From assembly GCF_009363115.1 (NCBI RefSeq), contig NZ_CP045298.1, positions 3,593,501-3,657,500 on the forward strand: a DNA stretch of 64,000 nt, written 5' to 3'. The number at the start of each line of letters is the position of its first letter. The stretch's first letter is position 1. A program made the position numbers and the translations under genes. Source of the stretch: Paenibacillus brasilensis (GTDB lineage Bacteria; Bacillota; Bacilli; Paenibacillales; Paenibacillaceae). Under the pieces are notes generated by a model, which had not been told where the DNA came from, searched no databases, and was given only the letters and a program-made list of their open reading frames with translations. Shown one piece after another: positions 1-64,000 of this stretch.

Positions 1-28
1 CAGTTTGCGGGAGAATGGAGTTTGAACC

Positions 29-865
29 ATGCAAAGAGAGCATACAGATGTGAATGTAAAGCCGCGTGAGCGGTTTTTGGTGTTAGATACAGCGACAACC
101 GTGATGGCAGCTGCCTTGATGAACGGAAGAGAGCTGCTGGGAGAAAGCAATGTGTATGGCGAACGAAATCACTCGGTGCATGTCATTACCGAGCTGGAAC
201 GTCTCCTGAGTGAAGAAGGACTGACACGCGATGACGTGGACGGTATTGCAGTCGGTATCGGGCCCGGTTCTTACACCGGCATTCGGATTGCGGTGACTGC
301 TGCCAAAACCCTTGCTTGGGCCTGGGGCGTCCCGGTGACATCCATATCCACTTTGCACGCCTTGGCATGGGGAGGGTGGAATCGTGGTGTCGCAATACAG
401 GAGCAAGAAGGGAAAAGTGAGTCGGTGAGTGAAAGTCCAGCCGGGGTGAAGGCAGCAGACTGGATTGTGCCTGTGCTGGATGCGCGCCGTGGACAGGTCT
501 ACACGGGGCTGTTCGCCGTAAATACAGTTAACGGCACTGACAGCCCGCAGCGGCTGGAACCGGATGCGATCCGGCTGATGTCCACTTGGACAGAGGACCT
601 GCTGCAACGACTGGAGACATTGCCTTCTGAAGAGCGGCCAGCAGCTATTTGGTTAGTCGGTGAGACAGCGATTCACGCTGAATCAGCCGAGCGCCTGCGT
701 GCATGGAGCGAGCTTCATATTGTACCGTATGAACTGGAAGGAAAATGGGTTGGCCGCCTTGGGGCGGATAAGCTGCTTCGTCAGGAACATGACGAGCTGC
801 ATACGCTGGTTCCGAATTATACCCAGCTGGCGGAGGCGGAAGCCAATCTGCTTCGTCAGCGCTAA
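29..865 (+). CDS. tsaB: TsaB, tRNA N6-threonylcarbamoyladenosine (t6A) dimerisation/scaffold protein
   Basis: Partner of TsaD in making t6A37 on ANN-decoding tRNAs. ASKHA (Hsp70-actin) fold: the VLDTATTVMAAAL strand near residue 20 and GIGPGSYTGIRIA near residue 75 are family hallmarks. At 278 aa it is longer than the usual 220-230 aa, with about 14 extra N-terminal residues and a variable mid-region insert (about residues 125-140). A GGGAG-type ribosome site lies just upstream of the ATG. It is 8 nt upstream of rimI and is followed by tsaD, the standard Firmicute t6A cluster; tsaE would lie just left of the window. Confidence 0.93.
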   Translation: MQREHTDVNVKPRERFLVLDTATTVMAAALMNGRELLGESNVYGERNHSVHVITELERLLSEEGLTRDDVDGIAVGIGPGSYTGIRIAVTAAKTLAWAWGVPVTSISTLHALAWGGWNRGVAIQEQEGKSESVSESPAGVKAADWIVPVLDARRGQVYTGLFAVNTVNGTDSPQRLEPDAIRLMSTWTEDLLQRLETLPSEERPAAIWLVGETAIHAESAERLRAWSELHIVPYELEGKWVGRLGADKLLRQEHDELHTLVPNYTQLAEAEANLLRQR

Positions 866-873
866 AGAGAGCG

Positions 874-1398
874 GTGAACAACATGGCAAAGAACATGCAA
901 CGGGAAGAGAAGCTTGAGTTTCGCTTGATGCAGCTGGATGATATTCCCGATGTGCTGGAGATTGAGCATGAAGCGTTCACGCTGCCGTGGACGGAAGAAG
1001 CATTCCGCAATGAGCTGACGATGAATCATTTCGCCAAATATATGATTATGGAACTGAACGGAAAAGCCATTGGTTACGCGGGCATGTGGACGATTATGGA
1101 TGAGGCCCATATTACGAATATTGCGGTTCGTGAGGCTTTTCGCGGGCGTAAGCTTGGTGACAAGCTATTGGATGAGCTGATGCAGACCGCCTCATATTTG
1201 GGGATGGAACGTATGACGCTGGAGGTGCGGGTAACGAATCGGATCGCTCAGGGCTTGTATGAGAAAAAAGGTTTTAAGCCCGCAGGTGTCCGCAAAGGCT
1301 ATTATTCGGATAATAACGAGGATGCCGTGATCATGTGGGCGGATCTTCCCGCGCATAAGGCATCCGATGAACAGGAAGGAAGCGTGCAGGAGCAATGA
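874..1398 (+). CDS. rimI: RimI, ribosomal protein S18 (or TsaD) N-alpha-acetyltransferase, GNAT family
   Basis: GNAT acetyltransferase of 174 aa. Visible family features: [17 protein letters not shown] near residue 27, a central [20 protein letters not shown] acetyl-CoA loop (R/Q-x-x-G-x-G/A type) near 75-95, and [18 protein letters not shown] near 130. The start may be GTG at 874 or ATG at 883; the upstream AGAGAG/GCGG signal serves either. Its stop overlaps the tsaD start (ATGA), implying translational coupling in the t6A operon. Confidence 0.92.
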
Positions 1399-2459
1399 CG
1401 CAAGAGGAAAAAGCAGGTACAGGCACCGCCTCCGGTGAGCCTTGCTATATACTGGCCGTGGAAACGAGCTGTGATGAAACGGCTGTTTCCGTCGTGAAAA
1501 ATGGTACAGAGGTACTTTCAAATCTCATTTCCAGTCAGATTGAAACACACAAAGCCTTTGGTGGTGTGGTGCCAGAGGTGGCATCGCGCAAGCATGTGGA
1601 GAGCATTACGTACATGCTGGACGAAGCCATGCAAGCATCTGGTATTACGCCCCGCGAGCTTTCGGCAGTTGCCGTGACACAAGGACCGGGACTGGTCGGC
1701 GCGTTGCTGGTTGGTATTGTCGCCGCCAAGAGCGCGGCCATGGCGTTCGGCAAGCCATTGATTGGGACGCATCATATTGCGGGACATATTTATGCCAATC
1801 AGCTGGAGCATGAGATCGTATATCCATGTATCGCACTTGTTGTGTCAGGAGGACATACGGAACTGGTGCTGATGGAGTCCGAAGGCCAGTTTCAACTCAT
1901 TGGCCGGACGAGGGATGATGCAGTAGGGGAAGCTTATGACAAAGTAGCACGAGCCATTGGCTTTCCGTATCCCGGCGGTCCGCATGTGGATCGTGTGGCC
2001 CATGAATCGGAGGAAGTCGTCACTTTGCCGCGTGCATGGCTGGAGCCGGATTCTTATGATTTTAGCTTTAGCGGTTTGAAATCTGCGGTGCTGAATGTGA
2101 TTAACCAGACGAAAATGCGCGGAGAAACCGTCCAAGCCGGAGCGATCGCAAGAGGCTTTCAAGAGTCGGTTGTAGAGGTGCTGGTGGAAAAAGCGATTCG
2201 TGCCATGCGTGAATACCGGGCGAAGCAGCTTCTGCTCTGCGGCGGTGTCGCTGCCAATCGTGGACTGCGTACAGCATTGCGTGAGCGCTGCGAGCGTGAA
2301 GGCATCGAGCTGCTTGTACCGTCCATGAAATATTGTACAGACAATGCAGCCATGATCGGTGCTGCGGCCTATGCCAAGTGGAAGCGCGGGGAATTCACCT
2401 CACTCGACATGAAGGCAGATCCAGGGCTGTCTCTGGAGGAATGGTCTGTCCAATCTTAA
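1395..2459 (+). CDS. tsaD: TsaD, catalytic t6A transferase
   Basis: Transfers the threonylcarbamoyl group from TC-AMP to A37 of tRNA, working with TsaB and TsaE. 354 aa, family length. ETSCDETA at 23-30 (nucleotide-binding strand), the metal-binding HHIAGH at 126-131, GGHTEL near 150, SGLKSAV near 220 and [11 protein letters not shown] near 275 are all intact. It starts on the ATGA overlap with rimI and is followed by a bulged hairpin plus T-run, so the operon appears to end here. Called gcp/ydiE in older Bacillus nomenclature. Confidence 0.97.
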
Positions 2460-2476
2460 TTGAACAAGAATGTGTA

Positions 2477-2508
2477 AGACACGGCACAGCTGAGGCTGTG
2501 TCTTTTTT
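2477..2508 (+). terminator. Intrinsic terminator of the tsaB-rimI-tsaD operon
   Basis: An AGACAC/ACAGC arm pairs with GCTGTGTCT around a TGAG loop (with a small bulge on the 5' side), directly followed by six T residues. Confidence 0.8.
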
Positions 2509-2705
2509 GTTCCATCCTGGTTAATATAAAAACAACATAAATTCAAGTGGTCTAATTACAGGAGTTTTTAGCTGATCAATGGTAGCATCTTATTCTCCCG
2601 CAGTGTTCGTCATAAACGTACACGGTTTTTCATGATTCACCAAAAAAACTCAGAGATTTTAATACTCCTCGAACAATGATATGATTTGTCAAGTTGTGAA
2701 CAAAG

Positions 2706-2942
2706 TTATCCACATATACCGTTGAAAATGTGGATAACAATGCTCAAAGCAAGCAGGCCAAGACTTTTTGGAGGTAGCAAGTCAGGGGATATTTCGCACC
2801 TCTGACTTTGGTGAAAACTGTGGATAATGTGGATAAAGAGGTGGATAAATTTGGTTTTCATGTGAAAATGGCTTTTTGGCAATAAAAAAATGGCCTAAAA
2901 GGCCATTTTTCAATCTCACTCATACACATAAGTTGTGGATAT
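2706..2942. promoter_or_regulatory. DnaA-box cluster in the tsaD/ABC-F intergenic region
   Basis: Four perfect DnaA boxes (TTATCCACA or its complement) lie at 2706-2714 (+), 2729-2737 (-), 2819-2827 (-) and 2828-2836 (-); the last two abut. One-mismatch copies lie at 2840-2848 (GGTGGATAA) and 2934-2942 (TGTGGATAT). The 550-bp gene-free stretch 2461-3010 otherwise holds only the two terminators. From memory, B. subtilis has a DnaA-box cluster at gcp (= tsaD), so the position may be conserved. Probable role: titration of DnaA to restrain initiation at oriC (inference). Confidence 0.8.
2884..2911. terminator. Bidirectional terminator between tsaD and the ABC-F gene
   Basis: A-run, AATGGCCT/AGGCCATT stem and T-run; the symmetric A/T flanks let it act on both strands. 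It most likely ends the leftward ABC-F transcript. Confidence 0.8.
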
Positions 2943-3010
2943 CTCTGTGTACAAAAAGAAGGAAGAGGCAAATGTGAAATTTCTAGGGCTGAGATTTTAT
3001 GCAGTAGCTG

Positions 3011-4975
3011 TCAATCCTCTAACAGTTCTTCCCATGCCGCATAGGTTTGAGCCAATTCCTGTTTATGGTTGTCGAGTTGTGCCTGAATTTCCTGAAGCGC
3101 CTCGTAATCCTGATAAATCTCGGGTAGGGTCATTTGCTCCTCTAGCCCTAAAATTTGCTCCTCCAACGCTTTGATTTGGTTTTCCAGGGCTTCCAGCTTA
3201 CGCTGACGGCTGCGTTCCTCGCTCTTGGCTTGTTTGTCTGCTGCATAGGTAGCTGCGCGTGATTTAGGTGTAGTCTCGTCTGTTACGGATGCAGAGGCAG
3301 CCGATGTTTTGCTGCGGGTGGCCTGACCTGCCTCCAGAGCTTCCTGTGCTATCTCCTCCAGTTCCTGTTTTTTGGCTACATAGTCATCATAATTCCCCAG
3401 GAAATGTTGTATCCCTTCAGGATGAAGCTCAATGACACGCTCCGCCATTTTATTCAGGAAATAACGGTCATGGGAAATGAATAGCAGCGTGCCGTCATAG
3501 TCCATCAAAGCAGCTTCCAGCACTTCCTTGCTGAACAGATCCAGATGGTTGGTAGGCTCATCGAGAATCAGTACATTGGCTTCGCGAAGCATCAGCTTGG
3601 CCAGAGATACACGGGCTTTTTCCCCACCACTTAGTGTAGATACCTTTTTTAGTACATCGTCACCGCTGAACAGGAAATTACCCAGTACCGTACGTATCCG
3701 TGCTTCCTCCATATGAGGGTACTCGCTCCACAGCTCCTCCAGTACGGTATTGGTCGGGTTCAGATTCGTTTGCTCTTGGTCATACAGGCCGATTTTAATT
3801 TTTGTGCCCCAGTGAATGGAGCCGGCAGCAGGCTTTAGCGATCCGGTCAGGCACTTGAGCAGCGTCGATTTTCCAATCCCGTTTGGACCAATCAGTGCCA
3901 CCGTATCTCCACGTTTTAAGTCAAAGGATGCATGCTGGAATAAAGGCTTTTTACCTTCATACGCTACGGAGAGGTCGCGTACCTCCAACACTTCCTTACC
4001 CGACATAAAGGCTGTTTCAAAGGAAAAATGTGCTTTTTTCAAATCGCCCATAGGACGATCCATACGCTCCATTTTATCCAGCTGCTTGCGGCGGCTCTGG
4101 GCACGTTTGGTTGTGGAGGCTCGCACAATATTGCGTTGTATAAAGGCCTCCATACGGGCGATTTCCCCTTGTTGCTTTTCGTAATGCTTGAGATTTGTTT
4201 CGTACTCGGCAGCCTTCAACTCCATATAGCGACTGTAGTTGCCTGTATAGCGGGTGGAGCGGTGGCGCTCGATTTCAATGATAGTCGTTACCAGTCGATC
4301 CAAAAAATATCGGTCATGTGATACGACCAGCAAGGAGCCGGAGTAGCCGCGCAAATAGTCTTCCAGCCAGGTCAATGTCTGGATATCGAGATAGTTGGTC
4401 GGCTCATCAAGCATAAGCACGTCCGGGGCAAGCAGCAGAATGCGTGCCAGTGCGAGACGTGTTTTCTGTCCGCCGCTCAATGTAGCTACAGGCGTCTCCG
4501 GTGCAAATGAACCAAAGCCCATGCCATGCAGCACGCTGCGAATACGGGTCTCCATTTCATAGCCGCCATGATCCTTGAACCAGTCTGAGCGTCGTGCATA
4601 GCGTTCGAGCAGATCAGCATAGCGCTTTTCGTTCTGCGCATTGGCCGGGTCAGCGATTTCCTGCTCCATTTGCCGCAGCTCCTGCTCAGCTTCAATCAGC
4701 GGAGCGAATACCAGCATCATTTCTCCCCAGATAGATCGGTCGGAATTCAAGCCGCTGTTTTGTGCCAGATAACCGATGCTGGTCTCCTTTGCTTTGAAAA
4801 TTTGCCCACTGTCATAGGATATTTCACCAGCAATGATTTTGAGCAGGGTCGATTTGCCTGCACCGTTCACACCTACCAGTCCAATGCGTTCACGTTCCAA
4901 TATTTGAAGGTTAATCCCGTCCAGGACGGGTTCAATTCCATAGGATTTTGTAATTCCGGTTACTTGCAATAGCAT
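3011..4975 (-). CDS. ABC-F family ATPase (YdiF-like), ribosome-associated
   Basis: Two ABC ATPase domains and no membrane segments. First Walker A GVNGAGKST near residue 35, first signature LSGGQKTRLALARILL near 150; second Walker A GPNGIGKST near 350 and signature LSGGEKARVSLAKLM near 440. The PtIM-type interdomain linker lies between, and a charged C-terminal coiled coil (about 555-655) resembles the Uup/YdiF extension. ABC-F proteins bind the ribosomal E site; the exact substrate state is unknown here. I prefer ATG 4975 (5'-MLLQVTGITKSYG) because GGAGG at 4987-4991 sits 11 nt before it; the upstream ATG at 4993 overlaps that ribosome site. Confidence 0.93.
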   Translation of the reverse strand: MLLQVTGITKSYGIEPVLDGINLQILERERIGLVGVNGAGKSTLLKIIAGEISYDSGQIFKAKETSIGYLAQNSGLNSDRSIWGEMMLVFAPLIEAEQELRQMEQEIADPANAQNEKRYADLLERYARRSDWFKDHGGYEMETRIRSVLHGMGFGSFAPETPVATLSGGQKTRLALARILLLAPDVLMLDEPTNYLDIQTLTWLEDYLRGYSGSLLVVSHDRYFLDRLVTTIIEIERHRSTRYTGNYSRYMELKAAEYETNLKHYEKQQGEIARMEAFIQRNIVRASTTKRAQSRRKQLDKMERMDRPMGDLKKAHFSFETAFMSGKEVLEVRDLSVAYEGKKPLFQHASFDLKRGDTVALIGPNGIGKSTLLKCLTGSLKPAAGSIHWGTKIKIGLYDQEQTNLNPTNTVLEELWSEYPHMEEARIRTVLGNFLFSGDDVLKKVSTLSGGEKARVSLAKLMLREANVLILDEPTNHLDLFSKEVLEAALMDYDGTLLFISHDRYFLNKMAERVIELHPEGIQHFLGNYDDYVAKKQELEEIAQEALEAGQATRSKTSAASASVTDETTPKSRAATYAADKQAKSEERSRQRKLEALENQIKALEEQILGLEEQMTLPEIYQDYEALQEIQAQLDNHKQELAQTYAAWEELLED

Positions 4976-5246
4976 CGCGTATCGTTCCTCCATTACAATT
5001 TTTGCACAGTTTCCCTGCTTTCCCTGCAGGTGCCTTCCTTCCAGTTTACATGAAAATACCCACTATTGCACTGCTATTACCTCCTAAACCCTTGAGCCAC
5101 GTGTAGTCAATTTGTATAAACAATGATAAACTTAAATGAGGACTGAAAAAGAATGAAAGAAACTTGGAACGTACAGCACTTACTGACAAATGAATCAGTT
5201 GTAACGTTTTGAAGCATTATCAACGATTGTGCGGGAGGGCGGATAT

Positions 5247-5882
5247 GTGGATGTCTGTAGTGTAAAGAACGCGCTCCGTTTGCAACAACGAGAAGCACGG
5301 GACTCCATGGACCCGCTGACAAGGCAGAAGGCATCGGCTGTGGCCTGTCGGCATGCAATCGAGGCATGGGAGCAGCTTAGAATAAACAGAAACGGAGATA
5401 AGCTAACGTTATTTAGCTATCTCTCATTTGGCAGCGAGATTTCGACAGCTCCCCTCATTGAGCATTGCTGGTCACAGGGGGATCGTGTCCTGGCTCCGAG
5501 AGTGGACCCGGTAACCCGGACCATGGAGCTAAGAGAGATGGATCAGCACGGAGATATCGTGCCCGGCATTTGGAACATTCCTGAGCCTGCACCCACATGC
5601 AAGGAATGGACGCCTGAAATGTGGGCGCAAATTGATTGGGCTGTTGTGCCCGGCCTGGCCTTTGATCGTCGTGGGGGCAGAATCGGCTACGGCGGGGGCT
5701 ATTATGACCGCTTTACTGTACAGCTTGAGGCAGGGAAGCGTAACAACGGCTGCGCAGGTCCGCTTTATGTTTCGCTGCTGCTTCCGGGACAATTGCTGGA
5801 GCAGGTGCCCATGGAGCCGGGGGATTTGAGAGTGGACGTTCTTTTTACCCCGGAAGGGTCTTTAGATTGTGATCATGCATAA
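5247..5882 (+). CDS. 5-formyltetrahydrofolate cyclo-ligase
   Basis: Converts 5-formyl-THF to 5,10-methenyl-THF with ATP, recovering folate for one-carbon metabolism. 211 aa from GTG 5247, chosen because GGAGGG (5234-5239) is 7 nt upstream; a GTG at 5229 lies before the ribosome site. The C-terminal GLAFDRRGGRIGYGGGYYDR is the family signature (nucleotide/substrate-binding glycine-rich loop). A 47-70 aa region (LFSYLSFGSEIST) matches the substrate pocket strand. Upstream 4976-5246 is the divergent promoter region with the ABC-F gene; I see no clear sigma-A pair there. Confidence 0.9.
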   Translation: MDVCSVKNALRLQQREARDSMDPLTRQKASAVACRHAIEAWEQLRINRNGDKLTLFSYLSFGSEISTAPLIEHCWSQGDRVLAPRVDPVTRTMELREMDQHGDIVPGIWNIPEPAPTCKEWTPEMWAQIDWAVVPGLAFDRRGGRIGYGGGYYDRFTVQLEAGKRNNGCAGPLYVSLLLPGQLLEQVPMEPGDLRVDVLFTPEGSLDCDHA

Positions 5883-5939
5883 CTGACAAATGACTAATGA
5901 AACGAAGTTCTGGCATGTGAAAGGAGCTGTGAGGGAGTC

Positions 5940-6428
5940 GTGGATTCCTTTACTCATTTTAACGAACAGGGACGGGCTCGTATGGTGGATATTTCGGGCA
6001 AAGCGTCTACGGTTCGTACAGCAGTCGCTGTGACACGGATTACAATGAGTCCGGCAACATTGACGGCTGTGAAAGAAGGCAGGATCGGCAAAGGCGATGT
6101 ACTCGCTGTAGCGCAGGTCGCAGGGATTCAAGGCGCGAAAAAAACGTCGGACTGGATTCCGATGTGTCATCCGCTGGCCCTGACAGGCGTGAATATTACT
6201 TTTTCCGATAATGGGCATGATGTGCTCCATATTGAAGTTGAAGTGAAGACCGAGGGTAAGACAGGTGTAGAAATGGAAGCTTTGACAGCGGCTTCAGCCG
6301 CAGCGTTAACCGTGTATGATATGTGCAAGGCGCTGCAAAAAGATATGATCATCGGCCCTACCATGCTGCAATCGAAAACAGGCGGCAAGCATGGGGATTT
6401 TCAAAGGGAGAACCACCGGGAACCTTGA
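5940..6428 (+). CDS. moaC: MoaC, cyclic pyranopterin monophosphate synthase
   Basis: Second half of the first step of molybdenum cofactor synthesis (with MoaA): forms cPMP. 162 aa. N-terminal [18 protein letters not shown] and the active-site stretches [17 protein letters not shown] (about 65-80) and [17 protein letters not shown] near 100, plus the C-terminal [13 protein letters not shown], are typical. GTG start at 5940; GAGGGAG is unusually close (2 nt), an AAGGAG is 13 nt upstream. Same strand as the folate gene 57 bp upstream. Confidence 0.95.
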
Positions 6429-6541
6429 CATAAATAACATTGTCGCCGAGAGGGTACTGTGATGTGATGGAGGATGCAGCGTGCCTGTTTCTGATTTTCA
6501 GAAGAGAAAGTATTCTTTCATGATAGGAGAAGGGTGATCTT

Positions 6542-7024
6542 ATGGTGTGGAAAACGGCGATCCTGACAGCCAGTGATAAAGGGGCAAGAGGAGAGCGTGA
6601 GGATACAAGCGCACAGGTCATCCGGGAGCTCGTCGAAGAAGAACTGGGCGGAGAGATTGTAGAGTACCGGATCGTTCCCGATGAACCGGATGAAATTATT
6701 GCGGCTTTAATCGAAATGACCGATTATTTTCATGCAGACCTGGTACTGACTACAGGCGGAACTGAACTGGCGATCCGTGATGTGACACCTGAGGCAACTC
6801 GGCGGGTCGTGGAACGGGAAGTGCCAGGTATGGCGGAAGCTATGAGAATGATTGTGATGCAGAAAAATCCGGCGGCTATGCTATTCCGAGGAATTGTGGG
6901 AATACGTGGGCGCACACTGATCGTAAATTTGCCGGGAACGCCCAAAGGCGTGCATGAAAATTTGGCGGCTATTATGGATCAGCTCCCGGAGGCGCTGCTT
7001 ATGGTGACAGGCCAGTTCCGGTAG
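6542..7024 (+). CDS. moaB: MogA/MoaB family molybdopterin adenylyltransferase
   Basis: 160 aa; adenylates molybdopterin before molybdenum insertion. TTGGTELAIRDVTPEATR (near 73-90) is the MPT-binding loop (usually TTGGTG), and NLPGTPKGVHENL near 135 is the second conserved loop. RBS GGAG-AAGGGTGAT upstream of ATG. Follows moaC after 113 bp, in which I see no convincing promoter or RNA element. Confidence 0.9.
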   Translation: MVWKTAILTASDKGARGEREDTSAQVIRELVEEELGGEIVEYRIVPDEPDEIIAALIEMTDYFHADLVLTTGGTELAIRDVTPEATRRVVEREVPGMAEAMRMIVMQKNPAAMLFRGIVGIRGRTLIVNLPGTPKGVHENLAAIMDQLPEALLMVTGQFR

Positions 7025-7082
7025 AAGGCAGCATTTGTGTGTGGTATGATACTCATAGGATGATTAAGGAGGATTGCTGCAC

Positions 7083-7334
7083 ATGCCCAATATTGGAGCA
7101 CCGGGTTATATTTTGTTGATTATTCTGGCCCTGCTGCTATTTGGCCCGAACAAGCTGCCTGAGTTGGGACGAGCTGTGGGCCGTACATTCCGTGAGTTTA
7201 AAAACGGGGCACGCGATATTTTGTCTGAAGACGAACAGACAGAGCGTAAAGGTGCCAAAGATAGTGTGGTTCAAGCATCCCAGCCGACGTCTTCAGAAGT
7301 TCAGCCTCAGCCTGAGGATAAACGGTTGCCGTAA
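7083..7334 (+). CDS. tatA: TatA, twin-arginine translocase pore subunit
   Basis: 83 aa. One N-terminal membrane helix (about 6-22, YILLIILALLLF), then FGPNKLPELGRAVG hinge and amphipathic helix, and a charged disordered tail. Start ATG 7083 (MPNIGAPG) has AAGGAGG 10 nt upstream; an in-frame TTG at 7074 would overlap it. A -10-like TATGAT is at 7044-7049. Pairs with tatC downstream as a minimal TatA-TatC system (no TatB), as in Bacillus TatAy-TatCy. Confidence 0.95.
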   Translation: MPNIGAPGYILLIILALLLFGPNKLPELGRAVGRTFREFKNGARDILSEDEQTERKGAKDSVVQASQPTSSEVQPQPEDKRLP

Positions 7335-7357
7335 CGTTATTTTTTAGTATGAACATG

Positions 7358-7389
7358 AGCCTCTTCTTTAGGGAAGGGCTTTATTTTTT
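7358..7389 (+). terminator. Terminator/attenuator between tatA and tatC
   Basis: AGCC-CTTC pairs with GAAG-GGCT around a TTTAGG loop (one bulge on each arm), followed by TTATTTTTTA. It could lower tatC relative to tatA. Confidence 0.65.
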
Positions 7390-7434
7390 AGCGTTTCTAC
7401 AGTACGACGTTCCGTTCGGAAAGGAGGAGTGGGT

Positions 7435-8199
7435 TTGACCCCATCAGAGCATGAAATGTCGCTAGTGGAGCATCTGGGCGAGCTTCGTCGCAGAATTATT
7501 TATGTACTGATTGTATTTGTTCTGGCGCTGGTTGGCGGCTTGTTCGCGGCGGGGCCTGTCTATGACTGGCTTATTCGCTCCGGTTCGGCGCAAGCTTTCC
7601 AGCTGAATGCATTTTCCTTTTGGGACGGGATCGGTATCTACATGAAGATCGCTATGATTATTGGGATTGCGGTGGCGCTGCCGTTTGCATGTTATCAGCT
7701 ATGGAGGTTTGTCAGTCCCGGCTTACGGCCGCAGGAGCGAAGTGCAACTTTGCGTTATGTGCCTTATGTACTGCTGTTGTTCATCATGGGCACAGCTTTT
7801 GCTTATTTCATTATTTTCCCGATGGCGATTCAGTTTACGTCGTCTGTCACCAAGAGCATGGGCTTGCATGAAACGTACGGTATTGCACAGTATTTCACCT
7901 TTATGTTTAATATTGTGTTGCCTGTGGCACTCTTATTTGAACTCCCGTTGCTAATCATGTTTCTGACAGGGATTCATGTTTTAACTCCGATGAGGCTTCG
8001 CAAATGGCGGAAAATTTCTTATTTTCTGCTTGTATTCGTCGCGGTTGTCATTACCCCACCGGACTTTATATCCGATTTTTTGGTGGCAATCCCGTTGCTG
8101 GTGCTATATGAGGTGAGCGTGTACTTGTCATCCATCGTGTATCGCAGGCAGCTGCGTGCACAGGAGGAACGTGAGGCCCAAATGCGTATAGAAAAATAA
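7435..8199 (+). CDS. tatC: TatC, twin-arginine translocase receptor subunit
   Basis: 254 aa, six predicted membrane helices. The N-terminal EMSLVEHLGELRRRI and SFWDGIGIYMKIAM motifs bind the twin-arginine signal; FXFAYFIIFPMAIQF and the C-terminal VITPPDFISDFLVAIPLLVLYE helix are typical. I choose TTG 7435 because AAGGAGG at 7421-7427 is 7 nt upstream; the GTG at 7429 is only 1 nt from it. Confidence 0.95.
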   Translation: MTPSEHEMSLVEHLGELRRRIIYVLIVFVLALVGGLFAAGPVYDWLIRSGSAQAFQLNAFSFWDGIGIYMKIAMIIGIAVALPFACYQLWRFVSPGLRPQERSATLRYVPYVLLLFIMGTAFAYFIIFPMAIQFTSSVTKSMGLHETYGIAQYFTFMFNIVLPVALLFELPLLIMFLTGIHVLTPMRLRKWRKISYFLLVFVAVVITPPDFISDFLVAIPLLVLYEVSVYLSSIVYRRQLRAQEEREAQMRIEK

Positions 8200-8292
8200 G
8201 CATTCGCCTAAGGCAACGGTTATTTTTAAGTCAGATGGAAATAATCGAGAAGGGCTATCCATAAAAATTCCCATAAAAAATACATTAGGGAC

Positions 8293-8321
8293 TTGAAATT
8301 CAATCTCAAGTTGAGTATCAT
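8293..8321 (+). promoter_or_regulatory. Sigma-A promoter of groESL
   Basis: -35 TTGAAA (8293-8298), 17-bp spacer, -10 TATCAT (8316-8321). The CIRCE operator begins 11 bp downstream, so transcription starts at or just before it. Confidence 0.8.
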
Positions 8322-8332
8322 AAAGTTGGTTG

Positions 8333-8359
8333 TTAGCACTGATGACTGTCGAGTGCTAA
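8333..8359. promoter_or_regulatory. CIRCE operator (HrcA site)
   Basis: TTAGCACTG-N9-GAGTGCTAA; the consensus arm is TTAGCACTC, so one mismatch in the left arm. HrcA binding here represses groESL until heat stress. Confidence 0.95.
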
Positions 8360-8419
8360 TACATACAACATAACAACCAAATTACAGTATAAAACACTTA
8401 ATAAGGAGGCTATTTTTTC

Positions 8420-8701
8420 ATGATCAAACCTTTGGGTGAACGCGTATTGGTGGAAGCAATTGAGCAAGAGCAAACGACTTCCTTCGGAATCGTACTTCCT
8501 GACTCTGCCAAGGAAAAGCCGCAAGAAGGCAAAATTATCGCGGTTGGCGCAGGCGCATTGAAAGACGGTGCCCGTATTCCTCTGGAAGTAAAAGAAGGCG
8601 ACCGTGTTATTTTCTCTAAATACGCTGGAACGGAAATCAAATATGAAGGTAAAGAATATTTGATTATGAAAGAAAGCGATATCCACGCGATCATCGGTTA
8701 A
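8420..8701 (+). CDS. groES: GroES co-chaperonin
   Basis: 93 aa; heptameric lid for Gro[22 protein letters not shown] start, mobile loop [17 protein letters not shown] (about 20-37) and C-terminal [15 protein letters not shown] are canonical. AAGGAGG lies 9 nt upstream of ATG. First gene of the CIRCE-controlled operon. Confidence 0.98.
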
Positions 8702-8758
8702 CCGGAATCCGGACAGGACCTGAATATAGGAATCGAACAAATCATTCATAATCCATAG

Positions 8759-10402
<1,644 letters not shown>

Positions 10403-10411
10403 AAAATCCAA

Positions 10412-10435
10412 AAACCCTTGTTGTAGCAAGGGTTT
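10412..10435 (+). terminator. groEL terminator hairpin
   Basis: Perfect 9-bp stem AAACCCTTG/CAAGGGTTT with a TTGTAG loop. No long T-run follows, so the original flank may have been altered by prophage insertion immediately downstream. Confidence 0.65.
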
Positions 10436-10468
10436 AGGTGATTAGCGCGTCCATTTGTTAACAATTTG

Positions 10469-11665
10469 TTAACTCTGATCAGATTTTTTTGAGGCTCTCA
10501 TTAGTTCGCTGAACTTTTGAGCAGCCTCTTTTCTTTTTGGCTTAGTTATATGAAGGTATATTCTGCGTGTTATCTCGTCGTTTGCGTGTCCAAGCCGCTG
10601 CATGATTTGTTCGAGAGTAGCTCCGGCTTCGGCTAATAGTGATGTATGAGTGTGGCGAAGTGAGTGCGGGGTGAGGTCAGGATTAAGCCCAGCTAGTTTT
10701 AGAAGTCGCTTCATCCGAAGTTCAACCATTTTTATTACCTGAGGATACCCAGCAAACTTACCGATTCTTGCGAATATGAAACCTTGGTCGTGATAAGTTT
10801 TTGGTCTTTTTGATTTCTCTATTTGTTGAATGGTCAGAAGATTTTGAAATCCTACAATAATTTCGTGATCCACATCTATTTCCCGAACTGATGATACAGT
10901 TTTAGGTGTGTTGAGTTTGTAAAGAGCGTAATTATTATTCGGGTTGTATAGTGTTTTTGTTACTCTTATTTTGTCGTCTTCGAAGTTGATATCTAGTTCT
11001 TTTAATGCACATAATTCACCGACTCTCATACCGGTATAAGCTAAGGTATTGAAGGTTTCAAAGTCATTATCCAGTCCGTGTTCTTGAGCAATCTGCAAAA
11101 AATGTACGAGTTCATCCCTTTCTAAATACTTTGGTAGCTCGTTATTTTGTTCAAGCTCGTGAACCGTTTTCTGACGCTTTGGCAAAAAAGAAGTTGATGT
11201 AGGATCTGTTTTCAAAGCCCCGATTTTTAACCCATATGAAAAAATCATTCTGCCAGTTGAATGTACACCTGATAGCGTATTGTCGGCTAATTTATTTTGT
11301 AGACTTATGAGTGCATCCTGATACATCTGCTCAGTGATCGAAGATGCATTGAGTTTCGCAAAGAACGGTAACAAGTTTTCTTTTTCATTAGTTCTGATTC
11401 GGATCGTACCATCTTTTTTTGGTTTTCCATGAGAACTATAATATTTCAGCCACTTTTCAGATAGTTCCTCAAAGGTCATTTTGTTTTCTTCTTTGAACAC
11501 GCCTCGATTTAATTCTGAAAGCATATCTGCAGCAGCAGCTTGCGCTTCCTTTTTGGTTCTAAATCCGCCTTTTCCCTTTTGCTTTCTTTTACCTGTTACT
11601 GGATCTACACCTACACCGATCATAAATGACCATGTTGATCCTCGTTTATAAAAACTACCTTCCAC
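10469..11665 (-). CDS. int: Tyrosine-type site-specific integrase
   Basis: 398 aa. N-terminal arm-binding domain (about 1-60, with GFRTKKEAQAAA), SAM-like core-binding domain (about 63-160), catalytic domain with R214 (TGMRVGEL), K255, H334-x-x-R337 (HSLRH), H360 (LGHAN) and nucleophile Y370 (RRIYLH): all six residues present. GTG start with AAAGGAG 9 nt upstream. It follows the repressor gene by 15 bp on the same strand, so int is probably read from the repressor promoter. Confidence 0.95.
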   Translation of the reverse strand: MEGSFYKRGSTWSFMIGVGVDPVTGKRKQKGKGGFRTKKEAQAAAADMLSELNRGVFKEENKMTFEELSEKWLKYYSSHGKPKKDGTIRIRTNEKENLLPFFAKLNASSITEQMYQDALISLQNKLADNTLSGVHSTGRMIFSYGLKIGALKTDPTSTSFLPKRQKTVHELEQNNELPKYLERDELVHFLQIAQEHGLDNDFETFNTLAYTGMRVGELCALKELDINFEDDKIRVTKTLYNPNNNYALYKLNTPKTVSSVREIDVDHEIIVGFQNLLTIQQIEKSKRPKTYHDQGFIFARIGKFAGYPQVIKMVELRMKRLLKLAGLNPDLTPHSLRHTHTSLLAEAGATLEQIMQRLGHANDEITRRIYLHITKPKRKEAAQKFSELMRASKKSDQS

Positions 11666-11680
11666 TCTTGAACACTCCTT

Positions 11681-12616
11681 TTATTGTTTGAAATGCCCTA
11701 CATAAACCCCACAAACTATAAACTCATTTGGTGTCACCTCCATGGACTGATAAGAATCATTTTCTGGCACAAGATTAAATTTCGCAGAACCTTCAGACCA
11801 TTTCATTCTCTTTAAAACGCCTTCCTCGCCGTTAATGATAACCGCAACGATTTGTCCATTGAATTCGGCCCAGCTTTCTTTCCTCATGAAAACAATGTCG
11901 CCATCATTAATACCTGCATTGACCATAGAGTCACCTTTTACTCTTAGAGCAAAATCTGGTTGTTTTTGTTTCATAAATGGATAATTTATGTATTCTTCGA
12001 TGTTATTTTCTGCAATTATCCCGTCGCCTGCACAGACTGACTCGATCAGAGGTATCGGTTTTGCGGTTTTAACTAAAGTCAAATACTCACCTAGTTTTGG
12101 AGAATACTTATTCAACATATTTTCGAGAGCGTTAATTACATCATTCTTTTGTTCAATGTTAAGATCGCCACGCAGATACTCGGCTTTAATATCTTCTAAA
12201 GTAGCATGGGAAAACAAATCAACGATCTGTGGATCGACGAATAAGCTAATTATTTCTCTATGTAAGTCTTTATCAATATGAGTAAACAAGAACACTTTAT
12301 CAATTAGACCGTAAATTCGGTTGTCGAGCTCCTCGTTTTCGTTCATGAAATTAGCGAGAAACGTTTCATGATTCTCCTCTAACCCTTTTAAATAACCCGC
12401 TGCTTTCATTAATTCACCATATGTAACCCCATCCAGGTGGCGAGAAATTTGCATAAGTGTGTTCGGTGAAGGTTGCTGCGTATTCTTTTCGATTCGAGTG
12501 AGTGTGGCAGCTGAGATACCGCTTTTGTCAGCAAAGTCTTTCTTTGTTTTATAACCGCTTGCAAGTCTCTTTTCTTTAATGATGTCACCTATTGTTTTTT
12601 TGTTCATTGCCTTCAA
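11681..12616 (-). CDS. CI-like phage repressor, XRE HTH plus S24 (LexA-type) autocleavage domain
   Basis: 311 aa. XRE helix-turn-helix at about 8-62 (KSGISAATLTRIEKNTQQPS), helical linker, then S24 peptidase domain: Ala196-Gly197 cleavage site (CAGDG), catalytic Ser230 (KGDSM) and Lys269 (GVLKRM). It should maintain lysogeny and self-cleave when RecA is activated, giving SOS induction. Starts: TTG 12616 with GGGAG just upstream, or ATG 12607. The four ATTGCG-N4-CGCAAT sites upstream are its likely operators. Confidence 0.93.
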   Translation of the reverse strand: MKAMNKKTIGDIIKEKRLASGYKTKKDFADKSGISAATLTRIEKNTQQPSPNTLMQISRHLDGVTYGELMKAAGYLKGLEENHETFLANFMNENEELDNRIYGLIDKVFLFTHIDKDLHREIISLFVDPQIVDLFSHATLEDIKAEYLRGDLNIEQKNDVINALENMLNKYSPKLGEYLTLVKTAKPIPLIESVCAGDGIIAENNIEEYINYPFMKQKQPDFALRVKGDSMVNAGINDGDIVFMRKESWAEFNGQIVAVIINGEEGVLKRMKWSEGSAKFNLVPENDSYQSMEVTPNEFIVCGVYVGHFKQ

Positions 12617-12645
12617 AAATCTCCCTTCATCTAATGGCTAAAGAA

Positions 12646-12674
12646 ACTATAACATAAATATTGCGTGTACGCAA
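12646..12674 (-). promoter_or_regulatory. Leftward repressor/integrase promoter
   Basis: On the minus strand, -35 TTGCGT (12669-12674), 17-bp spacer, -10 TATAGT (12646-12651). The -35 lies inside operator 12660-12675, so the repressor can control its own synthesis. Confidence 0.75.
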
Positions 12675-12769
12675 TTATTTATATAAAACGTATTGCGCGA
12701 CCGCAATCGCTGTAATATACTTAAATTGCGAGGGCGAAATTACACAATAATAAATTGCGAGTACGCAAT
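12660..12769. promoter_or_regulatory. Four phased repressor operators
   Basis: 16-bp palindromes ATTGCG-N4-CGCAAT at 12660-12675, 12692-12707, 12725-12740 (one mismatch, CGAAAT) and 12754-12769. Start-to-start spacing is 32, 33 and 29 bp, about three helical turns, so repressor dimers would align on one face of DNA. The last site ends 15 bp before the Cro-like gene. Confidence 0.88.
12693..12721 (+). promoter_or_regulatory. Rightward early lytic promoter
   Basis: -35 TTGCGC (12693-12698) inside the second operator, 17-bp spacer, -10 TATACT (12716-12721). A second candidate (TTGCGA 12726-12731, N16, TAATAA) overlaps the third operator. Either drives the early genes and would be shut by repressor. 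Confidence 0.7.
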
Positions 12770-12784
12770 ATAAGGGGTGATACA

Positions 12785-13066
12785 ATGAAAAAATTCGTCG
12801 TCCGACTAAAAGTGAAAGAGTTAATGAAGGCGCAAATTGATAAGGACATTACTACAGACAGAGAACTTGCGGATCTGATGAATGTGAATCTTACGCAAAT
12901 TTGGAGAACTAAACTCCCTGTAGATGATGAACGCCATAACGCACCTGGTAACCAGTTCATAGCTGGTGTGATGGAAGTCTTTGGCGGGAGATTTGAAGAC
13001 TATTTTTACATTGAAGAAGTTGAAGATGTGAAAAAGAAAAAGAAGAGCGTTCCAGCATTAACCTAA
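12785..13066 (+). CDS. Cro-like early DNA-binding protein (XRE type)
   Basis: 93 aa from ATG 12785 with AAGGGGTGA upstream; an in-frame TTG at 12755 lies in the operator and is rejected. The core VKELMKAQIDKDITTDRELADLMNVN... QIWR fits a compact HTH. First gene rightward of the operator region, divergent from the repressor, the usual place for Cro. The C-terminus is Lys-rich. Confidence 0.7.
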   Translation: MKKFVVRLKVKELMKAQIDKDITTDRELADLMNVNLTQIWRTKLPVDDERHNAPGNQFIAGVMEVFGGRFEDYFYIEEVEDVKKKKKSVPALT

Positions 13067-13086
13067 GCAGAAATGAGGTGTGTGTA

Positions 13087-13320
13087 ATGACAAAGACGAA
13101 AAAAAAGCATTGGGATGAACTCCCAGACAGTTTGACTGCTCAAGACATTGCTGATTTTTTTGGACTAACCCGGCGCACTGTTTATGACATATTCGATCTT
13201 AGTCCTTCACATGGTGGCATCCCGAATTATTTCATAGGCACTTCCCGTCGTGCGGATAAAGAAGATGTAAGAGCGTGGAAAGATAACTTAAAACAAAAAC
13301 ACCTTAAAAATTTTGCTTGA
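13087..13320 (+). CDS. Excisionase-like helix-turn-helix protein (HTH_17 type)
   Basis: 77 aa. TAQDIADFFGLTRRTVYDIF is a winged-helix DNA-binding motif of the excisionase/MerR-like class, followed by a wing (GTSRRADKEDVRAW). ATG 13087 has GAGGTG 6 nt upstream. Either an excisionase or a second early regulator; the sequence cannot separate these. Confidence 0.65.
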   Translation: MTKTKKKHWDELPDSLTAQDIADFFGLTRRTVYDIFDLSPSHGGIPNYFIGTSRRADKEDVRAWKDNLKQKHLKNFA

Positions 13321-13333
13321 GGGGAGAAACAGT

Positions 13334-14074
13334 ATGACTCAATTGGTTACGATCCACGGTGTCAGAGGATTTGTGGGTTCTGATGGAATGGCTCAATTAA
13401 ACTTGGAAGACGTTGCTCGTGGGCTTGGATTCACACAACGTAAAAACGGCGTCAACTACATTCGATGGAGACGAGTGAATGGGTATCTGACTGAAATGGG
13501 CTTTTCTCCACTTGTGGGGAAAGAGTTCATTCCTGAAAATGCCTTTTATCGACTGGCAATGAAAGCTGATAACGAAACAGGACGAGCTTTCCAATCCAAG
13601 GTAGCGGACGAAATTTTACCTTCCATCCGCCGCACTGGCATGTATGCCACAGCCGAACTGCTTGATAACCCGGACTTGCTGATTGAAGCTGCTACACGAC
13701 TAAAGAAAGAACGTGAGGAACGTTTAAAGCTTCAAGCCAAGATTGAACAGGACAAGCCTAAAGTAGTATTTGCAGAAGCGCTGGAGGTTTCAAAGGACTC
13801 TATTCTCGTCGCTGACTTAGCCAAGCTTCTCAAGCAAAACGGAATTGAGATCGGTGAAATTAGGTTGTTTGAATGGCTACGGCAAAATGGTTACCTCATT
13901 AAATCAGGTAGCGAACGCAACATGCCAACTCAACGATCCATGGAGCTTAAGATCATGGAAATCAAAATGGGGCAGCGAATGAGTTCCAGCGAGGGCAGCA
14001 AGATCACCCGGACGACGAAAATTACAGGCAAAGGACAGATTTACTTTATCAATAAATTCAAGGAGGGTGCTTGA
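13334..14074 (+). CDS. Phage antirepressor, BRO-N/Rha-like plus KilAC domain
   Basis: 246 aa from ATG 13334 (GAGGGGAG upstream). N-terminal part: LNLEDVARGLGFTQRKNGVNYIRWRRV and AFQSKVADEILPSIRRTGMYA, typical of BRO/antirepressor proteins. C-terminal KilAC-like part from about residue 150 (AEALEVSKDSILVADLAKLLKQNGIEIGEIRLFEWLRQNGYL). Such proteins counteract the repressor or modulate early transcription. Confidence 0.85.
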   Translation: MTQLVTIHGVRGFVGSDGMAQLNLEDVARGLGFTQRKNGVNYIRWRRVNGYLTEMGFSPLVGKEFIPENAFYRLAMKADNETGRAFQSKVADEILPSIRRTGMYATAELLDNPDLLIEAATRLKKEREERLKLQAKIEQDKPKVVFAEALEVSKDSILVADLAKLLKQNGIEIGEIRLFEWLRQNGYLIKSGSERNMPTQRSMELKIMEIKMGQRMSSSEGSKITRTTKITGKGQIYFINKFKEGA

Positions 14075-14076
14075 AC

Positions 14077-14343
14077 ATGAAACTAACCAAACAAGAAAGT
14101 GAACTTATCCAATTTATCCGTACATTAGATTTTGACGACATGCTTAACGTCCTGGATGGTATTAAAGCTGTAGCAGAAGACTTGTCTATTAAATCTTATG
14201 ACCAAATGGGCAAGGATAATATTATGGCTTCAGTGGGTTTCGAAAGCCAAGCAGAAAAGATGACAAAGCTTGAGCAGTTACTTGGTGATGCAAATGAAGA
14301 ATACCGTAAGGAAATCTATTCTGTTTTAGAAGAAGGAGAATGA
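14077..14343 (+). CDS. Small phage protein of unknown function
   Basis: 88 aa, acidic and helical, beginning MKLTKQESELIQFIRTLDF. Follows the antirepressor with a 4-nt-scale overlap zone; GGAGG at about 14063 serves ATG 14077 (or TTG 14071). No family recognised. Confidence 0.6.
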   Translation: MKLTKQESELIQFIRTLDFDDMLNVLDGIKAVAEDLSIKSYDQMGKDNIMASVGFESQAEKMTKLEQLLGDANEEYRKEIYSVLEEGE

Positions 14344-14345
14344 AC

Positions 14346-14534
14346 ATGATTAAAGTTGGACATGGTTTTGTGGTAGTCGGGGAGTTGGACAAAAAATATT
14401 TTTACAAACTGGTTGTAAAGAAAGGCGAAGTATCTAAGACCATGAATATTTTGGGCGAAGGCGTTGAAACAACAGTCAATAATTTAAAACAAGCTGGATA
14501 CTATGTAAGCCGTCTAGTCCGTCTTGCGATTTAA
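14346..14534 (+). CDS. Small phage protein of unknown function
   Basis: 62 aa, MIKVGHGFVVVGELDKKYFY... AGGAG seven nt upstream of ATG 14346. Its coding start overlaps the preceding stop region, so it is translationally coupled. No family recognised. Confidence 0.6.
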   Translation: MIKVGHGFVVVGELDKKYFYKLVVKKGEVSKTMNILGEGVETTVNNLKQAGYYVSRLVRLAI

Positions 14535-14551
14535 GAAAAGAGGGCGAGAGT

Positions 14552-14683
14552 ATGAACCCAATGTTTAGCGGTTTCGTTGCTGGCAAGCGAGTAAACGGCA
14601 TACTGCTGATCAAGCGTGACGGTACCTGGTTCCAACTTAAAACTATGGCTAAATGGCAAGCAGAATCTATCAAAGGGAGTTGA
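14552..14683 (+). CDS. Short phage ORF, 43 aa
   Basis: MNPMFSGFVAGKRVNGILLI... with AGAGGGCGAG upstream. It fills the gap between two neighbours and ends 5 nt before the next ATG, which supports it as real. Function unknown. Confidence 0.5.
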   Translation: MNPMFSGFVAGKRVNGILLIKRDGTWFQLKTMAKWQAESIKGS

Positions 14684-14688
14684 TAGGT

Positions 14689-14883
14689 ATGATATGGCGG
14701 TGGTGGCGTAAACGGCCTGTAGTAGTCACCAAGGATTTAAAAGGGTTGAGTGTGCTGACTGACGAGCATTTGGATTACTTAGCTCAAGAGTACGGTCACA
14801 AATCTGACTATGGGCTTATCAAAAGCCGCATATCGTTTGGATGCTATGTAGAGCTTACACGAAAAATCTTGTGGGAGGGATAA
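14689..14883 (+). CDS. Small phage protein of unknown function
   Basis: 64 aa from ATG 14689 (MIWRWWRKRPVVVTKDLKGL), GGGAG upstream. Trp/Arg-rich N-terminus. No family recognised. Confidence 0.5.
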   Translation: MIWRWWRKRPVVVTKDLKGLSVLTDEHLDYLAQEYGHKSDYGLIKSRISFGCYVELTRKILWEG

Positions 14884-14884
14884 C

Positions 14885-15037
14885 ATGGCGATCAAATGCG
14901 GATGTGGAGCAAAAGCCAAGTATTTGGTCTATGAAAATGAACAGCCCCATTGCAAAGAATGCATGCTTGAGGCAGTAGAGTGTAAAAATCAAGTCTTGGT
15001 GAGGGTGATAGATGATGCGTATGGGATTAAGAATTAA
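14885..15037 (+). CDS. Short zinc-ribbon-like phage protein, 50 aa
   Basis: MAIKCGCGAKAKYLVY... HCKECMLEAVECK: a C-x-C and H-C-x-x-C pattern suggests a metal knuckle. One nt after the previous stop. Function unknown. Confidence 0.5.
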   Translation: MAIKCGCGAKAKYLVYENEQPHCKECMLEAVECKNQVLVRVIDDAYGIKN

Positions 15038-15272
15038 AGCCAGCGATGCGTTTGAAGATAAATTTGCTTTGGAGTTAGTCGGTGGAGAGCGCAAAGATGG
15101 TCCGCATCCAAAATTCGTGTTCAGTAGCGAAATGCAACGCCGCGAATATGATCGGATCAGAAAACAGATTAGGGAGGGAGAACATGCCGAACCTGCAGCA
15201 AGCCCAACAACACGTCCGGTCAGTTATCCGCAGATTAGAAGCAATCGCGGAAAACACGGATACCAAAACTAA
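15012..15272 (+). CDS. Small phage protein of unknown function
   Basis: 86 aa, MMRMGLRIKASDAFEDKFALEL. GAGGGTGATAG precedes it. Its last 89 nt overlap the next gene; the Pro/Arg-rich tail may be a by-product of that overlap. Confidence 0.5.
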   Translation: MMRMGLRIKASDAFEDKFALELVGGERKDGPHPKFVFSSEMQRREYDRIRKQIREGEHAEPAASPTTRPVSYPQIRSNRGKHGYQN

Positions 15273-15420
15273 TTCCACGGCATCTATCTTAGAGGCGTTG
15301 ATGGAAATGTATCGTTACGATGATATCCCTAAAATGGTGGACGAGCTTAAGCAAGTGGATTTATATCTGGACAGTAAAAAGACTCCGGTTGCCGCCGAAG
15401 TCCAGTTAGAAACTTATTAA
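15184..15420 (+). CDS. Small helical phage protein
   Basis: 78 aa from ATG 15184 with GGGAGGGAG upstream (MPNLQQAQQHVRSVIRRLEAIAENTD). Lies directly before the recombination module. Function unknown. Confidence 0.55.
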   Translation: MPNLQQAQQHVRSVIRRLEAIAENTDTKTNSTASILEALMEMYRYDDIPKMVDELKQVDLYLDSKKTPVAAEVQLETY

Positions 15421-15465
15421 TAACAATTTACGGAAACAATATCACACTTTTGGGAGGATGTAAAT

Positions 15466-16344
15466 ATGAGTTTTGACGATCAGCAACCAATTGACTATCA
15501 AAATTACTTACCGGAGGCCCCGCCTTCTTTCCGATCTACTACTACGGAAATGGCGACAACGCGTCAAACGGAGGAAGTAAAAGCAGCTATTTTTATGGCG
15601 AAGCAGTTTCCCCGCGATCAGCAGGCATCTTTTAACCGTATCATGCTTTCCTGTCAGCGGAAGAAACTGGCGGAAGAGGCTGAATATGAATACCCGAAAG
15701 GCGGTAGCAAGGTTTCTGGTCCATCTATCCGACTGGCTGAGGTCTTGGCGCAGTCATGGGGGAACATTGACTATGGGTTGATTGAGCTGGAGCAACGAAA
15801 TGGAGAGTCTAAGGCTATGGCCTATGCATGGGACATTGAAACGAATACACGTCGTCAAATCGTTTTTACAGTCAAGCACGAACGAAAGGCGGGGAGCACC
15901 ACAAAGCAACTCACTGAAGCACGTGACGTTTACGAGGTTGTAGCTAATATGGGAAGCCGTAGGATGCGCGCATGCATCCTCGGGGTAATCCCGGGTGATA
16001 TAGTGGATGCCGCTCTTGCAGAGTGCCGAAAAACGTTGGTAAACAGCTATACAGAGCCGCTTGCTGACCGTGTACGGAAAGCATTCCAACAGTTCCAAGA
16101 GAAGTATGGTGTCAACAAAGAAATGATTGAGAAGTGCATAGGATGCGCTCAAGACGCATTTACAGAAAATGATTACCTTCGTATCGGGAACATCTGGAAG
16201 TCGCTCAGAGACGGTATGGGCAAACGTGAAGACTATTTTGACTTCGGGGCGGTTCATGTTCCTAGCGCCGCTGAATTGGAATTTAAAGCGCAACAGGAAG
16301 CGGAAAAAGCAAAGGCGGACGGTGATCCTGATGCTGCTGAATGA
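15466..16344 (+). CDS. Putative phage recombination (single-strand annealing type) protein
   Basis: 292 aa. I do not recognise RecT, Redbeta, ERF or Sak motifs with confidence. Visible: EEVKAAIFMAKQFPRDQQASF, a GGSKVSGPSIRLAEVLAQSWGN segment, a beta-rich middle (DIETNTRRQIVFTVKHERK) and ANMGSRRMRACILGVIPGDIVDAA. It is upstream of and overlaps by 14 nt a PD-(D/E)XK nuclease gene, itself followed by SSB: the exonuclease-annealing protein-SSB arrangement. Role inferred from context. GGGAGG upstream of ATG. Confidence 0.55.
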   Translation: MSFDDQQPIDYQNYLPEAPPSFRSTTTEMATTRQTEEVKAAIFMAKQFPRDQQASFNRIMLSCQRKKLAEEAEYEYPKGGSKVSGPSIRLAEVLAQSWGNIDYGLIELEQRNGESKAMAYAWDIETNTRRQIVFTVKHERKAGSTTKQLTEARDVYEVVANMGSRRMRACILGVIPGDIVDAALAECRKTLVNSYTEPLADRVRKAFQQFQEKYGVNKEMIEKCIGCAQDAFTENDYLRIGNIWKSLRDGMGKREDYFDFGAVHVPSAAELEFKAQQEAEKAKADGDPDAAE

Positions 16345-17131
16345 AGAAAACTATTACTCTCAGGAAGCCAACCTAGCCTATTGGAGTAACAGCCAGTATA
16401 AGGAGTTCCGGGACTGTGAAGCCCGAGCTATGGCTAAGCTCCATGGGTGGACAGAACCAGTCACAGACGCGCTCCTGGTCGGATCCTATGTGCATGCCTA
16501 TTTTGAGGGACCGGAAGCTTTTCAAAGATTCAAAGATAGTAATCCTGAAATAATTTCTTCTCGCGGCGGGACCAAGGGGAAACTAAAATCGCAATTCCAA
16601 TATGCCAACAAAATGATAGAAACCATAGAGAATGATGCACTCTGTAAGTTTGTTCTTCAAGGGAAAAAAGAGGTTATTATGACCGCCAATTTTGCCGGGG
16701 CTGATTGGAAAATTAAAATGGATAATTACGCGCTGGAGCGCAACCGCTTTTCAGATATAAAAACCGTTCAGGAGATTCATAAGGAGTCTTGGGACCAAGA
16801 AAACGGCTATGTGTCTTTCGTGCAGCAGAACCATTATGTTACCCAGATGGCCCTGTATGCGGAAATCGAACGCCTTGTGCAGCGGCGTGATGGCTGGATC
16901 GAACCTATCATCGTTGCAGTGTCGAAGCAGGACCCACCAGACAAAGCGGTTATAGGGATAAATGGCTTTGACATAAAACGTGAACTTGAAGGTATAGCGG
17001 CGAACATGCCGCACTTGATTGAAGTTAAGGCCGGACTCGTGAAACCGAATCGTTGCGAACGCTGCCGTTACTGCCGGGAGACGAAACAACTTAACCAAAT
17101 AATCCACTATTCAGATTTGATTAATAGATAA
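16331..17131 (+). CDS. PD-(D/E)XK exonuclease (RecE/Cas4/YqaJ-like, DUF3799 class)
   Basis: 266 aa from ATG 16331 ([19 protein letters not shown]). N-terminal sequence ending [19 protein letters not shown] is typical of DUF3799 nucleases; the core [24 protein letters not shown] contains the D...D-x-K active site, followed by Q-rich helix [12 protein letters not shown]-terminal [11 protein letters not shown] Cys cluster may bind Zn or Fe-S. Probably resects phage DNA ends for the upstream annealing protein. Confidence 0.82.
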
Positions 17132-17145
17132 AGGGGCTAACCAAA

Positions 17146-17571
17146 TTGTTAAACCGAGTGATATTGATTGGCCGTTTGACCAAAGATCCTGAGCTAAGAT
17201 ATACGCCGTCTGGTGTGGCAGTAACCCAGTTCACCCTGGCTGTAGACCGTCCATTTACGAGTCAAGGCGGTGAACGGGAAGCAGATTTCTTGCCGATCGT
17301 AACTTGGCGGCAGCTTGCCGAGACGTGCGCTAATTATCTGAAAAAAGGTCGCCTTACCGCTGTAGAAGGTCGGGTTCAAGTAAGGAACTATGAAAACAAC
17401 GAGGGAAAACGTGTTTACGTCACTGAAATTGTGGCTGATAACGTCCGGTTCCTTGAATCTAGCAAGAATGATAGTGGAAGCAGACAGCAGCCTTCAACCA
17501 GAAACAACAATGATCCTTTTTCGGACGATGGCAAACCGATTGATATAGCAGACGAAGATCTTCCTTTTTAG
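17146..17571 (+). CDS. ssb: Single-stranded DNA-binding protein
   Basis: 141 aa. OB-fold [35 protein letters not shown] and acidic tip DIADEDLPF for partner binding. TTG start with AAGGGG about 9 nt upstream. Part of the phage recombination/replication block. Confidence 0.96.
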
Positions 17572-17589
17572 AGATTGGAGGCATGCAGC

Positions 17590-17925
17590 ATGATACAGTA
17601 CGGATTTCATCCAGCTCCTAAGCCCAGCAAAGGAAAGCGCGTGAAGCTTACTCAGCGCCAAAAGGGAGATATAAGCCAACAGGTAGATAAGCAGCTTAAA
17701 GCGCGGTCACACGGACTCTGTGAGTTGTGTAACGCCGCCAGAGCAACAGAACGGTCGCATTTGACCGGGCGCCCTCACTTGGACGAGAAAACGAAGGTGA
17801 CTGACTTAATACATTTATGCACTCCTTGTCATGATTGGTTAGACGAGACGCCTGAAGGGATTAGGTCGCGAAATTTTATTGCAAGAGCAATCAATACGGT
17901 GTTGGAACACCAAACAACTAAGTAG
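17590..17925 (+). CDS. HNH-like zinc-binding phage protein
   Basis: 111 aa from ATG 17590 (GGAGG 8 nt upstream). CELC near residue 45, SHLTGRPHLDEKTKVTDLIHLC and CTPCHDWLDETPEG form an HNH-type Zn-binding fold. Possible Holliday-junction or structure-specific nuclease (NinG/recombination helper class); function not proven by sequence. Confidence 0.65.
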   Translation: MIQYGFHPAPKPSKGKRVKLTQRQKGDISQQVDKQLKARSHGLCELCNAARATERSHLTGRPHLDEKTKVTDLIHLCTPCHDWLDETPEGIRSRNFIARAINTVLEHQTTK

Positions 17926-17933
17926 GTGGTGAC

Positions 17934-18803
17934 ATGGACGGATGGATCAAACTCCACCGTAAGATCCTAAAAAGTCCTGTGTACCGACTTTTAAATAGCA
18001 AGCAAAGGGACGTTATGATGACAATCCTTTTGCTTGCGAATCACGAGTCAAACACGTGGGAATTTAGGGGTGAAGTGTACGAAGTAGAGCCGGGACAGTT
18101 CATAACTTCTCTCGATAGTTTGAAGGAAACTTGCGCTTCTGACGTAACAACACAAAACATCAGAACCGCTTTGTTGAAATTAGAAAAGCATGGATTTTTA
18201 ACAAACGAATCAACAAAGAAGAATCGGCTGATAACCGTTGTAAACTGGGGCTTTTATCAGGGTTCGTCTGTTGACTCTAACAAAGAGATTAACCGACAGC
18301 CAACAAACAGCCAACAGACAGCTAACAAACAGCTAACAACTAACAAGAATGATAAGAACTTAAAGAATGATAAGAATGATAAGAAAAAAGACAGTGTGCC
18401 CAAAATCAAATTTGCTGAGTTTGTAAAACTGACTCAACAAGAATACGACAAACTTGTTCTTGCTCATGGAGAAGACAGAACAAAACGAATGATAGAAATC
18501 TTGGACAACTATAAGGGCTCAAAAGGCAAAAAATATGCTAGTGATTACCGAGCCATTTTAAACTGGGTTGTCGAAAGAGTAGAAGAGGAGGAGCAGAAGG
18601 GTGGATATAGACAAGCTAAACCTTTCGCCGGAGGACAAGCAGCTTCTCAAGAACACGATGCAAACAGCCAAGTACAAGCCAACTCGAACGGTGGGGCGGT
18701 CACCGATAGCGGAAGCAGTCAACAAGATCGGGTCGGAGCGGGAGGAAATACCGACCGATCCACGGGAACCAGTTCGAAGTACGACATCTTTGTTCGCAGA
18801 TAG
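17934..18803 (+). CDS. Phage replication initiator, DnaD N-terminal/winged-helix type
   Basis: 289 aa. N-terminal DGWIKLHRKILKSPVYR...MMTILLLANH and TTQNIRTALLKLEKHGFLTN form a winged helix seen in phage replisome organisers. Residues about 118-150 (Gln/Asn/Lys repeats) are encoded by the iteron/AT-rich block, and 160-215 form a DnaD-C-like helical part (FVKLTQQEYDKLVLAHGED, YKGSKGKKYASDYRAILNWV). The last 67 residues are low complexity (Gly/Ser/Gln) and overlap the helicase-loader gene in another frame for 203 nt. Confidence 0.85.
   Translation: MDGWIKLHRKILKSPVYRLLNSKQRDVMMTILLLANHESNTWEFRGEVYEVEPGQFITSLDSLKETCASDVTTQNIRTALLKLEKHGFLTNESTKKNRLITVVNWGFYQGSSVDSNKEINRQPTNSQQTANKQLTTNKNDKNLKNDKNDKKKDSVPKIKFAEFVKLTQQEYDKLVLAHGEDRTKRMIEILDNYKGSKGKKYASDYRAILNWVVERVEEEEQKGGYRQAKPFAGGQAASQEHDANSQVQANSNGGAVTDSGSSQQDRVGAGGNTDRSTGTSSKYDIFVRR
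18295..18391. other. Probable phage replication origin (iterons plus AT-rich block) inside initiator gene
   Basis: Four contiguous 11-bp direct repeats RACAGCYAACA at 18295-18305, 18306-18316, 18317-18327 and 18328-18338, followed by an A-rich stretch with three GAATGATAAG copies (about 18347-18390). Iterons plus an unwinding region within the initiator gene is the usual layout in phages of this type. Confidence 0.75.
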
Positions 18804-19584
18804 CGAGTTTGAGGGAGTGTACTGCTGCTTGAAGTGCCGCCAGCAGATAAAACGGAGCTATTTCCCGCCTAAGAAGAAATGGGGCCTTAATAGGGCATGC
18901 AGATGTGTCCAAGAGGAACGGGAGAAAGAACAGTTGGAAGCCGAACGGAGATATCGCAGGGGGCAAATGGAACGGGTGTTTTCACGGTCAATCATGAATG
19001 ATCGACTTAAAAAAGCGAGCTTCGATAACTTCCTACCCCGTACAGGCACAGAAAAGGCCCTCAGAGGCGCGAAAGAGTTTGTTAGCACCTTTGAGTCACG
19101 GGAAACCGGATTGCTCTTATTTGGGCCTCCAGGTAACGGGAAGAGCCATTTACTAGCCGCGGCGCACCATGAACTTAATCGACAAGGATTTGTTTGTCTC
19201 TTTTTGGATGTGCCGCAGCTTATGAAACTAGCAAAAACGGCTACTAGATTTGATTCAAAAGTAACGCTGACTGACGTTATCAATGGCGCGGTGTCGTGTG
19301 ACCTACTCACGCTGGATGAATTAGGAGCCGGAGCGCTGCTGGTGGATGAATATAAAGACGTATTGTTCCCAATTATCAACGGGCGACAGGGCAAAAAGAC
19401 CAACATTTCATTGAATTTGGATTTGGAACGACTGGAACAATGGCTGCTTCAAGATAAGTGGGGAAACATCATCGACGAAGAAGGACGGCTGTTTGATCGT
19501 ATTTTGGGAAGCTCGGATATTTACCACAACACAGCAACATCAAAACGACGTGAAGATGCTATAAAACGCATGCAGCAAGGCTGA
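18601..19584 (+). CDS. DnaC/DnaI-like helicase loader (AAA+)
   Basis: 327 aa. Zn-ribbon-like N-terminal part with C75, C76, C79, C100, C102; Walker A GPPGNGKS at 175-182; Walker B LLTLDELG near 236; sensor-like NGRQGKKTNISLN near 265. Loads replicative helicase onto the phage origin. GTG start with AGGAGGAG 7 nt upstream. Its first 67 codons are overprinted on the end of the initiator gene. Confidence 0.88.
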   Translation: MDIDKLNLSPEDKQLLKNTMQTAKYKPTRTVGRSPIAEAVNKIGSEREEIPTDPREPVRSTTSLFADSEFEGVYCCLKCRQQIKRSYFPPKKKWGLNRACRCVQEEREKEQLEAERRYRRGQMERVFSRSIMNDRLKKASFDNFLPRTGTEKALRGAKEFVSTFESRETGLLLFGPPGNGKSHLLAAAHHELNRQGFVCLFLDVPQLMKLAKTATRFDSKVTLTDVINGAVSCDLLTLDELGAGALLVDEYKDVLFPIINGRQGKKTNISLNLDLERLEQWLLQDKWGNIIDEEGRLFDRILGSSDIYHNTATSKRREDAIKRMQQG

Positions 19585-19609
19585 CTCCAATAAGAAGGGA
19601 AGAAGATAG

Positions 19610-19885
19610 ATGAATCAAGGTGAACGGGAACAGTTTGTAGCTAATAAGGTATTGGAAGCTACAGCATGGTGCAAGACGATGGGGGACTTTTCAGAGACGT
19701 TAGGCGCCATGAGCTACACGCTCGGCAGTTTGGTGGTCGAATTTCCTCAAGATGAAAGAGAGCATCTGTTTATCCAGCTGGTCGAATTCATGGCAAAAGG
19801 TCTAATGGCAACATCGAAAGCTGTAGGTGAGCCATGCAATTTAGAAATGACCAAAGGTTTCAGAACAGGAGCTGACAAACATTGA
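19610..19885 (+). CDS. Phage protein of unknown function, 91 aa
   Basis: Helical protein MNQGEREQFVANKVLEATAWCKTM; AAGGGAAGAAG upstream. Stop overlaps the start of the next gene. No family recognised. Confidence 0.6.
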   Translation: MNQGEREQFVANKVLEATAWCKTMGDFSETLGAMSYTLGSLVVEFPQDEREHLFIQLVEFMAKGLMATSKAVGEPCNLEMTKGFRTGADKH

Positions 19886-20232
19886 CCAGAGATGAAGTAA
19901 TAGCTAAATGGATCAGTGTGAATGAGCAGCTTCCAAAAACGGGACAAAGGGTTCTGGTTAGCTTCATAGCTCCGTCAGGCAAAAGATGGACAACATGTGC
20001 AGATTATATAGCACCAAAAAGCATTCTTGAAGCAGATTACATGGATGAACAGTACACGGATGGCGGGGAATATGACGAAGAGAAAGATTGCTATTGGACT
20101 ACAAGCGGTTGGTACGAATTTAACTATGAGCCTGAAACGAATTGGAGATTAGGTGAAAAGGTAACTCATTGGATGCCTTTGCCGAAGGCCCCCGAAGCGA
20201 CCGAACAGCCTAGCGAAGCGGCAGCCCAATAA
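19882..20232 (+). CDS. DUF551-domain phage protein
   Basis: 116 aa. WISVNEQLPKTGQRVLVSFI near the N-terminus and THWMPLPKAPE at the C-terminus are the two DUF551 ends. TTG start overlapping the previous stop. Common small early phage protein, function unknown. Confidence 0.8.
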   Translation: MTRDEVIAKWISVNEQLPKTGQRVLVSFIAPSGKRWTTCADYIAPKSILEADYMDEQYTDGGEYDEEKDCYWTTSGWYEFNYEPETNWRLGEKVTHWMPLPKAPEATEQPSEAAAQ

Positions 20233-20267
20233 AATCACAGCCCCTAAAGGGCAAGGAGAGGATACAA

Positions 20268-20660
20268 ATGCTTGAACGTTTAGACGTTTACGATTGGAAA
20301 GAAGCTTTTGGATATGCAGGGAAAGAAAAAGGGACAAATGCAAACTATCAAGGGCTGAATCCGATTACCGTAGTACAGTTTGCTAAACCTGTTCCTACCA
20401 CTCCATTTGATCGTGAAGACGTTGAAGAAATTATCGCAATGTCTGAAGGAGAGAATGATGGACCAAATTGGATTGGGGTTTTCAAACTCCAAGACGGTAG
20501 GTATGCAACGATAGATGCGGGGTGTGACTATACTGGGTGGGATTGCCGAGCTGACGGATTTGTAGAAGTCGCCGGGTCCTTGGACGAAATCATCAAATAT
20601 GGTCTATCAAATGAGCAGAGAAATAGGCTTGGATTATTTCAAGGAGAGGATACCCCGTGA
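20268..20660 (+). CDS. Phage protein of unknown function, 130 aa
   Basis: MLERLDVYDWKEAFGYAGKE, acidic. AAGGAGAGG upstream; a GCCC-CTAAA-GGGC hairpin (about 20237-20252) sits before the ribosome site. Overlaps the next GTG start by 4 nt. Confidence 0.6.
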   Translation: MLERLDVYDWKEAFGYAGKEKGTNANYQGLNPITVVQFAKPVPTTPFDREDVEEIIAMSEGENDGPNWIGVFKLQDGRYATIDAGCDYTGWDCRADGFVEVAGSLDEIIKYGLSNEQRNRLGLFQGEDTP

Positions 20661-20818
20661 ATCCAATAGACAACATGTCTGACGTTGAGTTAATCCTAGC
20701 AGTAGACAATCCGGTAGTTGACTATGATTATCGCATTGAGGCAGCCAAGGAAATCTACCGGAGGGCAGGTGCAATGGATGAGTCGGTTAATACTACCGGG
20801 ACTGGCCCCAAGCGTTAA
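20657..20818 (+). CDS. Short phage ORF, 53 aa
   Basis: MNPIDNMSDVELILAVDNPV...; GTG start overlapping the previous stop, AAGGAGAGG upstream. Its end overlaps the RusA start by 41 nt. Unknown function. Confidence 0.5.
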   Translation: MNPIDNMSDVELILAVDNPVVDYDYRIEAAKEIYRRAGAMDESVNTTGTGPKR

Positions 20819-21155
20819 CCATATGTACCGGAATGCGATGGTGAGAGGGCGGCGGATGCGGATTAAAACCGAAGTGGCTGAACGGTGGTTCGCAGATACG
20901 ATTCTACGGGCTAAGGTGTGGCAACGGGGAAACAAGTGGTCTACAGCCACAGGGAAGGTCGTTGTAAGGCTTTGGTTCTATTTTCCTGACAAACGTAGGC
21001 GCGACACACACAATGCCTTAAAAGCCCTGCTAGACGCCTTAGAAGATGCAGGACTATATGAGGACGATAAGATGGCTTTGCCACAAATAATAGATTTTGA
21101 AATTGATCGGAAAAACCCGCGCATCGAAATTGAGTTTGAAAAAATGACAGGATAA
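20778..21155 (+). CDS. rusA: RusA-type Holliday junction resolvase
   Basis: 125 aa from ATG 20778 (GGAGGG 12 nt upstream; in-frame GTG 20769 possible). LPGLAPSVNHMYR N-terminal motif, and RRRDTHNALKALLDALEDAG...DDKM carries the conserved catalytic Asp residues of RusA. Resolves recombination/replication junctions. Confidence 0.9.
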   Translation: MSRLILPGLAPSVNHMYRNAMVRGRRMRIKTEVAERWFADTILRAKVWQRGNKWSTATGKVVVRLWFYFPDKRRRDTHNALKALLDALEDAGLYEDDKMALPQIIDFEIDRKNPRIEIEFEKMTG

Positions 21156-21166
21156 GGGTGGGGAGT

Positions 21167-21760
21167 ATGGATGAAACAAACGTAATTCGAATGGTGATGG
21201 AAAACCAAGGCTTAGTGCACAAGGCAGCTCAAAAATATTTTGAAGTATGCAAAACCAAACGGATCGACTATGAAGATATGGTCAGCGAGGGGAATATCGG
21301 TTTATTGCTTGCTGCAAGAAGGTTTGACGAAAGCAAAGGACATGCATTTTCCACGTATGCTACACGCTATATTCACGGGTATATGTTGGTATATATAAAC
21401 GACAAAAGCGAATTAATCAGGGTTCCAAGAAACCAAAAAACACGCGGTAACATGGAGCAAAAATTCAAATATGTATCATTCAACAGGAAAATATACCGGG
21501 ACGACAATGATGGAGATACTGGAAAGACGATGGGAAACATTTTATGCCAAGATGATGACGATAAAACAAGGATATATGTTGGGGAATTCTTGGATATGTT
21601 GACACCGAAACAACGGGTAATTGTCGAAGGCCTGATGCAAGGTAAAACACAGCAGACAATGGCTAAAATAACTGGTATGAGCAGGCAAAACATGTCTGAC
21701 AATGTTATCAAAAAGATACGAAATAAAATGAAATTATACCAAGAGCTATCATCAAAATAG
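21167..21760 (+). CDS. Phage-encoded sigma-70 family factor
   Basis: 197 aa. Region 2: LVHKAAQKYF...YEDMVSEGNIGLLLAARRFDESKGHAFSTYATRYIHGYML (about 15-80), with promoter-melting aromatics; region 4: LTPKQRVIVEGLMQGKTQQTMAKITGMSRQNMSDNV (about 145-185). Regions 1 and 3 are reduced. Probably directs RNA polymerase to phage middle or late promoters. Confidence 0.85.
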   Translation: MDETNVIRMVMENQGLVHKAAQKYFEVCKTKRIDYEDMVSEGNIGLLLAARRFDESKGHAFSTYATRYIHGYMLVYINDKSELIRVPRNQKTRGNMEQKFKYVSFNRKIYRDDNDGDTGKTMGNILCQDDDDKTRIYVGEFLDMLTPKQRVIVEGLMQGKTQQTMAKITGMSRQNMSDNVIKKIRNKMKLYQELSSK

Positions 21761-21826
21761 AGGCCAGTAAAACGGCAGAGAAATGACATTGTAATTCTTA
21801 TAACAACGAGTAAAGGAGTTATTAAA

Positions 21827-22039
21827 ATGGAAAACAAGACCCTAAAATATATCCCTGGCTATTATCCATATCGGATCGACGAAGACGGAAAAGTGTTTGC
21901 ATCCCATCCAATAACGGGCTTTCCAGTGTTGGTAAAAGAAAATAAAGGCATGGTAAGTGTTCGACAGGAGTACAGGAAAAAGAAGGTAAAAGTATCGGAA
22001 TTATACCGAAGAGCCTTCAATAAATTGCTTCCGGAATAA
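21827..22039 (+). CDS. NUMOD4-like small phage protein
   Basis: 70 aa. IPGYYPYRIDEDGKVFASH resembles the NUMOD4 DNA-binding module of homing endonucleases, but no HNH nuclease domain follows. AAAGGAG upstream. Could be a remnant or a free-standing DNA-binding module. Confidence 0.5.
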   Translation: MENKTLKYIPGYYPYRIDEDGKVFASHPITGFPVLVKENKGMVSVRQEYRKKKVKVSELYRRAFNKLLPE

Positions 22040-22058
22040 GCAGAGAGGATGGGGTGAC

Positions 22059-22454
22059 ATGGGGAAATTAAAGCCTGTTAGTAAAACCGACAAACGGATG
22101 TTGGATATCTCAATTACGTTAGATAACCAAGGGCGAATATGTTTGAACGCTGATTTTCGAAAGGAATTAAAACTAGAGAATAAAGGTCCGCTGTTCGTAT
22201 TCCATGATGAAGAATATGGACGGATCGGAATTGCCCAAAAGTGCGATGAAGATGGTGTTGAACCACATATTTTCGATAGCAGGGGATACTGCCAAGCCAA
22301 AGCATTTTTGAGCTGGTGCGGATTCAATTATAAAGATGGAGCCATTCGCATGTTGTTCGAGGGAATGGAAGATGGAATCTATGTTTTCGCAGAACCAGGG
22401 CGGCGGCATGTAGAGCTGAAGCAAGGCAAAAACGGGGATTTGGAACGGAGATAA
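22059..22454 (+). CDS. Phage protein of unknown function, 131 aa
   Basis: ISITLDNQGRICLNADFRKELKL...GPLFVFHDEEYGRIGI in the first half resembles a SpoVT/AbrB-like swapped-hairpin segment, only weakly. Unknown function; directly upstream of the methyltransferase. Confidence 0.55.
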   Translation: MGKLKPVSKTDKRMLDISITLDNQGRICLNADFRKELKLENKGPLFVFHDEEYGRIGIAQKCDEDGVEPHIFDSRGYCQAKAFLSWCGFNYKDGAIRMLFEGMEDGIYVFAEPGRRHVELKQGKNGDLERR

Positions 22455-22516
22455 TCTATAGCCCCCAAGGGCAGAGAGGACAGGCCCAGGGGATAAGAAG
22501 GAGGGACAGCAACAGA

Positions 22517-23377
22517 GTGATTACAGCGAAGAGTTACTTTAGCGGAGCTGGAGGCCTTGACCTTGGGATGATCGAGGCCGGGATAAATGTCATAGAGTCT
22601 TTTGAAATAGACAGAATTGCTTGTGAGACATTGCGGCAGAACTTTGATCATCAAGTAAATGAGGCTGATATAACCAAAATCACTGTATTGGACCAGCATG
22701 ACGCAGATGTGTATATCGGAACATTCCCTTGCACCAAGTACAGCGCAATTGCGGATATCCATGGTACTCGGACTGGAGACAACTTATTTCTTCATTTCTT
22801 CCGGCATGTGGCATTGGCGCAACCAGAGGTATATGTCGTCGAAAATGTTCCAGGGATGAAGAAGTTCCAAGTTGTAATGGAGTGCCTTACTAGGCTTCCA
22901 AACTATTATGTGCGGGTTGAATGCCCGGTAAATGCGAACATGTGGCTTCCACAGGAAAGAAAACGGCTAATTGTGATCGGAACCAAGAAACCATTTGACA
23001 ACCTGCCTTACCCGGATGAAAAACCATTAAGTATGAGAGATGTCATTGAGGTTGGGGCCGAAGTTTATACACCTGAATACGTCCAAAAGCGCTTGAATGG
23101 TAACTACAGGGACAAGCCCATTATCACCGACTTAGACGGCAAAGCACCCACGTGTGTGGCACATTATGCAAAGGATAGATCGACAAGGTTGATAGATGAC
23201 GGTGTATCTATAAGGCCTTACACGGTCCGAGAATATGCAAGGTTACAAGGCTTCCCCGATTGGTTCAAGTTCGCTGGGACAGACAATGATGCTTACCGTC
23301 AGATAGGCAACGCGGTTGCTGTGCCAATGGGCAGATGGGTTGGTCAGGCGATTAAAAAGTATTTTCAAACAGCTTAA
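22517..23377 (+). CDS. DNA (cytosine-5-) methyltransferase, orphan
   Basis: 286 aa. Motif I FSGAGGLDLG (8-17), motif IV with catalytic Cys in TFPCTKYS (PC at 71-72), motif VI ENVPG (109-113), motif VIII QERKRL near 150, motif X GNAVAVPMG near 267. Short target-recognition region, so its site cannot be predicted. No restriction endonuclease is adjacent, so it more likely protects phage DNA from host restriction. GTG start with AAGGAGGG 11 nt upstream. Confidence 0.93.
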   Translation: MITAKSYFSGAGGLDLGMIEAGINVIESFEIDRIACETLRQNFDHQVNEADITKITVLDQHDADVYIGTFPCTKYSAIADIHGTRTGDNLFLHFFRHVALAQPEVYVVENVPGMKKFQVVMECLTRLPNYYVRVECPVNANMWLPQERKRLIVIGTKKPFDNLPYPDEKPLSMRDVIEVGAEVYTPEYVQKRLNGNYRDKPIITDLDGKAPTCVAHYAKDRSTRLIDDGVSIRPYTVREYARLQGFPDWFKFAGTDNDAYRQIGNAVAVPMGRWVGQAIKKYFQTA

Positions 23378-23442
23378 TTTAGGAGGTAACAGCCCTCCAG
23401 GGGGATACACCCCCTACTACCTATACCAAAGGAGAGATAAGC

Positions 23443-23652
23443 ATGGATTATAATTCACCTACCATAGAACGCCTACAAACGTGGCATGAAAGTACGGATG
23501 AGATAGGAATGCAAGCAGATTTTAGTAATGAGGTCGGTACGGAGTTGTTTATTTACATCTCGAACTGTCAACGGAAACAAACGAGCGTAACCCTATCTGG
23601 TTTTATCAAACATTTAGAAAAGACGGCGGACAGCTTCGGTGTTCTGAAATAG
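23443..23652 (+). CDS. Phage protein of unknown function, 69 aa
   Basis: MDYNSPTIERLQTWHESTDE. AAAGGAGAGATAAGC leader identical in style to several neighbouring genes. No family recognised. Confidence 0.55.
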   Translation: MDYNSPTIERLQTWHESTDEIGMQADFSNEVGTELFIYISNCQRKQTSVTLSGFIKHLEKTADSFGVLK

Positions 23653-23686
23653 ATCTGGCCTACTACCTATAAAGGAGAGATATCAC

Positions 23687-24163
23687 ATGGGATTGGATAT
23701 TACAGCGTATAGAAAATTAGTCAAGGTCGAAAATCCAAAGTTTGATGCGGATGGCGAACTGGAGGATTACGAAAATCAATGGCAAACAGATGGGAGTATG
23801 CGATGGTCAGAAAGCTGCTGGCCTGGTCGCGCAGAAGGTGTGGAGTTCGATACTGTCTATACCTACGATGAAAGTTATGGTTTCCGCGCTGGTAGCTACA
23901 GCGGATATAACTTGTGGAGAAAGATGCTATCTGATTTTGCTGAGGCAAATGCTTTTCAAGAACTTATTGAATTTTCGGATTGCGAAGGTGTTATTGGTCC
24001 TGTTGTTTCTGCGAAACTTGCAAACGATTTTACCGACTACGAAGAACGAGCAAGGAAATATGCCGACACCTTTGAACGTGGAGAATGGTGGATTGAGAAG
24101 TATCAAGAGTGGAAAGAGGCTTTCCGGCTGGCGGCAGATGGTGGAGCGGTAAATTTCCGCTAA
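23687..24163 (+). CDS. Phage protein of unknown function, 158 aa
   Basis: MGLDITAYRKLVKVENPKF... and a Trp-rich middle (ESCWPGRAEG, YSGYNLWRKML). The N-terminal motif recurs in phage proteins, in my recollection, but no function is known. AAAGGAGAGATATCAC leader. Confidence 0.65.
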   Translation: MGLDITAYRKLVKVENPKFDADGELEDYENQWQTDGSMRWSESCWPGRAEGVEFDTVYTYDESYGFRAGSYSGYNLWRKMLSDFAEANAFQELIEFSDCEGVIGPVVSAKLANDFTDYEERARKYADTFERGEWWIEKYQEWKEAFRLAADGGAVNFR

Positions 24164-24174
24164 TTCAGGAGGGT

Positions 24175-24195
24175 GAGGCATAACAGCCTCTTACC
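24175..24195 (+). repeat. Intergenic leader repeat, copy A
   Basis: GAGGCATAACAGCCTC (5-bp stem hairpin) plus TTACC, ahead of an AAAGGAGA ribosome site. Copy B at 24695-24715 is identical; a truncated CCTCTTACCCTAA copy is at 24408. Confidence 0.8.
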
Positions 24196-24221
24196 CTACC
24201 CAACAGAAAGGAGAAAGCAAC

Positions 24222-24407
24222 ATGGAACGGATATACAGAACTTATGCTGATACCGAAGTCACTCAATTATCTACATCTGTAAAATGCCCTTATTGCGGTG
24301 AAGAGTGGATGGAGCCGGATACGGACGAATGCGGAACGACTTATAAATTAAGATGTGAAAATGAGGACTGTGAACGGGAATTTGAGATGCACTTTGATGC
24401 TTCATAG
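24222..24407 (+). CDS. Zinc-ribbon phage protein, 61 aa
   Basis: CPYCGEEW...CGTTYKLRCENEDCEREF gives two C-x(2-4)-C pairs, a classical Zn ribbon. AAAGGAGAAAGC upstream. Possibly a transcription or nucleic-acid accessory factor (inference). Confidence 0.65.
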   Translation: MERIYRTYADTEVTQLSTSVKCPYCGEEWMEPDTDECGTTYKLRCENEDCEREFEMHFDAS

Positions 24408-24441
24408 CCTCTTACCCTAAACCAAAGGAGAGATAACGCAC

Positions 24442-24687
24442 ATGAAAACACCCAAGCATTCAAATTATATGGTTTGTTATGACAAAACAGGCGAAAAAAG
24501 ATATGGGTTATACAAATATTGCGATTGTGCAGATTGTAAAAACAGAATGTTGAAAAGGGAACCCGTCAACTGGGTGTCGGCCACCACAAAAGAGATTTCA
24601 AAAGTGGATGATGTGGCTGAGTTTTTAAAAAAGTGGACGTGCGACACCGAGGGGAGATACGTAGGAGTAGTTTTTTTAAAATTTTAA
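24442..24687 (+). CDS. Small Cys-containing phage protein, 81 aa
   Basis: MKTPKHSNYMVCYDKTGEKRYGL with CDCADCK in the middle. AAAGGAGAGATAACG leader. No family recognised. Confidence 0.55.
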   Translation: MKTPKHSNYMVCYDKTGEKRYGLYKYCDCADCKNRMLKREPVNWVSATTKEISKVDDVAEFLKKWTCDTEGRYVGVVFLKF

Positions 24688-24694
24688 TATATAT

Positions 24695-24715
24695 GAGGCA
24701 TAACAGCCTCTTACC
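24695..24715 (+). repeat. Intergenic leader repeat, copy B
   Basis: Same hairpin GAGGCATAACAGCCTC and TTACC as 24175-24195, here before the gene at 24752. Confidence 0.8.
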
Positions 24716-24751
24716 ATATACCCCTATATACCTTAAAGGAGACGATTATAA

Positions 24752-25063
24752 ATGGAATTAGCAGTACAGTCGTGGGCGTTTAACCCCAATTTGCGTTGGA
24801 AGCTGGCACGTATTTCCGGGAACGACGAGGGCGGCGATGAAATAGATGAAACAGGAATTATAACTAACGTTAAAGGAGATTATTTAGAGTTCGAGTTTAT
24901 ACGCGAAGGTCAAATAGTACGCACTCATTTTTATCTGGAATATTTCCGGAACGGAGGATTGATCCTGGCTGTATATGATCGACCGCCTGTAAGGGTTGAA
25001 CTTCCTGACGCCTATCAAAGTAACTCTGCTTCCCAAGGAGGCGGTAAAGGTGAGTACACCTAA
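24752..25063 (+). CDS. Phage protein of unknown function, 103 aa
   Basis: MELAVQSWAFNPNLRWKLARISGNDEGG; beta-rich, possibly small barrel. Overlaps the next gene's start by 14 nt. Confidence 0.55.
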   Translation: MELAVQSWAFNPNLRWKLARISGNDEGGDEIDETGIITNVKGDYLEFEFIREGQIVRTHFYLEYFRNGGLILAVYDRPPVRVELPDAYQSNSASQGGGKGEYT

Positions 25064-25199
25064 GAAGTGCTCGGGATGTGGAAAGACTCTATGCCAACTC
25101 TGTGAAGAGCATCATGCAGAACTGAGCATGAAGAACAAAAAGAACGGTAACGAGCTTAAAGTATGCCAATCATGTCATATGGAGGTATTTGGTAAATGA
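25050..25199 (+). CDS. Treble-clef/zinc-finger phage protein, 49 aa
   Basis: GTG 25050 with GGAGG 7 nt upstream. CSGCGKTLCQLC and CQSCH give two metal-binding pairs. Ends on an ATGA overlap with the next gene. Confidence 0.55.
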   Translation: MSTPKKCSGCGKTLCQLCEEHHAELSMKNKKNGNELKVCQSCHMEVFGK

Positions 25200-25600
25200 G
25201 TGAACGGAAATATGACCTATTGGACGGAACAATTTTGATAGTCGACGATGATGAAATCAAACCATGTAACGTAATGTTTAATGTGCTTGCCCTGATAGAC
25301 TCACTCCAGCAGCAGGCGATTGAATGGAACGACAAAGCTGTTCAGCTCCGGGAGCAGCTGGCAGAGAGGGACCAGACAATATCTCTACAGGAAAAGAAAT
25401 TGCAAGAAGCAACGCCATTCGGCTATGGAGAATTGGCCCTTATGTGGGATGCTCTTGGAAGGTTGCCGAAGGGTTTGGAAATAAGATACTCATCTGGAGA
25501 GATCAAATACGAACCTACTACTGTTGCATCACTTCGAGATAAAGTTTTGGGTTACCAAGGCCAGTTAATTCAAGTTCACCGAGACTCCATAGGGGAGTAA
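25196..25600 (+). CDS. Coiled-coil phage protein, 134 aa
   Basis: LIDSLQQQAIEWNDKAVQLREQLAERDQ is a predicted coiled coil at about 30-65. Function unknown; coupled to the preceding gene by ATGA. Confidence 0.55.
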   Translation: MSERKYDLLDGTILIVDDDEIKPCNVMFNVLALIDSLQQQAIEWNDKAVQLREQLAERDQTISLQEKKLQEATPFGYGELALMWDALGRLPKGLEIRYSSGEIKYEPTTVASLRDKVLGYQGQLIQVHRDSIGE

Positions 25601-25641
25601 CCACCAATACAATACGCTACAGGCGTGGAAGGATGATAGAT

Positions 25642-25986
25642 ATGTTGGATATGATAGACGAGAAATTAGATTTTGCTCTTGCTGGTTTGTTAGGCTGGGT
25701 AAATTGGTGGGATGGTGTGAGACTTATATGGGTTGATGGAGCCACAAAAGAGTTTCGACGTAAGGTTACGGATTGGCAACCATCATCCGACCCTGTCGCC
25801 TCTCTGGAGGTACAGGCAAAGGCGCTGGAAACTTCCTATGTGAAATACTGTGAAGAACTTAGGAAGGTTACGAATCCAACGGGCAAGTGGTATTCCGATG
25901 CCATCGAACTAGCGGCAAGTCTTCTCGGCGCAACAGCAAGGCAGAGGGCAGAAGCTGCTTATATGACATTATCAAGTAGGGATTAA
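25642..25986 (+). CDS. Phage protein of unknown function, 114 aa
   Basis: MLDMIDEKLDFALAGLLGWVNWWDG; start ATG 25642 has GGAAGG 9 nt upstream (25633 is too close). No family recognised. Confidence 0.55.
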   Translation: MLDMIDEKLDFALAGLLGWVNWWDGVRLIWVDGATKEFRRKVTDWQPSSDPVASLEVQAKALETSYVKYCEELRKVTNPTGKWYSDAIELAASLLGATARQRAEAAYMTLSSRD

Positions 25987-26065
25987 ACCAATACAGGGTG
26001 TAGGTAACACCTGCACCCGATCATATCGTGTAAGTGAACGTAATGATACCAAGGGAGGAACAACA

Positions 26066-26437
26066 ATGACAGATAAACCACGCTTAATAGATGCAGATAA
26101 GTTGTTGAAGTGGCTGAATGGCAAAATAGAAGTGAATAGTGAACCTTACAATGATTATCGGATTGAACGGGCAATAGCGTATGAAGATTTGAAAGGCGAA
26201 GTAGAATCATGTTCTTTTGATCCAGACCCACTACAGCAGCCAAATATACAACCTGGAGATCGAGTGGTATCCATCTCAAAACCCGGGTTGGGAACTGGTG
26301 TTGTAGTTGATTTGGTAAAAGAAAACTTAGACAAATTTACTGACCGGACTTGGGTTCGATTCGGAAACGATGAACATGCTATGCACACCAGAACCTCTGA
26401 TTTGCAACTCATTCAGAATGAAGGTGAAGAGGTATGA
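26066..26437 (+). CDS. Phage protein of unknown function, 123 aa
   Basis: N-terminal PRLIDADKLLKWLNGKIEV is a common opening of small phage regulatory proteins; the C-terminal half (GDRVVSISKPGLGTGVVVDL) looks like a small beta barrel. GGGAGG upstream; ATGA overlap with next gene. Confidence 0.6.
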   Translation: MTDKPRLIDADKLLKWLNGKIEVNSEPYNDYRIERAIAYEDLKGEVESCSFDPDPLQQPNIQPGDRVVSISKPGLGTGVVVDLVKENLDKFTDRTWVRFGNDEHAMHTRTSDLQLIQNEGEEV

Positions 26438-27060
26438 CAGAACGTAACTGGCAAGAGGATATGAATGGATGCACTGGCCTGCCACCAACGCCTTGGGCAT
26501 GGGTTTCTACAGAAGAAGCTGAGTGGATAGAAGATTCTAACCAGGAAATAGTCATTGGTAGTGAGGATGAGTATATTTTTGATGATTTGCTTGGTCCAAA
26601 TGTCAGAAAGGAAGCATTCATGCGTTTCATGATTAATGCACCTGAAGCCCTTCCTTACTGGCTCCAGCAAGTTATGAAGTTGGAAAAAGAGCTTGAGGAA
26701 TCTGAACTTGTTAACTGGATGAGAGAATGTAAGTTGGCGACTGAACGGCACGCCGCCGCTGACCGTGACCGTACAGGTGCATACAAAGCATTAGAACAGG
26801 CTGAGAGACGCAAGCGCATTGAAGAAGAAAAAAATGAAATATTGAAAAATAATATAAAAGTGATTAGTGATAATTTGAAACAGGCTGAATCCCTTATACA
26901 ACAAAAGGATGCAGAGATAGCCGAATTAAAACGACTGGCTGAATTCTGGGAGTCGCAATATAGCGATGCTTCTACACATGGAGATGAAACAGAAGAGCGC
27001 CTGAATGCAGAGCTAAATCGGCTTAACTCTCTCCTGCAAGATGAAGGAGACACCCCATGA
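26434..27060 (+). CDS. Coiled-coil phage protein, 208 aa
   Basis: Strong heptad pattern from about residue 85 to 205 (KLEKELEESELVNW, LEQAERRKRIEEEKNEILK, ERLNAELNRLNSLL). Unknown function; coupled on both sides by short overlaps. Confidence 0.55.
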   Translation: MTERNWQEDMNGCTGLPPTPWAWVSTEEAEWIEDSNQEIVIGSEDEYIFDDLLGPNVRKEAFMRFMINAPEALPYWLQQVMKLEKELEESELVNWMRECKLATERHAAADRDRTGAYKALEQAERRKRIEEEKNEILKNNIKVISDNLKQAESLIQQKDAEIAELKRLAEFWESQYSDASTHGDETEERLNAELNRLNSLLQDEGDTP

Positions 27061-27182
27061 TAAGAGCCTATACCTCTATATTATGCGCTGTGCTGGTTTA
27101 TGTGGGTGTTGTGCAAGTAGATAGGTATATGATCATAGAAAGGGTAGATACAAGCGAGGTGAGGATTAAATATGGCAGATAA
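27057..27182 (+). CDS. Short single-membrane-segment ORF, 41 aa
   Basis: MIRAYTSILCAVLVYVGVVQVDRYMI... with one hydrophobic segment at about 4-20. AAGGAGACACCCC ribosome site, ATGA overlap with the upstream gene and an 11-nt overlap with the downstream one support translation. Confidence 0.5.
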   Translation: MIRAYTSILCAVLVYVGVVQVDRYMIIERVDTSEVRIKYGR

Positions 27183-27381
27183 CAACGGTATAACAGCAAA
27201 TAGTTTTTGGGTTTGGACGAAAAAAGCGGAGTTGAAGAACCCGGCCCGATCCAGAGAAGGTGAACCGGTATGGGACAACTACCTATATACGGCCCCAAAG
27301 TGGATGCTGGATGATGGGCTAATACAGGACTCGGCAGATTCACCGCAGGAAGGGCAAACAAACATATTCGATTTTATCTAG
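27172..27381 (+). CDS. Phage protein of unknown function, 69 aa
   Basis: MADNNGITANSFWVWTKKAEL; GAGGTGAGG upstream. No family recognised. Confidence 0.55.
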   Translation: MADNNGITANSFWVWTKKAELKNPARSREGEPVWDNYLYTAPKWMLDDGLIQDSADSPQEGQTNIFDFI

Positions 27382-27392
27382 GAGGTGCTAAT

Positions 27393-27914
27393 ATGATACC
27401 GGACGAGGATACGGAACAAACACCCGTTGTGACTGATCTGGGAGGGGCCACAGCGTTAAGTTACCGTAAGGCGAGGAATATAGCTGCACGTTTGTATAAA
27501 AAGGCTGACGCGGACGACAAGAAGGTTATATCCGGTATGGTGAGTGATTGTGAGTTCGTGGAAGAATGGCTGGTGACAGGTCGGCGCCCAGGGAATAAAC
27601 GCGGTGTCGAACGATTGGCGGCTTACCAGCGAGAAAAGCTAGTAGATCCATTACGCATGCAGGCATACGTTAGTAATTCCAAGGCTGGCAGCTCCAGCAA
27701 CTTATCAGACGGAGAACACTTTCAAATACAAGAGGCATTAAGAGTGCTGACCGACTTGGAGCGTGAATGCTTCTTGCTATCATATGGGCATTGTATGCCA
27801 CATTCCTATATTTCGGATGTATTGGGATTATCTAGAGGTAATGTATCGACATTATTGCAACGGGCCAAAGAAAAAATAAAGGAAAATCGTAATAATAATC
27901 TGTTTTTATGCTAA
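27393..27914 (+). CDS. Sigma-region-4-like late gene regulator (ArpU/YqaQ type)
   Basis: 173 aa. C-terminal LTDLERECFLLSYGHCMPHSYISDVLGLSRGNVSTLLQRAKEKI (about 115-165) is a sigma-70 region 4 HTH; N-terminal ALSYRKARNIAARLYKKADADD is typical of phage late regulators. Position just before packaging genes supports a late activator role. AGGAGGTG upstream. The 159 bp that follow (27915-28073) probably hold its target promoter, but I cannot name the elements. Confidence 0.75.
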   Translation: MIPDEDTEQTPVVTDLGGATALSYRKARNIAARLYKKADADDKKVISGMVSDCEFVEEWLVTGRRPGNKRGVERLAAYQREKLVDPLRMQAYVSNSKAGSSSNLSDGEHFQIQEALRVLTDLERECFLLSYGHCMPHSYISDVLGLSRGNVSTLLQRAKEKIKENRNNNLFLC

Positions 27915-28022
27915 AACACCTGTTTGCTGTGGGGCAAATGCCACCTATATATAGGGATAGCCTATAAACGATTGTTGTCTTATAGTTTAAGAGGAGATAA
28001 TCCCATATTATAAACAAGCATT

Positions 28023-28050
28023 AGGACATCGACATACGGTGTCCTTTTTT
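28023..28050 (+). terminator. Terminator, copy 1 of repeat flanking the GH26 gene
   Basis: AGGACATCG/CGGTGTCCT stem (one G-T pair), ACATA loop, six T. Followed by a TGCACAATAGGGGG leader. A close relative is at 29107-29132. Confidence 0.85.
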
Positions 28051-28073
28051 GCTATGCACAATAGGGGGATTTT

Positions 28074-29015
28074 ATGCAACCTGTTAATGAGGACGCTTCT
28101 ACTCAGGTCCGGGAACTATACAGCTATTTACTCAACATTTCAGGGGAAAAAATAATCACAGGTCAGCATGATTATTTGGAAAGCCCGGATGAATTAAGTA
28201 ACAAGGTCCAAAAAATAAGTCAGGCTTATGTAGGTGTACATGGCTACGAGATGGGGGCCATCTCCGGTCAGTCCGCCGCTACGGAGGCGGCACAACGTAA
28301 AAATGTCGTCGATAGCGCCATCCGTTGGAGCAGGGCCGGCGGCATTGTGACGATGACTATTCATGAAGCGCTGCCGGGCAGGCCGCTGACATGGGACAAT
28401 GTGCAGACGAAATTAAGTCAGACGGAGTTCGATAAATATGTGACGCCGGATACTACGCAGAATAATCTTCTTATAGCCGATCTGGATAAGGTCGCTATAT
28501 CGTTAAAGCAGCTCCGTGATGCAGGTGTTCCAGTGTTATGGAGACCTTACCATGAAATGAATGGGGACTGGTTCTGGTGGGGAAACAAAAACAATTTCAC
28601 TCAACTGTGGAACATTATGTATGACCGCTTTGTAAACACACACCAATTGAACAACTTGCTTTGGGTATGGAGCCCGAACGCCCCGAATTCGTACACCTTC
28701 CCTTATCCCCCTAAATATCCGGGGGATGACAAAGTGGATATCTTGGCTATGGATATTTACAACAATGATTTTAAACAAAGTCATTACGAAGGACTGCTCG
28801 GACTGGCACAAAGCAAGCCGATTGCCATTGGGGAACACGGTGAGGTGCCAAGTTCCGAGGTGTTGCAGGCTCAGCCCAAATGGGTGTATTCCATGACTTG
28901 GGGAAAGATGCTGACCGAGAATAACACAGCGGATCAGATTCAGGATTATATGAATGATTCGAGGAGCTTGACGCGGGATGATGTGAAAGCAGGGCTGGCA
29001 GCCATGCAACAATAA
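28074..29015 (+). CDS. Glycoside hydrolase family 26 (beta-mannanase-like), no signal peptide
   Basis: 313 aa, a complete GH26 barrel. Acid/base E161 in VLWRPYHEMNGDWFWWG and nucleophile E254 in IAIGEHGE; also ITGQHDY near 29 and LLWVWSPNAPNSY near 195. GH26 enzymes mostly hydrolyse beta-1,4-mannans. The protein starts directly in the catalytic domain with no export signal, so it would leave the cell only at lysis. It sits between late regulator and terminase, flanked by repeated terminators, as a classical moron. Confidence 0.9.
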   Translation: MQPVNEDASTQVRELYSYLLNISGEKIITGQHDYLESPDELSNKVQKISQAYVGVHGYEMGAISGQSAATEAAQRKNVVDSAIRWSRAGGIVTMTIHEALPGRPLTWDNVQTKLSQTEFDKYVTPDTTQNNLLIADLDKVAISLKQLRDAGVPVLWRPYHEMNGDWFWWGNKNNFTQLWNIMYDRFVNTHQLNNLLWVWSPNAPNSYTFPYPPKYPGDDKVDILAMDIYNNDFKQSHYEGLLGLAQSKPIAIGEHGEVPSSEVLQAQPKWVYSMTWGKMLTENNTADQIQDYMNDSRSLTRDDVKAGLAAMQQ

Positions 29016-29106
29016 GGGTAGTTGGGAACCATACCGCAAGTATAAGGGAGCGGCAGTGGCAAGCGCATGACGGAGGGTTAGGGCGCAACTAAATAAGCAA
29101 GCATGA

Positions 29107-29132
29107 GGGCATCGGTATACGGTGTCCTTTTT
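29107..29132 (+). terminator. Terminator, copy 2 of repeat flanking the GH26 gene
   Basis: GGGCATCG/CGGTGTCC stem with GTATA loop and T-run, followed by a TTTTGCACAAATAGGAGG leader, matching the 28009-28073 segment in layout and most bases. Confidence 0.8.
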
Positions 29133-29159
29133 GTTTTGCACAAATAGGAGGAAACGACG

Positions 29160-29411
29160 ATGGCACAGAATTATGCGTATCTCGATCAATACGGCATCCT
29201 GCATCTACACGATGAGGAACATGCCAAACAGCACGGCAAACATACTGCTACTGAGCTGCAAGCAGACGAAAGCGGTTATCCGATTGTAGAGGGCAGCGGT
29301 GTAGTCTACTACAGCAACGAGGATGCAGCATACATCAAGGGTAACCGTAAAGATGGACAACGTATCAGTACGCCAGCTGTAATTAAGCAGCTAGCCGATC
29401 AACTTAAATAA
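29160..29411 (+). CDS. Small phage protein of unknown function, 83 aa
   Basis: MAQNYAYLDQYGILHLHDEEHAKQ; the middle YPIVEGSGVVYYSNEDAAYIKG suggests a small beta domain. AGGAGG upstream. No function known. Confidence 0.6.
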   Translation: MAQNYAYLDQYGILHLHDEEHAKQHGKHTATELQADESGYPIVEGSGVVYYSNEDAAYIKGNRKDGQRISTPAVIKQLADQLK

Positions 29412-29442
29412 CACCTTTTTCCCGGCTTAGTCCGGGGATATG

Positions 29443-29481
29443 ACACATACAGGATTATAGCGGTTCGATTCCGCTGTGTGT
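29443..29481 (+). other. tRNA-like acceptor/T-arm element
   Basis: ACACATA (29443-29449) pairs with TGTGTGT (29475-29481, one G-U); GCGG/CCGC (29460-29463, 29471-29474) forms a T-stem with loop TTCGATT, giving the GGTTCGATTCC signature of tRNA T-arms. Nine to ten nt replace the D and anticodon arms. No CCA. Preceded by a separate hairpin TTCCCGG/CCGGGGA (about 29419-29438). Confidence 0.6.
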
Positions 29482-29511
29482 AAAAAAAGAAAACCCACCT
29501 TTCGGCGGGTT
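29482..29511 (-). terminator. Leftward terminator of the minus-strand HTH gene
   Basis: Stem AACCCACC/GGCGGGTT (29492-29499, 29504-29511) with a TTTC loop; on the minus strand it is followed by a T-rich run. It overlaps the HTH stop codon. Confidence 0.8.
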
Positions 29512-29738
29512 CATTTCTTACGATTGTATATGCTGGCTTCATCTTTACGCTCCAGGACATCATCACGCAGGAATAGTCGTTCGCGGTTAGTCTCCTTAAC
29601 AGGGACCAATTTACCGCGCTTAACAAAGCTGTGAAGGTTCTGCCGTGAGCAATCAAGTATTTCCATAGCTTCATTGGCGCTGACTAACTCGGATTGTATC
29701 CAAGCAAGTAATTCATCTTTATCTTTAAAGCTGTACAT
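29511..29738 (-). CDS. Minus-strand helix-turn-helix DNA-binding protein, 75 aa
   Basis: VSANEAMEILDCSRQNLHSFVKRGKLVPVKETNRERLFLRDDV is an HTH_17/MerR-like winged helix. Expressed against the late genes, hence likely in the lysogen. It lies 6 bp after a 32-aa membrane peptide ORF on the same strand and may regulate it. Confidence 0.75.
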   Translation of the reverse strand: MYSFKDKDELLAWIQSELVSANEAMEILDCSRQNLHSFVKRGKLVPVKETNRERLFLRDDVLERKDEASIYNRKK

Positions 29739-29744
29739 TCGTTT

Positions 29745-29843
29745 TCACCACTTTACGATGATTATGGTTATGGCGGCTAAGTTGATAATCATGGATGCTA
29801 CACACATTACCATTGTAGCCTTGTTCATATTGGATGCATTCAT
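29745..29843 (-). CDS. 32-aa hydrophobic peptide upstream of HTH gene
   Basis: Starts MNASNMNKATMVMCVASM and is almost wholly hydrophobic to a terminal VKW, so a single membrane helix. AAGGGG lies about 7 nt upstream. It ends 6 bp before the HTH gene, apparently one operon. Could be a toxin peptide; no homologue recognised. Confidence 0.55.
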   Translation of the reverse strand: MNASNMNKATMVMCVASMIINLAAITIIIVKW

Positions 29844-29859
29844 ACAATCAGCCCCTTTG

Positions 29860-29940
29860 TGTTATAATGTGAGTAAAGAAGAACGAACCTCGTGTATTTC
29901 ACCAACCCAATGGGAAAGCCGCTTGCGCGGCTCCCCTTTC
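29860..29940 (+). ncRNA. Candidate small RNA, possible type I antitoxin
   Basis: Extended -10 TGTTATAAT at 29860-29868 (start about 29875) and a hairpin GGG-AAAGCCGC/GCGGCT-CCC at 29912-29935 followed by CTTTC. The transcript would run toward the 3' end of the 39-aa peptide gene on the other strand. No ribosome-linked ORF of merit in it. Confidence 0.45.
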
Positions 29941-29951
29941 GGGTCGTCTGA

Positions 29952-30071
29952 TTAGCGAACCAGAGCGGTGATGAGGGTGATGATAGAAGTTGTCAGGCTA
30001 ATGATTGCAGTCACTAGCACGACTTTAGCAATTCTTTCATCACGTCGTTCTTCTTTTCTCGTTTTACGCAT
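29952..30071 (-). CDS. 39-aa membrane peptide, candidate type I toxin
   Basis: N-terminal charged MRKTRKEERRDERIAK, then a hydrophobic helix of about 22 residues ending LITALVR. Ribosome site AGGAGGTG 6 nt before ATG. Its promoter is near consensus (see 30098-30126). Size, topology and a convergent promoter match type I toxins such as TxpA/BsrG in general design, not in sequence. Confidence 0.65.
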   Translation of the reverse strand: MRKTRKEERRDERIAKVVLVTAIISLTTSIITLITALVR

Positions 30072-30097
30072 ATTGTTCACCTCCTTTCTATACTTTA

Positions 30098-30126
30098 ATT
30101 ATACTATATATATTTACTTACGTCAA
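30098..30126 (-). promoter_or_regulatory. Strong sigma-A promoter of the 39-aa peptide gene
   Basis: Minus strand: -35 TTGACG (30121-30126), 17-bp AT-rich spacer, -10 TATAAT (30098-30103). Confidence 0.88.
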
Positions 30127-30145
30127 CATATATTTAGATATTAGT

Positions 30146-30167
30146 CACTCATTTGAGTGGCTTTTTT
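30146..30167 (+). terminator. Rightward terminator
   Basis: CACTC/GAGTG stem with ATTT loop, GC, then six T. Insulates the packaging operon from the minus-strand island. Confidence 0.7.
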
Positions 30168-30189
30168 ATTTGCTGAAAGGGTGGTAGCA

Positions 30190-30363
30190 ATGCTTGGGCC
30201 GATGATAACACAGGAATCAATAGATAGGTTACCTTGGTACCACAAGACATGGATATACGGATTCATGATTACTTACTTGGTAATCGGTTATTTGATTTAT
30301 TGGCCTGTAGCTATTGTAATGTTGCCTATCATATGGATAAAACGAAAGTTGAGGAGGTCATAA
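30190..30363 (+). CDS. Small membrane phage protein, 57 aa
   Basis: MLGPMITQESIDRLPWYHKTW then a hydrophobic stretch of about 28 residues (FMITYLVIGYLIYWPVAIVMLPIIW) and a basic end. AAAGGGTGG upstream of ATG 30190; the GTG at 30157 lies in the terminator. Function unknown. Confidence 0.6.
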   Translation: MLGPMITQESIDRLPWYHKTWIYGFMITYLVIGYLIYWPVAIVMLPIIWIKRKLRRS

Positions 30364-30364
30364 C

Positions 30365-30892
30365 ATGAAACTCTATACAGACGGAACCATAGAGGGTACA
30401 CCACAGGAGGTTGCACAGTATAAAGGTTTAACCACACATTCTATAACGATAAAGACTGCTGATATAAAATGTGACGCTAAGAAAATAATTGAAGGGATAG
30501 CCAAGGAACTATCCGAGGCATTATCTAATATTTCAGCCGTTGAAACTGGCGATTTAACTCGTGAGGCGCTCAGGAAATTAGGAATTAGAGACTTCAAAAT
30601 CAATTTCAACGAGTATGTAAAGGTAAAACTCACTGAAACGGGCTTGAAGATACTCAGAGAGCAATGCAATGAACTGAATTCATATATTGGGCAGCGTGGT
30701 GGGAGCAAAGTGTTTGGAATCCATAATAAAACCGATGACGAAGGGTACACACGGTTTCAAATATGGGATCTAATCAACACATTCGGCACACACCTTACAA
30801 TGGGTCTTCCTGAGCCTTTTGAATCGACAATGATATTCCTTAATGGCGAAGCGATAGGACCTGTTGGCAAACCTCCTGATTCTCCACAATAG
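30365..30892 (+). CDS. Phage protein of unknown function, 175 aa
   Basis: MKLYTDGTIEGTPQEVAQYKGL, then a helical middle and FGIHNKTDDEGYTRFQIWDL. GAGGAGGTC upstream. Adjacent to the terminase genes; no function recognised. Confidence 0.6.
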   Translation: MKLYTDGTIEGTPQEVAQYKGLTTHSITIKTADIKCDAKKIIEGIAKELSEALSNISAVETGDLTREALRKLGIRDFKINFNEYVKVKLTETGLKILREQCNELNSYIGQRGGSKVFGIHNKTDDEGYTRFQIWDLINTFGTHLTMGLPEPFESTMIFLNGEAIGPVGKPPDSPQ

Positions 30893-30934
30893 CATACAGA
30901 GACAAGCAAACAGAAAGAGGGTGGGTGATATGAC

Positions 30935-31384
30935 ATGAAGCTATCAGAGAATCAAAAGAAGTTTGCAGATTACTTTATTGAGACAGGTAACGCTACTCAA
31001 AGCTACCAGAGGGCTGGATATAAGGCTACAGGTAAATCTGCTGAAGTAAATGCTTCCAGATTGCTAGGAAATGCTAAGGTGAGGGAATACATCGACTCAA
31101 TAGTGGTGAAAAAGGACGAGGAACGAATAGCCAAGCAAGACGAGATTCTTGAGTTTCTTACATCGGTACTGCGTGGGAAGGTGAAAGAACAGTTCCCTTT
31201 GGGCATGGGTATGGGAGAGCAATCGCTCGTTAAAAAGGAACTGGACGGCAAGGATCGCATAAAGGCTGCTGAACTGCTTGGCAAGCGTTACGCTATGTGG
31301 ACAGATAAACAGCAAATTGACGGTGCTGTAGGCGTGCAGATCATTGACGACTTAGGTGATGACGATGACAGCCCTCAAGGTTAG
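30935..31384 (+). CDS. terS: Terminase small subunit (terminase_2 family)
   Basis: 149 aa. KLSENQKKFADYFIETGNATQSYQRAGYKATGKSAEVNASRLL (2-44) is the HTH-containing signature; the acidic C-terminus DDLGDDDDSPQG is typical. Recognises phage DNA for packaging. Overlaps the large subunit gene. Confidence 0.93.
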   Translation: MKLSENQKKFADYFIETGNATQSYQRAGYKATGKSAEVNASRLLGNAKVREYIDSIVVKKDEERIAKQDEILEFLTSVLRGKVKEQFPLGMGMGEQSLVKKELDGKDRIKAAELLGKRYAMWTDKQQIDGAVGVQIIDDLGDDDDSPQG

Positions 31385-32624
31385 GTTATCCGAAAAGGTC
31401 ACGCCACACTTTCAAACCTTCTGGCGGGTGTCCAACTCACATAAATACCTGAAGCACGTACTTAAAGGCGGTCGCGGGTCCGGTAAGTCAGCCCACATCG
31501 GACTGAAAATCATTAAGGACATGATGAAATACCCAGTAACTACCCTGTGCGTTCGTAAGGTCGCCCGTACACTTGAGGAATCGGTGTTTGAGCAGCTTAA
31601 AGAGGCGATAGAGATACTTGGGGTGTCTGAGTATTGGCGAGTGGTCAAAAGCCCGTTACAGCTTGTCTACATCCCTCGTGGCAATAAGATAATATTCCGT
31701 GGTGCGGATGATCCAGCGAAGATAAAGTCGATTAAAATGTCCAAGTTTCCGATAGCCTTTTTGTGGATCGAGGAAATGGCTGAATTTAAAAATGAAGATG
31801 AAGTATCAACAATCGAGAAGTCCATTTTGCGCGCAAAGCTGCCAGATGGTCTTTTTTATGCGTTCTATTACTCCTATAATCCACCAAAGCGCAAGCAGAA
31901 TTGGGTTAACAAGCTGTATGAATCGCAATTTATACCAGCTAATACGTATGTTCACCACTCAACTTATTTAAACAATCCGTACCTATCCGAAGAAAGTATC
32001 GAAGAAGCGGAGGAAATGAAGCGTACGCGGTTCCAACGGTATGAGTGGGAATACCTTGGCAAAGCGATAGGGAGTGGTGTTGTACCATTTGATAATTTAA
32101 CCTTTAGAACGATTACGGACGAAGAAATTAAATCATTCGACAACATCCGACAAGGTAATGACTGGGGTTACGGTGTTGATCCGCTGGCCTTTGTTCGCTG
32201 GCATTACGATAAAACACGGCGAAAAATCTATGCGTTGGACGAAGTATACGGCGTGAAGATATCTAACCGGGAGTTGGGCGAGAAGCTCAAGAAGAAAAAG
32301 TATGACCAGCAGCTAACAATAGCGGACAGCGCAGAGCCAAAGTCGGTGGATGAATTAAAAATGCAGTTACATTGCCGTTTCAAGGGAGCCAAGAAGGGTC
32401 CAGGTTCAGTAGAGTATGGCGAAAAGTGGCTTGATGACCTGGAGGAAATCGTTATAGATCCAGTTCGTACACCAAACATTGCCCGAGAGTTTGAAAATAT
32501 TGACTATCAGACGGACGCAGACGGCAATCCACGGACTCGACTGGATGATAAGGACAATCATACTATCGATGCTACACGGTACGCCTTTGAGGACGATATG
32601 AAAGCTCCTACATTTGAATTTTAA
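31365..32624 (+). CDS. terL: Terminase large subunit (PBSX XtmB-like)
   Basis: 419 aa from ATG 31365. Walker A-like GGRGSGKSAH near 35, Walker B FLWIEEMAEF near 132, coupling motif YYSYNPP near 170; C-terminal RNase H-type nuclease with GNDWGYGVDP, IADSAEP and the final DDKDNHTIDATRYAFE. ATPase motor and nuclease for DNA packaging. Confidence 0.96.
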   Translation: MTALKVRLSEKVTPHFQTFWRVSNSHKYLKHVLKGGRGSGKSAHIGLKIIKDMMKYPVTTLCVRKVARTLEESVFEQLKEAIEILGVSEYWRVVKSPLQLVYIPRGNKIIFRGADDPAKIKSIKMSKFPIAFLWIEEMAEFKNEDEVSTIEKSILRAKLPDGLFYAFYYSYNPPKRKQNWVNKLYESQFIPANTYVHHSTYLNNPYLSEESIEEAEEMKRTRFQRYEWEYLGKAIGSGVVPFDNLTFRTITDEEIKSFDNIRQGNDWGYGVDPLAFVRWHYDKTRRKIYALDEVYGVKISNRELGEKLKKKKYDQQLTIADSAEPKSVDELKMQLHCRFKGAKKGPGSVEYGEKWLDDLEEIVIDPVRTPNIAREFENIDYQTDADGNPRTRLDDKDNHTIDATRYAFEDDMKAPTFEF

Positions 32625-32638
32625 GGAAGGAGGTATAC

Positions 32639-34108
32639 ATGACCACAACAGAAGAAGTAATCTACAACCTTGAAAAGAATGCTCCTATGACCAATAGGGA
32701 GATAGCGCAGCAAGAGGTTAATGACTTCAAACGATCCAAGAAACTAGAGTGGATGATTATTGGCGATCTATACTATCGAAATAAGACAGAAATACTCCAG
32801 CATAAACGATATGTTATCGGTGAAGGTGGGGCTAAAATCGAGGCGCAGAATCTTGCCAACAACAAGTTGGTATTCGGATTTGTACGAAAGCTGGTCGATC
32901 AAAAGACAGGTTATTTGCTGTCTAAGCCGATAAGCATTACAACGGATGGCCCTAAAGAGTATAAAGATGAACTGGATAAATACTTTGGTAAGCCTTTCTT
33001 GCGTCAGCTCAAAAACCTTGGAAAAAATGCTATCAACAATGGTATTGGGTGGTTACAAGTGTACTATTCCGAAACGGGAGAGTTGAGTTTCAAAGCCATT
33101 CCATCCAAAGAGTGCGTCCCACTCTGGAAGGATGGTGCTCATACAGAGCTTGATGCAATGATTCGCTTCTATCCAGTGGAAGTATACGAGGCCAAGACAA
33201 AAAAGACCATCCAAATCATTGAGTTTTGGGATTCTGACGGTGTGATGAAGTGGGTACAAAACTCTACATCCGAATATGTACCGTATGAGGATTTACAGGG
33301 GCATTTTTCGGCTGAGGATGTTAATGGAAAGGTTCAACAACTCAACTGGGAGCGTATTCCGTTCATCCCGTTTAAATATAACGACGAAGAAATGCCGCTG
33401 GTAGAAATTCTAAAGACATTGGTTGACGACTATGACAAACACGTCTCCTTCAACTCCAACAATCTTGAGGACTTGCCGAATGATATCATCGTGCTCAAAA
33501 ACTACGATGGTACAGACTTGGGAGAAGCTCGACGCAACTTGGCGCAATACCGTATGACAAAGGTTTCGGGTGACGGTGGCATTGATACCATAAGCGTTAA
33601 CATTGATACTACGGCGCTAACTAGCCATATAACTGAGTTGCGGAAAAGTATTTATGAGTTTGGACGCGGGGTAGATACGCAATCTGATAAATTCGGTAAC
33701 AGTCCATCTGGTATTGCCCTGCGTTTCTTGTATGGTGACCTGGATATGGATGCAAACATCATAGAGACAGAGTTTCAAGCCAGTCTGGAACAGTTGCTAT
33801 GGTTCGTGAATCAACATTTAGCTAACACGACGAGCAAGGATTACTCCAAGTTTGATGTAGAATTCATTTTCAATCGGGACATTCTCATTAATGAAACTGA
33901 AGCTGTAACGAATGCAAAAGACAGTGTAGGCGTTATATCGGACGAAACCATTGTGGCTAATCATCCATGGGTAACCAACGTGCAGGACGAACTGGACAGG
34001 CTCAAAAAGGAAAAGAGCGAGGCTATGACTGTGGCAGAAGATCAACCTTACGGTGGCACGGGTGGCGCGCCTCCTGAACCAGTACCAAAACAGGATGAAC
34101 AGTCATGA
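32639..34108 (+). CDS. Portal protein (SPP1 gp6 family)
   Basis: 489 aa. YYRNKTEILQHKRYVIGEGG, KLVDQKTGYLLSKPISI and the C-terminal TQSDKFGNSPSGIALRFLYGDLDMDAN stretch mark the SPP1 gp6-like family. Dodecameric DNA gate. GGAGG upstream of ATG; ATGA overlap with next gene. Confidence 0.95.
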   Translation: MTTTEEVIYNLEKNAPMTNREIAQQEVNDFKRSKKLEWMIIGDLYYRNKTEILQHKRYVIGEGGAKIEAQNLANNKLVFGFVRKLVDQKTGYLLSKPISITTDGPKEYKDELDKYFGKPFLRQLKNLGKNAINNGIGWLQVYYSETGELSFKAIPSKECVPLWKDGAHTELDAMIRFYPVEVYEAKTKKTIQIIEFWDSDGVMKWVQNSTSEYVPYEDLQGHFSAEDVNGKVQQLNWERIPFIPFKYNDEEMPLVEILKTLVDDYDKHVSFNSNNLEDLPNDIIVLKNYDGTDLGEARRNLAQYRMTKVSGDGGIDTISVNIDTTALTSHITELRKSIYEFGRGVDTQSDKFGNSPSGIALRFLYGDLDMDANIIETEFQASLEQLLWFVNQHLANTTSKDYSKFDVEFIFNRDILINETEAVTNAKDSVGVISDETIVANHPWVTNVQDELDRLKKEKSEAMTVAEDQPYGGTGGAPPEPVPKQDEQS

Positions 34109-35814
34109 GGTCCGAGGAATACTGGTCTAAACGCATGGATGCCTTGAACGAGGCACAACTAAGCAAGGGTGATGCTTATGTCCGCAAGATGGAGATTGAG
34201 TACGCCAAGGCTAATGCTTCAATACAACGTGATTTAGACACTTTCTATCAGCGGTTTGCCAAGAACAACGAAATAGGGCTGGCTGAAGCACGGCAAGTGC
34301 TCAAAGCGGGGGAGCTCAAAGAGTTTAAGTGGACCGTTGAGGATTACATCAAGGCAGGCCGCGAAAATGCAGTTGATCAGCGTTGGATGAAGGAACTTGA
34401 GAATGCATCCATCAGAGTGCGTATGACTCGCTTAGAAGCATTGCAAATGCAGATGCGCCAACACGTCGAAGTCCTAACAGGAAAGCGTCAGGCAGGCGCT
34501 AAAGAGCTTATGGGCGACATATACAAGGATGGGTACTATCACTCAGTGTTTGAGCTACACAAAGGTACAGGGCTGGGTGCTACATTCTCCAAACTGGACA
34601 AACGCCAGATAGAGGCTGTCATATCGAAACCTTGGGCTGCAGACGGTTCGAACTTCTCTTCACGGATCTGGAAGGACCGTGACAAGTTAGTCCATGAGCT
34701 TCAAACGGTGCTCACACAAGGGATGATACGCGGAGATACACCGGATAAGATGATTAACGCCTTATCTGACCGTATGGGAGTATCCCGATCAGCTGCAGCC
34801 AGGATCATTCAAACCGAATCAGCCTACTTTGCCGGGCAGTCTCGTATGGATGCCTATAAGGAGCTGGGCGTAGAGCAGTACAAGTTTACGGCTACCCTAG
34901 ATAAACGTACATCAAGTATCTGCCGTCACATGGATGGAGAGGTATTTGCATTGTCCGAGGCTGAGGTAGGGGTTAATTACCCGCCATTGCATGCACATTG
35001 TCGCTCTACAACGATTCCTTATTACGAGGATAATGTCCAGGAGCGAATAGCCCGGGATGAGGATGGCAAGAATCAGGCCGTGCCGGGTGACATGACCTAT
35101 TCTGAATGGGCTAAGGAAAATGTACCCGCTACTGACCATGTAACCGAGCCGATCAAGCCAGTAGAACCAGACAATAATGCTATTAAGACGGTTCCCCCAG
35201 AGTTGGAGAACCTACCAAACAGACCATACAACCCTAAAGCTTCTTATCACGTGGATATCTCTAATGTATCACCGGCTGCTGCAGACAAAATAGCAGACAT
35301 TAGCCGGGAACTGGTACGAGAGGGCTCCAAAACTGGTAAGGGCTATTTGTCGTTCGCGGATTTTGATGGCAAGGAGCTGACGAGGGTCACAGGCAGCAAA
35401 GATAGCATCCCATTCACGCCTAAAGCACGGGATATGCTGCTGAGCGCTCCTGCTGGTAGCCTAGTGCTTGTTCACAACCATCCGAGGGGTAACAGGCTCA
35501 ATGTTAAAGATGCCCGTTCTATGGCGCTGTATGCAGCTATTGGGGCTATGGTGGTAGCTGGACATGATGGCGGTACAAGTACACTGTCAGCACCAGACAA
35601 GCGCAACCCTTCGGAATTTGATAAGGTACTGCGCCGGGTGACTGCCGAGGTTGACGCGCAGTTGCAGGATGATCCTGCTTTTGCAGAGTTGTCGCCTACG
35701 GCTAAAAACGAGCGGTTTGATTATCTGGTACTCATGGCGATAGTAAGTGAACTGGGGTGGGAATATGCCGAAGACTACGAAGCGGCAAAAGACGGCGGAC
35801 GGATTAGACGATAA
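34105..35814 (+). CDS. Minor head protein (SPP1 gp7/Mu F type) with C-terminal JAB/RadC-like domain
   Basis: 569 aa. N-terminal YWSKRMDALNEAQLSKGDAYVRKMEIEYAKA and the Mu-F core FTATLDKRTSSICRHMDGE...NYPPLHAHCRSTTIPYY (about 261-306) are standard. A Pro-rich linker (335-375) leads to an extra 200-residue domain: GSLVLVHNHPRGNRLNVKDARSM contains HNHPRG at 457-462 and D469, as in RadC/JAMM metalloproteins. Head morphogenesis protein carrying an appended effector-like domain. Confidence 0.88.
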   Translation: MRSEEYWSKRMDALNEAQLSKGDAYVRKMEIEYAKANASIQRDLDTFYQRFAKNNEIGLAEARQVLKAGELKEFKWTVEDYIKAGRENAVDQRWMKELENASIRVRMTRLEALQMQMRQHVEVLTGKRQAGAKELMGDIYKDGYYHSVFELHKGTGLGATFSKLDKRQIEAVISKPWAADGSNFSSRIWKDRDKLVHELQTVLTQGMIRGDTPDKMINALSDRMGVSRSAAARIIQTESAYFAGQSRMDAYKELGVEQYKFTATLDKRTSSICRHMDGEVFALSEAEVGVNYPPLHAHCRSTTIPYYEDNVQERIARDEDGKNQAVPGDMTYSEWAKENVPATDHVTEPIKPVEPDNNAIKTVPPELENLPNRPYNPKASYHVDISNVSPAAADKIADISRELVREGSKTGKGYLSFADFDGKELTRVTGSKDSIPFTPKARDMLLSAPAGSLVLVHNHPRGNRLNVKDARSMALYAAIGAMVVAGHDGGTSTLSAPDKRNPSEFDKVLRRVTAEVDAQLQDDPAFAELSPTAKNERFDYLVLMAIVSELGWEYAEDYEAAKDGGRIRR

Positions 35815-35890
35815 GCCGATTGAGTTGGATTTTGATGGGCCAGCGGAGGAACGGGTGAATGATTATATCCGTCAAATAACTGGCGAGTAA
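35765..35890 (+). CDS. Short phage ORF, 41 aa
   Basis: MPKTTKRQKTADGLDDKPIE...; GGGGTGG upstream, overlaps the head protein by 50 nt in another frame. Small acidic C-terminus. Unknown function. Confidence 0.5.
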   Translation: MPKTTKRQKTADGLDDKPIELDFDGPAEERVNDYIRQITGE

Positions 35891-35980
35891 CAAATATCGC
35901 CGTTTGGTATTGTGGGCGTAAAACACAAGACATCACCGGGCGCGACCGGGAAAAAAGCGAAGATGAAGGAGCGGTATGTA

Positions 35981-36607
35981 ATGAATAAAGAGCAATTTGT
36001 TGCATTGGGATTGACTGAGGAGCTGGCTACAAAGGCGGCGGAAGCTTCGGCAGAAGAGTTAAAGGGTTTTGTCCCAAAGACTCGTTTTGATGAAGTGAAC
36101 GAGGCCAAGAAGCAAGCTGAGAAGGACAGGGACAGCGTAGGTGGTCAACTGGAGGAATTGAAGAAGTCTGCTGGAGCTTCAGAGGAATTAAAAACGCAGA
36201 TTGAAAAGCTCCAGGGGGAAAATAAAGCTACCAAAGATCAGTACGAAGCCAAACTGAAAGAAATGAGCCTGAACACGGCGCTCAAGTTGGCGCTGAACGG
36301 TCAAGCACACGATCCTGATATTGTAGCTGGATTGCTGGACAAAACAAAAATCGAACTGGACGACAACGGCGCTGTAAAAGGCGGCTTAGACGACCAACTC
36401 ACTGGCCTTCGCGAAAGCAAGGCTTTTTTGTTTGTGCCAAAAGAGGAACCAAAACCGGGATTCCAGCCACAAGGGGTTAAACCAGCAGATGGAGCAGGTG
36501 GAAAACAAGACCCTGGCAAGAAGGAGACCAACTATGGCAAGTTGGCTGCTCAAGGTAAAGCGGATAATGAGACATTAGCCAAAGCACGGGCTGACTATTT
36601 TCAATAA
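35981..36607 (+). CDS. Scaffold-type protein (phage minor structural GP20 family)
   Basis: 208 aa from ATG 35981 (AAGGAG 10 nt upstream). Long charged coiled coil (about 38-110), then NTALKLALNGQAHDPDIVAGLLDKTKIELDDNG and a disordered Lys/Pro tail. Internal scaffold for procapsid assembly; position before capsid gene fits. Confidence 0.88.
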   Translation: MNKEQFVALGLTEELATKAAEASAEELKGFVPKTRFDEVNEAKKQAEKDRDSVGGQLEELKKSAGASEELKTQIEKLQGENKATKDQYEAKLKEMSLNTALKLALNGQAHDPDIVAGLLDKTKIELDDNGAVKGGLDDQLTGLRESKAFLFVPKEEPKPGFQPQGVKPADGAGGKQDPGKKETNYGKLAAQGKADNETLAKARADYFQ

Positions 36608-36624
36608 ACAGGAGGTAAGAGAAG

Positions 36625-36993
36625 ATGAAATTCACTGAAACGAAATATACGAATAAAAAGGAAATTCTCAAGTTTCCTGACCATTACGTAAACCTTGCTG
36701 TCACGGTAGATGACGATGGGATTGTAGCAAATGCTGACGGTCATAAAATCGTGCCAGCTGGGACTATAATCGGAAATGGAATTCTGAACGACTTAACCAA
36801 AAAAGCTAAAAAGGCTGTTACAACTACAGGCGTCTCCAATGCGGAAGGCGTTCTTTTTTATGATGTTGATGTCACATATGGTCCAGCGCCAGGCGCAATG
36901 TTGATTCACGGATTTATCGACTTAGGCAAGATTCCTACGGCTCCAACACCTGAGGAAATTACTGCACTCAAACAAATCACATTTTTGAAATAA
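36625..36993 (+). CDS. Head decoration-like protein
   Basis: 122 aa, beta-rich. NLAVTVDDDGIVANADGHKIVPAGTIIG and VLFYDVDVTYGPAPGAMLIHGFID resemble capsid decoration proteins encoded between scaffold and lambda gpE-type capsid genes. Confidence 0.7.
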   Translation: MKFTETKYTNKKEILKFPDHYVNLAVTVDDDGIVANADGHKIVPAGTIIGNGILNDLTKKAKKAVTTTGVSNAEGVLFYDVDVTYGPAPGAMLIHGFIDLGKIPTAPTPEEITALKQITFLK

Positions 36994-37011
36994 GAGAGGA
37001 TGAAATAAACC

Positions 37012-38058
37012 ATGCCAGATATTTTTGATCTTGTAACCGCAGAGAACATTGCAACTTATTATCAGGAAACAGCATCTAATGCTATTCCTTATCTCGGGGC
37101 CACGCTCTTCCCAGCAAAGAAACAACAAGGTTTGAACCTGAGTTGGATTAAAGGGGCTGGCGGCTTGCCAGTAGCTCTTAAACCTTCCGCCTTTGATGCA
37201 AAGGCTCCGGTGCGGGACCGTATTGGACTGAACAAAGTTGATACAGAAATGCCTTTCTTTAGAGAAAGCATGCGTATAGGTGAAAAGGACAGACAAGAAC
37301 TGTTGATGCTCCTTTCTTCGCCAAATGCAGCTTATTATCAAACGCTTCTTGCAAAAATTTATGACGACCAATCGAACTTGGTTAAGGGTGCGGATGTGAT
37401 TCCAGAACGAATGATTATGCAGTTGCTTTCAACAGGCAAAATCGACGTATCTGCTGAACGTTTGGACTACACTTATGATTACAAAATGCCTTCTGAGCAT
37501 CAAGTTACTTTGACTACTGGAGATAGATGGAGCCAACCAGACGCTCAAATCGTTCAAGATATCCAAAAATGGATGGATGATGTCGATGATGATACGGGTG
37601 TTCGCCCGGCTAGAGCAATTGTGACTCGAAAAACGTGGAACTACATGCTTAGAAACTCTGGCATCCGCCTTGACCTAAATCCAACTGGTGGGCAAAACAT
37701 TATCATGACGGACACAATGTTGCGTCAATACCTGGAGACGAAACTGGGCATTTCTGTAGCGGTATACAACAAAAAGTACCAGCTTCAAGATGGAAGTTCC
37801 CACCTGTTCTTTCCTGATGATGTGTTCACGCTTATACCTGATGGCCCGATGGGTAATACATGGTACGGTACAACTCCTGAAGAGGCAGATTTAATGAGTG
37901 GCGCCACGAATGCAGAAGTACAAATCGTAAATACTGGCGTAGCGGTTACAACCATTAAAGAACCACATCCAGTAAACGTTGAAACCATTGTATCTGAAAT
38001 TGTATTGCCTTCATTCGAACAAATTAACAATATCTTCATCGCAAATGTAAACGGCTAA
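37012..38058 (+). CDS. Major capsid protein (lambda gpE family)
   Basis: 348 aa. IPYLGATLFPAKKQQGLNLSWIKG near 25, VALKPSAFDAKAPVRDR, ERMIMQLLSTGKI near 140 and the C-terminal PDGPMGNTWYGTTPEEADLM are E-type capsid motifs. Main shell protein. Confidence 0.93.
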   Translation: MPDIFDLVTAENIATYYQETASNAIPYLGATLFPAKKQQGLNLSWIKGAGGLPVALKPSAFDAKAPVRDRIGLNKVDTEMPFFRESMRIGEKDRQELLMLLSSPNAAYYQTLLAKIYDDQSNLVKGADVIPERMIMQLLSTGKIDVSAERLDYTYDYKMPSEHQVTLTTGDRWSQPDAQIVQDIQKWMDDVDDDTGVRPARAIVTRKTWNYMLRNSGIRLDLNPTGGQNIIMTDTMLRQYLETKLGISVAVYNKKYQLQDGSSHLFFPDDVFTLIPDGPMGNTWYGTTPEEADLMSGATNAEVQIVNTGVAVTTIKEPHPVNVETIVSEIVLPSFEQINNIFIANVNG

Positions 38059-38103
38059 GAAGGGGCGAACGCCTCTCTTTTTAATTTTGAAAGGAGTAAC
38101 CAC

Positions 38104-38418
38104 ATGAAAGTGACATTGATTGCTGGTGCTAAATACAAGAAAGAGTTTTACCAGATGGGCGACGAAGTGGAGGTTGAGTCAATCCACATACCAGAGTTAA
38201 TTAAGGCCAAAGTTATTAGTCCTGATACAGAAGTTCCCGAAGAACCCGTCGAAACGGATATCAACAAGATGAATCTAGCACAGCTGAAGGATCACGCCGA
38301 ACAAAACTCCATTGACCTAGCTGGCGCAACCAAAAAGGAAGACGTGCTCGCAGCCATTCTGAAAGCGGGTGAAGGAAATGGAACCGAACCGCAGGGAAGC
38401 ACTGCTGACCAAGCTTAA
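38104..38418 (+). CDS. Head-completion region protein with SAP/Rho-N-like C-terminus
   Basis: 104 aa. MKVTLIAGAKYKKEFYQMGDEVEVE then a helical NLAQLKDHAEQNSIDLAGATKKEDVLAAI, a small helix-extended-loop-helix often at the end of such proteins. Overlaps the next gene. Confidence 0.65.
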   Translation: MKVTLIAGAKYKKEFYQMGDEVEVESIHIPELIKAKVISPDTEVPEEPVETDINKMNLAQLKDHAEQNSIDLAGATKKEDVLAAILKAGEGNGTEPQGSTADQA

Positions 38419-38752
38419 AATCCTACTTGGCATCCCAGTTACTGATTCAAGTAAGGATGTACAACTTGGATTTTCCTTGGATTTCACCATTGATGGCATC
38501 AAGAACTACTGCAACATATCCGACATACCAGAGCAACTGGAAAATACACTGCTGCTGATCGCCAAGGACTATTACCTCAATCAGTTCGTTGCTCCGGCCG
38601 CAGCTGGTGAGGGTGAAAAGAACGTCCAGAGCATCAAGCGCGGTGACGTGCAATTCACATTCTTTGCAGATGCTAAGCAGGGCGTTGAGGGTACGGCCTT
38701 TATTAAGGCGTATGGCTCGCAACTTAACGCATTCCGAAGGTTGAGGTGGTAG
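38378..38752 (+). CDS. Head-tail connector protein (gp6/gp15 type)
   Basis: 124 aa. KLKILLGIPVTDSSKDVQLGFSLDFTIDGIKNYCNI... and LENTLLLIAKDYYLNQF fit the head-tail connector fold. Start ATG 38378 (GTG 38369 possible). Confidence 0.8.
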   Translation: MEPNRREALLTKLKILLGIPVTDSSKDVQLGFSLDFTIDGIKNYCNISDIPEQLENTLLLIAKDYYLNQFVAPAAAGEGEKNVQSIKRGDVQFTFFADAKQGVEGTAFIKAYGSQLNAFRRLRW

Positions 38753-38754
38753 GC

Positions 38755-39126
38755 ATGCAATTAGGTAGCCCATCTATGGAACGCAGGCTGCTTGAAATGA
38801 CTTATACGGGCGTTTGTCGAGTCGAAGGGCAGATAACCCGCAAAGACCCCGTAACAGGCGTAGAGCGACCCACAAAGGGCATTATATTCGACAACCAGCC
38901 GTGTGCATTGTCTCAAGCGTCTTTGCCAAGCGCGGCCCAAATGGACACGAACAATGATGTCGCATATGACGGTAAGCTGTTTATTGCGCCTGATATTGTT
39001 ATCCCGTCCGGAAGCCGTATTTTTGTTACGCAGGACGGCATGAGCTATGAGTTTCAGCAATCGGGAGAGCCCTTCATATACCCAACCCATCAAGAGGTAA
39101 AAATGAAGCGGGTTGGTAAGGCATGA
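38755..39126 (+). CDS. Head closure protein (SPP1 gp16/XkdH-like)
   Basis: 123 aa from ATG 38755 (GAGGTGG upstream). TYTGVCRVEGQITRKDPVTGVERP...NQPCALSQAS and VIPSGSRIFVTQDGMSYEFQQSGEPFIYP form the usual small beta-barrel closure protein. ATGA overlap with the gp10-family gene. Confidence 0.75.
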   Translation: MQLGSPSMERRLLEMTYTGVCRVEGQITRKDPVTGVERPTKGIIFDNQPCALSQASLPSAAQMDTNNDVAYDGKLFIAPDIVIPSGSRIFVTQDGMSYEFQQSGEPFIYPTHQEVKMKRVGKA

Positions 39127-40645
39127 GTTTTGCTGAGTTCGATTTTAGCGAGTTCGAGCAGTTAGGGAAGAGCTTGCGGAAGATGCAAGCCGATTACCCG
39201 CGATTCGTCGAGGACTGCATAAGAGAACTTGCCAGCAGGCTACTAGCTAAGACGGTGGCACGTACTCCAGTAGATACGGGTATGCTCCGGCGAAATTGGC
39301 AGTTGGGGCCTGTGGAGCGTGTAGGGGGCGGCTATAGCATTGAGTTATTTAATCCGGTTGAATATGCCTTAACATATGGGGCATAAAAAACTGGGCAAAT
39401 ACGGTGAACGCTAAATATCGAATAAAATTCCGAAATGTAATCGAGTATGGTAATATATCGTTGAGGTGATATAATGCCAGCCCCTAAAAATCTTATTGGA
39501 GAAACCTTTAGTAGATTGAAAGTCGTGGGAAAAGTTCTTGTTCCTAAAAACGGTCGTGATAGAGTTTATTGGGATTGTCTGTGTGAATGTGGTGAGAAAG
39601 CACTAGTCCGAACCGATTCCTTGACAAAAGGGTTGGTTAAATCGTGCGGATGCTTAAAAAAAGAACAAGATATGAAAAACTTAACGGCGAATCATTCCCA
39701 TAAATCATCAAAAACGAGACTTTATCAAATTTGGTCGGGTATGAAAAAGCGTTGCTACAATCCTGGTGATTCATCATATGAACGATATGGAGCAAGAGGT
39801 ATCAAGGTGTGTGAAAGTTGGCGTGAGGACTTCGGATCTTTTAAGGTTTGGGCTCTTGCCAATGCATACTCTGACGATTTGACAATTGAACGAATTGACA
39901 ATGAAAAATGCTATACTCCTGAAAATTGTAAGTGGGCAGGAAATAAAGAACAATCCCGAAATAGAAGAAGCAATATCAAGGTTGATTTTCAAGGCGAACA
40001 AATTACTCTAATGGAATTGTCGGAGATAACAGGCGTCGGGTATAAGGTGCTTAATGCGAGGTATGATCGCGGAGACAGAAACGAGAGACTTTTACGTCCT
40101 CTCAATACTGATAAGAAAGTTCACCGTGGCTCACTACAACACTTAAGCAAACTTACAGAGGGCCAAGTCGTAGCGATAAGAAACTCCATCCAATGTGGCG
40201 CATTGCAAAAAGATTTAGCTTTCGAATACGGGGTTAGCTTATCGGTCATAAACTCGATTGCAAAACGTAGAACTTGGAAACATATTTGATACATGCCAAC
40301 ACCGTGGTAAACGAGATACCACTCGTCACCGTAGAGCGTAGAGGATGAGCGTTAAGGGAGCAATAATTCCTCCAAGAGTGCCCAGGGCATTGAGTCATGC
40401 TTTTAAAGTATGGCTTATTTGACATGATGTACGCCGAACTTATGGGAAACCGTAAGAACCATAGGATAAAAAGCCTGTGGGATAACAAAATTGTATATGT
40501 GGAATATGGACATCGCACAAGGCTGCACACCGGATGGGTGGAGGGGCGGTTTATGCTCACCATCTCTGAACGAGAATTGGAGCGTGAACTGCCTGCGCTC
40601 ATGGATAGCAAGCTTAAACGCTTCATGGAGGACCATTTGAGGTGA
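39123..40645 (+). CDS. HK97 gp10-family/tail completion protein, split by a group I intron
   Basis: Exon 1 (39123-39369) encodes FSEFEQLGKSLRKMQADYPRF...KTVARTPVDTGMLRRNW...ELFNPVEYA; exon 2 (40494-40645) encodes YVEYGHRTRLHTGW...GRFMLTISERELERELPALM. Joining T39369 to T40494 restores one 132-aa frame across NPVEYA-L-YVEYGH, the family sequence. Unspliced mRNA would give an 87-aa fragment ending LTYGA. Segment 39370-40493 is intron. Confidence 0.88.
39370..40493 (+). ncRNA. Group I self-splicing intron, 1124 nt
   Basis: P1: exon TATGCCT (39363-39369) pairs with intron GGGCATA (39379-39385), 7 bp with the obligatory U-G at the splice site. P10: CATATG (39373-39378) pairs with the first six exon-2 nt TATATG. 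The intron ends in G (40493). Downstream segments TACGGTG (near 39400) and CACCGT (near 40300 and 40338) can pair, as can TGGGC (39392) with GCCCA (near 40380), consistent with a core interrupted by the ORF. Subgroup not assigned. Confidence 0.88.
39474..40289 (+). CDS. Intron-encoded putative homing endonuclease, 271 aa
   Basis: N-terminal GETFSRLKVVGKVLV and WDCLCECGE...KSCGCLK (Zn knuckle); middle RLYQIWSGMKKRCYNPGD, YGARGIKVCESW, TIERIDNEKCYTPENCKW; C-terminal NUMOD1-like LMELSEITGVGYKVLNARY and a terminal HTH (ALQKDLAFEYGVSLSVINSIAKR). This architecture recurs in phage-borne endonucleases. Catalytic family not identified with certainty. RBS TTGAGGTGAT upstream. Confidence 0.75.
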   Translation: MPAPKNLIGETFSRLKVVGKVLVPKNGRDRVYWDCLCECGEKALVRTDSLTKGLVKSCGCLKKEQDMKNLTANHSHKSSKTRLYQIWSGMKKRCYNPGDSSYERYGARGIKVCESWREDFGSFKVWALANAYSDDLTIERIDNEKCYTPENCKWAGNKEQSRNRRSNIKVDFQGEQITLMELSEITGVGYKVLNARYDRGDRNERLLRPLNTDKKVHRGSLQHLSKLTEGQVVAIRNSIQCGALQKDLAFEYGVSLSVINSIAKRRTWKHI

Positions 40646-40649
40646 TGCT

Positions 40650-41075
40650 ATGGAAGATGTTAAAAACGGAATATTGATGTACCTGAGCACCTTTCAAACG
40701 GGTGTCCCAGTGTACGACGAGCGAATCGAGCAGGGTTTCAAGGAACCTTGCTTTTTTGTGTTGCTTATAGACGGATCTCAGGCCCGAGAGCTAGATCGCC
40801 GTTATATGCGGACACACAGTTTCGACATTCACTACTTTCCAGACCCTGATAACCTGGAAAAACGCCGTGAGTGTGAGGCCGTGGCTGATCGGCTATATGA
40901 GGAACTGGAATACATCCAATGGGAAGGCAGTCTGTACAGAGCGGTGGGGATGAAACACCAAATCGTCGATGATGTGCTGCATTTCTTCCTAGATGTGAAT
41001 GTCCATTTAATGCGTCCAAAGGGGCCGGAAACAAAAATGAGGACTTTAAAACAGGAGGCTGGTATTCGTGGCTGA
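40650..41075 (+). CDS. Tail terminator/minor tail protein (DUF6838-like)
   Basis: 141 aa. YLSTFQTGVPVYDERIEQGFKEPCFFVLLIDGSQ and THSFDIHYFPDPDN are typical of the small protein between gp10 and the sheath in PBSX-type phages. Overlaps next gene by 8 nt. Confidence 0.78.
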   Translation: MEDVKNGILMYLSTFQTGVPVYDERIEQGFKEPCFFVLLIDGSQARELDRRYMRTHSFDIHYFPDPDNLEKRRECEAVADRLYEELEYIQWEGSLYRAVGMKHQIVDDVLHFFLDVNVHLMRPKGPETKMRTLKQEAGIRG

Positions 41076-41316
41076 TACTGATAACCAAGAAAACGAAACT
41101 GGGGCAACGCCTGCGGCAGCGCCTACAAAGAAAGAGGCGGCAACGTCCACAGCTTCGGTAGAACCCCGTTTTGCCAAAGAACAATTTCAAGATTCACAGC
41201 AGTTTACACAGATTGAAAAGGATACACTGAACGTCCTACTAGAGGATGGCCAGGATTACACCATCGGTGAAGCTAAACAAATTCTCACTGTATGGTTGAA
41301 GAGGGAGGTTAAATAA
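41068..41316 (+). CDS. Small phage protein before the sheath gene, 82 aa
   Basis: Ala/Thr/Glu-rich N-terminal half, then a folded segment FAKEQFQDSQQFTQIEKDTLNVLLEDGQDYTIGEAKQIL. Present at this position in XkdK-type operons. One-nt overlap with sheath gene. Confidence 0.65.
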   Translation: MADTDNQENETGATPAAAPTKKEAATSTASVEPRFAKEQFQDSQQFTQIEKDTLNVLLEDGQDYTIGEAKQILTVWLKREVK

Positions 41317-42638
41317 TGGCTGGTACATGGGTTACACAGAACAAGGATCTACCTGGCGTATATACCAACGTTGTATCTGAGCCTAAACCACTAGGCACAT
41401 TAAGTGATCGCGGTGTTGTCACTCTGCCGTTGACATTAAGCTGGGGGCCTGTGAAACAGATAATCACAATAGATGCTGGCGATGACATTTCAAAAGCTTT
41501 GGGATATGACATCACACACCCAAGCCTCCTGTTGGTTAAGGAGGCTCTTAAGCGCGCGAAAACGTTGTTGGTGTACCGCCTAAATCAAGGGACAAAGGCT
41601 ACAGTCACAAGCGGCAATCTTGTCGCTACGGCGAAGTATGGAGGCGTGAGAGGTAACGATATTTCAATCGTTATTCAGGCTGATATCGATACACCGTCTA
41701 GCTTCAACGTTCGGACTTTGGTCGATGGTCGGGAAGTCGATTTGCAGAAAGTTACCAATATTGACGGGCTGGTAGCTAATGAATGGGTGAGCTTCAAGGC
41801 TTCTGCTACAGATAAGACGTTGGCAGCTACGGCAGGAGCGCCGCTGACTGGCGGGGCTGACGGTACGGCAACCAACGCAGACCATTCGGATTATATGGCT
41901 ACTATTGAGACGCAGGACTTCAACACAGTTGGAGTGCCTTATGATGATGCAACGCTGAAGCCTTTGTATACTACTTACGTTAATCGCTTGCGCGATGACG
42001 AGGGCAAAAATGTACAGGTGGTACTACCGAATTACAGCGCAGCAGACAGCGAAGGAGTAATAAACGTCACGAACGGCGTTATTCTTTCAGACGGTACAGT
42101 GATTGACAAGGTTAAGGCAGTTGCCTGGGTCGCAGCTGCAACAGCTGCAGCAAATGTAAACGAATCCCTCACTTACGCTGACTACGATGACGCAGTAGAT
42201 GTGGACGTTAGGTTCACCAAGCGAGAAGCGATTGCAGGTGTGCAAAGCGGTCAGTTCTTCTTCATCTTCGAGGGCGGTAAAGCTAAGGTACAAGAGGACA
42301 TCAACACCTTTCGCAGTTTTACGCCTACCAAAAACAAATATTTTCGGAAAAATCGTGTTGTCCGCACGTTGGATGGCGTCAAGACTGATTTGCAAAGGGT
42401 GTTCGCAAGATCGCACATCGGTAAAGTTGATAATAACGCCGATGGACGAAATATTGTAAAGAAAGAAGCTATCTCGCTTTTCGAACTCAATCAGCAGATA
42501 GGAGCTATCGAGGAGTTTAATTCACAAACAGACGTGACAATCGTGCCAGGCACAGATAAAGATGCTATTTACGCGGAGTATTACGTTAAACCAGTAGATA
42601 GTATCGAAAAAATCTATCAGTTAGTGAGGGCGAGATAA
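41316..42638 (+). CDS. Contractile tail sheath protein (XkdK-like)
   Basis: 440 aa. WVTQNKDLPGVYTNVVSEPKPLGTLSDRGVVTLPLTLSWGP start, central GVPYDDATLKPLYTTYVNRLRDDEGKNVQ, C-terminal NKYFRKNRVVRTLDGVKTDLQRVFARSHIGKVDNNADGR: PBSX sheath family. Establishes myovirus-like morphology. Confidence 0.95.
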   Translation: MAGTWVTQNKDLPGVYTNVVSEPKPLGTLSDRGVVTLPLTLSWGPVKQIITIDAGDDISKALGYDITHPSLLLVKEALKRAKTLLVYRLNQGTKATVTSGNLVATAKYGGVRGNDISIVIQADIDTPSSFNVRTLVDGREVDLQKVTNIDGLVANEWVSFKASATDKTLAATAGAPLTGGADGTATNADHSDYMATIETQDFNTVGVPYDDATLKPLYTTYVNRLRDDEGKNVQVVLPNYSAADSEGVINVTNGVILSDGTVIDKVKAVAWVAAATAAANVNESLTYADYDDAVDVDVRFTKREAIAGVQSGQFFFIFEGGKAKVQEDINTFRSFTPTKNKYFRKNRVVRTLDGVKTDLQRVFARSHIGKVDNNADGRNIVKKEAISLFELNQQIGAIEEFNSQTDVTIVPGTDKDAIYAEYYVKPVDSIEKIYQLVRAR

Positions 42639-42639
42639 T

Positions 42640-43113
42640 ATGACACAGTGGTTGCAAGCGAAAGATACTATTTCCGGCCAACAGGGTCGATTGTACGCCA
42701 CCATAAACGGTAGCGTGGAAGAGATGGCCTACTGCAAGAAATTCGAAGCAAAAATCGAGAAAAACATGACTGAAGTAAAAGTATTGGGATACTTGGGGGA
42801 TCAGAATAAAGCAAATGGTTGGAAGGGAACAGGCAACATGACTTTTTACTATGTGACCTCGTTATTCAGACAAATGATGCTGGATTATGTGACCACAGGT
42901 AAAGATACCTATTTCGATCTTGTTGCCGTTAATGAAGACCCAACTTCCTCGATCGGCAAACAAACCGTGACTCTCAAGAATGTCAATATAAGCAGCATTA
43001 TTATTGCTAAGTTGGACACTGAATCTCAGTTGTTGGACGAAGATTTGGACTTTACTTTTTCTGGGGTAGGATTGCAAGACAGCTTCACAAAACCTGTTTT
43101 GGGTGGTAACTAA
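42640..43113 (+). CDS. Tail tube protein (XkdM-like)
   Basis: 157 aa. DTISGQQGRLYATINGSVEEMAYCKKFEAKIEKNMTEVKVLG and TFYYVTSLFRQMMLDYVTTGK are XkdM features. Directly follows the sheath gene (1 nt). Confidence 0.93.
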   Translation: MTQWLQAKDTISGQQGRLYATINGSVEEMAYCKKFEAKIEKNMTEVKVLGYLGDQNKANGWKGTGNMTFYYVTSLFRQMMLDYVTTGKDTYFDLVAVNEDPTSSIGKQTVTLKNVNISSIIIAKLDTESQLLDEDLDFTFSGVGLQDSFTKPVLGGN

Positions 43114-43142
43114 AATAATCTAAATTAAGGGGATATGAACAA

Positions 43143-43565
43143 ATGAGTCAATTTAGTGCGTTTTTTAAAGAGAATTCTTCAGTAGATATCACAGAAGAGA
43201 TTATTGTCTCTGAGAGATTTAAAGATGAAGATGGCAAACCAATTCTTTGGAAGATCCAAGGTATTTCAGAAGAACGAAACAAAGCCATCAGAAAGTCTGC
43301 TACAAAAACAGAGAAGGGCAAAGGAGGAATGAAAATTCCTGAAATTGACCCAGACGATTACACCACTAAGCTGGTTTTAGAAAGCGTAGTTTATCCGAAT
43401 CTGAAAGACGCTGAGTTGCAAGAGAACTACGGTGTTGTTGGGGCAGACAATTTGCTCAATAAAATGCTTTTGTCCGGTGAGTTCGCTACTCTGTTGGAAA
43501 AGGTACAGGAGCTTAACGGTTACGATCAGGATATTAACAAGGTTATGGATCAAACAAAAAACTAA
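43143..43565 (+). CDS. Tail assembly chaperone, short form (XkdN-like, gpG)
   Basis: 140 aa. SQFSAFFKENSSVDITEEIIVSERFKDEDGKPILWKI... ending DINKVMDQTKN. The last codons are ACA AAA AAC TAA, containing a slippery A AAA AAC; part of the ribosomes probably shift into the next ORF to make a longer chaperone. Confidence 0.88.
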   Translation: MSQFSAFFKENSSVDITEEIIVSERFKDEDGKPILWKIQGISEERNKAIRKSATKTEKGKGGMKIPEIDPDDYTTKLVLESVVYPNLKDAELQENYGVVGADNLLNKMLLSGEFATLLEKVQELNGYDQDINKVMDQTKN

Positions 43566-43612
43566 TGGAGGGCGGTGACGCAGATGCGAATTTTGCGTAT
43601 TACGCCCTCCAT
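43556..43612 (+). other. -1 programmed ribosomal frameshift signal (gpG/gpGT type)
   Basis: Slippery heptamer AAAAAAC (43556-43562) in the zero frame A AAA AAC, immediately before the TAA stop. A perfect 10-bp stem ATGGAGGGCG (43565-43574) / CGCCCTCCAT (43603-43612) follows, with an inner ACGCA/TGCGT stem. The -1 frame is that of the ORF at 43565. Confidence 0.85.
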
Positions 43613-43735
43613 AAGTTGCGTATACTGCCCCAGGACCTTATGAAAATGTCTGTAACTGAGCGTGGGGTTATATACGCGATGATCAGAGAACGAATAGAAA
43701 ATGAGAAAAAAGAAGCGGCGCGATTAAATAAATGA
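43565..43735 (+). CDS. Tail chaperone -1 frame extension (T region of gpGT)
   Basis: 56 codons in the -1 frame, NFAYYALHKLRILPQDLMKMSVTERGVIYAMI...; reached from the upstream ORF by a -1 shift at AAAAAAC, giving roughly a 195-aa fusion. It begins with ATG, so independent starts are possible but the ribosome site is poor. Confidence 0.8.
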   Translation: MEGGDADANFAYYALHKLRILPQDLMKMSVTERGVIYAMIRERIENEKKEAARLNK

Positions 43736-43797
43736 TTTACTCTTCCTGAGCGGGTTGATAGAATAATGGTAAAATATACCCACTCAGGAGGGTCATT

Positions 43798-44424
43798 ATG
43801 TCTAATTACGGCGAGTGGCAAGAATCGAAAAAAGAATACAAAATGGAAAAAAGAAAGAAACGGCATAAAAGCCAATTGGTTCTTCTGGCAATCATATTGT
43901 TAATAGGAATTCCTTTGGTTATTATTGTCGGAATAACAAAAGGTTCAGAAGGCAGTAAAGCGCCTGTAAAGCCTATGACAGAATCTGCGCAAATAAAGAA
44001 GGAGTTTGATTCGTTTAAAAAACAAATTCTCAGTGAAACTACACAAATGGTTGAGAGTGAAGCAAATTTTAATGAATTCGTTAAAGCTTACTCAACCGGT
44101 TCGTTTAGTCAAGTCGAAGCATATGAAAATGTTAAAGAGTATCGGGATATAATTAATCAACATAGATCAAATTTAATTGAAATGAAGTTTGATGAAAGGT
44201 TTCCCGAGAAACTTGGAGCTCATTTAACGAAAGGAAAATCAAAGATTCTGGATGGAATAGCCATGAAAGACTCTGCGCTAGCATCGTTGCTTGAATATCT
44301 GGATGAAGGAAAAACAAGTGAATTAGCTGAATACCGAGAAAATTCCCCTTTGTATTTAGTTGGAGTAAAGGCAGGGTTACAGGAAATCAATGTAGTTGAG
44401 AAAATAGTAAATCCTAAAAAATAA
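43798..44424 (+). CDS. Membrane-anchored moron protein, 208 aa
   Basis: Cytoplasmic basic N-terminus (KKEYKMEKRKKRHK), one membrane helix at about 26-46 (LVLLAIILLIGIPLVIIVGI), then about 160 extracellular helical residues. Extended -10 TGGTAAAAT upstream, CAGGAGGGT ribosome site, and its own terminator: an independent unit between chaperone and tape-measure genes. Codon use is more AT-rich than the neighbours. Possible surface or superinfection-exclusion function (inference). Confidence 0.75.
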   Translation: MSNYGEWQESKKEYKMEKRKKRHKSQLVLLAIILLIGIPLVIIVGITKGSEGSKAPVKPMTESAQIKKEFDSFKKQILSETTQMVESEANFNEFVKAYSTGSFSQVEAYENVKEYRDIINQHRSNLIEMKFDERFPEKLGAHLTKGKSKILDGIAMKDSALASLLEYLDEGKTSELAEYRENSPLYLVGVKAGLQEINVVEKIVNPKK

Positions 44425-44435
44425 TTTGCAGATTA

Positions 44436-44463
44436 AGCATCCAATATAGGGTGCTTTTTTTGT
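44436..44463 (+). terminator. Terminator of the membrane moron
   Basis: AGCATCC/GGGTGCT stem (one G-T pair), AATATA loop, then eight T residues. Confidence 0.88.
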
Positions 44464-44487
44464 GTATTTTTTTGGAAAGGAGGAAAA

Positions 44488-46848
44488 ATGGCTACTGTTC
44501 AATCGACACTCCAATTATATGACAACTTTTCAAACAAACTTAATACGGTTAATCAGGCTCTCCAAAGCACAACACGGCAGATGGAAAGATTGCAATCGGC
44601 AGCACGCGCGAATATCCAAATCAATGTTAATGTATCCAATGCAGTCAGCGAATTGAATGCCATACAGAGAAGTTTACAATCACTTTCTGATGGAAACGTT
44701 CGGATAAACCTTGATGCAGCTAGTGCAATACGAGAGTTGGAAGTCGTGCGGAACCATATAAGGCAAATGGGATCAGGATCTGTTGTCAACATTGTGGTGA
44801 ACTCGGCAGATATCTTGCGCGAGATTACGGTTATTCGTGACCGTATTCGCGGGATGTTTACTGCTTCAGTTGTAAATATAACAATTAACGCCACTGATGC
44901 AATCGCGCAGGCTCGGCATATTCGGCAACAAATTGATAACCAACTACGGAATATACAGGCCCGCATACAAATTCAATTGCCAGCTTCATTACAAGCGATG
45001 TTCGGCAATCTTCAAATGCTTGTATTGAGGCTCATTCGTGTTGTGCGACAACTCAGAACCAGTAGCGGAGCGAATGCAGCGGAATTACAAAATGCTTTGC
45101 AACGCATCGAGAGACTGGAACAGAAGATAAATGAGTTACAAGAAAGACTGAATCGACGTTTGCGTGAGGGCGGGCGGGCTTCCGAGAGTATGTTGAGCAA
45201 CCTCAGAAACATTGCAGCCGTTTACGTTTCTATTGCAGCGGCAAAGGCTCTATTTGAAAAGGTTATGAGCGGGGCGATGGATCAACAATCATTTATTGAC
45301 ACATTTTCCTCTCGAGCTGGTGATCTAAATCTAGGGAATGCTATTTATGATTCGATCACTAAACAAGCATTAAAGGCTGGGCAAGATGTAAATGAAGCAT
45401 TGTCAGGAACAATGAAGTTTATGTCTAACACTATGGACCCTCAACAGTTAACAAAGTTGAATATGCTTTCTATGCGGCTTGCGAAGCTAAACCCTGCTGA
45501 AGGTTTAGAAGGGGCAGCTTTTAGTATGAAGGAACTCCTTTCGGGGGATTACACTTCCATCGTGGAAAGGTTCGACATAGGAAGAAGTACGATTAAGTCA
45601 AGTGATGCGTTGAAGGCTGGTAAGGCAGGAAATATTGATGAATTCATAAAGGGAATGGATAAACTCCTTAACCAACAGAATTTGACGCAAAAGGCATTCG
45701 ACAAAATGTTAGAATCCCCTGCTGCAAAATGGAAGAAGGCAGTAAACACTTTTGAGTTTAGTCTATCTAAAGCAGGGATGCAGGCATTAAAAGCCTTTGA
45801 ACCACTGTTCGATATGATAAACAATGGTTTCCAAAGTGGTAAGTTTGATCAATTTTTTGGCAGTATTCAAGCTGGTATGTCCATGATTGCAAGAGTAACA
45901 ACAAGTGTAGTTCAATTTCTTGTGAACAATTGGGATCTAGTGAAAAATACGTTGTTAGTTTTAGGCGTTGTAGCTGCTGCTGTTGCTGTCGGGTTTGCTA
46001 TAGACTGGATTATAGCTGTTTGGCCATTAGCCCTTATTGTGGCTGCTATCGTAGGGATTATAACTATACTGAATAAATTCGGAATATCCACTGGGGAAGT
46101 TGTGGCTTTTGTCATTGGCGTATTCTATGCATTGTTTGCTCATTTAAACAATTGGATCGCTGGGTTCTGGAATGTAATTTTGGATTTCGTCGAGTTCTTC
46201 GCGAATATTTTCATTGATCCGGTTTATGCAATCAAAAAGCTGTTTTATGACCTGTGGAATGATATAGGTAAGTATTTCGTAGATCTGATAAACAAGCTGG
46301 TTGACGGCTTAAATTGGCTAATCGAAAAAACAAATTCGATCACCGGTTCTACTATTTCTGCTATTCAGTATATGAAGATGTCAGATGGTCCGCAAAAGCC
46401 AACATCGGATAAAGATGTTATGGATTTTAGCAAGTACCGTATGCAATCAATGGACGTTCTGAAGGCATTCAATAGTGGTAAGTCGATGGCTAATGACCTC
46501 ACCAAATCAATCAGCAACTTTTCCTTAAAAGGAACCCAACAACCGTATACAGTGCCAAAGATGCCAAAACAAAATGGCGCTGGCGGTGCTGGCAATGTTG
46601 GTAAGGTTGGCAAAGTAGATAAAGTCGGAAAAATCGAGGACAAGGTAGATATCTCAAGCGAGGATCTGAAGGTTATGAGAGATATCGCAGAGATGAAGTC
46701 TATCCAAAACTTTGTTACTCTTACGCCTACCGTACAGGTCAAAACGGGTGACATCAATAACGGGGCTGATATCGACGTGATAATCAAGAAGATTGGTGAC
46801 CATCTGGACGAGCAATTCACGTCCACAGCACAGAGAGTATATACGTAA
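44488..46848 (+). CDS. Tape measure protein (XkdO-like)
   Basis: 786 aa. N-terminal repeating helical segments (NQALQSTTRQMERLQSAARANIQINVNVSNAVSELN type, about 20-170), coiled coil (about 195-235), a domain with MKFMSNTMDPQQLTKLNMLSMRLAKL, hydrophobic helices at about 485-555, and a Gly/Lys-rich tail with GGAGNVGKVGKVDKVGK repeats. Sets tail length; AGGAGG upstream. Confidence 0.92.
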   Translation: MATVQSTLQLYDNFSNKLNTVNQALQSTTRQMERLQSAARANIQINVNVSNAVSELNAIQRSLQSLSDGNVRINLDAASAIRELEVVRNHIRQMGSGSVVNIVVNSADILREITVIRDRIRGMFTASVVNITINATDAIAQARHIRQQIDNQLRNIQARIQIQLPASLQAMFGNLQMLVLRLIRVVRQLRTSSGANAAELQNALQRIERLEQKINELQERLNRRLREGGRASESMLSNLRNIAAVYVSIAAAKALFEKVMSGAMDQQSFIDTFSSRAGDLNLGNAIYDSITKQALKAGQDVNEALSGTMKFMSNTMDPQQLTKLNMLSMRLAKLNPAEGLEGAAFSMKELLSGDYTSIVERFDIGRSTIKSSDALKAGKAGNIDEFIKGMDKLLNQQNLTQKAFDKMLESPAAKWKKAVNTFEFSLSKAGMQALKAFEPLFDMINNGFQSGKFDQFFGSIQAGMSMIARVTTSVVQFLVNNWDLVKNTLLVLGVVAAAVAVGFAIDWIIAVWPLALIVAAIVGIITILNKFGISTGEVVAFVIGVFYALFAHLNNWIAGFWNVILDFVEFFANIFIDPVYAIKKLFYDLWNDIGKYFVDLINKLVDGLNWLIEKTNSITGSTISAIQYMKMSDGPQKPTSDKDVMDFSKYRMQSMDVLKAFNSGKSMANDLTKSISNFSLKGTQQPYTVPKMPKQNGAGGAGNVGKVGKVDKVGKIEDKVDISSEDLKVMRDIAEMKSIQNFVTLTPTVQVKTGDINNGADIDVIIKKIGDHLDEQFTSTAQRVYT

Positions 46849-46859
46849 AAGGGCAGGTG

Positions 46860-47102
46860 ATGATGACAATGGATATTAAAAAGGTAGTGGATGTAGCAAC
46901 TCAATTCCGAAATGAAAATCCAGGTGCTACTGCTGATGAGGTGAAACTCCATGTGCTTGAGTACCTGCTTTCGGAATTGAAACAGTCGAGCACTGAAGAA
47001 CTCCTGCCTCATTTTCGTAGCCTAGACTTAAAAAAGACAGAACGACAAGTTGTGGTAACCTTATCGTTCCCTTGGGAAACTACATTTTCAAATATTGTTT
47101 AA
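46860..47102 (+). CDS. Small phage protein after tape measure, 80 aa
   Basis: MMTMDIKKVVDVATQFRNENPGATADEVKLHVLEYL; GGGCAGGTGATG gives several close starts. Overlaps tail-to-tail by 23 nt with the minus-strand gene at 47080. Confidence 0.5.
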   Translation: MMTMDIKKVVDVATQFRNENPGATADEVKLHVLEYLLSELKQSSTEELLPHFRSLDLKKTERQVVVTLSFPWETTFSNIV

Positions 47103-47346
47103 TGTATTCAACGCCTTTGACGGTGAGTGAATATTTAACCGGTTGAGAAATGACGAAAACATTGCTCTCATCTGGGTCAAAGTCTTCACTCACTGAAATG
47201 TAGCCTTCCTCGGCTAAATACTTAAGGGCCTCGGAATTATAAAGCCAGTCATCTCCATTTTTCATTTGATAAATCGTTCCCACAACTCCATTGTTTTGAA
47301 GGTTGTGGAACGCATTTTTAAGCAATTCAATTTCAAATTTGTTCAT
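47080..47346 (-). CDS. Minus-strand winged-helix-like small protein, 88 aa
   Basis: FEIELLKNAFHNLQNNGVVGTIYQM... and YLAEEGYISVSEDF...SLTVKGVEYIKQYL look like a winged helix. AGAGGG upstream of ATG 47346. Transcribed against the tail operon, so likely a lysogen-expressed moron. AT-rich relative to neighbours. Function unknown. Confidence 0.65.
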   Translation of the reverse strand: MNKFEIELLKNAFHNLQNNGVVGTIYQMKNGDDWLYNSEALKYLAEEGYISVSEDFDPDESNVFVISQPVKYSLTVKGVEYIKQYLKM

Positions 47347-47439
47347 TTTTGAACCCTCTTTTCATCAAGTAATGGTCAGTCAGACAACTACCATTATTCG
47401 ACAAAATGAGGGTTATTCCTTTTGTACGGAGGTGATACC

Positions 47440-48153
47440 TTGCCGACAGAACACGCCATATTGTTGAGTTATAACAACGGAGAAGAAGCATTCCGGATAC
47501 CTGTTAACCCGCCAGAAATGAGCATAAAAGAAGCTGGCGACGGCTCCACGTATAAGATTGTGGGCGGCGATGAAATAAACGCTATCCAGGGGCGGAAGCT
47601 GACGGAGATTTCTTTTGACAGTTTCTTTCCTGGTCAGGAGTACCCTTTCGTCAATGGGAACGAATTACGGCCTATACCCGAATATATCGCTCTAATAAAC
47701 AAGTGGATGGATGCCAAGCGGCCCGTCCGCTTAATTTATTCTGCAATCAGTTTTGACCCGGGCGCACAGAAGAGCCCGCAGGAAATTGCTATTAACATGC
47801 CAGTCACAATAGAAGAGTTTGAATGGAAACCCGTGGCTGGTACATCGGATATCGAGTACACAATATCATTTAAAAAGTACGTTTTTTACAACGCTGTGCA
47901 GGCCAAAGTTAAGAAGACCACAACCAAGGCAGGCACAAAAAAGACGACTACGACAAAAACCAAAGCAAAGCGACCAAGTGAGAGAGTTAAGCCTAAATCG
48001 GTCAAGGCGAAAGCAGGCGACACACTTTGGATTATCGCTAAGAAGAACTTGGGTGACGGGTCCCGTTACAAGGAGATTCAAACACTCAACAAGATTACAA
48101 ATGCACAGGCCAAACGGTTAAAGGTTGGGCAAGTGCTGAGACTGCCGGGGTGA
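47440..48153 (+). CDS. LysM tail protein (XkdP-like)
   Basis: 237 aa from TTG 47440 (GGAGGTGA 5 nt upstream). N-terminal SYNNGEEAFRIPVNPPEMSI... domain binds the tail tube, a Lys/Thr-rich linker (about 165-190), and a C-terminal LysM KAGDTLWIIAKKNLGDGSRYKEIQTLNKI...GQVLRLPG binding peptidoglycan. Confidence 0.93.
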   Translation: MPTEHAILLSYNNGEEAFRIPVNPPEMSIKEAGDGSTYKIVGGDEINAIQGRKLTEISFDSFFPGQEYPFVNGNELRPIPEYIALINKWMDAKRPVRLIYSAISFDPGAQKSPQEIAINMPVTIEEFEWKPVAGTSDIEYTISFKKYVFYNAVQAKVKKTTTKAGTKKTTTTKTKAKRPSERVKPKSVKAKAGDTLWIIAKKNLGDGSRYKEIQTLNKITNAQAKRLKVGQVLRLPG

Positions 48154-48157
48154 TGGC

Positions 48158-49156
48158 ATGGACATATTTATCGACAACCGCGATGGTAACGTGTGGCAGG
48201 TGTCCGGCGAGGCTATGGCCGGGAAAGAAAATGCGGCCGGGCTTGTGTCTGAATTAACTTGGAAGACTGAACGTACCGGGAGCCCGGGAAGCGTAGATAT
48301 CACGCTTGTTAAGGATGGCATCTACCAGAACAAAAAATTCAAGGTTCAGAACGGGGATATCGTCCGGATTACCAAAGGCAAGTACAAGATATTCTACGGC
48401 TATGTGTTTTCGGTGGAGCAGTCGGAAAAGTCTGATATGAAGATCACAGCCTATGACCAAATCCGCTACTTGAACGCGAACGATACTTACGTATTCAAAA
48501 ACCTGACAGCAGGGGCGGTCATTAAACGGATTGCAGAGGATTTTAAACTCAAGACAGGCATGATTGCTGACACAGGGTACAAAATCCCGGCCATGGTAGA
48601 GGACAACCAAAAGCTATTAGACATAATCTACAAGGCCATTGACCAAACGTTAATGTCTACCGGGACTATATATGTGTTTTTCGACGATTTCGGCGCTCTG
48701 GCCCTTAAACGGGCCGCTGACATGCTTGTATCTGTATCCGTAGGCGATGGCAGTCTCATGACCGGATACGCGCTAAAACGGTCCATAGACAGCGAGACGT
48801 ACAACTTTGTAAAGCTAGTGCAGGACAATAAAGAGAGTGGTAAACGCGATGCTTACGTCTACCAGGACAGCAACAATATCAAAAAGTGGGGTAAGCTTCA
48901 ACTCTATGACAAAGTAGACGAGAAGATGAATGCGGCTCAAATAAAACAAAAAGCGCAAAACTTGCTCACGTTACACAACCGAGAAAGCAAAAGCTTAAGC
49001 ATAGATGCTATGGGGGATTTGAGTATTCGTGCCGGGTGCTATGTTCCTGTGTTTATTGATGATTTAAAAGTGAGTCAGGTTTATTTGGTAGATTCATGCA
49101 CACATAAATTTTCAGGGCTTGAGCACACGATGAGCCTAGAACTGAAGGTGATCTAA
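48158..49156 (+). CDS. Tail hub/gpD-like baseplate protein (XkdQ-like)
   Basis: 332 aa. SELTWKTERTGSPGSVDITLVKDG near 30 and ITAYDQIRYLNANDTYVFKNLTAGAVIKRIAEDF near 95-130 identify the XkdQ hub fold. 4 nt after the LysM gene. Confidence 0.93.
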   Translation: MDIFIDNRDGNVWQVSGEAMAGKENAAGLVSELTWKTERTGSPGSVDITLVKDGIYQNKKFKVQNGDIVRITKGKYKIFYGYVFSVEQSEKSDMKITAYDQIRYLNANDTYVFKNLTAGAVIKRIAEDFKLKTGMIADTGYKIPAMVEDNQKLLDIIYKAIDQTLMSTGTIYVFFDDFGALALKRAADMLVSVSVGDGSLMTGYALKRSIDSETYNFVKLVQDNKESGKRDAYVYQDSNNIKKWGKLQLYDKVDEKMNAAQIKQKAQNLLTLHNRESKSLSIDAMGDLSIRAGCYVPVFIDDLKVSQVYLVDSCTHKFSGLEHTMSLELKVI

Positions 49157-49159
49157 CTA

Positions 49160-49519
49160 ATGATTAAACAGCTGCGGGATATAGCCTTAGGCAGTATAGA
49201 AGCATCCAAACCAAGCGAAAGCATGATAGGACAGGTAACGGGAGTAGATCCGCTTGAAATTACCGTTGATCAACGTCTAGTGTTGGATGCGGATTTATTG
49301 CTTGTCACGGAGCGTGTAAAGCGGTATGTGGTTAGTCTTACTCACAGCCATGTATACAAAGACGAGACTCCAACCGATACGGCTACCAAGACCACTCAGA
49401 CAGCTTTGCCGGATGTGCTAGTGATCCGTGAAGGGTTAAAAATGGGGGATGCAGTTGTCTTGCAACGCATGAAAGGCGGCCAAGAATTCGTCGTCATGGA
49501 TAAGTTGGTGAAACCATGA
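49160..49519 (+). CDS. Baseplate protein, DUF2577 (XkdR-like)
   Basis: 119 aa, an OB-like protein (IGQVTGVDPLEITVDQRLVLDADLLLVTERV). ATGA overlap with next gene. Confidence 0.88.
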   Translation: MIKQLRDIALGSIEASKPSESMIGQVTGVDPLEITVDQRLVLDADLLLVTERVKRYVVSLTHSHVYKDETPTDTATKTTQTALPDVLVIREGLKMGDAVVLQRMKGGQEFVVMDKLVKP

Positions 49520-49923
49520 TACCAGAGGGCGGCAGCATTGTGGATGAAGAGATTGAGGAAGAAGAAATGCCCACCAAGACATATGCCTTAGACTTCACGA
49601 ATGGTCGCGCACGCGGCATTGTGGACGGTCTGGAGGCTATGCGACAGGTAGTGTACAAGATACTGCAAACACTACGTTACGAAAATCTCATTTACAGTGA
49701 CGATTACGGCGCCGAAGTAGACCGGCTGCAAGGACAGAGCCGGTTATTCGTGCAAACAGAGCTTAAGCGGCTAGTGCGTGAAGCTTTACTGGCGGATGAT
49801 CGGATTACGGACGTAAGAGATTTTCAGTTTACCTTTTCTAGTAGTGACGTGCTGGCAGAGTTTGAGGTCGTAACAACGCAAGGAAACTTTAGAGACGAAA
49901 CGGAGGTGGGTGGAATTGTATGA
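49516..49923 (+). CDS. Baseplate protein, DUF2634 (XkdS-like), gp25-like
   Basis: 135 aa. TYALDFTNGRARGIVDGLEAMRQVVYKILQTLRYENLIYSDDYGAEV is the family core. Confidence 0.9.
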   Translation: MIPEGGSIVDEEIEEEEMPTKTYALDFTNGRARGIVDGLEAMRQVVYKILQTLRYENLIYSDDYGAEVDRLQGQSRLFVQTELKRLVREALLADDRITDVRDFQFTFSSSDVLAEFEVVTTQGNFRDETEVGGIV

Positions 49924-50983
49924 GGCTCAGACGTTTGAGACCATTTTAGAACGTATGCTAGCCCGTATACCGGACAGCATGGATAAGCGGGAGGGCAGTG
50001 TCATATATGATGCGCTGGCCCCGGCCGCTTCGGAATTGGCGCAAATGTATGCGGAATTGGACACAAATATAAGTCTTATATTCCCGAACGCCGAAAACGA
50101 GGAATATTTAGACTCGGCGGTGGCGTGGTCCGGTATTGTGCGTAAGGCAGCGACAAAGGCGCAATGGCGCGGTAAGTTTTACGACAACCAGGGGGCGTTA
50201 ATGGATGTGCCTATTGGTAGCCGCTACAGTATCGAGGATCTGAATTATATCGTGCTCAGTAAATTGGGTGTCGGACAGTTTACTGTGGAATGCGAAAGCG
50301 CTGGTGCAATCGGAAATAAATTCTCAGGTGCGTTGTTGCCCATTGATTTTATAAACGGCCTAGCGCGTGCTGAATTGGTCGATCTGTTGGTGTCTGGCGT
50401 GGATACCGAAACAGGAGAAGCTCTGTTTGACCGCTACCAAGACAAAGTGACAAAGCCGATTACGAGCGCAAACAAAAACCAGTATGTCGTGTGGGCGCGG
50501 GAGGTATCTGGAGTTGGGGACGCAAAAACTTTCCCGCTCTGGAATGGTCCTGGCACGGTTAAAGTAGTCGTCTTGGATAATAATAAGCGCGCTCCTTCGG
50601 CGGCAGTCGTCCAAGCCGCACAAAAATATATAGATCCTACGCAGGATGGACACGGCGAGGGGGCCGCTCCAATCGGACCAGTGGTTACGGTTGTAGGCGC
50701 TGGTGAAGTGCCTATTAACGTCAGTGTGCGGGTGCAATTGGCGCGTGATGCCACCACGGATGATGTAAAAGAACAGTTGGAAGCAAGCATTGCTAAGTAT
50801 CTGGAAGGGCTAGCATTCAACGAAACCGATACACTGGTGCGGATCACCCGGATAGCAAACTTTATTTTGGACGTGCCGCCTGTTATTGACTACTTTGACC
50901 TGACCATTAACGGCGTAACCAGCAACATTCAGGTTCCGCTAGATTCGGTTGCAGTGCTTGGGACGGTGGATGTGCATGTCTAA
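49916..50983 (+). CDS. Baseplate J-like protein (XkdT-like)
   Basis: 355 aa. YEAQTFETILERMLARIPDSMDKREGSVIYDALAPAASELAQMY N-terminus and later YIDPTQDGHGEGAAPIGPVVTV are J-family hallmarks. TTG 49916 chosen (GGAGGTG 7 nt upstream); GTG 49910 is too close. Confidence 0.93.
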   Translation: MYEAQTFETILERMLARIPDSMDKREGSVIYDALAPAASELAQMYAELDTNISLIFPNAENEEYLDSAVAWSGIVRKAATKAQWRGKFYDNQGALMDVPIGSRYSIEDLNYIVLSKLGVGQFTVECESAGAIGNKFSGALLPIDFINGLARAELVDLLVSGVDTETGEALFDRYQDKVTKPITSANKNQYVVWAREVSGVGDAKTFPLWNGPGTVKVVVLDNNKRAPSAAVVQAAQKYIDPTQDGHGEGAAPIGPVVTVVGAGEVPINVSVRVQLARDATTDDVKEQLEASIAKYLEGLAFNETDTLVRITRIANFILDVPPVIDYFDLTINGVTSNIQVPLDSVAVLGTVDVHV

Positions 50984-51524
50984 AAAGCTAATGTCTTATC
51001 TGCCTGATTATTATCAGGAGATCGAAGAGTTCGTTCAGATAATGGACGCTGAAGATATCGAGTTCGACGAGCTGAATGCAGCAATAGTGGATACATTCCG
51101 CCAGTTTCACCCGGAGACGGCAACCTGGGGCATTAAGTATTGGGAGAAGGATCTGAAAATAGTCTCCATGCCTTCCAAGCCCATAGAGCAGCGCCGCAGC
51201 GTGGTTATCTCTAAGATGCGCGGGAGCGGCAAAGTGTCTGCAAGCATGATAAAAAATGTGGCAGATAGCTATGATCGTGGCGAGGTTGATGTCACTGTGT
51301 TTCCGTCTGAATATTATTTCGTGATCAGATTTATCGGGACTCTAGGCATACCGCCAAACTTACAAGATTTAAAGGACGCAATCGAAGAAATAAAACCAGC
51401 ACATTTAGAAGTACGATATAAGTTTCGCTATCTTGTTATTCGCGAAATACACAATGTGATGAGAATCAATGAAATAAATAACACTAAATTAAACAAATTT
51501 GCAGGAGGTGTACGGATTGGCTAG
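50976..51524 (+). CDS. Baseplate protein, DUF2313 (XkdU/YmfQ-like)
   Basis: 182 aa from ATG 50976. LMSYLPDYYQEIEEFVQIMDAEDIEFDEL... and TWGIKYWEKDLKI...EQRRSVVISKMRGSGKVSA are family features. Overlaps XkdT end by 8 nt and the fibre start by 8 nt. Confidence 0.92.
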   Translation: MSKKLMSYLPDYYQEIEEFVQIMDAEDIEFDELNAAIVDTFRQFHPETATWGIKYWEKDLKIVSMPSKPIEQRRSVVISKMRGSGKVSASMIKNVADSYDRGEVDVTVFPSEYYFVIRFIGTLGIPPNLQDLKDAIEEIKPAHLEVRYKFRYLVIREIHNVMRINEINNTKLNKFAGGVRIG

Positions 51525-54024
51525 TAATACACCTAATTTAAGTTTATATATGAAGGACCCAGTAGCAGACGGTAACGATTTCTTCGATGTGAAAACGATG
51601 ATGAATGATAACTGGGAGAAGATAGACGGTTTTGCTGGTGGTATGGATGAGGTAAAAGAACGCCTTAATACTATATCCCGTCAAGACGTGACGCTACAGC
51701 CAGGCGTGCAGATCATCAATGCTGCCAAGTCAGCCTTATTTCAGCTTTCCGGGCTGACAGGTCGTATGTTGGTAAATCTGCTAGGGCGGATGGGGAATTG
51801 CGAAAACGTAGGGCTATGGTCGTCTAATACGACTATAGCAGTTGATACCGCCAATAAAACCAGCGGGACCAGCAGCTTTAAGCTTACACTTGGCTCTGTG
51901 CCTGCTACAGCTTCAGCAAGCTTTTTGACCACACCAGGTCGAAAATACATTGCTATTGCTGACGTAAAAAACGGCAATACCAGCAAGATAGCGATATCTA
52001 TAAATGGCATTGCTGGAGCTGCGGGTAATGAGGTTACATCGTCCTCTGTTTTTGCGCCATCTGTTGTGCGGTTCGCCGCGACGGACTTTTTTCACATTGT
52101 TACGATCACGGGAACGGGTGCATCTGGTAATACGTTTAATATGGACAGCGTGCGCGTCTATGAGGTCAGTGATGCAGATTATGCAGCAGCCGCAAGTTAT
52201 ACACCAGCTCAAGTAGCCGCTAAATGGCCTTACGTAGACAGTGTAATGCCTGTACGCAATCCATATGCGATACGGTACGGGGAAAATCTTTTGCCGAGTT
52301 TTTATGAGTGGGAAGTAAGTGCCGCCGCTTCGGGGAAAGCGTCGATAACTGGCCCGTACAGCCTGAATATTACCACGACAACAATTAATAATTATGTTCG
52401 CTTCAAGACCAAAGTATTGCCAAACACCAATTATGCATGGTCAGTTACTCATTCGGGTCAAGTAGCGGTATCGGATAAAAACGACGCTAATCTTTTGGTT
52501 CCATACACCACCAATCAAATGGGGGCGTTCAACTCAGGCGCTAACGACGAAGTTTACTTCTATGTCAGCAACAACACTGTCTTCACAGGTACATTTACCT
52601 TTACTAACCCTATGCTCAACATTGGCAGTACAGCCAAACCATTCAAACCGCGTGAAGACTCAATGTTAGCGTTGCAAACAGACCTGTACGCCGATCCAGT
52701 TACAGGAGTTAATGCAGATACAGTATTCGAGCGTGACGGGCAATACTTTAAGTCCAAGAAGTGGCACGGGTTGACGCTTGATGGTAGTTTAGCATGGGTT
52801 TACTTTGAGTCGGGAACAGGTTATAAGGTTGTGCGTCTACCGATCACAAACGGACTATCTGACCGAGAACGTGTTTCTAAATATGACGGCAAGCTAATTA
52901 CACATGCTTTCCCTGTTTCTGCTGCTGACCAGTCGCACCTTAGTGAATCCGCTGGCGTTTTAGGTTTATCCATCTCTGTTGCAGACAGTGGATGGGCAGA
53001 CGGATACCAGCCTTCGCAGGATGATATCAAAGCGTACTTTTTTGGCTACAAAGCCTATGACGCTAATACCATTACGCCAGCACAGGCACAGGCGGCAACG
53101 ACGGCGACATGGACAGGTACGGGTACTAAGTATTGGGTGCAGCGTGTGGGCGCTCCTAACTTCACTCAAACCGTACCGCAACAATCCTATGCAGGGTACA
53201 CACCATACCAACTTGTATATCAGCTTGCAGTGCCTACAGTGGAGCCTATCGTATCCGAGGGGCAACTATCATTTGTTGAAGGAGATAATCAGATTGAAGT
53301 GGGTATGGGTATTGTATTGCGGGAAGCAACTAAACCAGCAGGTGATCCGGCTGGAGATGTAAACGTACAAATTAACCGTATCGACTACGGTACTGCTGTT
53401 AAATATAGGGTGAACAAATTTTTGGCGGTGTATGCGGGGAATCGCAAGGATAGCGGCTGGGAGACTTTATACACACCGGATGGGCAAAGCTTTGGTGTTG
53501 AGAGATTGCGTAAGCCCCGTAGCCAAACATTGATAACAGAGCCGTACAACGTTACGTACCTTATGCTTGATCGTTCGCCAGTTGTATCATTCACAGGTTC
53601 ATACGCAGCCAACGAAAAGACGCTGCTGCTTGATTTGGTAGATAGCGTACAGCAGAATACGGCGCGTGTGAGTGTGCTTGAGAATAAGAAAGCTGACAAG
53701 GACACCTCCCCTGTGTGGATTACGCCTACGTTGCTTAATGGCTGGACGGGGGATGGGCAATATTCGCGCTTGTCAGATAACCTAGTGATATTAAGAGGCG
53801 GTATTAGGGACGGAGTTGCAACACCCGGTACGCACCTGTTTACTCTATCCACAGGCTATAGACCTAAAAAAGACATGGAGATACGGGTGCGAACCAGTGA
53901 TGGAGCGAACGACGCGCCTAACTCTACGATTATAATTCGGGCATCGGGCGTGGTGTTTACGCAAAACGCTTGGTTTAATAAAGGCGCTTGGTTTGATGGA
54001 GTGTCCTTTCTAGCTGAACAATAA
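51517..54024 (+). CDS. Tail fibre/receptor-binding protein
   Basis: 835 aa from TTG 51517 (GGAGGTG 6 nt upstream). N-terminal NTPNLSLYMKDPVADGNDFFDVKTMMNDNWEKID is the baseplate-attachment motif; Ser/Thr/Gly-rich beta sandwich-like domains follow (about 90-230, 270-390), and a C-terminal trimer-like region (YSRLSDNLVILRGGIRDG...TGYRPKKDMEIRVRT). Determines host adsorption. Confidence 0.88.
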   Translation: MASNTPNLSLYMKDPVADGNDFFDVKTMMNDNWEKIDGFAGGMDEVKERLNTISRQDVTLQPGVQIINAAKSALFQLSGLTGRMLVNLLGRMGNCENVGLWSSNTTIAVDTANKTSGTSSFKLTLGSVPATASASFLTTPGRKYIAIADVKNGNTSKIAISINGIAGAAGNEVTSSSVFAPSVVRFAATDFFHIVTITGTGASGNTFNMDSVRVYEVSDADYAAAASYTPAQVAAKWPYVDSVMPVRNPYAIRYGENLLPSFYEWEVSAAASGKASITGPYSLNITTTTINNYVRFKTKVLPNTNYAWSVTHSGQVAVSDKNDANLLVPYTTNQMGAFNSGANDEVYFYVSNNTVFTGTFTFTNPMLNIGSTAKPFKPREDSMLALQTDLYADPVTGVNADTVFERDGQYFKSKKWHGLTLDGSLAWVYFESGTGYKVVRLPITNGLSDRERVSKYDGKLITHAFPVSAADQSHLSESAGVLGLSISVADSGWADGYQPSQDDIKAYFFGYKAYDANTITPAQAQAATTATWTGTGTKYWVQRVGAPNFTQTVPQQSYAGYTPYQLVYQLAVPTVEPIVSEGQLSFVEGDNQIEVGMGIVLREATKPAGDPAGDVNVQINRIDYGTAVKYRVNKFLAVYAGNRKDSGWETLYTPDGQSFGVERLRKPRSQTLITEPYNVTYLMLDRSPVVSFTGSYAANEKTLLLDLVDSVQQNTARVSVLENKKADKDTSPVWITPTLLNGWTGDGQYSRLSDNLVILRGGIRDGVATPGTHLFTLSTGYRPKKDMEIRVRTSDGANDAPNSTIIIRASGVVFTQNAWFNKGAWFDGVSFLAEQ

Positions 54025-54038
54025 AGGAGGTCTGACAC

Positions 54039-54554
54039 ATGAAAGCAGTACCTAAAGTAAATACAGACGGCCTCTATCTGGAGGACGAGTTGGTGGACGA
54101 TGCCTTTTCGGGCGTCGTCCCTTTTTATGCCCAGCCGGAAACCTCCGGTCAGGACACAGATATTGAGCCGACAACACCGGAGCCTGCCGGGTACACTGTC
54201 GGTGTACCGATTACAACGCCGGGCCTGTACAAGCCGTGCTTTGATCTGGCGGCGTGGGAAACGTACCAAGCATCCGTTTATGAGGCGAAGGAGGCATATA
54301 TAGCTGCGTTGCATGACTGGCAGACCAAAGGCAAGGATGTTGGAGAGCAGCCTGTATATGTCGCGCCAGCGCAGCCGGAAGGATTGTGGAAAGAAGGACT
54401 TACGCCGGAGGAAATCGCGGAGCTGACCAAACAGCCAGAACCGCAGCCAAAGCTTCGTGAAGAACTTACAAACACACAGATGGCCATGGCTGATATGTAT
54501 GAACAAATGCTTGCTATGCAGGCAGAACTTACAGCGCTTAAAGAGGGGAGGTGA
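54039..54554 (+). CDS. Tail fibre accessory protein (XkdV/assembly type)
   Basis: 171 aa. Pro/Glu-rich; VGVPITTPGLYKPCFDLAAWETYQAS and a C-terminal helix TNTQMAMADMYEQMLAMQAELTALKE. Position after the fibre suggests an assembly or cap role. Confidence 0.7.
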   Translation: MKAVPKVNTDGLYLEDELVDDAFSGVVPFYAQPETSGQDTDIEPTTPEPAGYTVGVPITTPGLYKPCFDLAAWETYQASVYEAKEAYIAALHDWQTKGKDVGEQPVYVAPAQPEGLWKEGLTPEEIAELTKQPEPQPKLREELTNTQMAMADMYEQMLAMQAELTALKEGR

Positions 54555-54559
54555 TTAAC

Positions 54560-54706
54560 GTGGCAGCCACTTATGGATCGTTGATTAGAAAAGGTCTCAA
54601 AACGTTCGCCCAGGTACCAGACATACAGAAGGAGCCAGTTAGGGCTTACCTAGCAAGTTGGGGATTAGATGTGGATGGCAAACCATTGGTAAAAGAACAA
54701 GATTAG
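54560..54706 (+). CDS. XkdX-like small protein, 48 aa
   Basis: GTG 54560 with GGAGGTGA upstream. Helical YGSLIRKGLKTFAQVPDIQKEPVRAYL. XkdX-type genes of this size end PBSX-type tail operons. Confidence 0.7.
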   Translation: MAATYGSLIRKGLKTFAQVPDIQKEPVRAYLASWGLDVDGKPLVKEQD

Positions 54707-54708
54707 CC

Positions 54709-54736
54709 AGCGTATCCAATGGGATGCGCTATTTTT
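54709..54736 (+). terminator. Terminator between tail and lysis genes
   Basis: AGCGTATCC/GGATGCGCT stem with AATG loop (one G-T pair), then ATTTTTA. Confidence 0.8.
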
Positions 54737-54784
54737 ATGCCCTCGGAGTGGTCGGGGGCTTTAATTTTTAAGGGGGAAAAGGTA

Positions 54785-55282
54785 GTGAGCCAAATAAAAA
54801 TGTTTGGCAGCACCGTATGGACCGCAATCGTCGGGACATCGGAAAAGGAGGCGGCGGCAGGGGGAGTGGCGGCGCTGACTGGTCTGATTGTTACATTTTT
54901 GGGTGGGTGGGACAAGCCGCTCCAGGTGCTGCTTACGATGATGGTATTGGATTATATTTTTGGAGTTACCGCAGCTATTAAAAACAAAAAAATGGACAGC
55001 GATGTGATGTTTTGGGGAGGTATCCGTAAGGCTACGGTGCTGATGGTGGTGGGATTATCCGCGCAATTGGATGATTGGTTACAACCCGGTGCGCCGATCT
55101 TCCGGACGGCGGCGATCTATTTTTATGCTGGCCGTGAAGGATTGTCGTTGGCAGAAAACTTGGGAGCAATAGGCATCCCACTACCGTTCAAATTAAAGAG
55201 CTTTTTGAAGCAGCTTAACGAGAAAGGAGATGGACAGGATGGCACAACTGACGCTGGAACAGATACAAAAAAAGTCTCTTAA
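54785..55282 (+). CDS. Phage holin (toxin-secretion/lysis holin, holin_4 family)
   Basis: 165 aa from GTG 54785. Helices at about 27-45 (AAGGVAALTGLIVTFLGGW), 48-65 (LLTMMVLDYIFGVTAAI) and 82-98 (IRKATVLMVVGLSAQLDDW); C-terminal GREGLSLAENLGAIGIPLPFKLKSFLKQL is characteristic. Forms the membrane lesion that lets the endolysin out. Confidence 0.9.
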   Translation: MSQIKMFGSTVWTAIVGTSEKEAAAGGVAALTGLIVTFLGGWDKPLQVLLTMMVLDYIFGVTAAIKNKKMDSDVMFWGGIRKATVLMVVGLSAQLDDWLQPGAPIFRTAAIYFYAGREGLSLAENLGAIGIPLPFKLKSFLKQLNEKGDGQDGTTDAGTDTKKVS

Positions 55283-56012
55283 TCGACTTGTCGGGCTGCA
55301 TCCGGTTTTCAAAATGGCCTTAGAAAAACTCATTGAGCGCTGCTATGCCCGTGGAGTATGGGTGCTAATTGTCCAAGGGTTGCGGACATATGTAGAGCAG
55401 GATGCTTTGTATGCTCAAGGTCGGACAAAGCCAGGACAAGTCGTAACGAAAGCACGGGGCGGATACAGCAATCATAATTTTGGGTTCGCAGCAGATTTCG
55501 CACTGTTGCTACGGGATGGGCGGACTGTGTCATGGGACACGCTGGAGGACGACGATAAGGACTCGCTGCCGGATTGGAGTGAAGTCGTCGAGGAAGCCAA
55601 GAAACTCGGGCTTGAGTGGGGCGGTGATTGGCGGAGCTTTAAAGATATGCCCCACCTTCAGATGGTCTTTGGACTCACGACGGCTCAATTTCGGGCAGGT
55701 AAGCGCCCGAGTCAGGCGCAGCTTGACACAGTTTTATCCAAGATTAATAAAACGGAGGATGAGGAAATGACAGCAGAAGAAAAAGCAGCATTTAAGGAGT
55801 TACAAAACACCGTACAGAAGCAGGCTGACCGCATTAAGGTACTGGAGTTTGCAGCGAAGCAACCGAAAGTACCGACATGGGCAGAACAAGCCTGCATCAA
55901 CGCCAAGACCGCAGGGGTGCTGGACACGGCGAATGACGGTAGCTATGACTTTTACAGACTGGTCGCTATTCTTGATCGAGCTGGCGTGTTCAATAAGAAA
56001 GGGGATAAGTAA
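55239..56012 (+). CDS. Endolysin, M15 L-alanyl-D-glutamate peptidase (CwlK/VanY-like)
   Basis: 257 aa from ATG 55239. Zn-binding SNHNFGFAADF (H79, D86) and H139 in DMPHLQM, the LAS/M15 signature; LRTYVEQDALYAQGR precedes it. Residues 175-257 form a coiled-coil linker and a small C-terminal domain (PTWAEQACINAKTAGVLDT) likely for wall targeting. No signal peptide, so export is holin-dependent. Confidence 0.9.
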   Translation: MAQLTLEQIQKKSLNRLVGLHPVFKMALEKLIERCYARGVWVLIVQGLRTYVEQDALYAQGRTKPGQVVTKARGGYSNHNFGFAADFALLLRDGRTVSWDTLEDDDKDSLPDWSEVVEEAKKLGLEWGGDWRSFKDMPHLQMVFGLTTAQFRAGKRPSQAQLDTVLSKINKTEDEEMTAEEKAAFKELQNTVQKQADRIKVLEFAAKQPKVPTWAEQACINAKTAGVLDTANDGSYDFYRLVAILDRAGVFNKKGDK

Positions 56013-56014
56013 TC

Positions 56015-56575
56015 ATGCAAACAATTATAGAAACTGTACAACCATATGTAAGTACCATCGCTACAGCGGCTATAGGTGTACTCACAACCATCGTATTGGC
56101 TGGATTGAACAATGTTAAGGTAAAAGTAAATACATGGCTAGAGACACGTACCACAGCCGCACAGAGGGAAGTAATCCATAAGATTGCTGGAGAGGGCTTT
56201 GCCTTTGCACAAACAGCATTTAAAGAAGCTGGGGGAGAACGTAAGCTTCAGGAGGCTTTGCAGTATGCTTCACTTACTCTTTCCAGTCAAGGTATCGTAG
56301 TATCCCAAGTAGAGCTAAGATCCGCGATTGAGAAGGCATATCTGGAGTATAAGGCTAAGACAAAGACAGTGCTGGCTACCGAAGCACAGCCGAGTGAAGA
56401 GGTAACACAGGCAGCAGCTAAGGAAGCTGTATCTGGTCTTGCTGCAAAGTTGAATGATTTCTTGGCTCAAGCTACGGCGGAGGTATCCAATATTGTTCCT
56501 GTTCAGGTACAGTCTGAACCTGAGCCTATTCCGGTATCAACAGAAGCTACACAAACGCCTGCTACTACTGAATAA
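56015..56575 (+). CDS. Second holin, LLH-family
   Basis: 186 aa. N-terminal membrane helix (about 10-30, VSTIATAAIGVLTTIVLAGL), then EVIHKIAGEGFAFAQTAFKEAGGERKLQEALQYASLTLSSQG typical of LLH holins; the tail is Ala/Glu/Thr/Pro-rich. 2 nt after the endolysin. Confidence 0.8.
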   Translation: MQTIIETVQPYVSTIATAAIGVLTTIVLAGLNNVKVKVNTWLETRTTAAQREVIHKIAGEGFAFAQTAFKEAGGERKLQEALQYASLTLSSQGIVVSQVELRSAIEKAYLEYKAKTKTVLATEAQPSEEVTQAAAKEAVSGLAAKLNDFLAQATAEVSNIVPVQVQSEPEPIPVSTEATQTPATTE

Positions 56576-56589
56576 ACTGTAAGTAAATA

Positions 56590-56623
56590 CCCTGCTGGCT
56601 TCGGCTGGCGGGGATATTTTTTT
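56590..56623 (+). terminator. Lysis-operon terminator
   Basis: ACCCTGCTGGC-TTCG-GCTGGCGGGGAT hairpin (some G-T pairs and one mismatch) then seven T. It belongs to a recurring terminator type in this region (58081, 59836). Confidence 0.85.
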
Positions 56624-56625
56624 GC

Positions 56626-56654
56626 TTGAAATACGAACATTTGTTCTGTATAAT
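56626..56654 (+). promoter_or_regulatory. Consensus promoter with LexA box in the spacer
   Basis: -35 TTGAAA (56626-56631), 17-bp spacer, -10 TATAAT (56649-56654). CGAACATTTGTTCT at 56634-56647, inside the spacer, matches the Gram-positive LexA box (CGAAC-N4-GTTC core exact). SOS induction should release it. The next gene is the Panacea unit. Confidence 0.85.
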
Positions 56655-56748
56655 ATAAGTATAAGCACAGATTATTGCGATATACATACTGTAAGGAATA
56701 TTTACCCTGTTTTTTTAAAAAAACTAAATTTCAAGAAGGAATTAGTGT

Positions 56749-56814
56749 AGGCTATGTCGAAAGTTGTGTTTAATTTTATATAAATTAAATACAACCTGTT
56801 TAAGTAATAGCCTG
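56749..56814 (+). other. Nested inverted repeats in the Panacea leader
   Basis: Inner stem GTTGTGTTTAATTT (56764-56777) / AAATTAAATACAAC (56783-56796) with TATAT loop; outer AGGCTAT (56749-56755) / ATAGCCT (56808-56814). The remaining leader (56655-56930) has no ORF I trust except a 9-codon ATG frame at 56754. Confidence 0.6.
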
Positions 56815-56930
56815 AAAGCCGTGCTTATGATGTTTGCGTGTTCTTGTGTTTGGGAAAGTTGAGAATGTACTACGCAAAAGGCGGTGATGTCCAAATGGCT
56901 AAAATAATTTATTTAGAACAGGTGAAGACT

Positions 56931-57407
56931 ATGAGTACAACTAGTACGACTTTCACAGAAACAACAGTTTTCGATGTAGCTAAAGCCTTTCTTAATTTAG
57001 AACCAATGACACCTAAGAAACTTCAGAAGCTTTGTTTTTATGCATACTCCTGGTATATGGTTTTTTATGAGGGAGATAAACTATTTGACGGTGAATTTGA
57101 GGCTTGGATTCATGGACCGGTTAACCCCGAGCTTTATCGTGAGTATAGGAAATATGGATTTAACGAAATACCGCAAGAAGATGTATTGCCGGATGAAATT
57201 TCGAACAATCCTCGATTGGTAGAATTTTTAGAGCATATTCATCAAACGTATGGTCACTTGGATGGTGATCAGTTGGAGTATTTGACCCATCAAGAAGATC
57301 CATGGCTTAATGCGCGTAAGAACTTGAAACCTTACGAACCATCTAATAATGTCCTTGATGATGATGATATTATTGAATATTACAGGGGCGAGCTTGAGAA
57401 TGGCTAA
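56931..57407 (+). CDS. Panacea (SocA-like, DUF4065) antitoxin
   Basis: 158 aa from ATG 56931 (AGGTGA 5 nt upstream; ATG 56895 also possible). VAKAFLNLEPMTPKKLQKLCFYAYSWYMVFY, LFDGEFEAWIHGPVNPELYREYRKYGF and FLEHIHQTYGHLDGDQLEYLTHQEDPW are the full Panacea signature. Panacea proteins act as antitoxins for many unrelated toxins encoded next door (known for the family). Overlaps the next gene by 8 nt. Confidence 0.88.
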   Translation: MSTTSTTFTETTVFDVAKAFLNLEPMTPKKLQKLCFYAYSWYMVFYEGDKLFDGEFEAWIHGPVNPELYREYRKYGFNEIPQEDVLPDEISNNPRLVEFLEHIHQTYGHLDGDQLEYLTHQEDPWLNARKNLKPYEPSNNVLDDDDIIEYYRGELENG

Positions 57408-58053
57408 AGAGAAAAGAAATAGAGCTCCTGTTTTGGGGAGTATTCCTAGACCTTCTGAGTCCACTCCGCGCGCTGGTGAAGAAAGATTAACTAAAGTAGC
57501 TCAACGTAATATTGAGGGTTTTAAAGAAAGAAACGTCATTTTTTCTTGGCAGTTTTTTGATCGCAGTAATCCATTGTTTAACTGTGGTGAAGTGGGTCCT
57601 GAATGGTTTGTGGACTTAATGGATTCCATGAAAAGCATTTCGCAAATGGAGTTCGAAAAATTCAGAATCCATAATGGCCCACCATTAAGAGTTCATTCTC
57701 ATGAGTGGGACAGAGTAAGCGCTAAGTATCCACTTAACGAGATGTTGCTTAAGCAAATTGAACAAGATACCCTTCAGTTTGCTGTTTCGAAGGCAAGAGG
57801 GCGGGTTCATGGTTTTGTTATTTCTAATGTATTCTACATAGTTTGGGTAGATCCACATCACAACCTCTATCCAATGGAAAGACATGGTGGATTGGATTAT
57901 TGCGATGCGCCTAGCAGCTGTTATGACTGCTTGGAAATTGAAAATGAGGAACTGAGAACACGATTAGACGAGTTGTATGCAGAATATGGCAGATTAGTGG
58001 ATGAAAATGATAGACTTCAAAGTAAAAAAGACAACTTAGAAAAATCATCTTAA
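57400..58053 (+). CDS. Putative toxin partner of the Panacea antitoxin
   Basis: 217 aa from ATG 57400. Middle NVIFSWQFFDRSNPLFNCGE... and RVHSHEWDRVSAKYPLNEMLLKQIEQD... then GRVHGFVISNVFYIVWVDPHHNLYPMERHGG; C-terminal CYDC and a coiled coil. His residues in HSHEW and DPHHN could be catalytic, unproven. Toxin role inferred from the coupled Panacea gene. No toxin family recognised. Confidence 0.6.
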   Translation: MAKEKRNRAPVLGSIPRPSESTPRAGEERLTKVAQRNIEGFKERNVIFSWQFFDRSNPLFNCGEVGPEWFVDLMDSMKSISQMEFEKFRIHNGPPLRVHSHEWDRVSAKYPLNEMLLKQIEQDTLQFAVSKARGRVHGFVISNVFYIVWVDPHHNLYPMERHGGLDYCDAPSSCYDCLEIENEELRTRLDELYAEYGRLVDENDRLQSKKDNLEKSS

Positions 58054-58080
58054 AAATTGCAATCCGAAAGCATCGGTGAC

Positions 58081-58112
58081 ACCCTACTGGCTAAGCTGGT
58101 GGGGTATTTTTT
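58081..58112 (+). terminator. Terminator of the Panacea unit
   Basis: ACCCTACTGGC-TAA-GCTGGTGGGGT hairpin then six T; near copy of the 56590 and 59836 hairpins. Confidence 0.8.
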
Positions 58113-58134
58113 ACGTTTATGGGGAGGAATACAT

Positions 58135-58581
58135 ATGTTTAGATGGATATTCACCGTACTAATTACAATCCTATTAGCTGGCTGCAGCATACAACAAGAT
58201 GTTGTAAAGACCACTAAGAGCGACCCTGTAGCCGTTCCAGTAACACAGGTATCGGCAGACATGGCTAAGCTGGAATTTCCGTCATCAAAGTATCCCGAGA
58301 CAGCGCAGCACATCAAGGAGGCCATAGCAGCCGGAAAGTCACCAGTATGCACCATAGACCGTGATGGAGCTGACCATAACCGTGAGTTGTCCCTTAAAGG
58401 TGTGCCGACACGCAAGGGCAAGGATCGAGACGAGTGGCCTATGGCCCTGTGTGCCGAAGGTGGAGAGGGTGCAGATATAAAGTACATATCACCCAAAGAT
58501 AATCGTGGTGCAGGTTCATGGGTAGGTCACAAATTGGACGAGTATAAGGATGGAACGAAAGTTGAATTTATAGTTAAGTAA
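58135..58581 (+). CDS. NucA/NucB-family deoxyribonuclease, predicted lipoprotein
   Basis: 148 aa. Signal peptide with lipobox LAGC (Cys about 18). [16 protein letters not shown] and [20 protein letters not shown], then [28 protein letters not shown], are the NucA/NucB active-site motifs (D-R-D-G and E-W residues). Surface-anchored nuclease in a monocistronic unit; GGGGAGG upstream of ATG 58135. Confidence 0.88.
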
Positions 58582-58646
58582 CATTTCTTACAGCTTGACT
58601 ACATTCGGCGTGTTACATTGCAATAAAAGTGCAGAGGAGCGCGGTT

Positions 58647-58901
58647 ATGATAACACTGACAATCGTGGAGAGCGCCATAACACACAATGATGGAGAGTTT
58701 GATTGGTTTGCTCCAGTACCGACTGGAGAAATTGAGGTATTGTCATATATAAATCCCGTCACTGGGACGGACCAGACGGAAGAATTTATTAAAGCCAACG
58801 GTGGACTTGAAAAACTGGAGATAGAAAAAACGAATGACGGCGAATATAGATGTACGCGCGATACGCTCGACCGACTTAAAGCTGTATTGGGTGCCGTGTA
58901 A
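58647..58901 (+). CDS. Small moron protein of unknown function, 84 aa
   Basis: MITLTIVESAITHNDGEFDW...; GAGGAGCGCGG upstream. Own terminator follows. No family recognised. Confidence 0.55.
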   Translation: MITLTIVESAITHNDGEFDWFAPVPTGEIEVLSYINPVTGTDQTEEFIKANGGLEKLEIEKTNDGEYRCTRDTLDRLKAVLGAV

Positions 58902-58912
58902 TAAATAACAAT

Positions 58913-58939
58913 CCCACGCTAAACCTTAATTGGTCGGCG
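58913..58939 (+). terminator. Terminator (ACCTTAA-TGGTCGG type)
   Basis: CCACGCTAAACC-TTAATT-GGTCGGCGG with T8. Shares the inner AACC/GGTC element with 61531 and 61603 hairpins. Confidence 0.8.
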
Positions 58940-59000
58940 GTTTTTTTTGTTGAAGGTATTACCACACAATTCACCGAATATCTATCCTGAGGTGATCAAC

Positions 59001-59216
59001 ATGAACCATACATATAAAGTGTTAAAGTCGGATATAGAACTATTTGCAGCTGCATTGAGCCAGGTAAGGGTGTATGTAGTTCAGCCATTGGGAGAGGATT
59101 TGATAGATATTGTGGACTATGGTGGCGCAGTGGAGAAGATTACACCAGAGTCGATTAAGATTAACGGATATTATTTTTTCCGCAATCAGTTTGAATTTAG
59201 AGTAGATCTTAAATGA
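59001..59216 (+). CDS. Small moron protein of unknown function, 71 aa
   Basis: ATG 59001, GAGGTGATC upstream. MNHTYKVLKSDIELFAAAL, mixed alpha/beta. No family recognised. Confidence 0.55.
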   Translation: MNHTYKVLKSDIELFAAALSQVRVYVVQPLGEDLIDIVDYGGAVEKITPESIKINGYYFFRNQFEFRVDLK

Positions 59217-59279
59217 CCTACCAGATTGTAGTCGGTAGTCCCTTTAAGGTAGACCATATCAAAAAAATAGGAGGGGAAA

Positions 59280-59701
59280 ATGATGAAGAAAAGAATATTT
59301 CTGTTCTCGATTTTATCTTTAGCTTTAGCAACTACGGTAGGTGCTGCTTCAGCTTCACCAAGTATAACTAGCAAAAACACCATAATTAATCAAAGATCGG
59401 GCGGAAGCGCAACTGTTAGAGAAGCCTTTAGTGTCCCAATAGGATTGGGTATGTTAAACTTCGTATGAAGAATCACTCTGATCATCTAGTAAAGGTAAGT
59501 TTAACTCACAGCGGTTCAGACAAAGTATATATTGAAGGATTAGTAATCGCTCCTCACGACACAGTTATCTGGAAAAGCACTGATAAAGGCTTCCCAGACG
59601 GTATGCGTTCTGGAGACTATAAACTTCAGTGGAGAGGCAGCGACTATAAAGTTAATGGGGAAACATGGGGAATAGCTGATTCACAGCCTGGAAACCTCTA
59701 A
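59280..59701 (+). pseudogene. Secreted small protein disrupted by a frameshift
   Basis: First frame (59280-59468): signal peptide MKKRIFLFSILSLALATTVG plus 37 residues ending GLGMLNFV. Second frame (59465-59701): MKNHSDHLVKVSLTHSGSDK...WKSTDKGFPDGMRSGDYKLQWRG. Read upstream, the second frame gives GYVKLRMKNHSDH, continuing VPIG-L-G naturally, so one G seems lost in TTGGG near 59449. Intact ancestor about 140 aa, exported. Alternatively two coupled ORFs (ATGA). Confidence 0.65.
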
Positions 59702-59716
59702 CTTAACTAACTATAC

Positions 59717-59755
59717 AACTTGAACCCCCTATCCATTGGGTGGGGGGTTCAAGTT
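59717..59755. terminator. Strong inverted repeat after the secreted-protein gene
   Basis: AACTTGAACCCCC / GGGGGTTCAAGTT, 13 perfect bp, loop around TATCCATTGGGTG. No T-run, so it may be a symmetrical terminator or a stabiliser. The rest of 59702-60018 holds a second terminator (59836-59868) and a possible -35 TTGACA at 59939-59944 for the next gene. Confidence 0.65.
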
Positions 59756-59835
59756 GTTCAAGACAGCAAGTGAATTAATCTCCTTTATAGGTCGGCATAG
59801 CTTTTTTAGTTGATCAGTTTGAATTTAAAGTAAGG

Positions 59836-59868
59836 ACTCTACTGGCATTTAGCTGGTAGGGTATTTTT
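59836..59868 (+). terminator. Terminator (CTACTGGC...GCTGGTAGGG type)
   Basis: CTCTACTGGC-ATTTA-GCTGGTAGGG hairpin then ATTTTTG; related to 56590 and 58081. Confidence 0.75.
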
Positions 59869-60018
59869 GTTTATAGCGGTGGCCAAAGCATAAATCATGA
59901 CAAACGGAGCTTTTCTACATGATTCGCAAAAAAAGATATTGACAACTGGTTGATTGCTGGACAAAAATAGTAAATGAATATAAAATACTGGAATTTTTAT
60001 GCGAGGGGTGGCTATGGC

Positions 60019-61434
60019 ATGGAACATACACCTACGATTCGAGCAGAATTAGACAGATTCCTAAAACAAGAGGGTTTGAGCTTAGCACGATTTGGGCAAA
60101 TTGCAGGCATGAATAGGGGAGCGGTAAGTGCCATTGTGTCAGGAAATAAGCCTATGTCCATTAACCAGCTTGACCAAATTACTGAGGCTATGGGCTTACC
60201 AGAAGGTCATTTTTACGACTTGTTTATAGAAAACTTCATCATCGACTTACAACCGAATATGAGGCGGATCGAGCCATTTTTGTATCGCTGTGCGGAGTTG
60301 GACAAGTTGGATACGATCCGTCGAGTGGTGGGAGTCATCATGGACAATCTACTCTATTCGTCAAAACTATTTGACATTGCGGAAGATCTATTTGCACAGG
60401 GACGACATGAAGCGGCACTGATACTCTATGAGAATGTAGCAGAAGTGGAGAAGTACCAACATTCTGAACGTTTGGCAGTCTGTCAATATCGTATATTCAC
60501 GATTCAAGTTGGAGACGATCAGGGTCTTAATCTCAAGGCTGCAACACTATTTGAACCCTTCGTGGAACGCCTAGATGAAATAGACCAGCTTGACGCATTG
60601 AAGGATTTGGCCAACGTGTATAGGTCTTTACGTAAATGGGACAAGGTAGACGAAATGGCAAGGCAAATGAGAGCTAAAGCCGAAATCCAATATACACTGA
60701 AACATCAACAGAATGGCCGAGAACGCCCTGAATCTACTGATAAGCTAAGCCGTCCTTTGTTTGTATACATTTCCTATGCTGACCTGCTGTGTGCAGGTGT
60801 CTACGAAGCCCAAGGCGATTACCACCAAGCTCTACAATATACATACGCCTACGATAATTTAGATTGGGTTAAAGAGACAGACGAAGATACCCAACACTGG
60901 ATTGGTTTGTTTAAGCACTGGGCAAAAGCTAATATTATTGTCAATAAGCTTTTATCCGGAGATATAAAGGTGCTGCAAGAATATATTGAATACATCGATG
61001 CAGCGAAGGATACAACTCAAGAAGATCGGATTATTCAACTACTGAACATTATGATAACGGCTAACCGATATGATATCGACGTTAGTGATATAATTAAACG
61101 ATTTGAAACGGACATTGTATCATTATCACAACACTCATCAAGTGATATATATACTCAACAAGTGGTACCAGATTATTTTGCATGGTGTGGTTACGAGTTG
61201 GCTCATTATTATTTACATCGAAATTCTTATGATGATGGTTTTAAACATTTGATGTATTCAATGGTAAGTTATCATACACTAAATAATGAGACTAATTTCA
61301 TAAATTGTATGGGGCTATTTTTACATTTTCGAGAACATGCGACTCCTGAAACCAAAGCAAATTTTTTAAATCTTATTGAAAAGGTGTGGATGAACAATGT
61401 TAAAAAAAATGGCACTGGTGATCGTCGCGGCTAG
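60019..61434 (+). CDS. RRNPP-type quorum-sensing regulator: XRE HTH plus TPR
   Basis: 471 aa from ATG 60019 (GAGGGGTGG upstream). XRE HTH at about 4-60 (RFGQIAGMNRGAVSAIVSGNKPMSINQLDQITEAM). From about 75 on all-helical TPR-like repeats (ALILYENVAEVEKYQ, LKDLANVYRSLRKWDKVDEMA, ADLLCAGVYEAQGDYHQALQYTYAYD) as in Rap/NprR/AimR. A signal-peptide-bearing small gene overlaps its 3' end. It resembles the AloR regulators I recall from Paenibacillus polymyxa. Peptide binding would change DNA binding (inference). Confidence 0.85.
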   Translation: MEHTPTIRAELDRFLKQEGLSLARFGQIAGMNRGAVSAIVSGNKPMSINQLDQITEAMGLPEGHFYDLFIENFIIDLQPNMRRIEPFLYRCAELDKLDTIRRVVGVIMDNLLYSSKLFDIAEDLFAQGRHEAALILYENVAEVEKYQHSERLAVCQYRIFTIQVGDDQGLNLKAATLFEPFVERLDEIDQLDALKDLANVYRSLRKWDKVDEMARQMRAKAEIQYTLKHQQNGRERPESTDKLSRPLFVYISYADLLCAGVYEAQGDYHQALQYTYAYDNLDWVKETDEDTQHWIGLFKHWAKANIIVNKLLSGDIKVLQEYIEYIDAAKDTTQEDRIIQLLNIMITANRYDIDVSDIIKRFETDIVSLSQHSSSDIYTQQVVPDYFAWCGYELAHYYLHRNSYDDGFKHLMYSMVSYHTLNNETNFINCMGLFLHFREHATPETKANFLNLIEKVWMNNVKKNGTGDRRG

Positions 61435-61516
61435 CTTTTTATTAATTGTTACTGTGCCGGATCAAGCCTTTAACCACCATAGTATCCAACCTCAAGTACA
61501 ACATGGAGGAGCTTAA
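61397..61516 (+). CDS. Secreted pro-signal peptide (AloP/Phr-like), 39 aa
   Basis: MLKKMALVIVAASFLLIVTV is a signal sequence, followed by a short hydrophilic tail PDQAFNHHSIQPQVQHGGA from which a 5-10 aa signal could be cut. ATG 61397 lies inside the end of the regulator gene (38-nt overlap, other frame), preceded by AAGGTG. This layout is the rule for Rap-Phr and Alo pairs. Confidence 0.8.
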   Translation: MLKKMALVIVAASFLLIVTVPDQAFNHHSIQPQVQHGGA

Positions 61517-61530
61517 ACGTCAGTAAAGCA

Positions 61531-61570
61531 AATCCCCGCTAACCTTAACTGGTCGGCGGGGATTGTTTTT
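61531..61570 (+). terminator. Terminator of the regulator-peptide unit
   Basis: AATCCCCGC / GCGGGGATT, nine perfect bp, with an inner AACC/GGTC element, then GTTTTTG. Confidence 0.85.
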
Positions 61571-61602
61571 GTCTTGATACCGCTGTTTATAATACACCTG
61601 GA

Positions 61603-61640
61603 AAGCTCTGCTAACCTTATGGTCGGCAGAGCTTATTTGC
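61603..61640. terminator. Hairpin terminator, probably bidirectional
   Basis: AAGCTCTGC / GCAGAGCTT, nine perfect bp, followed by ATTTGC on plus; on minus it lies just past the stop of the 61640 gene and may end that transcript. Confidence 0.7.
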
Positions 61641-61828
61641 TATTTTATACCCATTTGAACTCTCTCAAATATTTCCGCACTCTGCTGCATACCCAAACCG
61701 TGTGCGGCTCCTAAATGTCCTCTCAATATGCTTATGTCGTCATCGTTGGTTAGATCTAAGGTCATTAGGCCGTATTTGCAATGACGATCCAATATGGATT
61801 TTAGCAGGGCATCAAATTCATCATTCAT
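61640..61828 (-). CDS. Minus-strand small protein of unknown function, 62 aa
   Basis: MNDEFDALLKSILDRHCKYGLMTLDL; GGAGGG upstream of ATG. First of four leftward genes that may be a separate module. No family recognised. Confidence 0.6.
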   Translation of the reverse strand: MNDEFDALLKSILDRHCKYGLMTLDLTNDDDISILRGHLGAAHGLGMQQSAEIFERVQMGIK

Positions 61829-61840
61829 CGTTTATCCCTC

Positions 61841-62044
61841 CTACTTGAACAATTTTCCGATCAGCTTAAACAAGTCAAACGTGCTGCGATTGTACACCTT
61901 ATTGTAAGCCGCCTTGCGTGGGTCACGCAGCCATCCCCAGCCCCGTGGCATCTTAATGCCTGCGCGGTGTATAATCTGCCGTTTGAGGCTGGTACGGGCT
62001 GCTATACGCTTGTTTAGGCTGGGTTTACGTGGAACATATTTCAT
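61841..62044 (-). CDS. Minus-strand basic small protein, 67 aa
   Basis: MKYVPRKPSLNKRIAARTSLKRQI...KMPRGWGWLRDPRKAAYNKVYNR. Very basic, possible nucleic-acid contact. It abuts the hicB stop (shared base), so it may be cotranscribed with hicAB. Confidence 0.6.
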   Translation of the reverse strand: MKYVPRKPSLNKRIAARTSLKRQIIHRAGIKMPRGWGWLRDPRKAAYNKVYNRSTFDLFKLIGKLFK

Positions 62045-62469
62045 TATCTTTTCTCCAAAGGATTAATACCAAGACTCCGCTTCAATCCTTCCTGTAGAAC
62101 CTGAGAGAAATTAAGGTGTTGCTGTTCAGCTTGATCATTGAGCCATTTAGGGACTGTCAGTGTCTTTTTAACGGCCTTACTTTCCATAGCTTCCCGAACT
62201 ACAGGCATATAGACCTGAACGTCACACGCAGCCTCTGTTTCTTCCCGTTGTGCCAAAATAACATCAAGCGGGGAAGGATCAGGAATAGGATCGTTATCTT
62301 GTTCTAAAACATACATAAACCCCTCCAGCGCTTCCCGAGCTGCAGCATGCGCTTCTTCGGCGGTATCTCCAAATGTAAGGCAACCGGGTAGATCTGGAAA
62401 ACGAACGGATATTCCATCCTCAGAATGATCGAGCAGTGCCCAATAGCGATAAACGTCTTTTTTACTCAC
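62044..62469 (-). CDS. hicB: HicB antitoxin
   Basis: 141 aa. N-terminal degenerate RNase H-like fold YWALLDHSEDGISVRFPDLPGCLTFGDTAEEAHAAAREALEGF, C-terminal RHH-like TLTVPKWLNDQAEQQHLNFSQVLQEGLK for DNA binding. Neutralises HicA and probably represses the operon. AGGAGG upstream. Confidence 0.93.
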   Translation of the reverse strand: MSKKDVYRYWALLDHSEDGISVRFPDLPGCLTFGDTAEEAHAAAREALEGFMYVLEQDNDPIPDPSPLDVILAQREETEAACDVQVYMPVVREAMESKAVKKTLTVPKWLNDQAEQQHLNFSQVLQEGLKRSLGINPLEKR

Positions 62470-62498
62470 TATAATTAACCTCCTTTGGGGAGGGCTGC

Positions 62499-62693
62499 TC
62501 AGCCCTTAATCCCCGCTGTTTTTAGGATACTTGCTTGTGTCTTCGGAGGAAAGCTTTTCTTAGGATGCGGAACCGTAACCTTACCGATTTTTGTCGGATG
62601 CTTGAAGTAATGGTGACTGCCATGTACTCCGATTATGTACCATCCGTCCTCTTCTAACAGTTTGATTAATTCTCTCGAACTGTATGATTTCAA
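62499..62693 (-). CDS. hicA: HicA mRNA interferase toxin
   Basis: 64 aa from TTG 62693 (AAGGAGG about 8 nt upstream). dsRBD-like fold: SSRELIKLLEEDGWYIIGVHGSHHYFKHP with catalytic His27 in GSHHYF, and VPHPKKSFPPKTQASILKTAGI. Cleaves mRNA when free. The ATG at 62726 precedes the ribosome site and is rejected. Confidence 0.93.
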   Translation of the reverse strand: MKSYSSRELIKLLEEDGWYIIGVHGSHHYFKHPTKIGKVTVPHPKKSFPPKTQASILKTAGIKG

Positions 62694-62717
62694 ATGACTA
62701 CCCTCCTTACATTTATC

Positions 62718-62746
62718 ATTATACACGTATATTAAATACGTGTCAA
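62718..62746 (-). promoter_or_regulatory. Consensus hicAB promoter with palindromic operator
   Basis: Minus strand: TTGACA (62741-62746), 17 bp, TATAAT (62718-62723), fully consensus. Palindrome ACACGTAT-N5-ATACGTGT at 62723-62743 fills the spacer, the likely HicB operator. A further ACGTAT/ACACGT half-site pair lies upstream (about 62747-62765). Confidence 0.9.
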
Positions 62747-62786
62747 CGTATAAATAACACGTATTGTTTTATGGGCATATAATATT

Positions 62787-62812
62787 AAAAACCCCGGATT
62801 GCTCCGGGGCTG
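62787..62812. terminator. Terminator of the 62816 gene (bidirectional hairpin)
   Basis: CCCCGGA / TCCGGGG (62792-62798, 62803-62809), TTGC loop; on minus it is followed by a T-run. Confidence 0.85.
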
Positions 62813-62815
62813 GTT

Positions 62816-63706
62816 TTATTCAAGACCAAATTGGGCTTTTGCTTGTAGTTTGTTACCTTGGAATGTGAAATTGGCATTTGCACCAAGTCCGCCCTCGCCT
62901 TTATACGAATACATTACAGTATAGTATTTGTCTCCCTTTTCGCCAACCTCTGAGAGAGCCTCGCCAGGACCACCGATAATTTTAGCAACTTCCTCATAAG
63001 TCATTCCATTTTTAATTTTGTTATATTTAGCTTTGGTAATGGTTCCGGAATTTTGCGGCTCTGCTACTGTACGACCCTCAATTTTTCCGTTATATAGTTT
63101 CCAGTTAGATTCACCCTTAACGCCACGCGAACCAAGTTCACCACTGAATGAAACAATATCCCCTTGGTTCAGGCCGTTCAGTTCTGAACGATCAGAAACT
63201 TTTACGATAACAACATCTCCGAGTTTTTTCTTTTCAGCGCTAATATCTGACCATGATTCGCCGTTGTAATCTGCTGGTTTACCGTAAACATAAAGACTGC
63301 TTGAGCCAGCTTCAATGACTACACCTGACCATTTCACAACTTGATTTCTTACACTGTCGAATGTTTCTCCCTGCTTGGAAACTGGCATTGCAAAGAGAGT
63401 AGATGAAAACTTATCAAAAGGAAGAGATGTGTCAATCAATGGCTTTTTATCATCAGTCTGTTCCTTTTGCGCTGATTCATTGGTAGCTTCTTTCTCTTTA
63501 ACAGGCGTAGTAGCTACTGGTTTAGAATTAGCTTCGGTTGATTTCTGTGTGTCTGCGACTGATATTCCAATAATAAATATTATGAAAGCAGCTAACCCAA
63601 AGAGAAACATTTTCTTAGCCTTGCCATTCTTTTTTATTAAAGCTATAGCCCACAAAACAAAAAACACAAAAAAAGCCAGCAAAGCAATCACAGCAATTGC
63701 AGTCAT
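62816..63706 (-). CDS. Membrane protein with OB-like and DUF3862-like extracytoplasmic domains, 296 aa
   Basis: Two N-terminal membrane helices (about 3-24 and 33-51), a disordered Lys/Glu/Thr linker (55-90), an OB-like middle (KWSGVVIEAGSSSLYVYGK...VKVSDRSELNGLNQGDIVSFSGEL) and a C-terminal DUF3862/SmpA-like ITKAKYNKIKNGMTYEEVAKIIGGPGEALSEVGE. Cell-surface sensor or binding protein; function unknown. May be host or prophage. Confidence 0.75.
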   Translation of the reverse strand: MTAIAVIALLAFFVFFVLWAIALIKKNGKAKKMFLFGLAAFIIFIIGISVADTQKSTEANSKPVATTPVKEKEATNESAQKEQTDDKKPLIDTSLPFDKFSSTLFAMPVSKQGETFDSVRNQVVKWSGVVIEAGSSSLYVYGKPADYNGESWSDISAEKKKLGDVVIVKVSDRSELNGLNQGDIVSFSGELGSRGVKGESNWKLYNGKIEGRTVAEPQNSGTITKAKYNKIKNGMTYEEVAKIIGGPGEALSEVGEKGDKYYTVMYSYKGEGGLGANANFTFQGNKLQAKAQFGLE

Positions 63707-63775
63707 TACATAACCCCTATCTATTGGTAATATTGTTATATAATTAGTCTATCAGACCTAGGAATATTTATCCAC

Positions 63776-63803
63776 AAAAAAGCAAGAGGATTATTCCCCT
63801 TGC
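63776..63803 (-). terminator. Leftward terminator of the edge gene
   Basis: On minus: GCAAG-GGGAATAATCCT-CTTGC hairpin overlapping the stop codon region, then TTTTTT. Confidence 0.8.
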
Positions 63804-64000
63804 TCCAACTTCTGTTCCAGATAATAAACATCTACCCTGGTACGTTTGGATACCTGGGCCACGGCAAAAGCAAATTTTTCAGCTTCAACATAAGAAGGCC
63901 TGAACCCTACATCTGATATAACGCCTTTGTAGTCTATCATGACCACGTACCCATCTTCCTGTGGCACGATTCGTACATGGTCGTCCCCCCTTTTTTCCTT
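63791..64000 (-). CDS. Partial ORF cut by the window edge
   Basis: At least 69 residues open to the right edge; visible stretches HVRIVPQEDGYVVMIDYKGV and FRPSYVEAEKFAFAVAQVSK, ending VDVYYLEQKLEQGE. True start lies beyond the window. No family recognised. Confidence 0.6.
   Translation of the reverse strand, partial: KEKRGDDHVRIVPQEDGYVVMIDYKGVISDVGFRPSYVEAEKFAFAVAQVSKRTRVDVYYLEQKLEQGE

Follow-up and report, generated by a model that had tools for sequence, protein, structure and literature searches.

The alo gene pair

The window (the whole stretch of 64,000 nucleotides of Paenibacillus brasilensis that was analysed) carries a two-gene unit near its right end. The gene aloR (60019..61434, + strand) starts with an ATG at position 60019, preceded by GAGGGGTGG, and encodes a 471-aa peptide receptor of the RRNPP/AloR type with HTH and TPR parts, assigned from the sequence, a family search and an AlphaFold2 model. 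The gene aloP (61397..61516, +) overlaps aloR by 38 nt and encodes a putative pro-pheromone of 39 aa with a hydrophobic N-terminus (Kyte-Doolittle, script) and the C-terminal end PQVQHGGA; by analogy to AloP13, the mature end is predicted to be VQHGGA (6 residues). A terminator hairpin with compensatory changes follows at 61529..61572 (+). The preliminary description had reported an HTH and TPR regulator followed by an overlapping 39-aa peptide gene with a terminator of its own, and the overlap, the hydrophobic N-terminus, the AloR family matches and the hairpin all bear this out. The inner part of the hairpin is conserved (CTAACCTTA..TGGTCGGC), and this core is present four times in the whole genome: twice behind aloP of the window (61539-61557 and 61611-61627), once about 3 kb behind the aloR of a second prophage (copy 2, see below) and once 64 nt ahead of an orphan gene of the type found at 59001. 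An Rfam scan of 58000-64000 yielded no match at gathering score.

The HTH and TPR matches of AloR all lie below the Pfam cut-offs. The AlphaFold2 model is all-helical (pLDDT 87.4) and forms a TPR superhelix. NprR, RapI, RapH and AimR are among its matches in the PDB, where unrelated TPR proteins match as well as or better than the peptide receptors; the best match among viral models is S5MC02 (E 1.1e-11), and a sequence search of the PDB gave just two weak HTH matches. The modelled fold supports a TPR receptor and is not in itself proof of RRNPP membership; as its matches are shared with unrelated TPR proteins, the family assignment rests on sequence. In this respect, the genome contains 26 AloR matches at E<=0.001, of which some 20 are long. 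Fifteen other aloR genes (L002-L016) share 44-93% identity with the AloR of the window, and three further relatives share 33-34%, one of which (L017) is the Alo13 orthologue. The peptide encoded behind L017 ends in SHGRGG, the mature end of AloP13, which suggests a host that is P. polymyxa or a near relative. A pattern scan for AloP behind the relatives L004-L008 (58-71%) found none. Judged from these matches, the window pair belongs to the AloR-AloP family, a Paenibacillaceae subfamily of RRNPP systems. The dN/dS of aloR is 0.14-0.27, indicating purifying selection. Also, a second replicon of 34.8 kb (C2) has its own aloR-aloP pair (L124:13466-14821), with the peptide end GIIGGA and a Spo0E-like gene about 260 nt downstream.

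A promoter block, TATTGACAACTGGTTGATTGCTGGACAAAAATAG (59937..59970, +), was recognised upstream of aloR by alignment, PWM, genome pattern and consensus scan, and in the form TATTGACA..TG..TTAATT it precedes aloR in much of the clade. The genome contains eight sites at no more than one mismatch, seven of which lie before aloR genes (the other is at C1:4305129); the control matches two. A second type of aloR promoter exists. The mean HTH distance is 0.453 within and 0.450 between promoter types (82 rows in crude classes, 9 rows unclassed), so promoter type does not track HTH type and autoregulation through the block is not supported. The block is therefore not claimed as an operator of AloR and is treated here as a promoter.

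Prophage context

The aloRP pair lies inside a prophage, as proposed earlier. The last 18 bases of groEL (8774-10402, +; Pfam/PHROGs), ATGGGCGGCATGATGTAA at 10385..10402 (+), form the core of attL and are repeated exactly 55.0 kb downstream, where attR lies 1.4 kb past the window (window-scale 65406-65423, equal to L038:1406-1423 and C1 3658906-3658923). Next to attL are a tyrosine integrase (10469..11665, -; PF00589 1.6e-23, phrog_1 3.4e-70) and a CI-like repressor with an S24 peptidase domain (11681..12616, -; PF00717 1.7e-23, phrog_4 1.6e-28), followed by portal, capsid, tail and lysis genes up to 58581. The lysis end (55230..58581; phrog_2649, phrog_6918, phrog_1281, phrog_8366) consists of an endolysin (55230-56012, +; PHROGs), a holin (56015-56575, +; PHROGs), two genes without assigned function (56838-58053, +; PHROGs) and a lipoprotein-like gene (58057-58581, +; weak matches only). 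The alo pair sits between these lysis genes and attR. With regard to a tRNA att site, the window contains no tRNA. Megablast of 30000-54900 against phage records found one record, matching 1% of the query.

Between the lysis genes and aloR lie a 71-aa gene with a predicted Sm/Hfq-like fold (59001..59216, +), for a homologue of which (L129) no Pfam or PHROGs match was found, and a secreted-protein gene (59280..59701, +) that is split over two overlapping frames (59280-59468 and 59465-59701). The first part weakly matches a bacteriocin-like NCBIfam model (E 0.0086), and both parts lie in one frame in locus L131 of genome G025. Downstream and convergent to alo are the HicB antitoxin (62044-62469, -; PF15919 1.4e-13) and the HicA toxin (62499-62726, -; PF07927 1.1e-20), the toxin-antitoxin type of neighbour noted before; an SOS-type neighbour, also noted there, was not identified among the annotated genes. 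The 3' part of a Spo0E-like gene follows at 63791..64000 (-; PF09388 8.2e-14); the whole gene spans 63791-64150 if the chosen TTG start is right. Its PF09388 match is at C1:3657513-3657638. The gene belongs to the prophage and, on the minus strand, precedes a DUF3862 gene and HicAB.

The end of groEL is a hotspot: an integrase or integrase remnant follows groEL in seven of twelve relatives, and two more have a duplicated groEL end. Behind attR, the DNA at L038:1424-11984 (window-scale 65424-75984) contains what is left of an older element at this hotspot, including integrase fragments and another aloR, 60% identical. DNA common to seven of the twelve relatives, and also to the genome G024, resumes near window-scale 75985. 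In G024, a sibling prophage occupies the same end of groEL and is bounded on both sides by the 18-bp repeat, the two copies being 49.2 kb apart. Its integrase is 94% and its CI 91% identical to those of the window, and it also keeps a holin, the lipoprotein-like gene and the 62816 gene; a DNA match to the window is absent between about 29.5 and 51.7 kb. Homologues of aloR, aloP, HicA, HicB and the Spo0E-like gene were not found in the pieces of the G024 prophage.

These boundaries bear on the reading that the pair is a host alo locus lying beside the prophage. The Alo paper (PMC7425212) gives its loci without prophage context, and the word 'prophage' is absent from its main text. However, attR lies beyond alo, shared host DNA resumes only near 75985, and in G024 both att sites flank a homologous right arm. 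The position of attR and the sibling prophage rule this reading out for practical purposes.

In G024 the homologues of the 59001 and 61841 genes are about 250 bp apart, compared with 2.6 kb in the window, where the interval holds the split secreted gene and aloRP. In L131 the order is aloR, aloP, 59001 gene and secreted gene, different from that of the window, so the modules shuffle. Such shuffling, together with a sibling that is without the pair, is cargo behaviour. The same genome has a second prophage (copy 2, L032), whose aloR is 93% identical and is flanked by lysis genes on one side and a different integrase on the other. Despite the different integrases, copy 2 and the window prophage encode the same last eight peptide residues, PQVQHGGA.

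Distribution of the pair and its neighbours

Relatives of aloR were collected from genomes and from IMG/VR (seven loci, then eighteen). The 201 merged matches were reduced to 171 by a score limit and the removal of identical cores, and loci were picked by hand: all those above about 56% on long enough contigs among the matches listed, plus 26 controls. The merged rows L161_17368 and L077 are artefacts and were left out of the 91-row tree and of the AloP, covariation and Spo0E counts. Phage labels were given by tblastn with the window genes from 30.3 kb on and with seven annotated families, and other modules are missed by these queries. Among genome loci with at least 6 kb upstream, the window included and the IMG/VR loci excluded because they had been selected as viral, phage lysis or structural genes lie on the same strand within 10 kb upstream of aloR in 17 of 52 loci at 66% identity or more and in 1 of 90 below. 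The single positive below 66% is taken for L165_177, which lies on the same stretch as a phage-labelled copy; one more locus at 66% or more has phage genes in another position. The upstream families comprise three of holin, two of endolysin and two of tail genes, a variety that points to the involvement of several phage types. Integrase-like matches to the one query integrase are near aloR in 2/52 loci at 66% or more and in 4/90 below, and thus do not set the two groups apart.

In a quick tree of 91 rows, rooted on L201 and without IMG/VR rows except copy 2, a clade of 52 rows (SH-aLRT 94) contains every one of the 20 phage-labelled rows, and its sister clade of 26 rows contains none (SH-aLRT 99). 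The smallest node with all 20, which is unsupported, also includes 23 unlabelled rows and 3 too short to label; the lineage is not exclusively phage-borne by the markers used. Along the tree the phage label switches at least 12 times, so that either the pair has been transferred between prophages and other locations or prophages have decayed around the pair. An HTH recognition helix of the MNRG type is present in 28 of 31 phage-labelled rows of the clade of the window copy. Plasmids carry relatives of aloR as well, in 34 records and at identities of up to 85.8%. The preliminary description had treated Alo systems as chromosomal paralogues; this is incomplete, as close relatives also reside in prophages and on plasmids. 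Outside the main clade, three IMG/VR loci (L113, L114, L115) encode AloR proteins of 39-42% identity near phage lysis or tail genes and are possible independent captures.

A homologue of the 59001 gene is located 180-345 nt behind aloR in 19 other loci, 17 among the 33 phage-labelled rows (8 of the 17 from IMG/VR) and 2 among the 66 unlabelled ones; several of these copies are partial or broken. Right arms of Paenibacillus prophages contain the 59001-type gene repeatedly, in some cases in the absence of alo, and elsewhere in this genome there are three more long copies plus four matches that are fragments or weak. It was rejected as a fixed third gene of the system, being upstream of the pair in the window and in copy 2 and without alo in G024 and other remnants.

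The Spo0E-like gene raises the possibility that the pair steers a Spo0E-like phosphatase and thereby manipulates host sporulation, a reading compatible with that of phage cargo. Bernard et al. (PMC10075063) proposed such a pattern for phage-borne RRNPP systems with an adjacent spo0E- or abrB-like gene, and AloP13 lowers the adjacent spo0E-like gene (PMC7425212). Here the prophage itself contains such a gene 2.4 kb downstream of aloR, and in a profile search a Spo0E-like gene was found within 1.2 kb downstream in 33/64 loci below 55% identity and 11/28 at 55-66%, as against none of the 29 phage-labelled loci at 66% or more. None of 11 other alo-bearing virus records has one, although these records, which are part of the 18 IMG/VR loci and do not include that of the window's own prophage with its Spo0E-like gene (L031), may be fragments. 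Moreover, the gene of the window is on the opposite strand, beyond HicAB, and is among those without a homologue in the sibling. The counts of loci and records speak against Spo0E as a conserved phage-side partner, and control of sporulation through this gene is considered unlikely. A stricter regular-expression scan for Spo0E gave no match at all and was disregarded, as it also missed cases found by the profile.

Proposed peptide recognition and role

AloP was recognised by a pattern demanding a GG or GT end, so that other ends are missed, in 72 of 99 rows at 55% identity or more: 29 of the 33 phage-labelled rows, which include IMG/VR rows and one (L144) labelled from genes on the downstream side, and 43 of the 66 unlabelled ones. 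The mean pairwise identity of AloP is 0.71 in the first 20 residues, 0.35 in residues -9 to -4 and 0.81 in the last three, and the 72 loci, phage-labelled or not, encode 28 distinct strings of the last six residues. In seven loci (L133, L136, L144, L110, L152, L156, L160) an apparent second, tandem AloP start was seen by eye behind the first.

The distance between peptides correlates with that between AloR residues 301-471 (Mantel r=0.592, 0/999 permutations as high, n=69 loci). In the same loci the correlation is weak for residues 186-300 (r=0.208, 0/999), and no covariation was found for residues 66-185 (r=0.058, 117/999) or the HTH (r=0.032, 233/999). The rows are related by descent and the permutation counts are not strict probabilities; a contrast between parts of one protein would be harder to explain by relatedness alone. 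The covariation of residues 301-471, an indirect sign, makes AloP a candidate ligand of the adjacent AloR.

The best explanation, which we hold to be probable, is that the complete AloR-AloP pair is optional phage cargo (a moron) used for carrier-density signalling through export, processing, uptake and binding of AloP, with an output other than the CI switch. After export, AloP would be cut down extracellularly to a C-terminal fragment (about VQHGGA) and re-imported by the oligopeptide permease. The C-terminal TPR repeats of AloR (roughly residues 301-471) would then bind the peptide, and this binding may alter the action of the HTH at DNA. Since only carriers would make the signal, its level would report the density of carriers, that is, lysogens of the window prophage and of related prophages that share its peptide end. 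The counting of lysogens, which the preliminary description had put forward, is a possible use of such a signal. A small regulon, located in the right arm of the prophage and/or in the host, is the probable output. AloP13 was reported to be secreted and, when added, to change transcription, which is a precedent for the function of the window pair; other Alo peptides, not that of the window, were also reported to be secreted and processed to a C-terminal fragment (PMC7425212).

An alternative is an arbitrium-like role, in which AloR-AloP sets lysis versus lysogeny or induction as AimR-AimP does; the preliminary description drew this comparison and raised 12660-12769 in the repressor region, or neighbouring promoters, as possible targets. 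The pair resembles arbitrium of Bacillus phages in being a phage-borne RRNPP receptor with an HTH and a TPR-like domain and a short peptide of predicted secretion; arbitrium peptides also end in GA. Unlike arbitrium, the pair is not beside the repressor in the integrated map, where aloR is 47 kb from CI (about 6 kb in the circle), and it is absent from a sibling with the same att site and the same types of integrase and repressor. Phages also differ in where the pair stands with respect to the 59001 gene, as expected of cargo. The PWM of the promoter block scored its own site, which is in the training set, at 26.4 bits and the next in the window at 9.8, the reversed-sequence null reaching 13.4. 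No second site above the null was thus found in the window, 12660-12769 and its surroundings included, and nearly all genome sites stand before aloR genes; a link to the repressor region is not supported. The same-site sibling weakens the arbitrium-like role as a whole, which appears quite improbable.

It is also conceivable, though rather doubtful, that the pair is a passenger, a host alo pair taken up by the phage, with chromosomal targets alone or no present role. Close relatives do occur in phage and apparently non-phage places, with the repeated label changes on the tree, and the secreted-protein gene next to the pair is broken into two frames. Purifying selection on aloR, the receptor-peptide covariation and the recurrence of the pair at one edge of several phage types argue against it. 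A bolder extension of the cargo explanation, offered as speculation with little expectation that it holds, sees a guild of unrelated Paenibacillus prophages with interchangeable pheromone dialects. AloR would read the total load of same-dialect lysogens (two here, with different integrases and sites), and the Hfq-like gene, the first behind the pair in many prophages, would let prophage density steer host RNA regulation rather than a phage switch.

The pair shares with the AloR-AloP systems of Paenibacillus polymyxa (Voichek et al. 2020, PMC7425212) the HTH and TPR receptor, the short pro-peptide with a hydrophobic N-terminus and the many paralogues, and differs from them in its prophage location and in having no Spo0E-like gene directly behind. 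Rap-Phr and the RRNPP 'cluster 8' of Bernard et al. 2023 (PMC10075063) are likewise mobile-element-borne peptide signalling systems, proposed to follow the density of the mobile element. According to that paper, Rap is without an HTH, cluster 8 is separate from AloR and occurs on chromosomes, plasmids and phages of Paenibacillaceae, and an AloR-AloP pair is present on a Brevibacillus plasmid. The isolated Brevibacillus phages SecTim467 and Emery encode distant AloR-like proteins (25.5% and 22.3% identity). In SecTim467 the ORF overlapping the end of the AloR-like gene is without a hydrophobic N-terminus. In Emery, an AloR-like gene and a short peptide gene (gp60-gp61, L237:3920-5403) adjoin XRE regulators and a gene of the AgrB family. 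The N-terminus of gp61 is hydrophobic and its sequence contains HGGIGW twice; the pair is a candidate phage quorum-sensing locus. No description of AloR pairs in Paenibacillus prophages was found in the parts covered of PMC7425212, PMC9765709, PMC12700828 and PMC10075063; the supplementary tables of the last may list some.

With its sibling in G024, which lacks alo, the window prophage makes a natural plus/minus pair. Phage RRNPP signalling is best known from Bacillus. An Alo lineage that recurs among the cargo genes of Paenibacillus prophages, seems uncoupled from Spo0E and has many different peptide ends would offer a second extensive system in which to study how peptide signalling is acquired and used by phages. 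Such a lineage is also relevant to the proposal (PMC12700828) that a receptor shared with Paenibacillaceae was co-opted to become AimR.
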